Assembly: GCF_019429625.1 (NCBI RefSeq)
Contig: NZ_JAHXRW010000019.1
Span: 1 to 37,123 of the forward strand
Source: Celeribacter sp. PS-C1
Lineage (GTDB): Bacteria > Pseudomonadota > Alphaproteobacteria > Rhodobacterales > Rhodobacteraceae
Reading direction: 5' to 3'
Length of the DNA stretch: 37,123 nt
Shown here in pieces: positions 1 through 37,123 of the stretch. The position numbers and the translations under genes were made by a program. Positions within the stretch are counted from its first letter, which is position 1. The number at the start of each line of letters is the position of its first letter. The notes under the pieces were generated by a model. The model was given only the letters and a program-made list of their open reading frames with translations. It made no database searches and had not been told where the DNA came from.

Positions 1-80
1 TACGCCCAAACCGCGTAGCCAATGACCGAGCGTGGGAAACGGAAACCTTTAAGGCGCGAAAGATCAGACAGATTCAACAT
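1..80 (-). CDS. IS6-family transposase, N-terminal fragment (runs off the window)
   Basis: The minus strand from ATG at 80 encodes 26 residues containing LKGFRFPRSVIGYAVWA. This is the conserved opening of IS6/IS26-type DDE transposases, ahead of the usual 'LSLRDVEDLLAERG' region. The catalytic core is outside the window. The gene points outward, away from the RND gene it has truncated. The identical fragment occurs at the right end in the opposite direction. Confidence 0.75.
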   Translation of the reverse strand, partial: MLNLSDLSRLKGFRFPRSVIGYAVWA

Positions 81-128
81 GGCATCGCGCTACAACGACA
101 AGTCGATGGCAACAACCTGACAATGCCT
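1..128 (-). mobile_element. IS6-family element, left partial copy (terminal 128 bp)
   Basis: This 128-bp stretch is the exact reverse complement of 36996-37123. It holds the outer end of an IS6-family element (inner border near 128, where the interrupted RND reading frame begins) and the first 26 codons of its transposase. The rest lies outside the window. Identity of the two ends was checked base by base by eye. The IS border is inferred from where the two copies stop matching. Confidence 0.85.
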
Positions 129-3000
129 CTATATGCAAAGTTCGTCGAGCGAGGGATCGTCCTCGATCTCGCTGACGTTTGACGAAAGCGTCGATCCGGT
201 GGATGCGCAAAACGAGGTGCAATCCAAGATTTCGCAGGTCGAAAGCCAATTGCCCGATGCGGTGCAAAGCTCCGGCGTCAGCGTGTCGCGGTCATCCTCG
301 TCAATCCTCATGGTGGGCGCGATTGTCTCCACCGATGGCAGCTATTCCACCATTGAGCTTGGCGACATCCTCGACAATCAGGTCTCCGGCCCTGTGCAGC
401 GCACCGATGGTGTGGGCGGGATCAACAGTTTCGGGTCGGGCTATGCCATGCGGATCTGGCTCGATCCGCTCAAGCTTGTGCAATACAATCTGACGCCCGC
501 CGATGTGACGGATGCCGTCACGGCGCAGAACACGACCGTGTCCGTCGGCTCCTTGGGCGAATTGCCCGTGGTCGAGGGGCAACAGTTCACCGCAACCATC
601 ACCGCGCAAAGTCAGCTGACCTCCGTCGAAGAGTTCGAAAGCATCCTTCTGACCACCGAAGAGGACGGCAGCAGCGTCGTCTTGGGCGATGTCGCCGACA
701 TCGAAATCGGGCAAGAGGATTATGGCTCAGACGCGCGGTTCAATGGCGCGAATGCGGCAGGGTTCGGGGTAAACCTCGCCACTGGGGCGAATGCGGTCGA
801 CACCGCCAATGCCGTGCGCGCGACGCTCTCCGAACTGGAGGCCTCTCTGCCCGCAGGTGTTGAAATTCAATATGCCTATGACACCTCGCCCTTCGTCGAG
901 CTGTCGATTGAAAAGGTCTATCACACGCTGATCGAGGCCATCGTTTTGGTGTTCCTCGTGATCCTGGTGTTCCTGCAAAAATGGCGGGCAACCATCATTC
1001 CGATCATCGCCGTGCCGGTCGTTTTGGCCGGGACGTTTGCCGTGCTCGCAGCGCTTGGATATTCGATCAACACGCTGACGATGTTCGCTATGGTGCTGGC
1101 CATCGGGCTTTTGGTCGATGACGCCATCGTGGTGGTCGAGAACGTCGAACGCACCATTGAGGACGAGGGCCTCGCGCCGATGCCCGCGACCGAGAAAAGC
1201 ATGGGCCAGATCACAGGCGCGCTTGTGGGCATTGCGCTTGTGCTCTCCGCCGTGTTTTTGCCGATGGCGTTTTTCGGCGGCTCTACGGGGGTGATCTATC
1301 GCCAGTTCTCGGTGACGATCATCACCGCGATGGTGCTTTCTGCCGCCGTGGCTTTGATCCTCACACCCGCGCTATGTGCCACGATTCTCAAACCCGCGAA
1401 ACATGGCGAAGGCATCGCACCCGCGCGCTGGTTCAACCGAAATTTCGACCGTGCGAATGAGGGTTACACCTCTGCCGTGGCGCGCATTTTGAAACGTCCC
1501 TTCATCATGATCCTCGTTCTGGCTGCCTTCCTTGCGGGCGCTTGGGGCGTCTACACGCGGCTGCCGTCATCCTTTCTGCCACAGGAGGATCAGGGCGTGT
1601 TGATGGTCATGGTCAGTCTCTCCGAAGGGTCCACCACGCCTCAGACCGAGCAGGTTGTCGCACAGGTGGAGGACTATCTTTTGACCGAGGAAAGCGCAGC
1701 CGTGGAAAGCACGTTCGCGACGCTGGGCTTTGGCTTTAGCGGTACGGGACAAAACACTGCGATGCTGTTCGTGAAGCTTAAGGATTTCGATGAGCGCGAA
1801 GGCGATGATTTGACAGCCTCCGCGGTCGCCACGCGCGCCACGATGCATTTCGCGGGGCTGCGCGCGGGGCAGGTGATGTTCATGCAACCGCCCGCCATTC
1901 CCGGACTTGGCAACACCTCGGGTTTCTCCCTAGAGCTCGTAGACTATGGCAACACCGGGCGCGATGCCTTGATCGCGGCGGCGGAAGAAGTGGAAAGCTT
2001 GGCCAATCAGGACGGGCGCTTGCAGAACGTCGATGTTTCCGGCGTCGATAGCGAAGCGGTTCTCAAACTTATCATCGACCAACAGAAAGCCGAAAGCTTT
2101 GGCGTCTCGGTGAGTGAGGTCAATTCGATCCTCTCGACCATCTTTGCCGGGTCTTCGGTCAATGATTTCGACATGAACGGATCGCTGCGCCCGGTGATCG
2201 TCATGGCGGATGCAGCCTACCGGATGCAGCCCGAAGACATTGAGGGCTGGTACGCCCGCAACACCGATGGCGACATGGTGTCTTTCGCGTCTTTCGTGAC
2301 GACCGAATGGGTGTCCGTGTCGCCCTCTCTGTCGCGGATGGATGCCATCGATTCCATCGAAATCTCCGGCTCCCCCGCTGATGGGGTCAGCTCGGGCGAG
2401 GCGATGGATGTGATCCAGGAGATCGCCGAGGGCGTCGACGGCGGCTATGGCGTGGCCTGGACGGGGCTGTCCTATCAGGAACAGCAATCCGGCAGTCAGG
2501 CGCCCTATCTCTATGCGCTCTCCGTGCTGGTCGTCTTCCTATGTCTCGCCGCGCTCTATGAAAGCTGGTCGGTGCCCTTCTCGGTGATGCTGTCTGTTCC
2601 CGTCGGGGTCTTTGGCGCGCTTTTGTTCGCTTGGCTGTTCGATCAATCGAATGACGTCTATTTCAAAGTCGGCATTCTGACGACCATCGGTCTGGCGGCG
2701 AAAAACGCCATTTTGATCGTGGAATTCGCGCGTGGCCTCGAAGAAAAAGGCATGGAGGTGGTCGAGGCGGCGATTGAGGCGGCAAAGCTGCGTTTGCGTC
2801 CGATTCTGATGACCTCTCTGGCCTTCATGCTGGGTGTGCTGCCTCTGGCGAAAGCCACGGGGGCAGGGGCCTCGGCGCAGAATGCCATCGGTTTCGGCGT
2901 TTTGGGCGGGATGGCGGCGGCGACCTTCATCGGGATTTTCATGGTGCCGTCGTTTTATGTGATCGTGCGCAAACTGACCGACCGACGCGGGCGCAGCTAA
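129..3000 (+). pseudogene. RND (HAE1-type) multidrug efflux permease, 5'-truncated by IS6
   Basis: This is an AcrB-type inner-membrane proton-driven drug exporter. Reading from ATG 133 gives 955 residues. The first ones (MQSSSSEGSSS) align with AcrB around residue 78, so about 77 N-terminal residues, including TM1 and the start of the porter domain, are missing. Upstream codons run straight into the IS6 end at 128. The rest looks intact: the TM4 proton-relay aspartates are in GLLVDDAIVVVENVER, the TM10 lysine is in GLAAKNAILIVEFA, and the usual C-terminal TM bundle is present. The stop is 6 bp before the IS21 border. Without TM1 the product is probably inactive. The membrane-fusion partner, normally upstream, is not in the window. 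Confidence 0.88.
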
Positions 3001-3102
3001 AGCACCTGAGAACGGCGGTGCAAAATTAGACCACGGTAGCGCCGCCATATTGGCGGTGCGGGCGGCGTAAAAGTCGTCCACTTTTTCCCTTCTTGCGGCG
3101 GC

Positions 3103-3125
3103 ATGGAGGGCGAGGAGATTTACAC
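3103..3125 (+). pseudogene. istA: istA N-terminal stub
   Basis: After the IS21 left end, ATG 3103 opens a short frame (MEGEEIY...) resembling the first residues of IstA proteins (of the MFAVEIYAAVR type). It is cut after about 7 codons by the IS3 left end at 3126. The assignment rests only on position and a very short match. Confidence 0.4.
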
Positions 3126-3185
3126 TGAGCTGCTGCCGGTTTCATGGACACCGAGATAAGGTGTTAATGAAACTGGAGAATCTAC

Positions 3186-3476
3186 ATGACAAGAAGGATG
3201 TTCAGCCGCGAGTTCAAACAAGAAGCGGTGGAGTTGATAACGAAGCGTGGTGTCAGCATGGCGCAGGCTTCAAGGGATCTTGGAATACACGCGACTGTTC
3301 TTCGTCGATGGGTGCGTGCTGCTGAAGCAGACGGTCCCTCGGCGTTCCCTGGCAACGGAAAGCTAACACCCGAGCAGGAAGAGCTCAGAGCGCTTCGGCG
3401 TGAGGTGACCAAGTTGAAGGCTGAGCGCGATATTTTAAAAAAGGCGGCCGCCTACTTCGCCAAGGACCAGCTGTGA
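3186..3476 (+). CDS. IS3-family OrfA (HTH DNA-binding subunit)
   Basis: The product is 96 residues. An N-terminal helix-turn-helix (SREFKQEAVELITKRG then SMAQASRDLGIHATVLRRWV) is followed by a leucine-zipper-like coiled coil (EELRALRREVTKLKAERDILKKA) that pairs OrfA and OrfAB in IS3 elements. Near the C-terminus the codons TTA AAA AAG (3435-3443) form the slippery heptamer A AAA AAG. A -1 shift there joins this frame to orfB without a stop. OrfA ends with TGA overlapping the GTG that opens orfB. Confidence 0.92.
   Translation: MTRRMFSREFKQEAVELITKRGVSMAQASRDLGIHATVLRRWVRAAEADGPSAFPGNGKLTPEQEELRALRREVTKLKAERDILKKAAAYFAKDQL
3437..3443 (+). other. Probable programmed -1 frameshift site (A AAA AAG)
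   Basis: The heptamer lies in phase with orfA codons TTA AAA AAG. It is followed at once by the self-complementary GGCGGCCGCC. The -1 frame stays open into orfB. This is the standard way IS3-family elements make the OrfAB transposase. Function is inferred from the family. Confidence 0.75.
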
Positions 3477-4390
3477 TGTTTGGCTTTGTTGCGAAGCACC
3501 GAGGGGTCTGGCCGGTGAGTTGGATGTGTGACGCGCTCGGTGTGTCACGAAGTGGCTTCCATGCCTGGCTAACGCGATCACGAAGCGCGAGGGAGTTGCG
3601 CGACGAAGAACTGTCGTCGGCCATTCGTGCAAGCTTTCTACGGTCGGACCGGACCTACGGAGCCCGGCGGACCTGGCATGATCTTCTCGAAGACGGATAT
3701 ACGTGTGGCTTGCATTGCGTTGAACGGTTAATGCGACAAGCGGCCTTCAAAGCCCGCCCGAAGCGTCGCCAGCCTCCAAAGGACCACGGCACACGATCGG
3801 TCATAGCTGCAAACGTGCTGGAGAGAGAGTTTGAGGCAAACGGTCCGAACCAGAAATGGGTAGCGGACTTCACGTACATCTGGACAGCGGAGGGCTGGCT
3901 TTATGTCGCCGCCGTTATTGATCTCTTCTCGCGACGCGTCGTCGGATGGTCCATGAGCGATCAAATGACGTCCCAGATGGTCACGGACGCTTTGATCATG
4001 GCGATCTGGCGCAGAGGGCGGCCAAAGGAGTTGCTGCACCATTCCGATCAGGGCAGCCAATACACCAGCGAACCGTTCCAAAGGCTGTTGGCCGATCACG
4101 GCATCACCTGCTCGATGAGCCGGTCTGGAAATGTCTGGGAGTTCAAGACGGTCCGCGCCAGCGGATTGAATGATCCGGGGGATCATTCAAAGGCGCAGAA
4201 CGCCGCAATGGAGAGCTTCTTCTCGTCTTTGAAAACTGAAAGAGTCAGGCGCAAAACCTATCGAACCAGAAGACAGGCTCGCGCCGATGTGTTCGATTAT
4301 ATTGAGAGGTTCTACAATCCAACGCGTCGCCACTCGACCATCGGCTATTTAAGCCCTATGACCTTCGAGGAGCGAGCTATGAAAGCTTAA
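3473..4390 (+). CDS. IS3-family OrfB transposase (DDE), with a 20-residue in-frame insertion
   Basis: This is the catalytic subunit, 305 residues, normally made as an OrfAB fusion. The rve integrase core is visible: first Asp in VADFTYIWT, second Asp in HHSDQGSQYTS, and Glu in NAAMESFFSSLKTER, with the usual C-terminus (YIERFYNPTRRHSTIGYLSP). The unusual part is codons from 4139 to 4198. They insert 20 residues (starting EFKTVRASGLNDPGDHS) between SGNVW and NAAMES. IS3-family proteins normally read SGNVWDNAAMES there. The insertion lies four residues before the catalytic Glu and is shared by copy 2. The frame is intact, but whether this version is active is unknown. Confidence 0.9.
   Translation: MMFGFVAKHRGVWPVSWMCDALGVSRSGFHAWLTRSRSARELRDEELSSAIRASFLRSDRTYGARRTWHDLLEDGYTCGLHCVERLMRQAAFKARPKRRQPPKDHGTRSVIAANVLEREFEANGPNQKWVADFTYIWTAEGWLYVAAVIDLFSRRVVGWSMSDQMTSQMVTDALIMAIWRRGRPKELLHHSDQGSQYTSEPFQRLLADHGITCSMSRSGNVWEFKTVRASGLNDPGDHSKAQNAAMESFFSSLKTERVRRKTYRTRRQARADVFDYIERFYNPTRRHSTIGYLSPMTFEERAMKA
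4139..4198 (+). repeat. 60-bp palindromic insertion inside orfB (copy E1)
   Basis: Exactly 60 bp separate the SGNVW codons from the NAAMES codons. The core is a perfect hairpin: arms TTGAATGATCC (4166-4176) and GGATCATTCAA (4180-4190) around GGG. It ends in AGGCGCAG. It keeps the reading frame open. The same insertion is at 8810-8869. A shorter relative with the same GGGGGATCA core and AGGCGCA end is at 8236-8280. Confidence 0.8.
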
Positions 4391-4422
4391 GTTGCCGTCC
4401 ACGAAACCGGCAGCAGCTCAGG

Positions 4423-5367
4423 GTGCCGCAGTCGGTGCTTTATGACAATGACCGCTGCCTGGTCTCGAAGATCCAGCCGGATGGTACCCGGGTACGCGCC
4501 AAGCTGTTCAGCGGGTTGCTGTCACACTACCTGTTCCGAGATCGCTACGGACGGCCCGGCAAAGGGAATGATAAGGGGAATGTTGAGGGAATGGTGGGCT
4601 ATGCCCGCCGTAACCACATGGTGCCGATCCCCCACTTCCCGGACTGGGAGAGCTTCAACGCCTATCTCGAAGAGCAGTGTCTCGCTCGTCAGAACGATAT
4701 GCTCCGGGGGCACACGGAGACCATCGGCTCGCGTTTGCAACTGGATCTGGCCGAGATGCGCCCCTTGCCAGCCACTCCCTTTGAGGCCTGCGCACAGGCC
4801 AGCGGTCGGGTGAGTTCCCAGTCTTTGGTCCGCTACGACACCAACGATTACTCGGTCCCCGTGGCTTACGGCCATCAGGATGTCTGGGTGCGGGCCTATG
4901 TCGATCAGGTGGTGATTGGTTGCCGTGGGGACGTGATCGCACGCCATCCGCGGTGCTACGCGCGCGAGGACATGGTGTTCGACCCGATCCACTACCTCCC
5001 GCTGATCGAACGCAAGATCAATGCCCTGGATCAGGCCGCGCCTCTTGCAGAGTGGGGCTTGCCAGACGACTTCGACACGCTGCGCCGCCTGATGGAAGCG
5101 CGCATGCTGAAGGCAGGGCGCCGCGAGTATGTCCAGGTGCTGCGCCTTCTGGAGACCTTCGGCATGGAGGAGCTACACACCGCCGTAAAACAGGCCCTGA
5201 AGATGGGCGCGGTCGGCTTTGATGCTGTGAAGCATCTGGTTCTGTGTCAGGTCGAGAAGCGGCCCCCACGGCTCGACCTCGAGGTGTACCCCTACCTGCC
5301 ACGGGCGCGGGTCGAGACGACCTCCGCGGCCAGCTACATGTCCCTGATGTCGGAGGCTGCGGAATGA
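4423..5367 (+). pseudogene. istA: IS21-family transposase IstA, C-terminal part
   Basis: The frame encodes about 314 residues of IstA, lacking the N-terminal ~190 (HTH and the first catalytic Asp region), which were lost at the IS3 junction. It begins VPQSVLYDND, which precedes the second half of the integrase core (GNDKGNVEGMVGYARRN carries the catalytic Glu). It continues through the IstA C-terminal region (NDYSVPVAYG...KREYVQVLRLLE-type segment). The stop overlaps the istB start (ATGA). No start codon or ribosome binding site suited to expression is visible, so the product is presumably not an active transposase. Confidence 0.88.
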
Positions 5368-6128
5368 CCCATGTCCCCGAGATCCTGCTGGAGCATCACC
5401 TCAAGAAGCTGAAGCTTCCGACATTCCTGCGTGAGTATCAGAAGGTGGCGCGCCAATGCGCCACCGAGGGCTTGGATCATGTCCAGTTCCTGACGCGCCT
5501 GGTCGAACTGGAGCTGATCGATCGCGAGCGACGGATGGTCGAGCGCCGCATCAAGACGGCCAAGTTCCCGGCCACCAAAAGCCTCGACAGCTTCGACTTC
5601 AAGGCAATCCCCAAGCTCAACAAGATGCAGGTGCTGGATCTGGCGCGCTGCGACTGGATCGAACGGCGCGAGAACGTAATTGCTCTTGGGCCAAGCGGCA
5701 CCGGTAAAACCCACATTGCCCTCGGCCTGGGGCTCGCCGCTTGCCAAAAAGGAATGACCGTCAGCTTCACCACCGCCGCTGCTCTGGTCAACGAACTGAT
5801 GGAGGCACGCGACGAGCGCCGCCTACTGCGGGTTCAGAAGCAAGTGGCCAGCGCCAAGCTGCTGATCATCGACGAATTGGGCTTCGTCCCTCTCTCCAAA
5901 ACCGGTGCCGAGCTGCTCTTCGAGTTGATCTCGCAACGCTACGAGCGCGGGGCCACGCTGATCACCAGCAACTTGCCCTTCGATGAATGGACGGAAACCT
6001 TTGGCACCGAGCGCCTCACCGGCGCGCTCCTGGACCGGCTGACCCACCACGTCAACATCCTCGAGATGAATGGTGAGAGCTATCGCCTGGCTCAGAGCCA
6101 AGCGCGAAAAGCCACCAAAACCCCCTGA
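5364..6128 (+). CDS. istB: IS21-family helper ATPase IstB
   Basis: IstB is an AAA+ ATPase that loads IstA-bound ends onto target DNA. Length is 254 residues, normal for the family. The start chosen is ATG 5364, which overlaps the istA stop (ATGA) and gives MTHVPEILLEHHLKKLKLP, a typical IstB opening. Walker A is GPSGTGKTHIA and Walker B is LLIIDELGF. A sensor region (ITSNLPFDEW) and an arginine-rich C-terminus follow (TERLTGALLDRLTHHV...SYR). The gene looks intact although its partner istA is broken. An earlier in-frame start at 5244 would overlap istA by 120 bp and is unlikely. Confidence 0.93.
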   Translation: MTHVPEILLEHHLKKLKLPTFLREYQKVARQCATEGLDHVQFLTRLVELELIDRERRMVERRIKTAKFPATKSLDSFDFKAIPKLNKMQVLDLARCDWIERRENVIALGPSGTGKTHIALGLGLAACQKGMTVSFTTAAALVNELMEARDERRLLRVQKQVASAKLLIIDELGFVPLSKTGAELLFELISQRYERGATLITSNLPFDEWTETFGTERLTGALLDRLTHHVNILEMNGESYRLAQSQARKATKTP

Positions 6129-6142
6129 TCGAAAATCCATGA

Positions 6143-6211
6143 CTTGGCCCTCACGGGCCAAGGCGACCAGTCAACCGCCAGCTATTTGGGGAGCGCGGTT
6201 GACTGGTCGCC
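6143..6211 (+). terminator. Two consecutive hairpins after istB
   Basis: The first stem is CTTGGCCC / GGGCCAAG (6143-6150 and 6155-6162, 4-nt loop). The second is a perfect 16-bp stem, GGCGACCAGTCAACCG / CGGTTGACTGGTCGCC (6162-6177 and 6196-6211, 18-nt loop). They follow the istB stop by 14 bp. There is no T-run, so a role as transcription block or IS regulatory structure is only inferred. Confidence 0.55.
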
Positions 6212-6296
6212 TACGCTCTGCGCACCCGTTACACACAACACCAAAGTGGCCTACTTTTGCGCCGCCCAATGGTCTGATTTTACTCCGCCGTTGACA

Positions 6297-6502
6297 AACG
6301 AAGCGAGGTGTCAGCATGGCGCAGGCTTCAAGGGATCTTGGAATACACGCTACTGTTCTTCGTCGATGGGTGCGTGCAGCTGAAGCAGACGGTCCCTCGG
6401 CGTTCCCTGGCAACGGAAAGCTAACACCCGAGCAGGAAGAGCTCAGAGCGCTTCGGCGTGAGGTGACCAAGTTGAAGGCTGAGCGCGATATTTTAAAAAA
6501 GG
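6297..6502 (+). pseudogene. IS3 OrfA remnant (copy 2)
   Basis: Codons from MAQASRDLGIHATVLRRWV to the coiled coil ending ERDILKK match OrfA of copy 1 almost perfectly. The first ~18 codons are gone and the 3' end is cut by the IS110 element. The frame then reads on through the IS110 left end into its transposase without a stop, giving a 434-codon chimera from ATG 6316. Confidence 0.85.
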
Positions 6503-6528
6503 GCGAGGCTTGTCCGCCATTGATGGTG

Positions 6529-6539
6529 TGGATGGCCCC
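6529..6539 (+). repeat. IS1111-type subterminal inverted repeat, left
   Basis: TGGATGGCCCC is the exact inverse of GGGGCCATCCA at 7879-7889. It lies about 26 bp inside the left border. Confidence 0.65.
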
Positions 6540-6600
6540 ATCAAACGGCATCGCAATGTGCCAAGGTGGGTTTGACTACAGCCACCGAAAGGAGTCAACT

Positions 6601-7620
6601 ATGGAACAGCCTAACACGATCGGCCTCGATCTGGCCAAGAATGTCTTTCAGGTTCATGGTGTCAGCGCGAATGGGACCGTGGTGTGCCGTCGCCAGTTGA
6701 GGCGGGCACAGCTTCTGATGTTTTTCTCGCGACTGGAGCCTTGTCTGGTTGGCATGGAAGCCTGCGCTGGCGCGCATCATTGGGGGCGGGAGATCGCCGC
6801 GTTGGGGCATGAGGTCCGCCTCATGCCGCCAGCATACGTCAAGCCTTACGTGAAGCGAGGCAAAACAGATGCGGTCGACGCGGAAGCCATCTGCGAAGCG
6901 GTGACGCGCCCGACCATGCGCTTTGTACCGGTGAAATCGGCAGAGACCCAGGCAGCCCTGCTCGATCACAAGACGCGGGATTTCCTTGTCCGGCAACGGA
7001 CGCAGATCATCAATGCAATCCGGGCACATATGGGTGAGTTCGGCGTCGTGGTGGCGAAAGGCATCCAGAACATCGAGCGTCTGATCGCCGCCGCCCGGAA
7101 CGTACCGGAAGCCGCACGAGCTGCCGTGGATATGCTGGCTGACCAGCTTCAGGACACGCAGAACCGGATCGATGCGGTCACGGCACGGATTGCTGAGAGC
7201 CAAGCCGATGATCCATTGGCTCGGCGTTTGGCAACGGTGCCCGGGGTAGGCGCGATCTCCTCAAGCGCCATTGCCGCGACGACGCCGGACGTGAGTGCCT
7301 TCCGCAGCGGCCGTGACTATGCGGCCTGGCTTGGCCTGACCCCGCGCGCCTATTCCAGCGGCGGCAAGGCACGGCTAGGGCGGATATCGAAGGCCGGAAA
7401 TCGGTATCTGCGACGGTTACTCTATCTGGGTGCCATGGCCAGGATTAGCGCGCGGCGGGGCCGCCGAGCGGCAGCCTCGGACGCCACCCCCGACTGGCTC
7501 GACCGAATGCTTGAGCGCAAGCCGGTGAAGGTCGTCGCAATCGCATTGGCGAACCGCATGGCGCGGACGGTATGGGCGCTGATCAGAGGCGGCGAGAGCT
7601 ACCGGGCGGCCTTGGCATGA
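6601..7620 (+). CDS. IS110-family transposase (DEDD/RuvC-like recombinase)
   Basis: The product is 339 residues. It starts at ATG 6601 behind a clear ribosome binding site (AAAGGAG, 7 bp upstream), opening MEQPNTIGLDLAKNVFQVHG. The first acidic residue is in GLDLAKN, the second in GMEACAGAHHW, and the next pair in KTDAVDAEAI, together making the RuvC-like DEDD fold. The C-terminal transposase-20 domain follows, with the PGVGAISS helix-hairpin-helix and the RAYSSGGKARLGRISKAGN segment holding the conserved serine. The gene looks intact. In IS110 enzymes target choice is directed by an RNA encoded in the element's noncoding end. Confidence 0.93.
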   Translation: MEQPNTIGLDLAKNVFQVHGVSANGTVVCRRQLRRAQLLMFFSRLEPCLVGMEACAGAHHWGREIAALGHEVRLMPPAYVKPYVKRGKTDAVDAEAICEAVTRPTMRFVPVKSAETQAALLDHKTRDFLVRQRTQIINAIRAHMGEFGVVVAKGIQNIERLIAAARNVPEAARAAVDMLADQLQDTQNRIDAVTARIAESQADDPLARRLATVPGVGAISSSAIAATTPDVSAFRSGRDYAAWLGLTPRAYSSGGKARLGRISKAGNRYLRRLLYLGAMARISARRGRRAAASDATPDWLDRMLERKPVKVVAIALANRMARTVWALIRGGESYRAALA

Positions 7621-7949
7621 AGTGATCGAGATCGGCCACCAGCGCTGAGCTGGCAGGCCAGGAGATGGTGAGGCGCAGCGTGAGGTGATGGCATAGAGAC
7701 GGTAAAAGCGGAACGGAACACCCAGTTCGGACCGAAGCGCCTTTGAGCGCGTGCCATTGATCGGGATCCGTCCGTTGGCTGACTTCATCAAGGCGCGCAG
7801 CGATAGATCTGCAAATTGACGCCGTATACATGGCCGCGACCGACCGAAATGCCAGACCCAAACAAAGCTCTTGCCAAGGGGGCCATCCATACATGGTCCG
7901 AGGAGTTGCCAGAGGGTGCGCCATTGGTCCAATCGCCGCTGGCGACGCC
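7621..7949 (+). ncRNA. IS1111-type right end, candidate bridge/seek RNA region
   Basis: This ~330-bp noncoding stretch lies between the transposase stop and the right border. No open frame here looks real. IS1111-group elements encode their guide RNA between the transposase gene and the right end. The long right end, short left end and subterminal repeats fit that layout. The exact RNA borders and guide loops cannot be set by eye. Several short self-complementary stretches are present (for example around 7640-7660 and 7895-7945). Confidence 0.45.
7879..7889 (+). repeat. IS1111-type subterminal inverted repeat, right
   Basis: GGGGCCATCCA pairs exactly with 6529-6539. It lies about 60 bp inside the right border. 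Confidence 0.65.
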
Positions 7950-8017
7950 GAGCGCCTACTTCGCCAAGGACCAGCTGTGATGTTTGGCTTTGTTGAGAAG
8001 CACCGAGGGGTCTGGCC

Positions 8018-8057
8018 CCTCTCGGCAGATTGCTTTGCAATCGCCTGCCGGCACATG
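8018..8057 (+). repeat. Palindromic insertion A (40 bp)
   Basis: Compared with copy 1 (CTGGCC joined to GGTGAG), 40 bp are inserted here. They begin CCTCTCGGCAGATT and end TGCCGGCACATG. The core folds as CGGCA..GATTGC / GCAATC..TGCCG around TTT. It closely resembles the insertion at 8573-8618. Confidence 0.75.
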
Positions 8058-8235
8058 GGTGAGTTGGATGTGTGACGCGCCAGGTCGTGTCACGAAGTGG
8101 CTTCCATGCCTGGCTAACGCGATCACGAAGCGCAAGGGAGTTGCGCGACGAAGACCTGTCGTCGGCCATTCGTGCAAGCTTTCTACGGTCGGACCGGACC
8201 TACGGAGCCCGGCGGATCTGGCATGATCTTCTTGA

Positions 8236-8280
8236 GTTAAGCTGTTAAGAAATTGGTCTGGGGGATCAATTTTAGGCGCA
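8236..8280 (+). repeat. Palindromic insertion B (45 bp)
   Basis: Copy 1 has no equivalent between its CTTCTCGA and ACGGATA. The insert starts GTTAAGCTGTTAAG and contains the hairpin AAATTGGTC / GATCAATTT around TGGGG. It ends AGGCGCA, like the 60-bp insertion at 4139 and 8810. Confidence 0.7.
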
Positions 8281-8450
8281 AACGGATATACGTGTGGCTT
8301 GCATTGCGTTGAACGGTTAATGCGACAAGCGGCCTTCAAAGCCCGCCCGAAGCGTCGCCAGCCTCCAAAGGACCACGGCACACGACCGGTCATAGCTGCA
8401 AACATGCTGGAGAGAGAGTTTGAGGCAAACGGTCCGAACCAGAAATGGGG

Positions 8451-8490
8451 TGAGCCAATGTCTCGCCACTGGTCCGAGAGACATTGGCGA
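8451..8490 (+). repeat. Palindromic insertion C (40 bp)
   Basis: The insert interrupts the codons for the first catalytic Asp region. It has a perfect 11-bp stem GCCAATGTCTC / GAGACATTGGC (8454-8464 and 8478-8488) with a 13-nt loop. It is unlike the other insertions in sequence. Confidence 0.7.
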
Positions 8491-8572
8491 ACGACTTCAC
8501 GTACATCTGGACAGCGGAGGGCTGGCTCTATGTCGCCGCCGTCATTGATCTCTTCTCGCGGCGCGTCGTCGG

Positions 8573-8618
8573 CCTCCTCTCGGCAGATTTGCATTGCAAA
8601 TCGCGTGCCGGGCACATG
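8573..8618 (+). repeat. Palindromic insertion D (46 bp)
   Basis: It starts CCTCCTCTCGGCAG and ends GGGCACATG. The core is GATTTGCA / TGCAAATC around one T, extended by CGGCA / TGCCG. It shares both flanks and the outer stem with insertion A, while the inner stem differs in length but stays paired. Confidence 0.75.
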
Positions 8619-8809
8619 GGTCCATGAGCGATCAGATGACATCCCAGATGGTCACGGATGCTTTGGTCATGGCGATCTGGCGCAGAGGGCGGCCAAAGGA
8701 GTTGCTGCACCATTGCGATCAGGGCAGCCAATACACCAGCGAATCGTTCCAAAGGCTGTTGGCCGATCACGGCATCACCTGCTCGATGAGCCGGTCTGGA
8801 AATGTCTGG

Positions 8810-8869
8810 GAGTTCAAGACGGTCCGCGCCAGCGGATTGAATGATCCGGGGGATCATTCAAAGGCGCAG
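8810..8869 (+). repeat. 60-bp palindromic insertion (copy E2)
   Basis: This is the same 60 bp as at 4139-4198, at the same place before the catalytic Glu codons. The hairpin arms TTGAATGATCC / GGATCATTCAA enclose GGG. Its presence in both IS3 copies shows it predates their duplication. Confidence 0.8.
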
Positions 8870-9193
8870 AACGCCGCAATGGAGAGCTTCTTCTCGTCTT
8901 TGAAAACTGAAAGGGTCAGGCGCAAAACCTATCGAACCAGAAGACAGGCTCGCGCCGATGTGTTCGATTATATTGAGAGGTTCTACAATCCAACGCGTCG
9001 CCACTCGACCATCGGCTATTTAAGCCCTATGACCTTCGAGGAGCGAGCTAGAAAAGCTTAAGTGGCCGTCCACGAAACCGCCAGCAGCTCAAACCACGGA
9101 CTTAATCTTGCAGTCTCAGAAAGGCGAAGGGGCGCTCACATTTCAAGGTGGCGAGCCGCCTGCCAAAACAAAAGTTCCGCCAGGCACACCCTT

Positions 9194-9526
9194 TCAACGA
9201 CGTGCGAAATATTTGGCCGGGTCCATTGTTGTGATGCGGACGCTGGCATGGTGCTTGCAGGCAGATGAAATCATCGCCTGCAACTCACCCGCCACCTCAT
9301 TAAGCAGGTCAGCGCCACGTCCCTCTTTTCCCAAGACCCGCAGATCCGCGCTGACAAGCGTCTGATCCTTTGGACAAAAGACTGGATTGACAGACAGGTG
9401 GCTAAACTCCTGTCCGACGTCGAGTTTCTCGCACAGCATAGCCCGCATGGCAGGCAGAGCAGACATCAAATCCTGCCCCTTTTCCTGCCACACGTCGTGC
9501 TCAATTGCTATTGAAAGCAAAGGCAT
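9194..9526 (-). CDS. Small tautomerase-like protein
   Basis: The product is 110 residues. The start ATG at 9526 follows a strong site (GAGGAGG, 5 bp upstream) and lies 16 bp after the dioxygenase stop, so it is the last gene of the hydroxyquinol operon. It begins Met-Pro (MPLLSIAIEHDVW). A proline right after the initiator is the catalytic base of the 4-oxalocrotonate tautomerase/MIF superfamily, and the length fits the 5-carboxymethyl-2-hydroxymuconate isomerase branch. No stronger motif was recognised, so the family call is tentative. In this operon a keto-enol isomerase could act on the ring-cleavage product 3-hydroxymuconate, giving maleylacetate. Confidence 0.55.
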   Translation of the reverse strand: MPLLSIAIEHDVWQEKGQDLMSALPAMRAMLCEKLDVGQEFSHLSVNPVFCPKDQTLVSADLRVLGKEGRGADLLNEVAGELQAMISSACKHHASVRITTMDPAKYFARR

Positions 9527-9542
9527 AAGACCTCCTCACGCG

Positions 9543-10379
9543 TTATTCGGAAACCATGACGAAATCGAAAGGCGAGCGCCATTCCGTCTCGCCTTTGACA
9601 TGCTCGAAGGGCGCGACCAGCGTTTCCTTGACGCCGAACACGCTGTCGTCGTTCAGATAGCTGTCATCGCCGACAAAGGTATGCGTGACGATGGTCTTGA
9701 AGCCGGGTGCCGTCACCATGAAATGCATATGCGCCGGACGGTAGGGATGCCGCCCGAGGTGGCCCAGCATTTTGCCCACCGGACCGTCATCGGGGATCGG
9801 GTAGCTCACCGGTTTGATGCCGACAAAACTATAGGCCCCGTCCGAGCGGGTGATGAACCGGCCACGGTTGTTGAACTTTGGCTGGATGTCGGGCTGCTGC
9901 ACATCGTAGAAACCTTCGGCATTGTCCGACCACACGTCCACGCAGGCGCCTTCGATCGGCTCGCCGTGAATGTCGATGACCTTACCGATAAAGAGGCAAC
10001 TGTCGCCCTTGCCATCAAGGGAGATGGTGTCCCCCATCTGACGGATCGGCGCATCCGCGACGTGGAACGGACCGAAGACGGTGTTTTCGGTCGCACCGGC
10101 GGGGCGACGGTTGTTGATCGCATCAACCAGCATGGAAAAGCCCAGCACGTCGGACAAGAGGATGAACTCCTGCCGTTCCGGGCTACAGATCTGGCCGGTT
10201 TGGGTCAGAAAGTCGATGCCGAAGTCCCATTCTTTCTGGGTCAGCTCGACCTCCTTGGCGAAGGCATGCAGGTGTTTGACAAGCGCCCCCATCACGATTT
10301 TCAGACGCGGATCGATATCCGAACCCATGCGGGCGTTGACGGCCTCGACAGAGCCTTCCTCGGTGAAATAATCGGTCAT
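9543..10379 (-). CDS. Intradiol dioxygenase, probable hydroxyquinol 1,2-dioxygenase
   Basis: This cytosolic non-haem Fe(III) enzyme cleaves hydroxyquinol (1,2,4-trihydroxybenzene) between adjacent hydroxyls to 3-hydroxymuconate/maleylacetate. It has 278 residues, normal for the family. An N-terminal helical dimerisation domain (residues ~1-100) precedes the beta-sandwich (ENTVFGPFHVADAP...). Iron ligands are visible: Tyr in GAYSFVGIKPVSYPIP and the His pair in RPAHMHFMV. The DVWSDNAEGFYDVQQPDIQP segment is typical of the hydroxyquinol/catechol dioxygenase group. The neighbouring maleylacetate reductase favours hydroxyquinol over catechol as substrate. The start has GGGGAAG upstream. Confidence 0.88.
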   Translation of the reverse strand: MTDYFTEEGSVEAVNARMGSDIDPRLKIVMGALVKHLHAFAKEVELTQKEWDFGIDFLTQTGQICSPERQEFILLSDVLGFSMLVDAINNRRPAGATENTVFGPFHVADAPIRQMGDTISLDGKGDSCLFIGKVIDIHGEPIEGACVDVWSDNAEGFYDVQQPDIQPKFNNRGRFITRSDGAYSFVGIKPVSYPIPDDGPVGKMLGHLGRHPYRPAHMHFMVTAPGFKTIVTHTFVGDDSYLNDDSVFGVKETLVAPFEHVKGETEWRSPFDFVMVSE

Positions 10380-10406
10380 GGGCTTCCCCTTTCTGTTACA
10401 TGAATA

Positions 10407-11438
10407 TCAGCGCTCGGAGCGCTGCAGCGATTTGTGCCGCAGCGGCAGAAGTTCGATCCCCGTCTTTTCGGTGAACATCCCCCAAAGCCCCTTGCGCGCG
10501 AAGAGCATGATGACGATGCCGATGAGGCCCAGCACGATGAGGTAGACCGTGCCATAATCGGCGAGCACGCGTTGCAGGATGTAGAAAACGAGCACCCCCA
10601 CGACAGGGCCAGGCAAAGTGCCGATGCCGCCGATGACGGTGATGAAGATGACGAAGGCAGTCCAGTCCACGACAGAGAACGCCGCATCCGGGCTGACCCG
10701 CGTGATCTGGATAAAGAGAAGTGCGCCGCAAAGCCCTGTGCCGAAGGCAGACAGGACAAAGACCAGCGCTTTGAGCCGCAAGGGATCGACCCCCACCGAG
10801 CGCGCCGCCTCGACATTGTCGCGGATAGCCTGCAGCCCGAGCCCCATACGCGAGCGCAGGAACACATAGCCCGCAAGAAGCGTCACTACGGCGAGGCCGA
10901 GCGCCAGCCAATAGGTCAGCGCATCCGCCGCCGCCGAAGACGAGACCCCCAGCAGATCCTTGATCTGCGGCACGCCGAACATGTCCTTGGTGGTGCCTTT
11001 GGGCAAAGAGGTGCCGGTGCCGCCGCCGAGCGCTTTCCACTGGGCGACGGAAAGCCGAACGATTTCGGCCGACACCCAAGTACCGATGGCGAAATAGGCC
11101 CCGTTGAGGCGGAAGGTGAAAAAGGCAATCGGCAGGGACAGGAACATCGCCGCCACCCCACCCAGAAGGATCGCGGGCAAAGGGTCCCAGCCCCAAAGGA
11201 TCACGCCGCCGAACATGGCATAGGCGCCGATGCCGACGAAGGCCTGTTGCCCGACGGACACCAGCCCCGCAAAACCCGCCAGCATGTTCCAGTTGAGCGC
11301 CAGCACCAGAAGGGTGAGTACCATGAACAGGTCCTGCACCATGGCGCGCGATCCGATCACCGGCACGAAGACCAGCGCCAGAAAGACCAGCGCCGTGATC
11401 CCGCGCGAGAGGGTGGATTTGGAAGAATTGGTCATCAT
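10407..11438 (-). CDS. Branched-chain-type ABC transporter permease (LivM family), operon 1
   Basis: This is an inner-membrane permease subunit of 343 residues with about nine hydrophobic segments. The LivM hallmark ALNWNMLAGFAGLVSVGQQAFVG is near residue 50, and the cytoplasmic coupling loop is around FLRSRMGLGLQAIRDNVEAARSVGVDP. It pairs with the LivH-type permease immediately upstream (6-bp gap). Its place between a hydroxyquinol dioxygenase and the pathway enzymes suggests import of the aromatic growth substrate, not of amino acids. Either ATG 11438 or 11435 could be the start. Confidence 0.9.
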   Translation of the reverse strand: MMTNSSKSTLSRGITALVFLALVFVPVIGSRAMVQDLFMVLTLLVLALNWNMLAGFAGLVSVGQQAFVGIGAYAMFGGVILWGWDPLPAILLGGVAAMFLSLPIAFFTFRLNGAYFAIGTWVSAEIVRLSVAQWKALGGGTGTSLPKGTTKDMFGVPQIKDLLGVSSSAAADALTYWLALGLAVVTLLAGYVFLRSRMGLGLQAIRDNVEAARSVGVDPLRLKALVFVLSAFGTGLCGALLFIQITRVSPDAAFSVVDWTAFVIFITVIGGIGTLPGPVVGVLVFYILQRVLADYGTVYLIVLGLIGIVIMLFARKGLWGMFTEKTGIELLPLRHKSLQRSER

Positions 11439-11444
11439 AAGCTC

Positions 11445-12308
11445 TCAGTCATTGGCGCGCGGGAACAGCCCGCGGGGACGGATCAAAAGGACGATCACAA
11501 AGGCGATATGGCCCGCAAGGATCTGCCATTCGGGATTGACGGCAGCGCCCAAAGCCTGCGCCACCCCGATCAGGATGCCGCCCGCAAGCGTGCCCCAGAG
11601 CGAACCGAGACCGCCAATGATCACCGCTTCGAAGGCATAGATCAGGCGTGCGGGGCCGATAGAGGGATCGAAATTGGCGCGAATACCAAGATAAAGCGCT
11701 GCGATGGTGGCCACGACCATCGCGATACCAGTGGCGATGGCGAAGACATTGCGCGGACGAATGCCCATGAGCCCCGCCGTCACCGCATCGTCGGAGGTGG
11801 CGCGAAAGGCCTGGCCCAGTTTGGTGCGGTAAAACAATTGGTTCAGGGCAAAGATCACCACCACGGCTGAGATCAGCGTCAAAAGCGGCATGACGCCCAC
11901 GGTGATCGGCCCAAGCGGCAGGGAGGCGGCCTCGATGGGACCTGCGGACAGCTTCTGGCTGTCAGCCGAGAAGCTTTCGAGGAGACCGTTCTGGATCACC
12001 ACAGACAACCCGAAGGTGACAAGAAGCGGCGGCAGGATGTCGTCGCCCAGCACCCGGTTGAGCACATAGCTTTGCAACAGCCAGCCGACGGCGAACATCA
12101 CCGGAGCAGCGATCAGAGCCGCCACGAAAGGATTCAGTCCCAGAAGGTTCACGACCGTCAGAATGAGAAATGCCGCCAGAACGATGAGATCGCCATGCGC
12201 CAGATTCACCAGCCGCATGATCCCGAAGACAAGGCTCAACCCCGCAGCAAACAGCGCATAAAGCCCGCCCAAAAGGATGCCCTGAACAATGGTATCGACC
12301 CAGATCAT
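11445..12308 (-). CDS. Branched-chain-type ABC transporter permease (LivH family), operon 1
   Basis: The product is 287 residues, with about eight transmembrane segments and the LivH signature LSLVFGIMRLVNLAHGDLIVLAAF near the N-terminus. The coupling loop is FRATSDDAVTAGLMGIRPRNVFA, and GGLGSLWGTLAGGILIG lies near the C-terminus. Its start overlaps the stop of the upstream ATPase gene by 4 bp (ATGA), which implies translational coupling. It forms the channel with the LivM partner. Confidence 0.9.
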   Translation of the reverse strand: MIWVDTIVQGILLGGLYALFAAGLSLVFGIMRLVNLAHGDLIVLAAFLILTVVNLLGLNPFVAALIAAPVMFAVGWLLQSYVLNRVLGDDILPPLLVTFGLSVVIQNGLLESFSADSQKLSAGPIEAASLPLGPITVGVMPLLTLISAVVVIFALNQLFYRTKLGQAFRATSDDAVTAGLMGIRPRNVFAIATGIAMVVATIAALYLGIRANFDPSIGPARLIYAFEAVIIGGLGSLWGTLAGGILIGVAQALGAAVNPEWQILAGHIAFVIVLLIRPRGLFPRAND

Positions 12309-13018
12309 GCGCTTACTCCGAAATAGGCGTCATGGATCGCATCGCGCGACAGCTCTCCGGGCGCACCGCTGAGTGTGATCCGACCTTCCATCATGCAACA
12401 GACGTGATCTGCGACCTTGAGCGCCTGCCCGATGTCCTGTTCGACCACGATGACCGAGGCCCCGCTTTCGCGGATGCGCGGGAAGGAGGCGTAGATGTCG
12501 CGGATGATCACCGGAGCGAGGCCCAGCGAAATCTCATCGCACAAAAGCACATCTGGGTTCGACATCAGGGCGCGCCCGATGGCGACCATCTGCTGCTGAC
12601 CGCCCGACAGGGCTGTGCCCGGATTGTGGCGGCACTCTTTCAGGATCGGAAAAAGATCGTAGATCGCCTCCAGTGTCCAATAGCCATTGCCGGTCCGACT
12701 GTGCGCGCCAATGAGGATGTTTTCTTCGACCGTGAGCGAAGGAAACAGCCGCCGACCCTCGGGCACCATGGAAATACCCGCCTCCAACACCTCGGGCGCC
12801 GAAAGCGCGCCGATGGGGCGACCGTTCAATTGTATCGCCTCGGCGGGGCTAGACAGAATGCCGGTGATCGCCCGCATCAGCGTCGATTTCCCGGCTCCAT
12901 TGGCCCCGATGATCGCCAGCGCCTGCCCGCGTTGGAGCGTCAGATCGACGCCGAACAGCGCCTGAAAATCGCCATAGAAGGCGGTGAGATTTCGGATGGA
13001 AAGGACAGCGTCCGTCAT
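12305..13018 (-). CDS. ABC transporter ATP-binding protein (LivF family), operon 1
   Basis: The product is 237 residues from ATG 13018, which overlaps the stop of the LivG-type gene by 4 bp. A longer open frame upstream is not needed. Walker A is GANGAGKSTLM, the signature is LSGGQQQMVAIGRAL, and Walker B is DVLLCDEISLGLAP. The start of the domain (LSIRNLTAFYGDFQALFGVDL) is typical of LivF. It supplies one of the two nucleotide-binding domains of the importer. Confidence 0.92.
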   Translation of the reverse strand: MTDAVLSIRNLTAFYGDFQALFGVDLTLQRGQALAIIGANGAGKSTLMRAITGILSSPAEAIQLNGRPIGALSAPEVLEAGISMVPEGRRLFPSLTVEENILIGAHSRTGNGYWTLEAIYDLFPILKECRHNPGTALSGGQQQMVAIGRALMSNPDVLLCDEISLGLAPVIIRDIYASFPRIRESGASVIVVEQDIGQALKVADHVCCMMEGRITLSGAPGELSRDAIHDAYFGVSA

Positions 13019-13734
13019 ACTTCGATCCCCAGATAGATTTCCTTGACCTCGGGCGAGGCCATGACCGCATCCGGTTCGCCGATCATCAGCATCTTGCCAA
13101 AGTTCAGCACCATGAGCCGTTCGACCACGGAGGTGAGCGCATGGAGCACATGTTCGATCCAGATGATCGCCGTGCCCTCTGCGTGAATGGATTTGATCGT
13201 GTCGATCAGCGCGCCGCATTCCGCCTCGGTCAGCCCGCCCGCTATCTCGTCGAGCAGAATGAGCTTGGGCGAGGTCGCCATGGCGCGCGCCAGTTCAAGG
13301 CGCTTGCGCTGCAACAAAGACAGCCCGCCGGAGGTGGCATCCGCCACAGTGGCAAGCCCGGTGCGGTCGAGAATATCCATGCAGAATTCCGCCGCATGGT
13401 GACCGTGATGCCCGCCACCGAAATTGGCCGCCACCAGCAGGTTTTCGAACACGCTCAGATGGGTAAAGGGTTGCGGAATCTGGAAAGACCGCCCGATCCC
13501 GGCCGCCACCCGGCTCATCGGCGGCTTTCGCGTCACGTCCACCCCGTCAAAGAGGACACGCCCCTCATCGGGCGCGATATTGCCGGTGATCAGATTGAAC
13601 AGCGTGGATTTTCCTGCGCCATTCGGCCCGATGATGCCCAAGGCCTCGCCCGGCGCGACCTCGAAAGAGACCGCATCGGTGACTTTGAGCGCACCAAAGG
13701 ATTTCGACACCTTGTCGAGTGTGAGAAGGGACAT
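13015..13734 (-). CDS. ABC transporter ATP-binding protein (LivG family), operon 1
   Basis: The product is 239 residues. Walker A is GPNGAGKSTLFNLITG. The LivG-specific region (GIGRSFQIPQPFTHLSVFENLLVAA) follows, and Walker B is PKLILLDEIAGGLTEAE. The signature reads SGGLSLLQRKRLELARAM, in place of the usual LSGG(E/Q)Q core, which is common in LivG proteins. It is the partner of the LivF-type ATPase encoded downstream. It is separated from the binding-protein gene by a 67-bp gap holding a hairpin. Confidence 0.92.
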   Translation of the reverse strand: MSLLTLDKVSKSFGALKVTDAVSFEVAPGEALGIIGPNGAGKSTLFNLITGNIAPDEGRVLFDGVDVTRKPPMSRVAAGIGRSFQIPQPFTHLSVFENLLVAANFGGGHHGHHAAEFCMDILDRTGLATVADATSGGLSLLQRKRLELARAMATSPKLILLDEIAGGLTEAECGALIDTIKSIHAEGTAIIWIEHVLHALTSVVERLMVLNFGKMLMIGEPDAVMASPEVKEIYLGIEV

Positions 13735-13753
13735 GTTTTGCCTCTTTTGGGAG

Positions 13754-13777
13754 GGCTGGCGACCGAGGCCGCCAGCC
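13754..13777 (-). terminator. Intercistronic hairpin after binding-protein gene, operon 1
   Basis: There is an 8-bp perfect stem (GGCTGGCG / CGCCAGCC) with an 8-nt loop between the binding-protein stop and the LivG-type start. It is not followed by a strong T-run. It probably stabilises the upstream mRNA or attenuates read-through, so more binding protein than ATPase is made. Confidence 0.6.
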
Positions 13778-13801
13778 GGTTCCAGTCTCGGTTCAGGGGG
13801 C

Positions 13802-15067
13802 TCAGTTCAGCATTTCGAGCGAGCCGGTCAGCGCAATCTCGGGGGCAAGCCCGTTCTCCACGATCACCAGATCGAAACTGCCGTCGTCCTGCATCCGCCA
13901 CTGACCGCCCACGAGCGGGGTCTTCGACACATTGGCCTGCGCGAAGGGCGGCACATTGTCCCGGCCCCACTGGATCTTACCCACGGCACTGTCGAGATTG
14001 GTCGCGCCAATCAGCTCCGCCATCTCGTCGCCATCGGTCGGATCGTCAGCGCGTTTGATCGCATCCATCGCCACTTCAAAAAGGCCGTGAACGAAGCCGA
14101 GCGGCTGGGTCCAGGTGCGGCCCGCGTAATCCTCGAACTCACCAGCAAGATCGGCACAGCTCTGCCCCGTCAGAGACGAGCTGAACGGATGCATCGGCGA
14201 CCACCAGACCTCGCAGGTCAGGTTATGCGCCAGTTCTCCAAGCGCCGCGACGCTTTCCGGGAACAACAGCGCCTTGGCAACGGACACCATTTTCGGGTTG
14301 AAGCCCTGTTGTTTCGACTGGGTCCAGAAGGTGGTGAAATCCGGCGGGATCGGAATGCCGGTCAGAATTTGCACATCATTCTGTTTGAACGCATTGATCT
14401 GCGCGGAAAAGTCATCCGTCAGGTTTTGATAGCGCCCGGTGTCGGTCAGGCTGTACCCCGCACCCGCAAGCGCCGGCGGCATGCCTTGATCCGAGGCCCA
14501 GGCATTGCCATCGCCGTCATTCGGCCAAAGCGCGCCGACGGATTTGTTGCTGTCGATCATGTCCCACATGTTCATGAAGACTTTCACATTGTCCTCAAGA
14601 CCCCAGAAGAAATGGTGGACGTATTCGAATTCCTGCCAACTGGCCGGGTCGGCGGGGTTGCCCTGCTGGCCGATGAACCATGGCTGCCAAGGCGCCACAG
14701 AGGAGATCACCGGCACTTCCTCGGCTTCGGCGATGGTACAGACCGGGTTCGTCGTCTCGGGCGTCGAGGCCACGCAGATCAGGTTCACCTCGTCGCGCAC
14801 GATCAGCTCACGGGCGACCTCGGCGGCACGGTTCGGGTTCGACTGGCTGTCCTTGACGATCACCTCAACATCCACGCCCTGTGCTTTGGCGGTCTTGATG
14901 AAGCTCTCGACAACATAGGCGTCGGCGGCGGCAAAGCCGCTCAAGGGCCCGGTTTGCGGGCTGACATAGCCGATCTTGACGGGGCCGCTTTTGGCCAGTG
15001 CCGGCATCGCCAGCGCGCTGGCCGCCGTGGCCGCCCCGGTTTTCAGAAATGTGCGTCGTGAAAGCAT
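13802..15067 (-). CDS. ABC transporter substrate-binding protein (LivK/peripla_BP_6 type), operon 1
   Basis: This periplasmic binding protein has 421 residues. The N-terminus MLSRRTFLKTGAATAASALAMPALA is a twin-arginine signal (S-R-R-T-F-L-K) with an Ala-X-Ala cleavage site, so export is likely by Tat in the folded state. The mature part begins with the family pattern VKIGYVSPQTGPLSGFAAADAYV. Its first position in the transporter block and strong site (GGGAGGAG) suit a high-copy binding protein. The ligand is inferred to be a phenolic compound from the operon context only. Confidence 0.9.
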   Translation of the reverse strand: MLSRRTFLKTGAATAASALAMPALAKSGPVKIGYVSPQTGPLSGFAAADAYVVESFIKTAKAQGVDVEVIVKDSQSNPNRAAEVARELIVRDEVNLICVASTPETTNPVCTIAEAEEVPVISSVAPWQPWFIGQQGNPADPASWQEFEYVHHFFWGLEDNVKVFMNMWDMIDSNKSVGALWPNDGDGNAWASDQGMPPALAGAGYSLTDTGRYQNLTDDFSAQINAFKQNDVQILTGIPIPPDFTTFWTQSKQQGFNPKMVSVAKALLFPESVAALGELAHNLTCEVWWSPMHPFSSSLTGQSCADLAGEFEDYAGRTWTQPLGFVHGLFEVAMDAIKRADDPTDGDEMAELIGATNLDSAVGKIQWGRDNVPPFAQANVSKTPLVGGQWRMQDDGSFDLVIVENGLAPEIALTGSLEMLN

Positions 15068-15107
15068 GAGTCTCCTCCCTAAGGTTTATGCTTTTCTTAT
15101 CTTTTTG

Positions 15108-16196
15108 TTATGTCCCGCTTTCGGGCGGCGCCCCCTCCCAGGCACGCCCCAAAAGGGCACGGATCGCGTCCCGCTCCACCGGGCGCGGATTCCAATAGGG
15201 GTTCTTCACCGCGATATCCGCCGCACGGTCGAGATCGGTCTCCTCCAGACCGAGATCGCGCAGGGACATGGGCGCGCCGAGTTCCTTGGCAAACTGCCAA
15301 AGTCCCACCCCCAGATCGCCGCCGAACAGATCGGCGAGCGGTTGCAGGGCCTCTTTCGCGGCCCCGGCATTATAAGCCGTCGTATGGGGCAACATGACCG
15401 AATGGGTCTCCGCATGGGGCAGATCGAAGGAGCCGCCCAAGACGTGACAAAGCTTGTGATGCAATGCCATGCCGACAGACCCCAGCACCGTGCCGCACAG
15501 CCACGCGCCATAAAGCGCATCTCCCCGCGCCACCGCATCCGCGGGCGTTTTGACAATCACCGGAAGCGCATCACGCAAGGCCCGCACGCCCTCGACCGCC
15601 ATCATTGACGCGATGGGATTACGGTCCTGCGCATAAACGCCCTCAACCGCATGAGCCATGGCATTGAGCCCCGAGGTGACCGACATGCCGACCGGCAAGC
15701 CAAGTGTCAGTTCCGGATCGTAAATCACCGTTTCCGGCAGGATCGACGCCGCGCGCACCGTGGTTTTCACCCCGTTTTCGGTCTGGCCGAGAATAGGTGT
15801 GACTTCGGACCCAGCATAGGTCGTCGCCACCACAAGCTGCGGGCAGTCGTTGCGATAGGCGATGGCCTTGCCCAGCCCGATGGTCGAGCCGCCGCCAAGT
15901 GCAATGACCCCGTCGGCGCCCGCCGCCACATAGGCTGACATGGCGGTTTCGGTGATCTCGACCGGCGTATGCATGGTGGCATTCGCGAACACACCCGCCG
16001 CCTTGTCGCCCAGTGTTTCGGCCAGAGCGTCGGCATCCGCTTTCTGAAATGGCGTCGAGAGAACAAGCGCGCGTGTCACACTCAAGCGATCAAGTTCGGC
16101 TGCCACGTCGCCACGTTTTCCCGCGCCAAAGACAATCCGTGCCGGGTTGAGGGTGCAGGTAAAGGCCCCCGAATGCTGCGGTGTGTGCTGTGTCAT
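15108..16196 (-). CDS. Maleylacetate reductase (iron-type alcohol dehydrogenase family)
   Basis: This enzyme reduces maleylacetate to 3-oxoadipate with NAD(P)H, the step after hydroxyquinol ring cleavage. It has 362 residues from ATG 16196, chosen because AGGAG lies 6 bp upstream. An earlier ATG at 16235 is less likely. Visible elements are the nucleotide-binding GVIALGGGSTIGLGKAIAYR and the maleylacetate-reductase-type TTYAGSEVTPILGQTENG. The usual metal-site histidines region reads GMALHHKLCHVLGGSFDLPHAETHSVMLPH. The 50-bp gap to the binding-protein gene suggests co-transcription. Confidence 0.92.
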   Translation of the reverse strand: MTQHTPQHSGAFTCTLNPARIVFGAGKRGDVAAELDRLSVTRALVLSTPFQKADADALAETLGDKAAGVFANATMHTPVEITETAMSAYVAAGADGVIALGGGSTIGLGKAIAYRNDCPQLVVATTYAGSEVTPILGQTENGVKTTVRAASILPETVIYDPELTLGLPVGMSVTSGLNAMAHAVEGVYAQDRNPIASMMAVEGVRALRDALPVIVKTPADAVARGDALYGAWLCGTVLGSVGMALHHKLCHVLGGSFDLPHAETHSVMLPHTTAYNAGAAKEALQPLADLFGGDLGVGLWQFAKELGAPMSLRDLGLEETDLDRAADIAVKNPYWNPRPVERDAIRALLGRAWEGAPPESGT

Positions 16197-16366
16197 TTTT
16201 TCTCCTATGTCCATGCCCTCTCCTCCAGACGGCATGGCACTCTCTCACGGACGATAATCGGAAAATCGGGGCAATGGATCACATACGCAAAAGATTACAT
16301 AACCTGAAGTTAAGTTGATTTTGGCGCAATCCGCGCCCTTCCAAAGCGGAAAAGCGCGGTCTTACC
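16197..16366. other. Gap between maleylacetate reductase and monooxygenase genes
   Basis: This is a 170-bp noncoding stretch inside the operon. A GC-rich imperfect hairpin lies near 16332-16361 (CCGCGC / GCGCGG), just after the monooxygenase stop. AT-rich sequence follows towards the reductase gene. It could attenuate transcription or hold an internal promoter. Neither is established. Confidence 0.35.
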
Positions 16367-18013
16367 TTATTCAGCCGCAAGCTTTTCCGGCGCATCAACT
16401 TTCAGCAAAGTCATGATTTTGCTGAATTTCTCACGCAGCTCCCCGGGCGTCTTCGCAACCAGAGCCACATAGAAATCCGGGCGGATTAGAACATAGCGCG
16501 CGTCGATAGCATCGAGCCATGTTTTGAACGTGCCTTCTACATCAACCACATCCGTTCCCGCGCCCTCTGGCAGCAGCGTGACGGTCATGCCGTCAAGACC
16601 TGCGAGTTGTTCCGCCTGAACCGTACTCAGTGCTGCGGCCGGATCGTTTTCATAGCCGATCAGCACCCAGCCCTGCCCCACGACCTGATCGAACCGGTCG
16701 CGGTAGCCCGCGCTTTCCACAACGCCCTGCACCGACAATTCCCCGGCATGGGCACTGTTTTGGTCCCAGATCCCCTGTCCCAACTGACAGATGTCGGTCG
16801 GCACCGGCGTGTTGTCCCGCTCCTCAAGCTCCGCCTTCATCTGCGCATCGCGCGCCGCGGCTTCTGCCTCGTCATTGATACAAATGATCTGGCCCAGCAT
16901 CTGGCTGAAGTCGATGTAATGTTTGGCGTGCTCCATACGCTCGGAACTGTAACTGTCGAGCACCTCCATCGGGAATTTGCCCTCCAGAATGCCGTTGAGA
17001 CGCCAGGCCATTGCCAGCGCATCGCGCACCCCGGCACACATACCCTCCCCCGCGAAGGGCGGCATAAGATGGGCGGCATCGCCCCCGATCAGACAACGCC
17101 CCTTGTTCCATTCTTTCGCCCAGCGGGCTTGAAACCGATACACGGCGGCGCGCTCCAGTTCGGAGTTCTCCGGCGTCAGCCCCCAAGGCTCCATGAGCTT
17201 CCAAGCCTCTTCTGGCTTTTGCAGATCTTCCGCGCACTCATGCGGCAGAACCATGAACTCCCAGCGCCGCCGAACCGGACCGCCGACCACCGGTCCCGGC
17301 CCGCCCGGCACCACGGTGGTCGGGCGTTTCGGATCGCAAAGCTGCCATTGCGCTGGCTGGTTCGGGTGGGCCGCGACGTAATCGAATTGCGGGATCATAT
17401 CGAGGATCAGCCAATCGAAAAAATAGCCCTTGTCCTCATTTTCGATCTCCAGAGCGTCGCGCACGAAACTATTCGCGCCGTCTGTGCCCGCAACGAATTT
17501 GGCGCGGATCGTCCGGGTTTCGCCATCGAGTCCGACCTCTTCCGGGGTGCGGCGCAGGGTCAGGGTCACGCCATCGGCGTCCTGTTCCAGCGCCTCGCCG
17601 CTCCAACCGCGCAGAATGGTCACCGTCGGCAAGTCCGCCGCAATCGCCAACAGACGCTTTTCCAGCTCCGGCTGATTGAACCAATAGCGCACTCTCCAAC
17701 CCGAGGCCGACTGGCTTTGCCAATCGACGATCTGGATGTTTTCGCCGTCGCGGTTTTTCCAATAATAAAGCTCGTCGTGATAGGAGATCGCGTCATCGCT
17801 TTCTGCATTGATCCCCAGCGTGGCGAGGATGCGGGCGATCTCATGGTCAAAGGTGACGGCACGCGGCAACGGATAATGCGTGGTCCAGCGTTCGATCAAC
17901 GTGACCTTTTTGCCCTTTTGGCCGAGCAAAATGGCCAGAAGCGTGCCCACGGGCCCCGCGCCTACGATAGCGACATCGGTCTGAAAACCGACCTGTTGGG
18001 TCGATGCAGTCAT
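16367..18013 (-). CDS. FAD-dependent phenol monooxygenase, probable resorcinol-type hydroxylase
   Basis: This group A flavin monooxygenase has 548 residues. The start chosen is ATG 18013 behind GGAGGAAATC; the frame is open further upstream but without a comparable site. The FAD motifs are GxGxxG in VAIVGAGPVGTLLAILLG, DG in AGTDGANSFVRDALE, and GD in KGRCLIGGDAAHLMPPFAGEG. The C-terminal thioredoxin-like domain is typical of the MhpA/PheA branch. Gene order (TetR regulator, hydroxylase, maleylacetate reductase, hydroxyquinol dioxygenase) parallels the resorcinol operon described in Corynebacterium glutamicum. Resorcinol or a related meta-phenol is therefore the best guess for the substrate. 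A 3-(3-hydroxyphenyl)propionate-type substrate is possible. Confidence 0.85.
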   Translation of the reverse strand: MTASTQQVGFQTDVAIVGAGPVGTLLAILLGQKGKKVTLIERWTTHYPLPRAVTFDHEIARILATLGINAESDDAISYHDELYYWKNRDGENIQIVDWQSQSASGWRVRYWFNQPELEKRLLAIAADLPTVTILRGWSGEALEQDADGVTLTLRRTPEEVGLDGETRTIRAKFVAGTDGANSFVRDALEIENEDKGYFFDWLILDMIPQFDYVAAHPNQPAQWQLCDPKRPTTVVPGGPGPVVGGPVRRRWEFMVLPHECAEDLQKPEEAWKLMEPWGLTPENSELERAAVYRFQARWAKEWNKGRCLIGGDAAHLMPPFAGEGMCAGVRDALAMAWRLNGILEGKFPMEVLDSYSSERMEHAKHYIDFSQMLGQIICINDEAEAAARDAQMKAELEERDNTPVPTDICQLGQGIWDQNSAHAGELSVQGVVESAGYRDRFDQVVGQGWVLIGYENDPAAALSTVQAEQLAGLDGMTVTLLPEGAGTDVVDVEGTFKTWLDAIDARYVLIRPDFYVALVAKTPGELREKFSKIMTLLKVDAPEKLAAE

Positions 18014-18328
18014 GATTTCCTCCCTGAAATCCTCCGGTGGCGGTCCCCCGCCGTGGCATGTCATGCCGAAATGCGATTTTTATCCGCCGGGCACCTCATC
18101 CTCTTTGAAGCGTATCCGGCCTGTGTCTTTAGCGTGGCGTAAAAGTGAATTCTCGTCAACTTTGAGTTTTCGTCATTTTATTTTTCCCTAAAGGATTGAG
18201 AGGAAAAGAGTTTCCCGCCCATTTCCCAGAGACAGGCCATCAGTCAGCCGCGACAGATATTGCAGTCGCCGTTGAGAATGGTGATGAAAATGAATATGAT
18301 TCGTTTATGAATACACACGGGACATCCG
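18014..18328. promoter_or_regulatory. Divergent promoter region, monooxygenase / TetR regulator
   Basis: This is a 315-bp noncoding stretch between divergent genes. AT-rich sequence lies at 18130-18200, including TTGACG on the minus strand (a possible -35 box), with near-repeats TTCTCGTCA and TTTTCGTCA on the plus strand. A small dyad GAATATGATTC (18292-18302) lies 27 bp before the regulator start and could be an operator. No site is proven by sequence alone. Confidence 0.45.
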
Positions 18329-18982
18329 ATGATCGAAAGCGAAGACAACCCAAAGCCCGAAGGCCGCGTCGCGCGCCGTCAAAGGCGTAATCGCACCGCT
18401 CTGATTACCGCTGCGCGCGATATCATGGCCGAAAAAGGTGTCGATGCGGCGACCATGCTTGAGATCGCGGAGCATGCAGACGTGGGCGCAGGAACGGTCT
18501 ACAACTATTTCAAATCAAAGGATGAACTGGCCATCGCCGTGCTTGAGAGCCTGATGCATGAGCTGGGGAGACGGATCGAAATGGTCACCGACACCTTTGA
18601 TGATCCGGCACAGGTCTATGCCTTTGGCATCCGCACCGTGCTCGACACTGCGACGACCGATCCGCGTTGGGAACAGATGCTGCACCGCGCCGAGGTGATC
18701 GCCGATGCGATGTATCGCACCATCGGCCCCTTTGCGATCCGGGACCTTAAAAACGCCGTGTCCGCCGGACGGTTTCGCGAAAGCGACCCTGCCATGATCT
18801 GGCGCCTCACCGCCCACACCATCATCGGTGCGAGCCTTGCCGTGACGGGGGGGGAGCTCCCCTCGGACAGTAAAGTTCAGATCGTCGCGCGACTGCTCTG
18901 CATGGCAGGGAGCGATGGCGAGAGTGCCGAGGAACTGGCCGCTCGCCCTCTGCCCGAGTTGCCTCCTGCGCCCAGCGAATAG
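18329..18982 (+). CDS. TetR-family transcriptional regulator
   Basis: The product is 217 residues. The N-terminal TetR helix-turn-helix spans residues ~20-65 (RTALITAARDIMAEKGVDAATMLEIAEHADVGAGTVYNYFKSKDEL). The rest is the variable ligand-binding domain. It is transcribed away from the hydroxyquinol operon and shares its promoter region, so it most likely represses that operon until an aromatic inducer binds. A poor ribosome binding site precedes ATG 18329. A short open frame at 18196 is in another phase and does not look coding. Confidence 0.9.
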   Translation: MIESEDNPKPEGRVARRQRRNRTALITAARDIMAEKGVDAATMLEIAEHADVGAGTVYNYFKSKDELAIAVLESLMHELGRRIEMVTDTFDDPAQVYAFGIRTVLDTATTDPRWEQMLHRAEVIADAMYRTIGPFAIRDLKNAVSAGRFRESDPAMIWRLTAHTIIGASLAVTGGELPSDSKVQIVARLLCMAGSDGESAEELAARPLPELPPAPSE

Positions 18983-18988
18983 CTCTCA

Positions 18989-19939
18989 TTAAGGGCGGCG
19001 TTTCGAGAGTTGGTTTTCCCGCTCCATCCGCCGTTCGAGATGTTCGCATTCGGTTTTCAGAAATTTGATCAGGGACTTACCCACCGGCGTGAGTCGCTCA
19101 CCCTTGCGTGTCAGCACACCAAGCGCACGATCAGGATGTTCGACCTTGATCGGCAGGGAGACGATATTGCCCTGATTCTGCATCAGATAAACCACCGAAT
19201 AGGGCAGCACCGTGAGACAGTTCGACCGCGCCAGAAAGCTTGAGATCGAAGCCAAAGTGCCGCCTGAAAAGGTGAATTGGAAATTCTCGCTGCCGATCGA
19301 CAGGATCGCGCGTTTGAGATCGCGAAACAGCGGGCTGTCAGCGGGCGGTGCGACCCAAGAATAGGCGTCGATCTCTGCCAAAGTGATCGGTCCACGCCGG
19401 GTCAAAGGATGGCCTTTGCGGCAGGCGATGACATTGCGTCCTTCGAGAAGTGGCTGGAAATCGAGATCAATCGGCGTGTGCCGCACCTGCATCGGCAGGA
19501 TTGCCATATCCAGCGTCTTGTTCCGGAGTTTGCTCACGAGACTGTCGAAATAGCCATAGGTCTGTTCGAACTGCGCCCCGCCGATCTGATCCTGAAACTC
19601 GGCGAGCATGGTGGTGATCACCCCGTCCATGAACAAAGGCGTGCCGCCGATGCGCAGATGACCGGCATGACCTTTCTTGAAATTGTCGACCAGTACGCTC
19701 GCTTCGCGATTCAGGTTATGCATTCTGAGCCCGATTTCCGCGAGCGTGCGCCCGAATTCCGTCGGCGTCAGCGGACGGCGGCCCGGCTCGAACAGGGGCA
19801 TGCCCAGACGCTTTTCAAAATTGGAAATGGTCCGGGAAACAGAGGGTTGGGATTTTCCCATCGCCTCTGCGCCTTCGGTCAGACCGCCTTTTTCGACGAT
19901 CATGGCAAGGATTTCGAGATGTTCACTGTCTATCTTCAT
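18989..19939 (-). CDS. LysR-family transcriptional regulator
   Basis: The product is 316 residues. The N-terminal winged HTH (MKIDSEHLEILAMIVEKGGLTEGAEAMGKSQPSVSRTISNFEKRLGMPLFE) is followed by the two-lobed effector domain, starting near residue 90 (GHLRIGGTPLFMDGVIT). It is convergent with the TetR gene (6 bp apart) and divergent from the TfdB-like hydroxylase at 20116, its probable target. LysR activators next to phenol hydroxylase genes commonly respond to an aromatic intermediate. The effector here is unknown. Confidence 0.92.
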   Translation of the reverse strand: MKIDSEHLEILAMIVEKGGLTEGAEAMGKSQPSVSRTISNFEKRLGMPLFEPGRRPLTPTEFGRTLAEIGLRMHNLNREASVLVDNFKKGHAGHLRIGGTPLFMDGVITTMLAEFQDQIGGAQFEQTYGYFDSLVSKLRNKTLDMAILPMQVRHTPIDLDFQPLLEGRNVIACRKGHPLTRRGPITLAEIDAYSWVAPPADSPLFRDLKRAILSIGSENFQFTFSGGTLASISSFLARSNCLTVLPYSVVYLMQNQGNIVSLPIKVEHPDRALGVLTRKGERLTPVGKSLIKFLKTECEHLERRMERENQLSKRRP

Positions 19940-20115
19940 AACAAAAGGAGATATTATTCAGGAGCACTTTAAAAGCCACAAAAAAATCTCGACCCTATTG
20001 TCGCATCTAACGGAGCGGATCGTCCGACAAGTCCCGGGTTGAGGAGCCCGGCCCGTCATAAAGGAGGACCGCACGGCCATAAACCGCACAGACGTCACTT
20101 AGGGAGGAGACGCAT

Positions 20116-21873
20116 ATGTCCGATTACGAAACGGATGTTCTCATCATTGGCACCGGCCCCGCCGGATCTGCCACGGCTGCACTTTTGTCCAGCTACGGCA
20201 TCGAGAACATGGTGGTGAACCGCTACCGCTGGCTCGCCAACACGCCGCGTGCTCATATCACCAACCAACGCACAATGGAGGTCCTGCGCGATCTTGGCCG
20301 AGAGGTCGAGGATGAGGCCTATCTGCATGCCACGCACAAAGACCTGATGGGTGAAAATATCTTTTGCGAAAGCCTCGCGGGCGAGGAAATCGGCCGGATG
20401 AAGGCCTGGGGCAATCATCCGCTCTCGGCGGCAGAGCACAAGATGTCCTCACCCTCGATGATGAATGACCTGCCGCAGACATTCATGGAGCCGATCCTGT
20501 TCAAAACCGCCTGTCAGCGCGGCACACAGGCGAAAATGTCGACCCAGTATCTCAGCCACGAACAGGACGCAGAGGGCGTGACCACCACCTGTCTCGACCG
20601 TCTATCGGGCAAGGAATTCACCATCCGCTCGAAATATCTCGTGGGCGCCGACGGGGCGAAATCACTGGTCGCCGAACAGCTTGGCCTGCCCTTCGAGGGG
20701 CAGATGGGTGTGGGCGGATCAATGAATATCCTGTTCAAGGCCGATCTTTCGAAATATGTCGCCCACCGCCCCTCCGTTCTCTATTGGGTGATGCAGCCCG
20801 GCGCGGATGTCGGCGGCATCGGCATGGGGCTGGTGCGCATGGTGCGGCCTTGGAATGAATGGCTGATCGTCTGGGGCTATGACATCAACGGGCCGGAACC
20901 CGAGGTGACCGAAGAGCTGGCCACCGGCGTCGCGCGTCAGCTGATCGGCGACCCGGAGTTGAAGATCGAGCTACTTAGCGCCAACACCTGGACCGTGAAC
21001 AACTATTACGCCACCGAACTGTCCAAGGGTCGCGTGTTTTGCATGGGTGACGCGATCCACCGGCATCCGCCTTCGAACGGGCTGGGATCGAACACGTCCA
21101 TTCAGGACAGTTTCAACCTTGCGTGGAAACTTGCCATGGTGCTCAAGGGGCAAGCGGGCGCGGCGCTGCTCGACAGCTACACCACAGAACGTGCGCCGGT
21201 GGCGAAACAGATCGTCACCCGTGCCAACAAGTCGATCGGCGAGACCGGTCCGATCTTTGACGCGCTTGGCATGAGCGAAGGGGTCGATCCGGTACAGATG
21301 CAGAAAAACCTTGAGGCGCGTTGTGATGGCACCTCGGCGGCAGAGAAACAGCGCGAGGCGATCCGCAAGGCCATCGCCTTCAAGAAATATGAATTCGACG
21401 CCCACGGGGTCGAGATGAACCAGCGTTACCGGTCTGACGCGGTGGTTCCCGACGGTCAGGTGGAACCCGATTTCGAACTGGACGCCGAGCTGCATTACCA
21501 GCCGACCACATGGCCCGGCGCACGCCTGCCCCACACATGGCTTTACGCCAAAGACGGGGAAGAAGTCTCCTCTCTCGATCTCTGCGGCCATGGCAAGTTC
21601 ACCGTCTTAACCGGACTGGGCGGCGAGGCCTGGTGCGCGGCGGCAACAGAGCTATCCAAAGAGATGGGGATCGAGATCACCTGTCACGTCATCGGCCCGC
21701 GTCTGCCCTTTATGGATCACAGCGGAGACTGGGCGCGCGCCAGCGAGATCACCGACACCGGCTGTCTTCTTGTGCGCCCTGACCATCATGTGGCTTGGCG
21801 AAGCGACACGCTCATGGATACTCCCAAAGGCACACTCCAACGCGTGCTGCGCCAGATACTGGCGCGCGACTAA
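20116..21873 (+). CDS. TfdB-like FAD-dependent phenol hydroxylase
   Basis: The product is 585 residues, close to 2,4-dichlorophenol 6-monooxygenase (TfdB, ~598). It converts a phenol to a catechol with NADPH and O2. FAD motifs are DVLIIGTGPAGSATAALLSS near the start, GADGAKSLVAEQLGL around residue 185, and VFCMGDAIHRHPPSNGLGSN followed by QDSFNLAWKLAMVL around 310. The C-terminal thioredoxin-like domain starts near 480. The start has GGGAGGAG 7 bp upstream. It stands alone between the LysR gene and two hairpins. No catechol-specific ring-cleavage gene is adjacent, so its product may be cleaved elsewhere or feed the intradiol dioxygenase here. The chlorophenol preference is not shown by the sequence. 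Confidence 0.88.
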   Translation: MSDYETDVLIIGTGPAGSATAALLSSYGIENMVVNRYRWLANTPRAHITNQRTMEVLRDLGREVEDEAYLHATHKDLMGENIFCESLAGEEIGRMKAWGNHPLSAAEHKMSSPSMMNDLPQTFMEPILFKTACQRGTQAKMSTQYLSHEQDAEGVTTTCLDRLSGKEFTIRSKYLVGADGAKSLVAEQLGLPFEGQMGVGGSMNILFKADLSKYVAHRPSVLYWVMQPGADVGGIGMGLVRMVRPWNEWLIVWGYDINGPEPEVTEELATGVARQLIGDPELKIELLSANTWTVNNYYATELSKGRVFCMGDAIHRHPPSNGLGSNTSIQDSFNLAWKLAMVLKGQAGAALLDSYTTERAPVAKQIVTRANKSIGETGPIFDALGMSEGVDPVQMQKNLEARCDGTSAAEKQREAIRKAIAFKKYEFDAHGVEMNQRYRSDAVVPDGQVEPDFELDAELHYQPTTWPGARLPHTWLYAKDGEEVSSLDLCGHGKFTVLTGLGGEAWCAAATELSKEMGIEITCHVIGPRLPFMDHSGDWARASEITDTGCLLVRPDHHVAWRSDTLMDTPKGTLQRVLRQILARD

Positions 21874-21890
21874 CATTCGCGGCCATTCCC

Positions 21891-21932
21891 AACCTATCGC
21901 AAAACCTGCACCACAGGTTCTTGCGGTAGGTT
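21891..21932 (+). terminator. Long hairpin after TfdB-like gene
   Basis: The 42-nt structure has outer arms AACCTATCGCAA / TTGCGGTAGGTT (one G-T pair) and inner arms AACCTG / CAGGTT around CACCA. It lies 18 bp past the stop. No T-run follows, so it may be a terminator stem or an mRNA-stabilising structure. Confidence 0.6.
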
Positions 21933-21959
21933 AAAGGATTCCATCAAACGCATTCGATT

Positions 21960-21985
21960 TTCCCGTTCGGAATGGCGAACGGGAA
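21960..21985. terminator. Hairpin, possible bidirectional terminator
   Basis: There is a perfect 10-bp stem TTCCCGTTCG / CGAACGGGAA with a 6-nt loop, flanked by ATTT on the left and TGTTT on the right. It stands between the TfdB-like gene and the IS6 element. Confidence 0.55.
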
Positions 21986-22071
21986 TGTTTCGCATGATGG
22001 TGGTGTCATTTGTGGACGGCTCCAGTTTTGCAAGGGATTTCTTGAGTATAGTGGTTCGAAGCAGGTTGCGG

Positions 22072-22890
22072 GGTTCTGTCGCAAACTTTATCAGGGAGTG
22101 CAGAACAGCCTTTCAGCGGACACACTTATGCTGCGAGGGAGGCGAATTGCTGGAAGCCCGATTTCCCATTCGCGGCGATTTGACCTTTACGGATCATGTG
22201 CGCGGTTTCGATCCCAGCCAGCGTCGCAGCTGCTGAGTGAAACGCTTTGAAGCCAAGTGTTGGGCGCGTGATCCGCTTGATGAAACGATGGTCCTGTTCG
22301 ACCATGTTGTTCAAATATTTGCTCTGCATGATCCGGATCAACCGTCGGCTGCCCGTAAATTTGCGGATCACGTTCACGGCCTGAAGCCCCGCCAGATTGG
22401 CGCCGCTCTTGTCGATAGCAACGCGATCAGGCGTGCCATTCGTTGAAATCGCACGTTTGAAGAAACGGCGTGCGGCAGCCTTGTCCCGCTTTGCAGAGAG
22501 CATGAAATCAAGGGTTCGGCCGTCCCGATCAACGGCACGATAAAGATAGGCCCACTGGCCTTTGACCTGGACATAGGTTTCATCCATCCGCCACGAGTTG
22601 GCTGTCTAACGCTTTCGCTTTTGTGCCTCGGCTGCGAGATCTGTCGAAAATTTCACCACCCACCTGTTCAGTGTCGCATGGTCAACATCGACACCACGCT
22701 CTGCCATGATCTCCTCCAGATCCCGGTAAGAAACCGCGTATCTGACATAGAAGTACACCGCGTAAAGGATCACGCTCTCGGGGTAATGCACCCCTTTGAA
22801 ACTTGTCGCCATTCTGCCCGCCTGTTCTTTTTACGCAACGGCATATCGGCCATCACGCAGAAACCGATATACAAAGTTTGCGACAGAACC
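22072..22890 (-). mobile_element. IS6-family element (819 bp), internal copy
   Basis: It has perfect 18-bp terminal inverted repeats GGTTCTGTCGCAAACTTT (22072-22089) and the inverse at 22873-22890, with a single transposase frame in between. It belongs to a different IS6 subgroup from the copies at the window ends, whose terminus reads GGCATTGTCAGG. No 8-bp target duplication is seen (GGTTGCGG versus TTGCGCAG), as happens after IS6-mediated deletion or recombination. Confidence 0.9.
22126..22812 (-). pseudogene. IS6-family transposase with an in-frame amber stop
   Basis: The frame encodes a full-length IS6 DDE transposase (~228 codons) but has TAG at 22606-22608. The first part (MATSFKGVHYPESVILYAVYF...AAEAQKRKR) holds the HTH. 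After the TAG the same frame goes straight on with TANSWRMDETYVQVKG (first Asp), RVAIDKSG (second Asp) and NMVEQDHRFIK (Glu). A single base change, for example CAG to TAG, explains the break. It should be inactive unless the stop is suppressed. Confidence 0.88.
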
Positions 22891-23122
22891 TTGCGCAGAC
22901 CAATGGGGTCTGACCCCAGTTGTATCGTCTCAGCGCATGGTCGAGATATTTTCGCAGAACGTGTCATTATCGCGTCCCATCAAACGGTGCGATCATGGGC
23001 CGTAAACAGGCTTTGGTGGGCTGTCGCTCGGGAGGGGTTTGTGCTTTAGGTCCTTGTTCAGACCCGCTGCGAACATCGTGCCGTGGTGATGGAAATGTCG
23101 CACGACATCGCGCCACTTAAAA
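22891..23122. other. Noncoding stretch between IS6 and the ALDH operon end
   Basis: No convincing gene lies here. Close to the IS border is a perfect dyad TGGGGTC-T-GACCCCA (22904-22918). The remainder has no recognised similarity in any frame. Confidence 0.5.
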
Positions 23123-23153
23123 GGTCAGCGGCGCACCTCTGCGCACCGCTGAT
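23123..23153 (-). terminator. Rho-independent terminator of the Baeyer-Villiger operon
   Basis: Reading the minus strand, the ALDH stop is followed by a GC-rich stem (ATCAGCGGTGCGCA / TGCGCCGCTGAC, one bulge) around GAGG, then CCTTTTAAG. Position and T-run fit an intrinsic terminator for the long operon. Confidence 0.75.
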
Positions 23154-23169
23154 CGTGTCCTGTCCGATT

Positions 23170-24615
23170 TTAGAACGGATAATGCTGTTTCGGATCTTCG
23201 ATGGTGATCCAGCGGGTGACCGTGAACTCATTGATCCCGAGCTTGCCACCAAACCGACCAAAACCGGAATCCTTCACACCGCCAAACGGCATTTGCGGCT
23301 CGTCCGACACCGTCGGCCCATTGATGTGGCAAATGCCGCTTTGAATGCGATTTGCCGCCTCCATCGCCTTGGTGATGTCCTGTGAGAATACCGCCGCCGA
23401 CAACCCATATTCCGTGTCGTTGGCGATCGCGATGGCCTCATCGGCGTCTTTCACCCGGATGATCGACTTCACCGGACCAAAGCTTTCCTCGGCGTAGATC
23501 CGCATCTCGGGCGTCACGCCGTCGAGCAAGGTGGCCGAATGGATCGCGCCGTCCCGCGCGCCGCCGGCCACGAGTTTCGCGCCTTTCGCGGTCGCGTCCG
23601 CGATCAAGGCGTCCATCTTTTCCGCCGCAGCTTCCGTCACCAGAGACCCCAAAACGACCTTCTCACGCGGGTTGCCATAGGGCAGGCTCGCGGCTTTGGC
23701 TGCAAGCTTTTCGATGAAAGCATCTGCCACGGCCTCGACCACGATGATGCGTTCGGTAGACATGCAAATCTGGCCCTGGTTCATGAAGGACCCGAAGATG
23801 GCCGCGTTCACAGCGCCGTCGAGATCGGCATCTTCCAGCACCACAAACGGCGCCTTGCCGCCCAGCTCAAGAAGTGCCGGTTTGAGGTTTTCGCCTGCCA
23901 AACGCCCGATAATGCGTCCTACATTTGTCGAGCCGGTGAAGTTGACGTGCCGCACTGCGGGCGCCTCAATGAGCGCCTTGACCACATCGGCGGCATCCTC
24001 CGGCGCGTTCGAGATCACGTTGATCGCCCCGGCCGGAAGCCCCGCCTCAACCAGACATTCGCCGATCAGACGATGCACTTTCGGGCACATCTCAGACGAC
24101 TTCAGCACCACCGTGTTGCCACAGGCCAGAGCCGTCGCCACCGCCCGCGTGCCAAGGATCACCGGCGCGTTCCACGGCGCAATCCCAAGGCACACGCCGC
24201 GCGGTTTCGCGACCGCCATCGCCAGCGTGCCGGGTTTGTTTGACGGGATCACCTCGCCGCCCACCTGCGTCGTCATCGCGCCCGCTTCGCGCAGCATGCC
24301 CGCCGCAAGATGCACGTTGAACCCGGCCCAGATCGCCGTCGCGCCGGTCTCGGTCACCATGGCCTCGACGAACTCGCCCGCGCGCGCATCCATGATGTCG
24401 CCCGCTTTGACCAAAATCTTGCGCCGTGCCTCAGGCCCGGTGGCGGACCACTCTGCAAAGGCGGCCTCAGCGCTCGCCACGGCTTTCAAAGCATCTTCCA
24501 CGGAAGCGGCGGCAGCTTTGGTCGCCACATCGCCCGTCACAGGGTCGATGCGATCATAGGTTTTTGCCCCTGCAGCAGCGACATCCGCGCCGCCGATCAG
24601 TAAATCCAAGCTCAT
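23170..24615 (-). CDS. NAD(P)-dependent aldehyde dehydrogenase (aromatic aldehyde type)
   Basis: The product is 481 residues, full length. The ALDH signatures are visible: catalytic Cys in NQGQICMSTERI, general-base Glu in LLELGGKAPFVVLEDADLD, and Asn in APWNAPVILGTRA, with the cofactor motif FTGSTNVGRIIG. Overall it looks like the salicylaldehyde/vanillin/benzaldehyde dehydrogenase branch. It is the last gene of the operon, 10 bp after the SDR stop, with AAGGAG before the ATG. Here it would oxidise the aldehyde made by the neighbouring SDR to a carboxylic acid. The exact substrate is unknown. Confidence 0.92.
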   Translation of the reverse strand: MSLDLLIGGADVAAAGAKTYDRIDPVTGDVATKAAAASVEDALKAVASAEAAFAEWSATGPEARRKILVKAGDIMDARAGEFVEAMVTETGATAIWAGFNVHLAAGMLREAGAMTTQVGGEVIPSNKPGTLAMAVAKPRGVCLGIAPWNAPVILGTRAVATALACGNTVVLKSSEMCPKVHRLIGECLVEAGLPAGAINVISNAPEDAADVVKALIEAPAVRHVNFTGSTNVGRIIGRLAGENLKPALLELGGKAPFVVLEDADLDGAVNAAIFGSFMNQGQICMSTERIIVVEAVADAFIEKLAAKAASLPYGNPREKVVLGSLVTEAAAEKMDALIADATAKGAKLVAGGARDGAIHSATLLDGVTPEMRIYAEESFGPVKSIIRVKDADEAIAIANDTEYGLSAAVFSQDITKAMEAANRIQSGICHINGPTVSDEPQMPFGGVKDSGFGRFGGKLGINEFTVTRWITIEDPKQHYPF

Positions 24616-24625
24616 TGATATCTCC

Positions 24626-25405
24626 TTAATTCAGCCCGTGCGACGTGGCCTCGATATGCGCCCGCATGCCGCCATCGGTGGGAATATTCACGCCCCGCAG
24701 CCAGACGGACCCATCTGACAGCAGGAAGGTCACCACCGGCGCGATATCGGTCGGCGTGCCGGGACGATCCATGATGCGCATGTCCTCTTCGGCCCGCTCG
24801 CCCAACGTCTCAAGGAAATCGCCGAGGATCGGGGTGTCGACGGGACCGGGGCTGACGGAATTCATCCGAATGCCACGATCGCGCCAGGTCCAGCGGTTCT
24901 CATGTGTCCAGACCACAAGCGCCTGTTTTGTAAAGAAATAGCTGTTCGCAGCGGTGATCTCATGGGCGGCGCAGAAGTCCGCGACACCTTCATGCGTCAG
25001 ACCCTCGGCGGCCTTGATCTTGGCCACTTCGCCTTCCCAGCCAAGCCCCGCGAGCGAGGCGAGATTGACGATGGACGCGCCGTCATTGAGGCTGTCGACG
25101 AGGCCCAGAGTGAGCTTTTTGAGCGCCACGAGATTGACCGTCAAAACGACCTCTTTCGGCGCGGTCGGCGGCACGCCCGCGATATTGGCAAGCCCGTCGG
25201 CTTTCACCGATTTGAGCTCATCGATCAGCGCATCGAGCGCGGCCTCATCGGTCAGATCGACCTGATGAAAGGCGTCCAGCTGAACACTGGGCGCGTTGCG
25301 GTCGATGCCGATGACCTTGCCGCCCGCCGCCTTGATCTGTTTCGCGGTTTCCTGACCGATGCCCGACGAGACACCTGTCACGATGATGGTCTTGTTTTTC
25401 AACAT
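24626..25405 (-). CDS. Short-chain dehydrogenase, coniferyl-alcohol dehydrogenase/3-alpha-HSD-like
   Basis: The product is 259 residues. The Rossmann motif is TGVSSGIGQET and the catalytic set is Ser in IVNLASLAG and Tyr-Lys in NSYFFTKQAL. NIAGV replaces the usual NNAG. The long insertion before the active-site Tyr and the VSPGPVDTPILGDFLETLG segment resemble coniferyl-alcohol dehydrogenase and 3-alpha-hydroxysteroid dehydrogenase types. It probably oxidises an alcohol to the aldehyde handled by the adjacent ALDH, or the starting alcohol to the ketone used by the Baeyer-Villiger enzyme. GAGGAG precedes the ATG, and the upstream gene ends 12 bp away. Confidence 0.88.
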   Translation of the reverse strand: MLKNKTIIVTGVSSGIGQETAKQIKAAGGKVIGIDRNAPSVQLDAFHQVDLTDEAALDALIDELKSVKADGLANIAGVPPTAPKEVVLTVNLVALKKLTLGLVDSLNDGASIVNLASLAGLGWEGEVAKIKAAEGLTHEGVADFCAAHEITAANSYFFTKQALVVWTHENRWTWRDRGIRMNSVSPGPVDTPILGDFLETLGERAEEDMRIMDRPGTPTDIAPVVTFLLSDGSVWLRGVNIPTDGGMRAHIEATSHGLN

Positions 25406-25417
25406 GAAATTCTCTCC

Positions 25418-26896
25418 TCACTCAGCCGCCACAGGCGCGCTGTTCATCATGTAACCTTCCGGGTGGAAAGTTCCATTCTCGTCACGGAAACTATGAGCAA
25501 AATCGGGCCAGACCAGCGTCAGACGGCCGGAGCGGTCATCCACGTACCAGGATTTACAGCCACCGGCGAGCCAGACGGTGCCCTGAGACATCCGGTCGAT
25601 CTTGTCCATATAGGCGTCTTCGGCCTCGCGTTTCACTTCGATCACCTCGACCTTTTGGCTCTCGATCGCATCGAGCGCACCGAGGATGTAATCGACCTGC
25701 GCCTCGATGATATAGACCACCGAGTTGTGGCCGAGACCGGTGTTCGGACCGTTGATGATGAAGAGGTTCGGATAGCCGTTGACCGCAATCGAGTCGTAAG
25801 CCTGCATCCCGCGATCCCAATGGGCGTCGAGGCTGATACCTTCGGAGCCGAAAATGCGCGTGGCGAAGGGCGGGCGTACGGCCTCGAACCCGGTCGCGAA
25901 GACCAGCACATCGAGATCGTATTCCGTGCCGCTTGCCGCGATCGCCTTGCCGTTCTCGACCTTCTTGAGAGCGGAAGCCTCAAGCGTGGTGTTCTCAGCG
26001 GACATGGCCGGATAATAGGTGTTGGAGATCAGCAGGCGCTTACAGCCGATCTCGTAATCCGGGGTCAGTTTGGCGCGCAGCTCGGGGTCTTTGACGTTGT
26101 CCTCGCGATGACGCACGGCGAGTGCCTTGGCCTCATTGAGGAAGCGCGGGATGTTGCGACGCTGGGCAAAGTTGAATTCCCCGGCCCAGAAAATTTCAGA
26201 ACGCATCTCGTCGATCACGGACGGATCACGGCGGCACAGACGACGCTCGCCTTCGGTATATTCGCGGTCCCAGCGCGGGATCATATAGGGTGCGGAGCGT
26301 TGAAACACGACCATCTCGGAGGCGAGTTTCTGCATCTCGGGAATGATCTGAATGGCGGATGCGCCGGAACCGACAACACCGATGCGTTTGCCTTCGAGAT
26401 CGACGGAGTGGTCCCAGTTGGCGGAGTGGAACACATCGCCTTCAAAGCCATCGAGGCCCTCAATGTTGGGCATGTGACCGTCGGCGAGGTGGCCCGTGCC
26501 GGTGATCAGGATTTTCGCTTCATAGGTGCCTTTGGAGGTCTCGACGACCCAGCGTTTCTTGGCCTCATCCCATGTGCTTTTGAGCATCTCCGTGTGGAAA
26601 TGGATGTGCGGCAGGATGCCCTCATCTTCGGCACATTTGCGAATATAGGCCTGAATTTCCGGCCCCGGAGAGAAGACGCGGGTCCAGTCGGGATTGGGCA
26701 GGTAGCTGTAGGAATAGAGATGCGAGGGCACATCGCAGGCGATGCCCGGATAGTGGTTGTCGCGCCATGTGCCGCCCACGTCGTCGGCGCGTTCGATGGC
26801 GATGAAATCGTCGCGCCCGGTGCGTTTAAGCTGGATCGCCATGCCGAGGCCCGCAAAGCCGGTGCCGATGATCAGAATTTCGGTAACAGTCGTCAT
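25418..26896 (-). CDS. Baeyer-Villiger monooxygenase (flavin-containing)
   Basis: The product is 492 residues. Two Rossmann motifs are visible: FAD site IIGTGFAGLGMAIQL at the N-terminus and NADPH site IGVVGSGASAIQIIPE near residue 170. Between them, FEGDVFHSANWDH matches the type I Baeyer-Villiger fingerprint FxGxxxHxxxW(P/D). The GGTWRDNHYPGIACDVPSHLY segment is also typical. The enzyme inserts oxygen next to a carbonyl, giving an ester or lactone. It is shorter than 4-hydroxyacetophenone monooxygenase (~640) and nearer the cyclohexanone/steroid types. The adjoining hydrolase and alcohol/aldehyde dehydrogenases complete a ketone-degrading set. GAGGAG precedes the ATG. Confidence 0.93.
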   Translation of the reverse strand: MTTVTEILIIGTGFAGLGMAIQLKRTGRDDFIAIERADDVGGTWRDNHYPGIACDVPSHLYSYSYLPNPDWTRVFSPGPEIQAYIRKCAEDEGILPHIHFHTEMLKSTWDEAKKRWVVETSKGTYEAKILITGTGHLADGHMPNIEGLDGFEGDVFHSANWDHSVDLEGKRIGVVGSGASAIQIIPEMQKLASEMVVFQRSAPYMIPRWDREYTEGERRLCRRDPSVIDEMRSEIFWAGEFNFAQRRNIPRFLNEAKALAVRHREDNVKDPELRAKLTPDYEIGCKRLLISNTYYPAMSAENTTLEASALKKVENGKAIAASGTEYDLDVLVFATGFEAVRPPFATRIFGSEGISLDAHWDRGMQAYDSIAVNGYPNLFIINGPNTGLGHNSVVYIIEAQVDYILGALDAIESQKVEVIEVKREAEDAYMDKIDRMSQGTVWLAGGCKSWYVDDRSGRLTLVWPDFAHSFRDENGTFHPEGYMMNSAPVAAE

Positions 26897-26908
26897 TTAC
26901 GTGTCTCC

Positions 26909-27751
26909 TCAGGGTTTCTGGGCCGGAATGATCGCGCCTGCCTCATATTGATCGGGCTGGGCGGAGAACCGGTCGACATAGTGGAAAAGCTCGGCGGCGC
27001 GTTCGTGAACGACGGCGTGACCCGAGGGGATCTCGGCGTAGCGCGCATCTTCGATGGCGCCGAAAAGCTGTTTGGAGTGATGTTTCGGCACCATCATGTC
27101 AAAGGTGCAACCGATCACCAGCGTCTTCGCCGTGATGGTTTCGCACTCGGCGGCGATGTCGATGCGGGTGTTCAGGTCCATCTGTTTGTCGACGAAAGCG
27201 CTCATTTTGAGCATCCCGGCGGCGGCTTTCATCTCGTCCAGGGTCTTGAGGTTCTGGAAGGCAGGAGAGAAGGCGCAAAACGTCATGTATTGCGTGATCG
27301 AGGCACTGTCCTGATCGCGGAGCTGACGCCAGACATCGTTGCGCATTTTCTGATGCGTGTCGGTCTTGAGCCAACCTGCGGCGAGGATCAGGTTCTTGAT
27401 CTTGTTGCCCATTTCGGCGGCCACTTTCGCGGCCACACAAGCGCCCAAGGAGTAGCCCATGAGCGTTACCGGACCATTGGGCACCTCGGCCTCGATCACC
27501 GCTTTGACCTGTGCAACCAGATCGGCCAACTCGACCGTGTCGCCCGCCGGTTCGGACCAGTCGAGGGCGATGACCTTTTGACGATAGGCCATCATCGGGA
27601 AGATATAGCCATAGTGACCGTCGATGGAGCCCGCCGTGCCATGCACAAGCACAAGCGGCAAACGGTCGTTGTCGGGACCGGCCACACGGTAGCGCACGGC
27701 CACGCCGCCGACCGTCACTTCGCCGTCGCGATAAGGTTGATCATCGAGCAT
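26909..27751 (-). CDS. Alpha/beta hydrolase (esterase/lactonase)
   Basis: The product is 280 residues from ATG 27751, which is 8 bp after GGAG; a TTG two codons upstream is less well spaced. The oxyanion region is LVLVHGTAGSIDGH, the nucleophile elbow is GYSLGAC, a late acid lies in CTFDMMVPKHH, and the catalytic His is in IPSGHAVVHERAAE. It is encoded directly before the Baeyer-Villiger gene with a 12-bp gap, so it most likely hydrolyses the ester or lactone made by that enzyme. It has no signal peptide, so it is cytoplasmic. Confidence 0.88.
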   Translation of the reverse strand: MLDDQPYRDGEVTVGGVAVRYRVAGPDNDRLPLVLVHGTAGSIDGHYGYIFPMMAYRQKVIALDWSEPAGDTVELADLVAQVKAVIEAEVPNGPVTLMGYSLGACVAAKVAAEMGNKIKNLILAAGWLKTDTHQKMRNDVWRQLRDQDSASITQYMTFCAFSPAFQNLKTLDEMKAAAGMLKMSAFVDKQMDLNTRIDIAAECETITAKTLVIGCTFDMMVPKHHSKQLFGAIEDARYAEIPSGHAVVHERAAELFHYVDRFSAQPDQYEAGAIIPAQKP

Positions 27752-27867
27752 GTTCAAATCTCCTTTGCTCAGAGCTTCCCCGTCCGTTGCCCGTCAGGCA
27801 TCGGGGCCGATCCGGTGGGCCGGTCGGGGGAAAAGGGTGTCAGGGTCGGGGCAAAAGCCCCTTGGGT

Positions 27868-28635
27868 TCAGGCGGTGGGGATGTGATACCCACCGTCCAC
27901 GTAAATCGGTTGTCCGGTCACATAGGGCAGGGCGCCCGAGGCGAGCGAGGCGGCCACGGTGCCGATGTCGTAGGTCTCGCCCCAGCGCTTCTGGGCGACC
28001 TGACCGGAAGAGATATAAGCATCGATTTTGTCCGTCGGCGCGGAGCCAGTCATTTCGGTGCGGATAAAGCCCGGACGGATTTCATGCACCGCAATGCCAT
28101 GCGCGCCGAGTCGGTCGGCGTAGAGTTGCGCCACCATCGACAGGCCCGCTTTCGAGACGCAATAGGGGCTGCGGTCGGTCGAGACATGGGTGGCGGCGAT
28201 CGAGGTGATGAAGGTGATGGAGCGATAGCTCTCCACCTCCCGCGCGATCATGCGTTTCGCCACGGCTTGGGTGAAAAAGAAATTGCCGCGCAGGTTGACG
28301 CCGAGGTTTTTATCAAACGCCTCGGCGCCGAGATCGAGAATGTCCGTGAGCGGACGCGCCGCGATGCCTGCGTTGTTCACCAGCGCATCGACGGGGCCAA
28401 GCGCCGCTTCGACCGCTGCAATCGCACCCTCATGGGCCGAGAGATCGGAGAGGTCCATCTGGCCGAAATAGGCTTTCGCGCCCAAGGCTTCGAGTTCTTT
28501 GACAACCGCGTCGGATTTCTCATCGGTGACAATATCAAGCCCGGCGACATCAAAGCCCGCCTTGGCCATCGCCAAAGCAATGCCACGTCCAAGCCCCTGA
28601 CGGGCGCCGGTTACAAGAGCAACAGGTCTGCTCAT
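27868..28635 (-). CDS. Short-chain dehydrogenase/reductase (FabG-like), operon 2
   Basis: The product is 255 residues. Cofactor motif VTGARQGLGRG, structural motif NNAGIA, catalytic Ser in FITSIAATH and Tyr-Lys in SPYCVSKAGL are all present. The C-terminus (GQPIYVDGGYHIPTA) is classical. GGAGG lies just before the ATG, and the gene is 1 bp from the LivF-type stop upstream. It probably interconverts an alcohol and a ketone in the Baeyer-Villiger route. The 116-bp gap to the next gene holds no obvious terminator. Confidence 0.88.
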   Translation of the reverse strand: MSRPVALVTGARQGLGRGIALAMAKAGFDVAGLDIVTDEKSDAVVKELEALGAKAYFGQMDLSDLSAHEGAIAAVEAALGPVDALVNNAGIAARPLTDILDLGAEAFDKNLGVNLRGNFFFTQAVAKRMIAREVESYRSITFITSIAATHVSTDRSPYCVSKAGLSMVAQLYADRLGAHGIAVHEIRPGFIRTEMTGSAPTDKIDAYISSGQVAQKRWGETYDIGTVAASLASGALPYVTGQPIYVDGGYHIPTA

Positions 28636-28636
28636 C

Positions 28637-29365
28637 TTATACCTCCAGCCATTCGGCGCGCACGTCGGGGCTGTCCATCAACCCTTTGGGCGTGCCTTCG
28701 AAAACGATTTCACCATGCCCCATGACGTAGAGCCGGTGAGAAATATCGAGGGCGATCACGAGTTTCTGTTCGACCAAAAGGATCGACACGCCTTTCGCGG
28801 CGATGCGCTCCAAAAGCTCACCGACAGCGGCGACCATTTTCGGCGCGAGGCCCTCGGTCGGTTCGTCCACCATGATCAGGTCCGGGTCGCCAATCAGCGT
28901 GCGGCAGATGGTGAGCATCTGTTGCTCGCCTCCCGACAGCGATCCGGCATTGGTCTCGGCGCGGGTGCGCAGGACGGGGAAGAGATCAAAGATGTCCTCC
29001 ATGGTCCAACGGCCTTCGCCCTTGGACTTCAGCCCCAGAATGAGGTTTTCACGCACCGTCAGATCGGGAAACACATCGCGGCTTTCCGGCACGTAGCCGA
29101 TGCCCGCATAGGCGATCTTATGCGGCTTTTGCCCGCCAAGCGCCTGCCCGCCAAAGGACACTTCGCCCTTGGTGGTCACGGCCCCCATGATCGCTTTCAA
29201 AAGCGTCGAACGTCCGGCGCCGTTGCGGCCCAGAAGCGAGACGATCTCGCCACGTTTGACCTCAAGGTTCACACCATGCAGAATGTGGCTCTTGCCATAC
29301 CAGGCTTGCAGGTCTTTGACGGACAGGAGTGTTTCCGCCTTGATGTTCAGCTCAGGCTTGGTCAT
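28637..29365 (-). CDS. ABC transporter ATP-binding protein (LivF family), operon 2
   Basis: The product is 242 residues. Walker A is GRNGAGRSTLLKAI; the usual GKS lysine is replaced by Arg (GAGRST), a notable change at the phosphate-binding position. The signature is LSGGEQQMLTICRTL and Walker B is LIMVDEPTEGLAPKM. The start overlaps the LivG-type stop by 4 bp. Apart from the Arg it is a normal LivF protein. In some ABC pairs one degenerate site is tolerated, so the importer may still work with the LivG-type partner driving it. Confidence 0.9.
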   Translation of the reverse strand: MTKPELNIKAETLLSVKDLQAWYGKSHILHGVNLEVKRGEIVSLLGRNGAGRSTLLKAIMGAVTTKGEVSFGGQALGGQKPHKIAYAGIGYVPESRDVFPDLTVRENLILGLKSKGEGRWTMEDIFDLFPVLRTRAETNAGSLSGGEQQMLTICRTLIGDPDLIMVDEPTEGLAPKMVAAVGELLERIAAKGVSILLVEQKLVIALDISHRLYVMGHGEIVFEGTPKGLMDSPDVRAEWLEV

Positions 29366-30120
29366 GCTGCATCCTCCTCGCTCGCGCCCAGATAGGCCTC
29401 CTGCACCGCAGGGTTGGCGCGGATTTCTTCAGGCGTTCCGGTGGCGATGATCTCGCCGTAGACCAAAACGGAAATCCGGTCGGCCATTTCGAAAATCACA
29501 CCCATGTCGTGTTCCACCATCAGCAAGGTTTTGCCCTCGGTCACCTTCATGATGAGCTGCAACGCCGCATCGGTTTCCGAATGGCTCATCCCCGCCATGG
29601 GTTCGTCGAGCAAAAGCGTGTTGGCCCCCGAGGCGACCGCCAGACCCAGTTCCAGAGCGCGCTGCTCGGGGTAGGTCAGGCTGTCGGCGGTGTCGTGCGC
29701 GCGGTGGGTCAGGCCAAGCTCGGTCAACAGGCGCTCGCATTCCGCGGCCACATCCTTGAGGGATGAGGTTGGACGCAGCAGCGTATAACGATGCCCGAGT
29801 TTCCAAAGCACGGCACAACGCAGGTTTTCCGTCACCGTCATCTGAGGAAAGATGTTGGTGATCTGGAAACTGCGCGACAGTCCCGCGCGCACGATTTCTG
29901 CGGGCGGATGGCCCGCGATGTTCTTGCCGTCAAACAGGATCTGCCCGGAAGTGGGGGTGATCCGGCCCGAGATCAGGTGAAACAGCGTCGATTTCCCAGC
30001 CCCGTTCGGCCCGATCAGCGCATGACGTTCGCCTTTGCGCAGATCGAGGTTCACGCCGCGGATGATTTCCACCGGGCCGAAAGATTTGCGCAGGTCCTTG
30101 ATTTCAAGTGCGTTGGTCAT
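29362..30120 (-). CDS. ABC transporter ATP-binding protein (LivG family), operon 2
   Basis: The product is 252 residues. Start ATG 30120 overlaps the LivM-type stop (ATGA). A longer upstream frame lies inside livM and is rejected. It opens MTNALEIKDLRKSFGPVEII, with Walker A in GPNGAGKSTLFHLISG, LivG segment LSRSFQITNIFPQMTVTENL, Walker B in NTLLLDEPMAGMSHSET, and H-loop in LLMVEHDMGVIF. The lysine of Walker A is present here, unlike in the downstream LivF-type partner. Confidence 0.92.
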   Translation of the reverse strand: MTNALEIKDLRKSFGPVEIIRGVNLDLRKGERHALIGPNGAGKSTLFHLISGRITPTSGQILFDGKNIAGHPPAEIVRAGLSRSFQITNIFPQMTVTENLRCAVLWKLGHRYTLLRPTSSLKDVAAECERLLTELGLTHRAHDTADSLTYPEQRALELGLAVASGANTLLLDEPMAGMSHSETDAALQLIMKVTEGKTLLMVEHDMGVIFEMADRISVLVYGEIIATGTPEEIRANPAVQEAYLGASEEDAA

Positions 30121-31406
30121 GCCATCTCTCCTTTGCCGAGGCTGTGGCGGAGTGTGTCCAGCCGGTCGAGAAGCGGGCGCATGGTCAAAACGCCACCCGC
30201 AACCAGTACGAAACCGAAACCCCAGGACAGAACGGAGGTGGCATTGAGCGGCAGCCAAAGCACCGTCATCTGCGGCCCAAGCCCTGCATCGAGGCCGGCA
30301 CGATATGCCAGCTCGGTCAGAACGATAATGCCGACAAGTGTCGCCAGGCCCGTGAGACCGATCAGGGCGAGAAGCGGCGCCTGCATTTTGAAGGTGCCGG
30401 AGCGCATGAGGGTCACGCCGGACATCAGGATGCCCGCAAGACCCGCAGGCTGCACCATCACCACGAAGATGAACAAAAGGCCGAAATACATCATCCAGGC
30501 GGAGGAAATATCCGACAGCCAGATTTTCATCAGACCGATGACAATCGCGCCCAAAACCGGACCGAAGAAATGTTTGGTCCCGCCGATATAGGTCATCAAG
30601 AGTACCAGCGTCGAGGTTGCGGCGCCCAGCTCATTGACCGTCATGATCTCGAAGTTCAGTGCGGCGAGAGAGCCCGCCACACCGGCGATGGCTGCGGCGA
30701 TGGCATAGGCCAGCATGCGCACACGTTTGGACGAAAACCCAATGAATTCAACACGTTCTGCATTGTCGCGCACGGAGTTGGCCAAAAGGCCCAGCGGGGT
30801 TTTCGAGAAGAAATACAGAAGCGCTGCGCAGATCAGGAACCAAACCGCAACGATGACATAGATGTCCAGGGTCGGGCCGTAATCCATACCGAAGGAGGCG
30901 CCAAGGTCCATGCGGTCCATGGAAATGCCTTCTTCCGATCCGTAGATCGACGGGAAAAGTGCGGCTGCGGCATAGACCAGCTCGGCAAGCCCCAGCGTGA
31001 TCATGGCAAAGGGCATCCCGCCCCGGCCGGAGGCGAGCCAGCCGCCGAAGAAGCCGAGGACAAGCGCCCCGGCCGCACCGATGAGCGGCACGAGCGGTAG
31101 CGGGAAATTCCACCCTGCATCGGCCATATGCAGCACGGCATGGGTGGCGATGAAACCGCCGAGGCCAAAGAATGTGCCATGGCCGAGAGACAAAAGTCCG
31201 GTCTGGCCCAAAAGCACATTATAAGAGAGCGCAAAGATCGCCATAGTGCCGAGATAGTTCAGCGTGGAGATCATCGAATTGCTGGTGAAGATCATCGGCA
31301 GAAGCGCGAGGGCAACCGCGATGGCGACCCAGGGCAGGCCCGAGATAAGGCCTGATTTCTGAGGAGTGCTGGTCTGCTGCGGAGTTTCAGCTGCGTTGAC
31401 TGACAT
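30117..31406 (-). CDS. ABC transporter permease (LivM family) with C-terminal extension, operon 2
   Basis: The product is 429 residues, longer than the ~340 of the operon 1 LivM. The core is normal (ALSYNVLLGQTGLLSLGHGTFFGLGG near residue 60; coupling loop GLLANSVRDNAERVEFIGF around 215). After the standard end (MVQPAGLAGILMSG, ~residue 320) about 100 further residues follow, with two more hydrophobic segments (LLALIGLTGLATLVGIIVL and WGFGFVLVAGGVL). Then comes a short basic/polar tail. The role of the extension is unknown. It works with the LivH-type permease upstream, 19 bp away. Confidence 0.88.
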   Translation of the reverse strand: MSVNAAETPQQTSTPQKSGLISGLPWVAIAVALALLPMIFTSNSMISTLNYLGTMAIFALSYNVLLGQTGLLSLGHGTFFGLGGFIATHAVLHMADAGWNFPLPLVPLIGAAGALVLGFFGGWLASGRGGMPFAMITLGLAELVYAAAALFPSIYGSEEGISMDRMDLGASFGMDYGPTLDIYVIVAVWFLICAALLYFFSKTPLGLLANSVRDNAERVEFIGFSSKRVRMLAYAIAAAIAGVAGSLAALNFEIMTVNELGAATSTLVLLMTYIGGTKHFFGPVLGAIVIGLMKIWLSDISSAWMMYFGLLFIFVVMVQPAGLAGILMSGVTLMRSGTFKMQAPLLALIGLTGLATLVGIIVLTELAYRAGLDAGLGPQMTVLWLPLNATSVLSWGFGFVLVAGGVLTMRPLLDRLDTLRHSLGKGEMA

Positions 31407-31425
31407 TATTCTTATCCTTTCCGCA

Positions 31426-32385
31426 TCAGGCGCGTTTGCCGAACAGCCCCATGGGCCGGAAGATCAGCACTGCGACGAGCAGGAGATAGGGAATGACCGG
31501 ACCGATCTGGGACACGGACACGTTCCAGATGTCGGAGACGAGCGCGCCGAGAGCGGCGGGCGGTTGCGTGACACCAACGAGGCCAAAGACATCGGCGACG
31601 GAGAGGTCGATGGCGACGGCAAAGGTCTGGATGAAGCCCACGAGAAGCGAGGCGACGAAAGCGCCCGAGAGCGAGCCCAGACCGCCGACCACGACGATGA
31701 CGAAGAGGATCGGACCAAGCGACATGGCCATGGACGGCTGGGTGATCAGGATCGGGCCGCCGATGACACCGGCGATGCCCGCCAGCGCAGAGCCAACGCC
31801 GAAGACGGACATGAACACCAATGGCACGTCATGGCCCAGCATGGAGACCATTTCAGGATGGGTGAGTGACGCTTTGACCACGAGACCCACGCGGGTGCGG
31901 GTCAAAAGCAGGGCGAGGGCGGCAAAGATCGCGACGGACATGATAAGCATGAACAGGCGAAACGCCGGATATCCGGTGCCGAAAATCTCGAAAGCGGTGA
32001 AATCGAGCGCGGCGGGAATTTGATAATCCATCGGGCTGCGGCCCCAGATCATCTGAACCGCTTCTTCGATCACGAAGGCCACGCCGATGGTGAACAAAAG
32101 CTCGCCCAAATGGCCGAATTTGTGCACACGGCGCAACCCATAGCGCTCGATCAGCGCGCCGACGAGGCCGACCAGAATGGGCGCAAGGATCAACGCCGGG
32201 AAAAAGCCCACGTATTTCGAAATCTCAAAGCCGAAATAGGCGCCGATCATGAAGAAACTGGCATGCGCAAAGTTCAGCACACCCATCATCGAGAAGATGA
32301 GGGTGAGACCCGACGCAAGCAAAAACAACAGCATGCCGTAAAGCGTGCCGTTCAACAGGGAGAATGTGATGACTTCTGCGCTCAT
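31426..32385 (-). CDS. ABC transporter permease (LivH family), operon 2
   Basis: The product is 319 residues from ATG 32385. The frame is open further upstream, but this start lies 1 bp past the SMP-30 gene stop (TGA-T-ATG), indicating translational coupling. The LivH motif is SGLTLIFSMMGVLNFAHASFFMIGAYFG, the coupling loop lies near LTRTRVGLVVKASLTHPEMVSMLGHD, and GGLGSLSGAFVASLLVG is C-terminal. Eight or so membrane segments are visible. Confidence 0.9.
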   Translation of the reverse strand: MSAEVITFSLLNGTLYGMLLFLLASGLTLIFSMMGVLNFAHASFFMIGAYFGFEISKYVGFFPALILAPILVGLVGALIERYGLRRVHKFGHLGELLFTIGVAFVIEEAVQMIWGRSPMDYQIPAALDFTAFEIFGTGYPAFRLFMLIMSVAIFAALALLLTRTRVGLVVKASLTHPEMVSMLGHDVPLVFMSVFGVGSALAGIAGVIGGPILITQPSMAMSLGPILFVIVVVGGLGSLSGAFVASLLVGFIQTFAVAIDLSVADVFGLVGVTQPPAALGALVSDIWNVSVSQIGPVIPYLLLVAVLIFRPMGLFGKRA

Positions 32386-32386
32386 A

Positions 32387-33316
32387 TCATAGCCCCGAAA
32401 AATTTGGTTTGAGGCCTGCACGCGGCCAATCAACTGCGATCAACCGCCCGGAGCCGGAGAGGGTGACATAGGCGGTCTTCATATCCGGTCCGCCAAAGGC
32501 CAGATTGGTCGCAAAGGCATCCGGCATCTCGATGGTCTCGACCTCTTTGCCCTCTGGCGAAATCACCGTGATGCACCCCGGCGTCAGGCCGGCGCAGCAG
32601 ATGTTGCCATTCGCCTCGACGGCCAGGCTGTCATAGCGCTTAAAACCTTCGAGTTGCGCCAGAACGGCTTCGCCCGGCTCGAAAGGATTAGGTTTGCGGA
32701 TCTCGCCCGCGCCGGTGACATCATAGGAATAGAGACGCCCGGTCTCCGTGTCTGCGACGTAAACCGTCTTTTCATCCGGCGACAGACCCACGCCATTCGC
32801 GGTGGTGATCGGATAGGCGATGGTGGTGGCAAAAGAGCCGTCCGGCTTGCCATAATAGAGCCCGCCATGCACAAAACTGCGCTCCGTGCGGGTGCCGTGA
32901 TCAGTGAACCAAAGCCCGCCATCGCGGTCGATAACGATGTCATTCGGCATCAAAAGCGGATGACCGTCGATCTCGCGGTAAAGTTCGGTCACAACGCCCG
33001 TCTCAAGATCCACGCGTTCGATGCGCCCACCGGAATACTGCGGATTGCCACCCACCGGCTGGATCACGCCGTCCGGATCACCCCAGGCAAAGCCGTCACC
33101 GTTGTTACAGATATACATTGCCCCATCCGGGCCGACCGCTGCGCCATTGGGCGCGCCATCGAGTTTGACGACCACCTCTTTCGTGCCGTCGGGCCAAACC
33201 TTGGTCAGGCAACAATTCTTGATCTCGCAGACGATCACAGAACCGTCCGGCATCACGACAGGGCCTTCGGGGAACCCGAGACCCTCCGTGATGTCTTTAT
33301 AGGGATAATGCGTCAT
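32387..33316 (-). CDS. SMP-30/gluconolactonase-family protein (lactonase)
   Basis: The product is 309 residues from ATG 33316, chosen for its AAAGGAG site 6 bp upstream. It is a six-bladed beta-propeller hydrolase. Metal ligands expected in the family are visible: Glu in GLGFPEGPVVMPDG, Asn in LLMPNDIVIDRDGGLWFTD, and Asp in GVGLSPDEKTVYVADTETG. No signal peptide is obvious. In an operon with a Baeyer-Villiger monooxygenase it is a natural candidate for opening the lactone product, alongside or instead of the alpha/beta hydrolase. It lies unusually between the binding-protein and permease genes. Confidence 0.88.
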   Translation of the reverse strand: MTHYPYKDITEGLGFPEGPVVMPDGSVIVCEIKNCCLTKVWPDGTKEVVVKLDGAPNGAAVGPDGAMYICNNGDGFAWGDPDGVIQPVGGNPQYSGGRIERVDLETGVVTELYREIDGHPLLMPNDIVIDRDGGLWFTDHGTRTERSFVHGGLYYGKPDGSFATTIAYPITTANGVGLSPDEKTVYVADTETGRLYSYDVTGAGEIRKPNPFEPGEAVLAQLEGFKRYDSLAVEANGNICCAGLTPGCITVISPEGKEVETIEMPDAFATNLAFGGPDMKTAYVTLSGSGRLIAVDWPRAGLKPNFSGL

Positions 33317-33347
33317 AAGTTCTCCTTTGTCCGCCGACACGACAGAC

Positions 33348-33379
33348 AAGGCATGGGGGCTCTGCGCACCCCATGCCTT
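33348..33379. terminator. Hairpin after binding-protein gene, operon 2
   Basis: There is a perfect 11-bp stem AAGGCATGGGG / CCCCATGCCTT with a 10-nt loop, followed on the plus strand by C and seven T's. For the minus-strand operon the run precedes the stem, so there it probably acts as an mRNA-stabilising or attenuating structure after the binding-protein gene. On the plus strand it would be an intrinsic terminator. Confidence 0.7.
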
Positions 33380-33396
33380 CTTTTTTTGATCGGGTT

Positions 33397-34629
33397 TTAC
33401 GGGCGTTTCATCTCGCAGGTCGTCGGAAGCGTAATCACATCCGCGGGAACAATCGCCACGTTCTCCCAGCCCCAGCCCGTGCCTTCTTCGTCCAGCGTAC
33501 CTTCCGGCACATCGACGAATTTGGACACGGCCATTTGCGTGATGATCTGGTGATCTTCCGGCCGGCTCGTGGCTGCGGCACCGTAAACCGTGGTGAATTC
33601 GATCCCCTCCAAGGCCGCAATCAGATCGTGTACCTCGTTGGAACCCGCCTTCTCTGCGGCTTGCGTCAAAGCCCGGATCGCGGAAACGTCCCCCGGGAAA
33701 GGCGAAGCAGAAAAGCCGCTCGCGCTCCGATACGCAGCCTCAAAAGCGTGCAGATCGTCACTCGCAACGCCCGCATCCCCGTCAAAAACCGAATAAACCT
33801 TACCATCGAGACCGGATTGCGCCATCGCGGTCGGTGCGCCCGGACCGGTGGAGAAATAGGTGAACCATTCGGCCTCAAGACCGCCTTCGCCCGCCGCTTT
33901 CAGCACCAGCGCCAAATCGGCACCCCAGTCGGAGGTGATCACGGCCTGCGCGCCGGATGCTTTGATCTTTGCGATATAGGGCGTGAAATCGGTGATCTTC
34001 TGAAGCGGATGGGTGTCGTCGCCGACCCACTCGATGTCCGGGCGAGCCTCGCCGACCATCTCGATCACGGATTGACGCGTGGTCTGACCGGAGGAGCCTT
34101 CGGCGTTCAGAAGATAAACTTTCGTGATGTCCGTCCGCTCGGTCAGATAATGCGCGAGGCCTGCGGTTTTCATGTCAGCGTCCAGCACCCAGGAAAAGCT
34201 GTAATAGCTGCATTTCTCGCCGGTGATCGCCGGATCGTGGGAGGCCCCGTCAAAGACGATAACCTGATCGTCCGGGTTGCGGCGGTTGTGTTTGTTGACA
34301 AAATCAACAAGCGCGAAAGTGTTCGAAGAGGAGACGGATGTCTGAAGAATGCGTGCGCCAGCGTCGATCGCCTTTTGCGCCTGAATTGCGGTTTCCTGAG
34401 CCGACATTTTATTGTCGAAGGTCAGGATTTCGATCTGTTGGCCGTTGATCCCGCCTGCCGCGTTCACTTCATCGACGGAGTAGCGCAGCACGTTTTCGAT
34501 CCGCTCGGTCACCATCGCGGCCGGGCCCGAGAACGGGTCGATCATCGCGAATTTGAACGTGTCCTCGGCGAGCGCGCCGGTGGCCATCAGCGTGAGAGCG
34601 GATGCAAAAAGGATATGGGTTTTCTTCAT
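33397..34629 (-). CDS. ABC transporter substrate-binding protein (LivK/peripla_BP_6 type), operon 2
   Basis: The product is 410 residues from ATG 34629, behind GGGAGGAC. The frame is open 36 bp further but without a better site. A Sec-type signal peptide MKKTHILFASALTLMATGALA ends in Ala-Leu-Ala, and the mature protein starts EDTFKFAMIDPFSGPAAMV. The body has the two-lobed type I fold (GGINGQQIEILTFDNKMSAQ, ADMKTAGLAHYL, SDWGADLALVLKAAG). It is the first gene of the long operon, with the regulatory region immediately upstream. Four Cys are visible, including Cys in GEKCSYYSF and TTCEMKRP, which may pair in the periplasm. The ligand is unknown. Confidence 0.9.
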   Translation of the reverse strand: MKKTHILFASALTLMATGALAEDTFKFAMIDPFSGPAAMVTERIENVLRYSVDEVNAAGGINGQQIEILTFDNKMSAQETAIQAQKAIDAGARILQTSVSSSNTFALVDFVNKHNRRNPDDQVIVFDGASHDPAITGEKCSYYSFSWVLDADMKTAGLAHYLTERTDITKVYLLNAEGSSGQTTRQSVIEMVGEARPDIEWVGDDTHPLQKITDFTPYIAKIKASGAQAVITSDWGADLALVLKAAGEGGLEAEWFTYFSTGPGAPTAMAQSGLDGKVYSVFDGDAGVASDDLHAFEAAYRSASGFSASPFPGDVSAIRALTQAAEKAGSNEVHDLIAALEGIEFTTVYGAAATSRPEDHQIITQMAVSKFVDVPEGTLDEEGTGWGWENVAIVPADVITLPTTCEMKRP

Positions 34630-34826
34630 AATGTCCTCCCGTAGACAAATCACTCGCGCCCGCATCGTGGTGAGGGTGCCGCCTTGCCGTGCGTTCTGAG
34701 CAAATCGTCAGTTTCTCCAATTGGCCGAAGCCATGGCACGCGCCCCTTGGTCTTTGTGCGTTTGGGGCGAGTGTTCCTCCATGCTGTATATGCTGGAAAA
34801 CTCGTCGAAAATGGTCAACTCAAAGG

Positions 34827-34841
34827 TTCCACTATGTGGAC
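34827..34841. promoter_or_regulatory. Candidate IclR operator site 1
   Basis: TTCCACTATGTGGAC matches the dyad GTCCA-N5-TGGAC with one mismatch. It lies about 200 bp upstream of the binding-protein start. Confidence 0.6.
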
Positions 34842-34930
34842 TAAAAGAGAATTTTTTAAGCGAAAATAAAATTCTCAACCATGAATATTTTTAAAATTAT
34901 GTATATTATAAAGTGCTTTAACGGGAAAAT

Positions 34931-34962
34931 GTACCGAAAATGTTTTTGGACATTTTCGGTAC
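34931..34962 (-). terminator. Hairpin downstream of SDR gene
   Basis: There is a perfect 13-bp stem GTACCGAAAATGT / ACATTTTCGGTAC with a 6-nt loop. On the minus strand it follows the SDR stop by ~30 bp and is followed by ATTTTCCC. It is therefore a fair terminator candidate separating the SDR gene from the operon, though it could be an operator. Confidence 0.6.
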
Positions 34963-34977
34963 GACTCTCGGGATAAG

Positions 34978-34992
34978 GTCCAAAAGGTGGAC
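34978..34992. promoter_or_regulatory. Candidate IclR operator site 2
   Basis: GTCCAAAAGGTGGAC is a perfect GTCCA-N5-TGGAC dyad, placed directly after the SDR stop codon. Confidence 0.6.
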
Positions 34993-35730
34993 TTAATATG
35001 TCGCGCGTCCTCCCGACATATCGAAGACCGATCCGGAATTGAAGGAGCATTCCGGGCTGGCCATGAAGCATATCATCGCGGCGCATTCCTCGACCGTGCC
35101 AAAACGGCCCTGAGGGATTCGCGACAGGGAAAACTCAACCTGCTCGGGTGGCAGCTGTTCCATCAGGGGTGTTTTGATCAGGCCGGGCGCGAAACAGTTG
35201 GCGCGGACCTCTGTCAGGGCAAGTTCTTTGCCGAGCGATTTGGTGAAGCCGATGATGCCGGATTTCGCGGCTGAGTAGCTCGATGCATTGGGGTTGCCCT
35301 CTTTGCCCGCCACCGAGGCGACTGTGACAATGCGCCCGTAATTGCGCGTGGTCATACCGTCCAGAACGGCCCGCGTGCAGAGGAAAACCCCGCCGAGATG
35401 GATGTCGATCACCTGCCGCCATGGGGCGAACTCATGCCCTTTCACGGGGTGCGTCGGTCCGGTGATCCCGGCGGCGGTGACGAGAATGTCGATCTTGCCA
35501 AAGGCGGCTTCCGTGGCGTCCCGCGCGGCTTCGACGGAGGCCTCGTCCGAGACATCGACCGCAAATCCGCGGGCATTTTCTCCGAGCTCTTTGGCGGCGC
35601 TTTCGCCGTCCTTGAGGTCCCAGATTGCCACGTGCGCGCCTTCGGATAAGAGCCGTTCCGCCACGGCGCGACCGATGCCGCGCGCGCCTCCGGTGATGGC
35701 GGCCACCTGTCCTTCAAATCTCTTTGTCAT
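34993..35730 (-). CDS. Short-chain dehydrogenase/reductase (FabG-like), IclR-linked
   Basis: The product is 245 residues. Cofactor motif AAITGGARGIGRAV, VTAAGITG in place of NNAG, catalytic Ser in TVASVAGKEG and Tyr-Lys in SSYSAAKSGIIG are visible. The end GSVFDMSGGRATY is normal. AAGGAGG lies before the ATG. It is divergent from the IclR gene and upstream of the Baeyer-Villiger operon, from which it is separated by ~360 bp with a hairpin. It probably oxidises the growth-substrate alcohol to the ketone or reduces a pathway intermediate; the sequence alone does not decide. Confidence 0.88.
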   Translation of the reverse strand: MTKRFEGQVAAITGGARGIGRAVAERLLSEGAHVAIWDLKDGESAAKELGENARGFAVDVSDEASVEAARDATEAAFGKIDILVTAAGITGPTHPVKGHEFAPWRQVIDIHLGGVFLCTRAVLDGMTTRNYGRIVTVASVAGKEGNPNASSYSAAKSGIIGFTKSLGKELALTEVRANCFAPGLIKTPLMEQLPPEQVEFSLSRIPQGRFGTVEECAAMICFMASPECSFNSGSVFDMSGGRATY

Positions 35731-35758
35731 GCGTTTCCTCCTTATGAATACTCACTAT

Positions 35759-35773
35759 GTCCATTAATTTGAC
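35759..35773. promoter_or_regulatory. Candidate IclR operator site 3
   Basis: GTCCATTAATTTGAC matches GTCCA-N5-TGGAC with one mismatch. It lies 28 bp upstream of the SDR start codon. Confidence 0.55.
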
Positions 35774-35856
35774 TCTTGAGTAGTGCGCTATGGCTTGTTT
35801 AAATAGGAGAAATTTGCAACTAAAAGCATGAAAATCGGAGCATAATCCGTTAATAA

Positions 35857-35871
35857 GTCCGAATGATGGAC
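35857..35871. promoter_or_regulatory. Candidate IclR operator site 4
   Basis: GTCCGAATGATGGAC matches GTCCA-N5-TGGAC with one mismatch. It covers the first two possible ATG codons (35863, 35866) of the IclR gene. This argues for the later start and for autoregulation. Confidence 0.55.
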
Positions 35872-35886
35872 GGTTTGAGTGACCCT

Positions 35887-36663
35887 ATGGAAGAGACAAA
35901 AGACAAAAGCGGCAAAAGTCAGGTGGTGGAACGCACCTGCTTGATTCTGCGCGAACTCGGTCGGCACGGCCCGCGCGGTGCGCGTCTGCTTGATCTGACC
36001 GAGGGCACGGGGTTGAGCCGTCCGACGGTGCATCGCATATTGGCGACTTTGACGGCGGAACAGTTCGTGGAGCGCACGAACGGGCGGCGTTATCGCCTGT
36101 CCTCGATCATGTACGAATTGGGTCTGAACGCGCCGAGCCCGGTGGGCGATCCGGCGCGTTTGCGGCCAATCGTTCAGGCCCTTGCCGACCGCTGTGGTGA
36201 TACGGTCTACCTTGCAATGCGCACGGGGGATTTTTCGCATTACCTGCTGCGCTGCGAAGGGGCCTATCCGATCCGCACCCATGTGGTCTCTGCCAATCAG
36301 ACTCTGCATCTCGTGTCCGGCCATTCCGGGCGCTCGCTTCTGGCTTCGATGCCGGAAGATGAGGCCGAAGACGTGATCTTGCGCGCGACGCAGGACAGAA
36401 AGCTTTTTGGCGAGGCGACCCCGGACAGTTTGCGCGATGAGGTCGAACGGGTGCGTGAAAACGGCTATGGCTGGGCGCGCGATGTGACCTTTGTGGGCGT
36501 GGCCGGGCTGACCGTGCCGGTTCCCAATGCGCGCGGCAGTGCCTATCTGGCGATGTCGATTTCCTCGATCCCTCAACGCATGACACAGGAGCGTGCGATG
36601 GACATCCTGCCGGAGCTTAAGGCTACGGCTGCCGAGATTGCCGGGATGATTTCCGGCGACTAA
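35887..36663 (+). CDS. IclR-family transcriptional regulator
   Basis: The product is 258 residues from ATG 35887. Upstream ATGs at 35863 and 35866 fall inside an operator-like dyad and lack a ribosome binding site. The N-terminal winged HTH spans residues ~15-75 (VVERTCLILRELGRHGPRGARLLDLTEGTGLSRPTVHRILATLTAEQFVER). The IclR effector domain follows (YRLSSIMYELGLNA..., SGHSGRSLLASMPEDEAEDVI, DVTFVGVAGLTVPVPN). It is divergent from the SDR gene. With four shared dyads nearby it most likely controls itself, the SDR gene and the Baeyer-Villiger operon. The inducer is unknown. Confidence 0.92.
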   Translation: MEETKDKSGKSQVVERTCLILRELGRHGPRGARLLDLTEGTGLSRPTVHRILATLTAEQFVERTNGRRYRLSSIMYELGLNAPSPVGDPARLRPIVQALADRCGDTVYLAMRTGDFSHYLLRCEGAYPIRTHVVSANQTLHLVSGHSGRSLLASMPEDEAEDVILRATQDRKLFGEATPDSLRDEVERVRENGYGWARDVTFVGVAGLTVPVPNARGSAYLAMSISSIPQRMTQERAMDILPELKATAAEIAGMISGD

Positions 36664-36693
36664 AGCGCTCATACGGCGCACTGGCCGCCCTCG

Positions 36694-36846
36694 TCATTCT
36701 GTGTACATCAGAACGGGGCTGATTTGTCCGCAGCAACGCCCAAAGCCGATCCGGTAATCCTCGCCCTGAGCAAAACCGCGCAGGGTCACCGTGTCGCCGT
36801 CTTCGAGAAAACTGCGTTCTGTTCCATCCGCGACTGTCTTGGACAT
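36694..36846 (-). pseudogene. Fumarylacetoacetase, C-terminal remnant
   Basis: The minus strand encodes 50 residues ending in TGA at 36694. ADGTERSFLEDGDTVTLRG then GFAQGEDYRIGFGRCCGQI matches the end of fumarylacetoacetases (family pattern FLxDGDEVxxxGxCQGxGYRIGFGxCxGxxLP). This enzyme completes homogentisate/tyrosine breakdown and is normally ~400 residues, so about 85 percent is missing. Upstream of ~36846 the frame no longer resembles the family and meets a TGA, so a deletion junction lies near 36850. The remnant was probably left by IS activity. Convergent with the IclR gene. Confidence 0.75.
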
Positions 36847-36849
36847 GGG

Positions 36850-36995
36850 CTTTTGCTGCGCTGGGACTGCTATGTGGCGGCTATCGCACCTGTGGCCGGG
36901 CTTGATGGTTTGTTGCCGATGATTGTCCGACTGACGGAATCGCGGACAGTCGCATCACAAAACGCTGTGGCCGGTTCCAGCCCTATCAGTTCGAC
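36850..36995. other. Unassigned stretch between fumarylacetoacetase remnant and IS6 end
   Basis: No gene was recognised. An imperfect inverted repeat (GATTGTCCG at 36921, CGGACAGTC at 36943) is present. The open frame on the plus strand across 36724-37050 runs over both the remnant and the IS end and looks spurious. The stretch may be the end of an older mobile element. Confidence 0.4.
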
Positions 36996-37123
36996 AGGCA
37001 TTGTCAGGTTGTTGCCATCGACTTGTCGTTGTAGCGCGATGCCATGTTGAATCTGTCTGATCTTTCGCGCCTTAAAGGTTTCCGTTTCCCACGCTCGGTC
37101 ATTGGCTACGCGGTTTGGGCGTA
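36996..37123 (+). mobile_element. IS6-family element, right partial copy (terminal 128 bp)
   Basis: This is the exact inverse of 1-128. The inner terminus begins AGGCATTGTCAGGTTGTTGC. The element continues beyond the window. Confidence 0.85.
37044..37123 (+). CDS. IS6-family transposase, N-terminal fragment (runs off the window)
   Basis: From ATG 37044 the 26 codons are identical to those of the left copy (LKGFRFPRSVIGYAVWA). The frame is open to the window edge. The two transposase genes point away from each other, out of the window. Confidence 0.75.
   Translation, partial: MLNLSDLSRLKGFRFPRSVIGYAVWA

Follow-up and report, generated by a model that had tools for sequence, protein, structure and literature searches.

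A 61-nucleotide hairpin within an IS3 transposase gene of Celeribacter and an apparently new, IS-biased family of miniature palindromic elements

Introduction

What is a perfect palindrome doing inside the transposase gene of an insertion sequence (IS), shortly before the codon for the catalytic glutamate? The question arises from a 37,123-nucleotide stretch of the Celeribacter sp. PS-C1 genome (contig NZ_JAHXRW010000019.1), here called the window. The original prediction described a 60-bp palindrome that had entered an IS3 transposase gene in frame, took the IS to have spread while carrying it, and drew a comparison with Rickettsia palindromic elements (RPEs). Short palindromic repeats are usually intergenic. 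Over half of the copies described here, however, lie within transposase genes, and these belong to numerous unrelated ISs, of which at least one has moved together with its hairpin. Nature thus provides a way to ask whether miniature repeats target ISs, tame them or live as their parasites.

Results

An IS3 transposase gene carries a hairpin in frame

The first IS3 element of the window, copy 1, is bounded by terminal inverted repeats at 3122..3149 (left) and 4397..4424 (right), with no target duplication at its flanks. Both of its forward-strand reading frames run without interruption, as predicted: orfA (3186..3476) encodes 96 residues with a match to HTH_Tnp_1, and orfB (3473..4390) encodes 305 residues with a match to rve, and the predicted transposase appears intact. 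Copy 1 abuts an IS21 remnant (4423–6128) in which a truncated istA lies beside an open istB. Downstream of the IS cluster (9543–37123), the reading frames resemble, by eye, a catabolic cluster with an intradiol dioxygenase, maleylacetate reductase, FAD monooxygenases and ABC transporters of the branched-chain amino-acid type.

Empty-site alignments place in orfB, at 4141..4201 on the forward strand, a 61-nt hairpin element (GTTC...GAAC) of a family that we call F1. It stands in place of CAAC (uninserted form GGGA[CAAC]GCC), just ahead of the DDE glutamate, and folds with an energy of −23.1 kcal/mol. Its inner part (4166..4190) is a perfect palindrome by arm comparison and covariation, with the 11-bp stem that had been predicted: the arms at 4166–4176 and 4180–4190 are 100% complementary across a 3-nt GGG loop. 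The palindrome is thus real and in frame, but the element measures 61 nt by empty sites and not 60. Additional residues do separate SGNVW from NAAMES where they were said to, but the twenty codons of the prediction become a net gain of 19 residues, 4 nt having been replaced, and a conserved Asp is changed to Glu relative to seven aligned relatives. Because the exchange of 61 nt for 4 nt adds 57 nt, or 19 codons, the orfB frame of copy 1 stays open. As to looping-out of the insert, structure prediction for OrfB (eight sequences) returned a mean pLDDT of 48, with values below 50 across residues 97–270, too low for the model to bear on this point. With up to three mismatches allowed, the palindrome occurs in the 3.87-Mb genome of the window only in copy 1 and in a second IS3 copy.

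Could the segment have belonged to an IS3 subgroup from the start, as a normal piece of the protein? The same insert is indeed shared by both window copies and by a genus-mate (G588). It is, however, missing from all seven aligned OrfB relatives, which read VWD-N(A/S)AMES (of nine found in a viral-contig search, two were omitted, a short match and a relative interrupted by a stop codon), and from two DNA homologues, which read TGGGACAACGC and TGGGACAATGC. The same DNA also recurs in unrelated transposases. We regard an ancestral origin as ruled out for all practical purposes, as the original prediction supposed. The reading that we prefer, at a probability of about 0.74, is that 4141–4201 is a copy of F1, a small non-autonomous hairpin element inserted in a pre-existing IS3 orfB.

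A degraded second copy has gathered further hairpins

IS3 copy 2, degraded and about 4.7 kb from copy 1, contains the same F1 element at 8812..8872 (forward strand), identified by palindrome search and alignment to copy 1; the prediction had rightly noted this insert, at 8810–8869. The left end of copy 2 was sought and not found. Alignment to copy 1 reveals four further insertions on the forward strand, all of which fold as hairpins (−11.5 to −20.5 kcal/mol). Insertion A (8018..8057; −13.7 kcal/mol) is a 40-nt hairpin of a family F3, absent from copy 1, and insertion D (8573..8618, boundaries good to a few bases; −17.0 kcal/mol) is a second F3 hairpin. Insertion B (8236..8283; −11.5 kcal/mol) is a diverged F1-like hairpin. 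Insertion C (8450..8492; −20.5 kcal/mol) is a hairpin of a family F2, with the loop GCCACTGGTCCGA, and alone among the four has perfect arms of at least 9 bp.

A fifth, F2-like hairpin follows the AAAAAAG run that ends copy 2 orfA and is apparently split by an IS110 element: a two-part match (6503..7953, forward strand) has its left part, GCGAGGCTTGTCCGCCATTG, at 6503 and its right end, GCCGAGC, near 7947–7953. The IS110-family element apparently lies within the loop of this F2 hairpin; IS110 elements are known to choose repeat palindromes as targets. DNA related to copy 2 is present in 3 of 20 same-genus genomes, its own included. The related IS3 copy of G588 has the F1 insert and an unsplit F2 hairpin, together with a deletion that apparently runs between both F3 insertions. 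At a G588 locus with the F1 insert (L252, G588 C5), the reverse complement of the hairpin's 5' half has taken the place of its 3' half, as if from intrastrand template switching.

F1 is widespread in Rhodobacterales, inside transposase genes and between genes

A 62-nt query matched 19 of 390 Rhodobacterales genomes and seven plasmid records, of which the five at E ≤5e-6 are all from Rhodobacterales. Most plasmid records that carry a name belong to Rhodobacterales; other alphaproteobacteria account for a few, and there are isolated stray matches such as Bacillus and Streptomyces. A phage search with the 62-mer gave no match, and one 21-mer had no exact match in viral contigs. A 17-bp core, AYGRTCCGGGGGAYCRT, was found in 76 of the 390 genomes and 43 of 139 genera, and a reversed-pattern control for it gave 0 in the listed genomes. 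Rfam returned no RNA family at the gathering threshold for 12 loci, and a literature search of limited reach produced no description of these hairpins. F1 appears to be a new group of miniature palindromes, with an apparent bias toward ISs.

We read 133 distinct F1 core copies, plasmid loci included. By eye, 73 of them fall within genes for transposases or recombinases: IS3 (38), IS5 (13), IS110 (5), IS256 (4), IS481 (4), IS21 (3), IS1182 (2), tyrosine recombinase (2), IS66 (1) and a RAYT-like gene (1). Another 56 were provisionally placed, by eye, between genes or at gene 3' ends, and the remaining four look like chance coding matches. tblastn with five IS proteins of the window tagged 19 of the 133, the rest being sorted from flank translations by eye, and IS-family names that lack a Pfam match were assigned by motif. 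A Pfam scan of 20 representative fragments gave 13 transposase, recombinase or HTH matches (8 above the curated cut-off and 5 below), one TRAM domain and six fragments without a match. The TRAM domain was found at a copy that follows rimO. F1-type hairpins sit right at the 3' end of rimO-like genes at eight loci in several genomes (L047, L049, L050, L115, L121, L156, L160 and L164), mostly with a GGGCGGAGCCC tail; many of the intergenic and 3'-end copies have this extra hairpin. At L059 and L088–L094 (G328), the same core sits between different, longer GC-rich arms, with several copies close together.

Family members exist both in other proteins and in the intergenic DNA of other genomes, which is in favor of the original prediction. 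Flank translations, again by eye, show F1 at one shared Asp-Asn position, ahead of the catalytic Glu, in transposases of several IS3 subgroups; other copies follow Arg-Pro in IS110, lie within IstB in IS21 or lie in an IS256-like gene, and related hairpins occupy a second site in IS3 OrfA. Insertions are present in both orientations.

A further coding home lies outside ISs. An F1-subfamily query matched 41 plasmid records, mostly Pseudosulfitobacter clones, at E values of 0.01 or weaker; the matched gene, annotated as DUF6330 or hypothetical, has a hairpin with the same GTCCGGGGGAC core. Against the 69-position DUF6330 profile, the 90-residue protein aligns in two stretches, of which the longer starts at residue 35; this suggests an in-frame insert of about 21 residues. 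One such gene (L075, 1333–1605) has the hairpin in frame near its N terminus. IS genes are therefore not the sole coding home of F1-type hairpins. Another plasmid match overlaps the final codons of a dTDP-glucose dehydratase gene.

The 56 cores outside genes or at gene ends and the in-frame copy in this non-IS plasmid gene fit a neutral account, in which a REP-like element inserts anywhere and survives only in dispensable DNA, that is, intergenic DNA and dead or multi-copy ISs, with no targeting of ISs at all. The four hairpins that degraded copy 2 holds beyond those of copy 1 point the same way. We hold this account to be less likely than not, though a serious contender; the F2 hairpins below weigh on its other side.

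Insertion replaces about four bases

Comparison of filled and empty sites points to a loss of about 4 nt without duplication, from few DNA empty sites and with some relatives just about 80–88% identical. Terminal complementarity spans only 2–4 nt. Among 14 distinct full-length subfamily copies collected by regular expression, a count that leaves aside shorter and mutated variants, the element is 61 nt long in 13, GA lies at the left in 13 and G at the right in all 14. Where an inserted IS110 has 62 nt, five uninserted IS110 copies from other genomes show NNNAT (5 nt), an exchange of 61 for 4 nt if a shared A is retained. GGGG is replaced in an IS3 of G188 compared with Roseivivax, and CCAA in an IS5 compared with Paracoccus, with a few left-flank differences; the IS256 comparison is less clean. 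The exchange extends to the other hairpins: an F2 hairpin of Leisingera NJS204 stands in place of CATG in its 88% identical relative in M527, and insertion B of copy 2 takes the place of AGAC after GA in copy 1. Insertion A simply adds its 40 nt, and the agreement of C and D with the 4-nt rule is poorer. In orfB, then, F1 entered at GA^NNNN^G and exchanged four bases for 61, and roughly this exchange is seen at several other sites.

We considered whether F1 is a MITE of the DDE type; the loss of about 4 nt, the lack of a target-site duplication and the minimal terminal complementarity speak against it. A likeness to integron attC sites was also dropped, as the terminal GTT/AAC orientation is reversed from what we take to be the attC arrangement. 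F1 does not always keep the frame: a variant shorter by one base, like the insertions in IS110 and IS21, leads to a frameshift or a stop.

The stem is maintained by compensatory change

Across 129 F1 copies (the four chance copies dropped), five variable stem positions are paired in 98%, 98%, 92%, 89% and 61% of copies, compared with 52%, 59%, 68%, 32% and 35% when the 3' partners are shuffled, a control that ignores shared descent. The first two positions lie inside the search pattern, which allowed pairing and did not require it, and the last three lie outside. The one paired in 89% of copies, against 32% after shuffling, takes all four letters. The outer 3' arms give a weaker signal, with a mean energy of −27.0 for a copy's own arm versus −24.6 for swapped arms; in 43 of 129 copies the own arm ranked among the best 10%. 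At the level of sequence comparison, these data show that the F1 stem is maintained through compensatory change.

F2 hairpins of the genus lie almost entirely in IS3 elements

The 13-mer of the F2 loop matched 40 of 61 relatives and occurs once in the genome of the window, in insertion C. We examined all 62 F2 loop matches in the genus. Arms pair over at least 10 bp in 41 of these, and 40 of the 41 lie, by eye, in IS3-family elements, including a few that sit a short way upstream of orfA. A single insertion carried by a multi-copy IS accounts for many of these 40. The remaining strong hairpin (L316) lies in DNA without an assignment, Pfam included. Among the 21 weaker matches, about seven are in IS3 and two in tRNA-like sequences, and chance seems to explain most of the rest. 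A single genome, G591, has 19 hairpin-like matches out of 21; every one of the 19 lies in an IS3 element, they occupy about seven positions, and some of them may be recombinants of each other. Outside the genus, F2 hairpins also occur in intergenic DNA (L228, L251).

Such a distribution, like the seven or so positions in G591, argues against the neutral account, although 40 of 41 is a raw count, not scaled to the shares of IS and intergenic DNA, and many copies duplicate a single insertion. Exact F1 and F2 matches in the genome of the window are likewise confined to the two IS3 copies.

F2 stands directly after an AAAAAAG run in window copy 2, in G588 and in several G591 copies, where it could act in mRNA as a stimulator of orfA-orfB frameshifting or as an attenuator, a regulatory hairpin retained by the IS. 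The AAAAAAG position is one among many sites, however, the insert at 4141 lies deep in orfB, and both orientations occur. We consider a regulatory role quite improbable.

Insert-bearing ISs have moved

The prediction that the IS spread while carrying its insert could not stand on the two window copies, which lie close together, with copy 2 degraded; it finds its support in Leisingera. In Leisingera sp. M527, an IS3 with an in-frame F1 insert and intact OrfA and OrfB (318 aa) is flanked by GAG/GAG, a 3-bp target duplication. In G413, which we take as Leisingera sp. NJS204, four IS3 copies that are 98–99% alike carry the F1 insert and a frame-shifting F2 hairpin, and no matching target duplication was found at the four copies. 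One IS of G591 is present in three F2-bearing copies whose left flanks differ. Read from these flanks and copies, the genomes show that an insert-bearing IS has transposed in Leisingera.

The search for a mobilizing enzyme and the taming of ISs

A RAYT/REPtron partner was sought by a Y1 search of 16 element-bearing genomes. Y1 genes are present in six of them, and a hairpin lies within 1.5 kb of none of the nine Y1 loci; we rejected this candidate. Two fragments that look RAYT-like by eye (L157, L163) have one F1 copy inside and one beside, and Pfam gave no confirmation of either fragment.

Hairpins in eight IS families (by eye), several hairpin families within one IS copy and the many insertions that cause a frameshift or stop bring to mind a host or hyperparasite system that directs hairpins into transposase genes, thereby curbing transposition. 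Such silencing sits poorly with insert-bearing ISs that are still multi-copy, with the copy 1 insertion that leaves both reading frames open and with the intergenic and DUF6330 copies, and no enzyme or guide was found. On balance we think it unlikely.

Discussion

Returning to F1 as an element inserted in a pre-existing orfB, we infer that it moves as a structured single strand, a hairpin, mobilized by an enzyme supplied in trans. It would land preferentially in ISs and then be carried along as a passenger; on this view, F1 may be a minute parasite of DNA parasites, living on the ISs and traveling with them. Least certain in this scheme are the enzyme and the cause of the preference. The four-base exchange is an unusual insertion signature and could help to identify the enzyme. 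A broader version is possible but doubtful: that a Rhodobacterales system inserts at least three hairpin families mostly into transposase genes by a four-base swap at GA^NNNN^G and that ISs accumulate them, the build-up reflecting either a dedicated enzyme, making the hairpins IS hyperparasites, or a host process that favors ISs.

The comparison with RPEs holds in part. Like RPEs, F1 is a palindromic repeat found inside protein genes, readable in frame, and also between genes; copy 1 and the DUF6330 gene each have the palindrome in frame in a protein gene, as in-frame RPEs have been described (PMC10969869). Membership is not supported: the intragenic F1 copies are nearly all in IS genes and RPEs mostly in host genes, reported as unrelated ones (PMC10969869, PMC3733652), and Rfam was negative at the 12 loci searched. 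RPEs come from another order, and F1 is shorter, lies mostly in transposase genes and often breaks the frame, a distinction drawn from published descriptions.

With the REP/REPIN elements of RAYT systems, F1 shares short dispersed hairpins with a conserved core. It differs in that none of the nine Y1 loci is flanked by a hairpin, the window copy has no GTAG tag and over half of the copies are inside genes. The CGTC-tagged REPs (dRS3, RPE-4, RPE-6) are also mostly alphaproteobacterial palindromes without a known transposase. PMC3733652 reports intragenic REPs, counts RPE-4 and RPE-6 among the CGTC repeats, describes CGTC repeats that lack a dedicated transposase, and notes only a few links to transposase genes, judged fortuitous. 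Their reported stems are 8–9 bp, with loops of 4–5 nt, unlike those of F1.

For IS preference, the closest precedent by analogy is RUP of Streptococcus pneumoniae, a miniature element proposed to insert preferentially into or near ISs, perhaps limiting functional transposases (PMC3049150); the idea that miniature repeats target or tame ISs was thus already raised there. Our counts for such a preference, over half of the F1 cores and nearly all strong F2 hairpins, are raw tallies made by eye. The two elements differ in build: RUP is 107 bp long with terminal inverted repeats like those of IS630-Spn1, whereas F1 is a 61-nt hairpin that loses 4 target nt and has no recognized parent IS.
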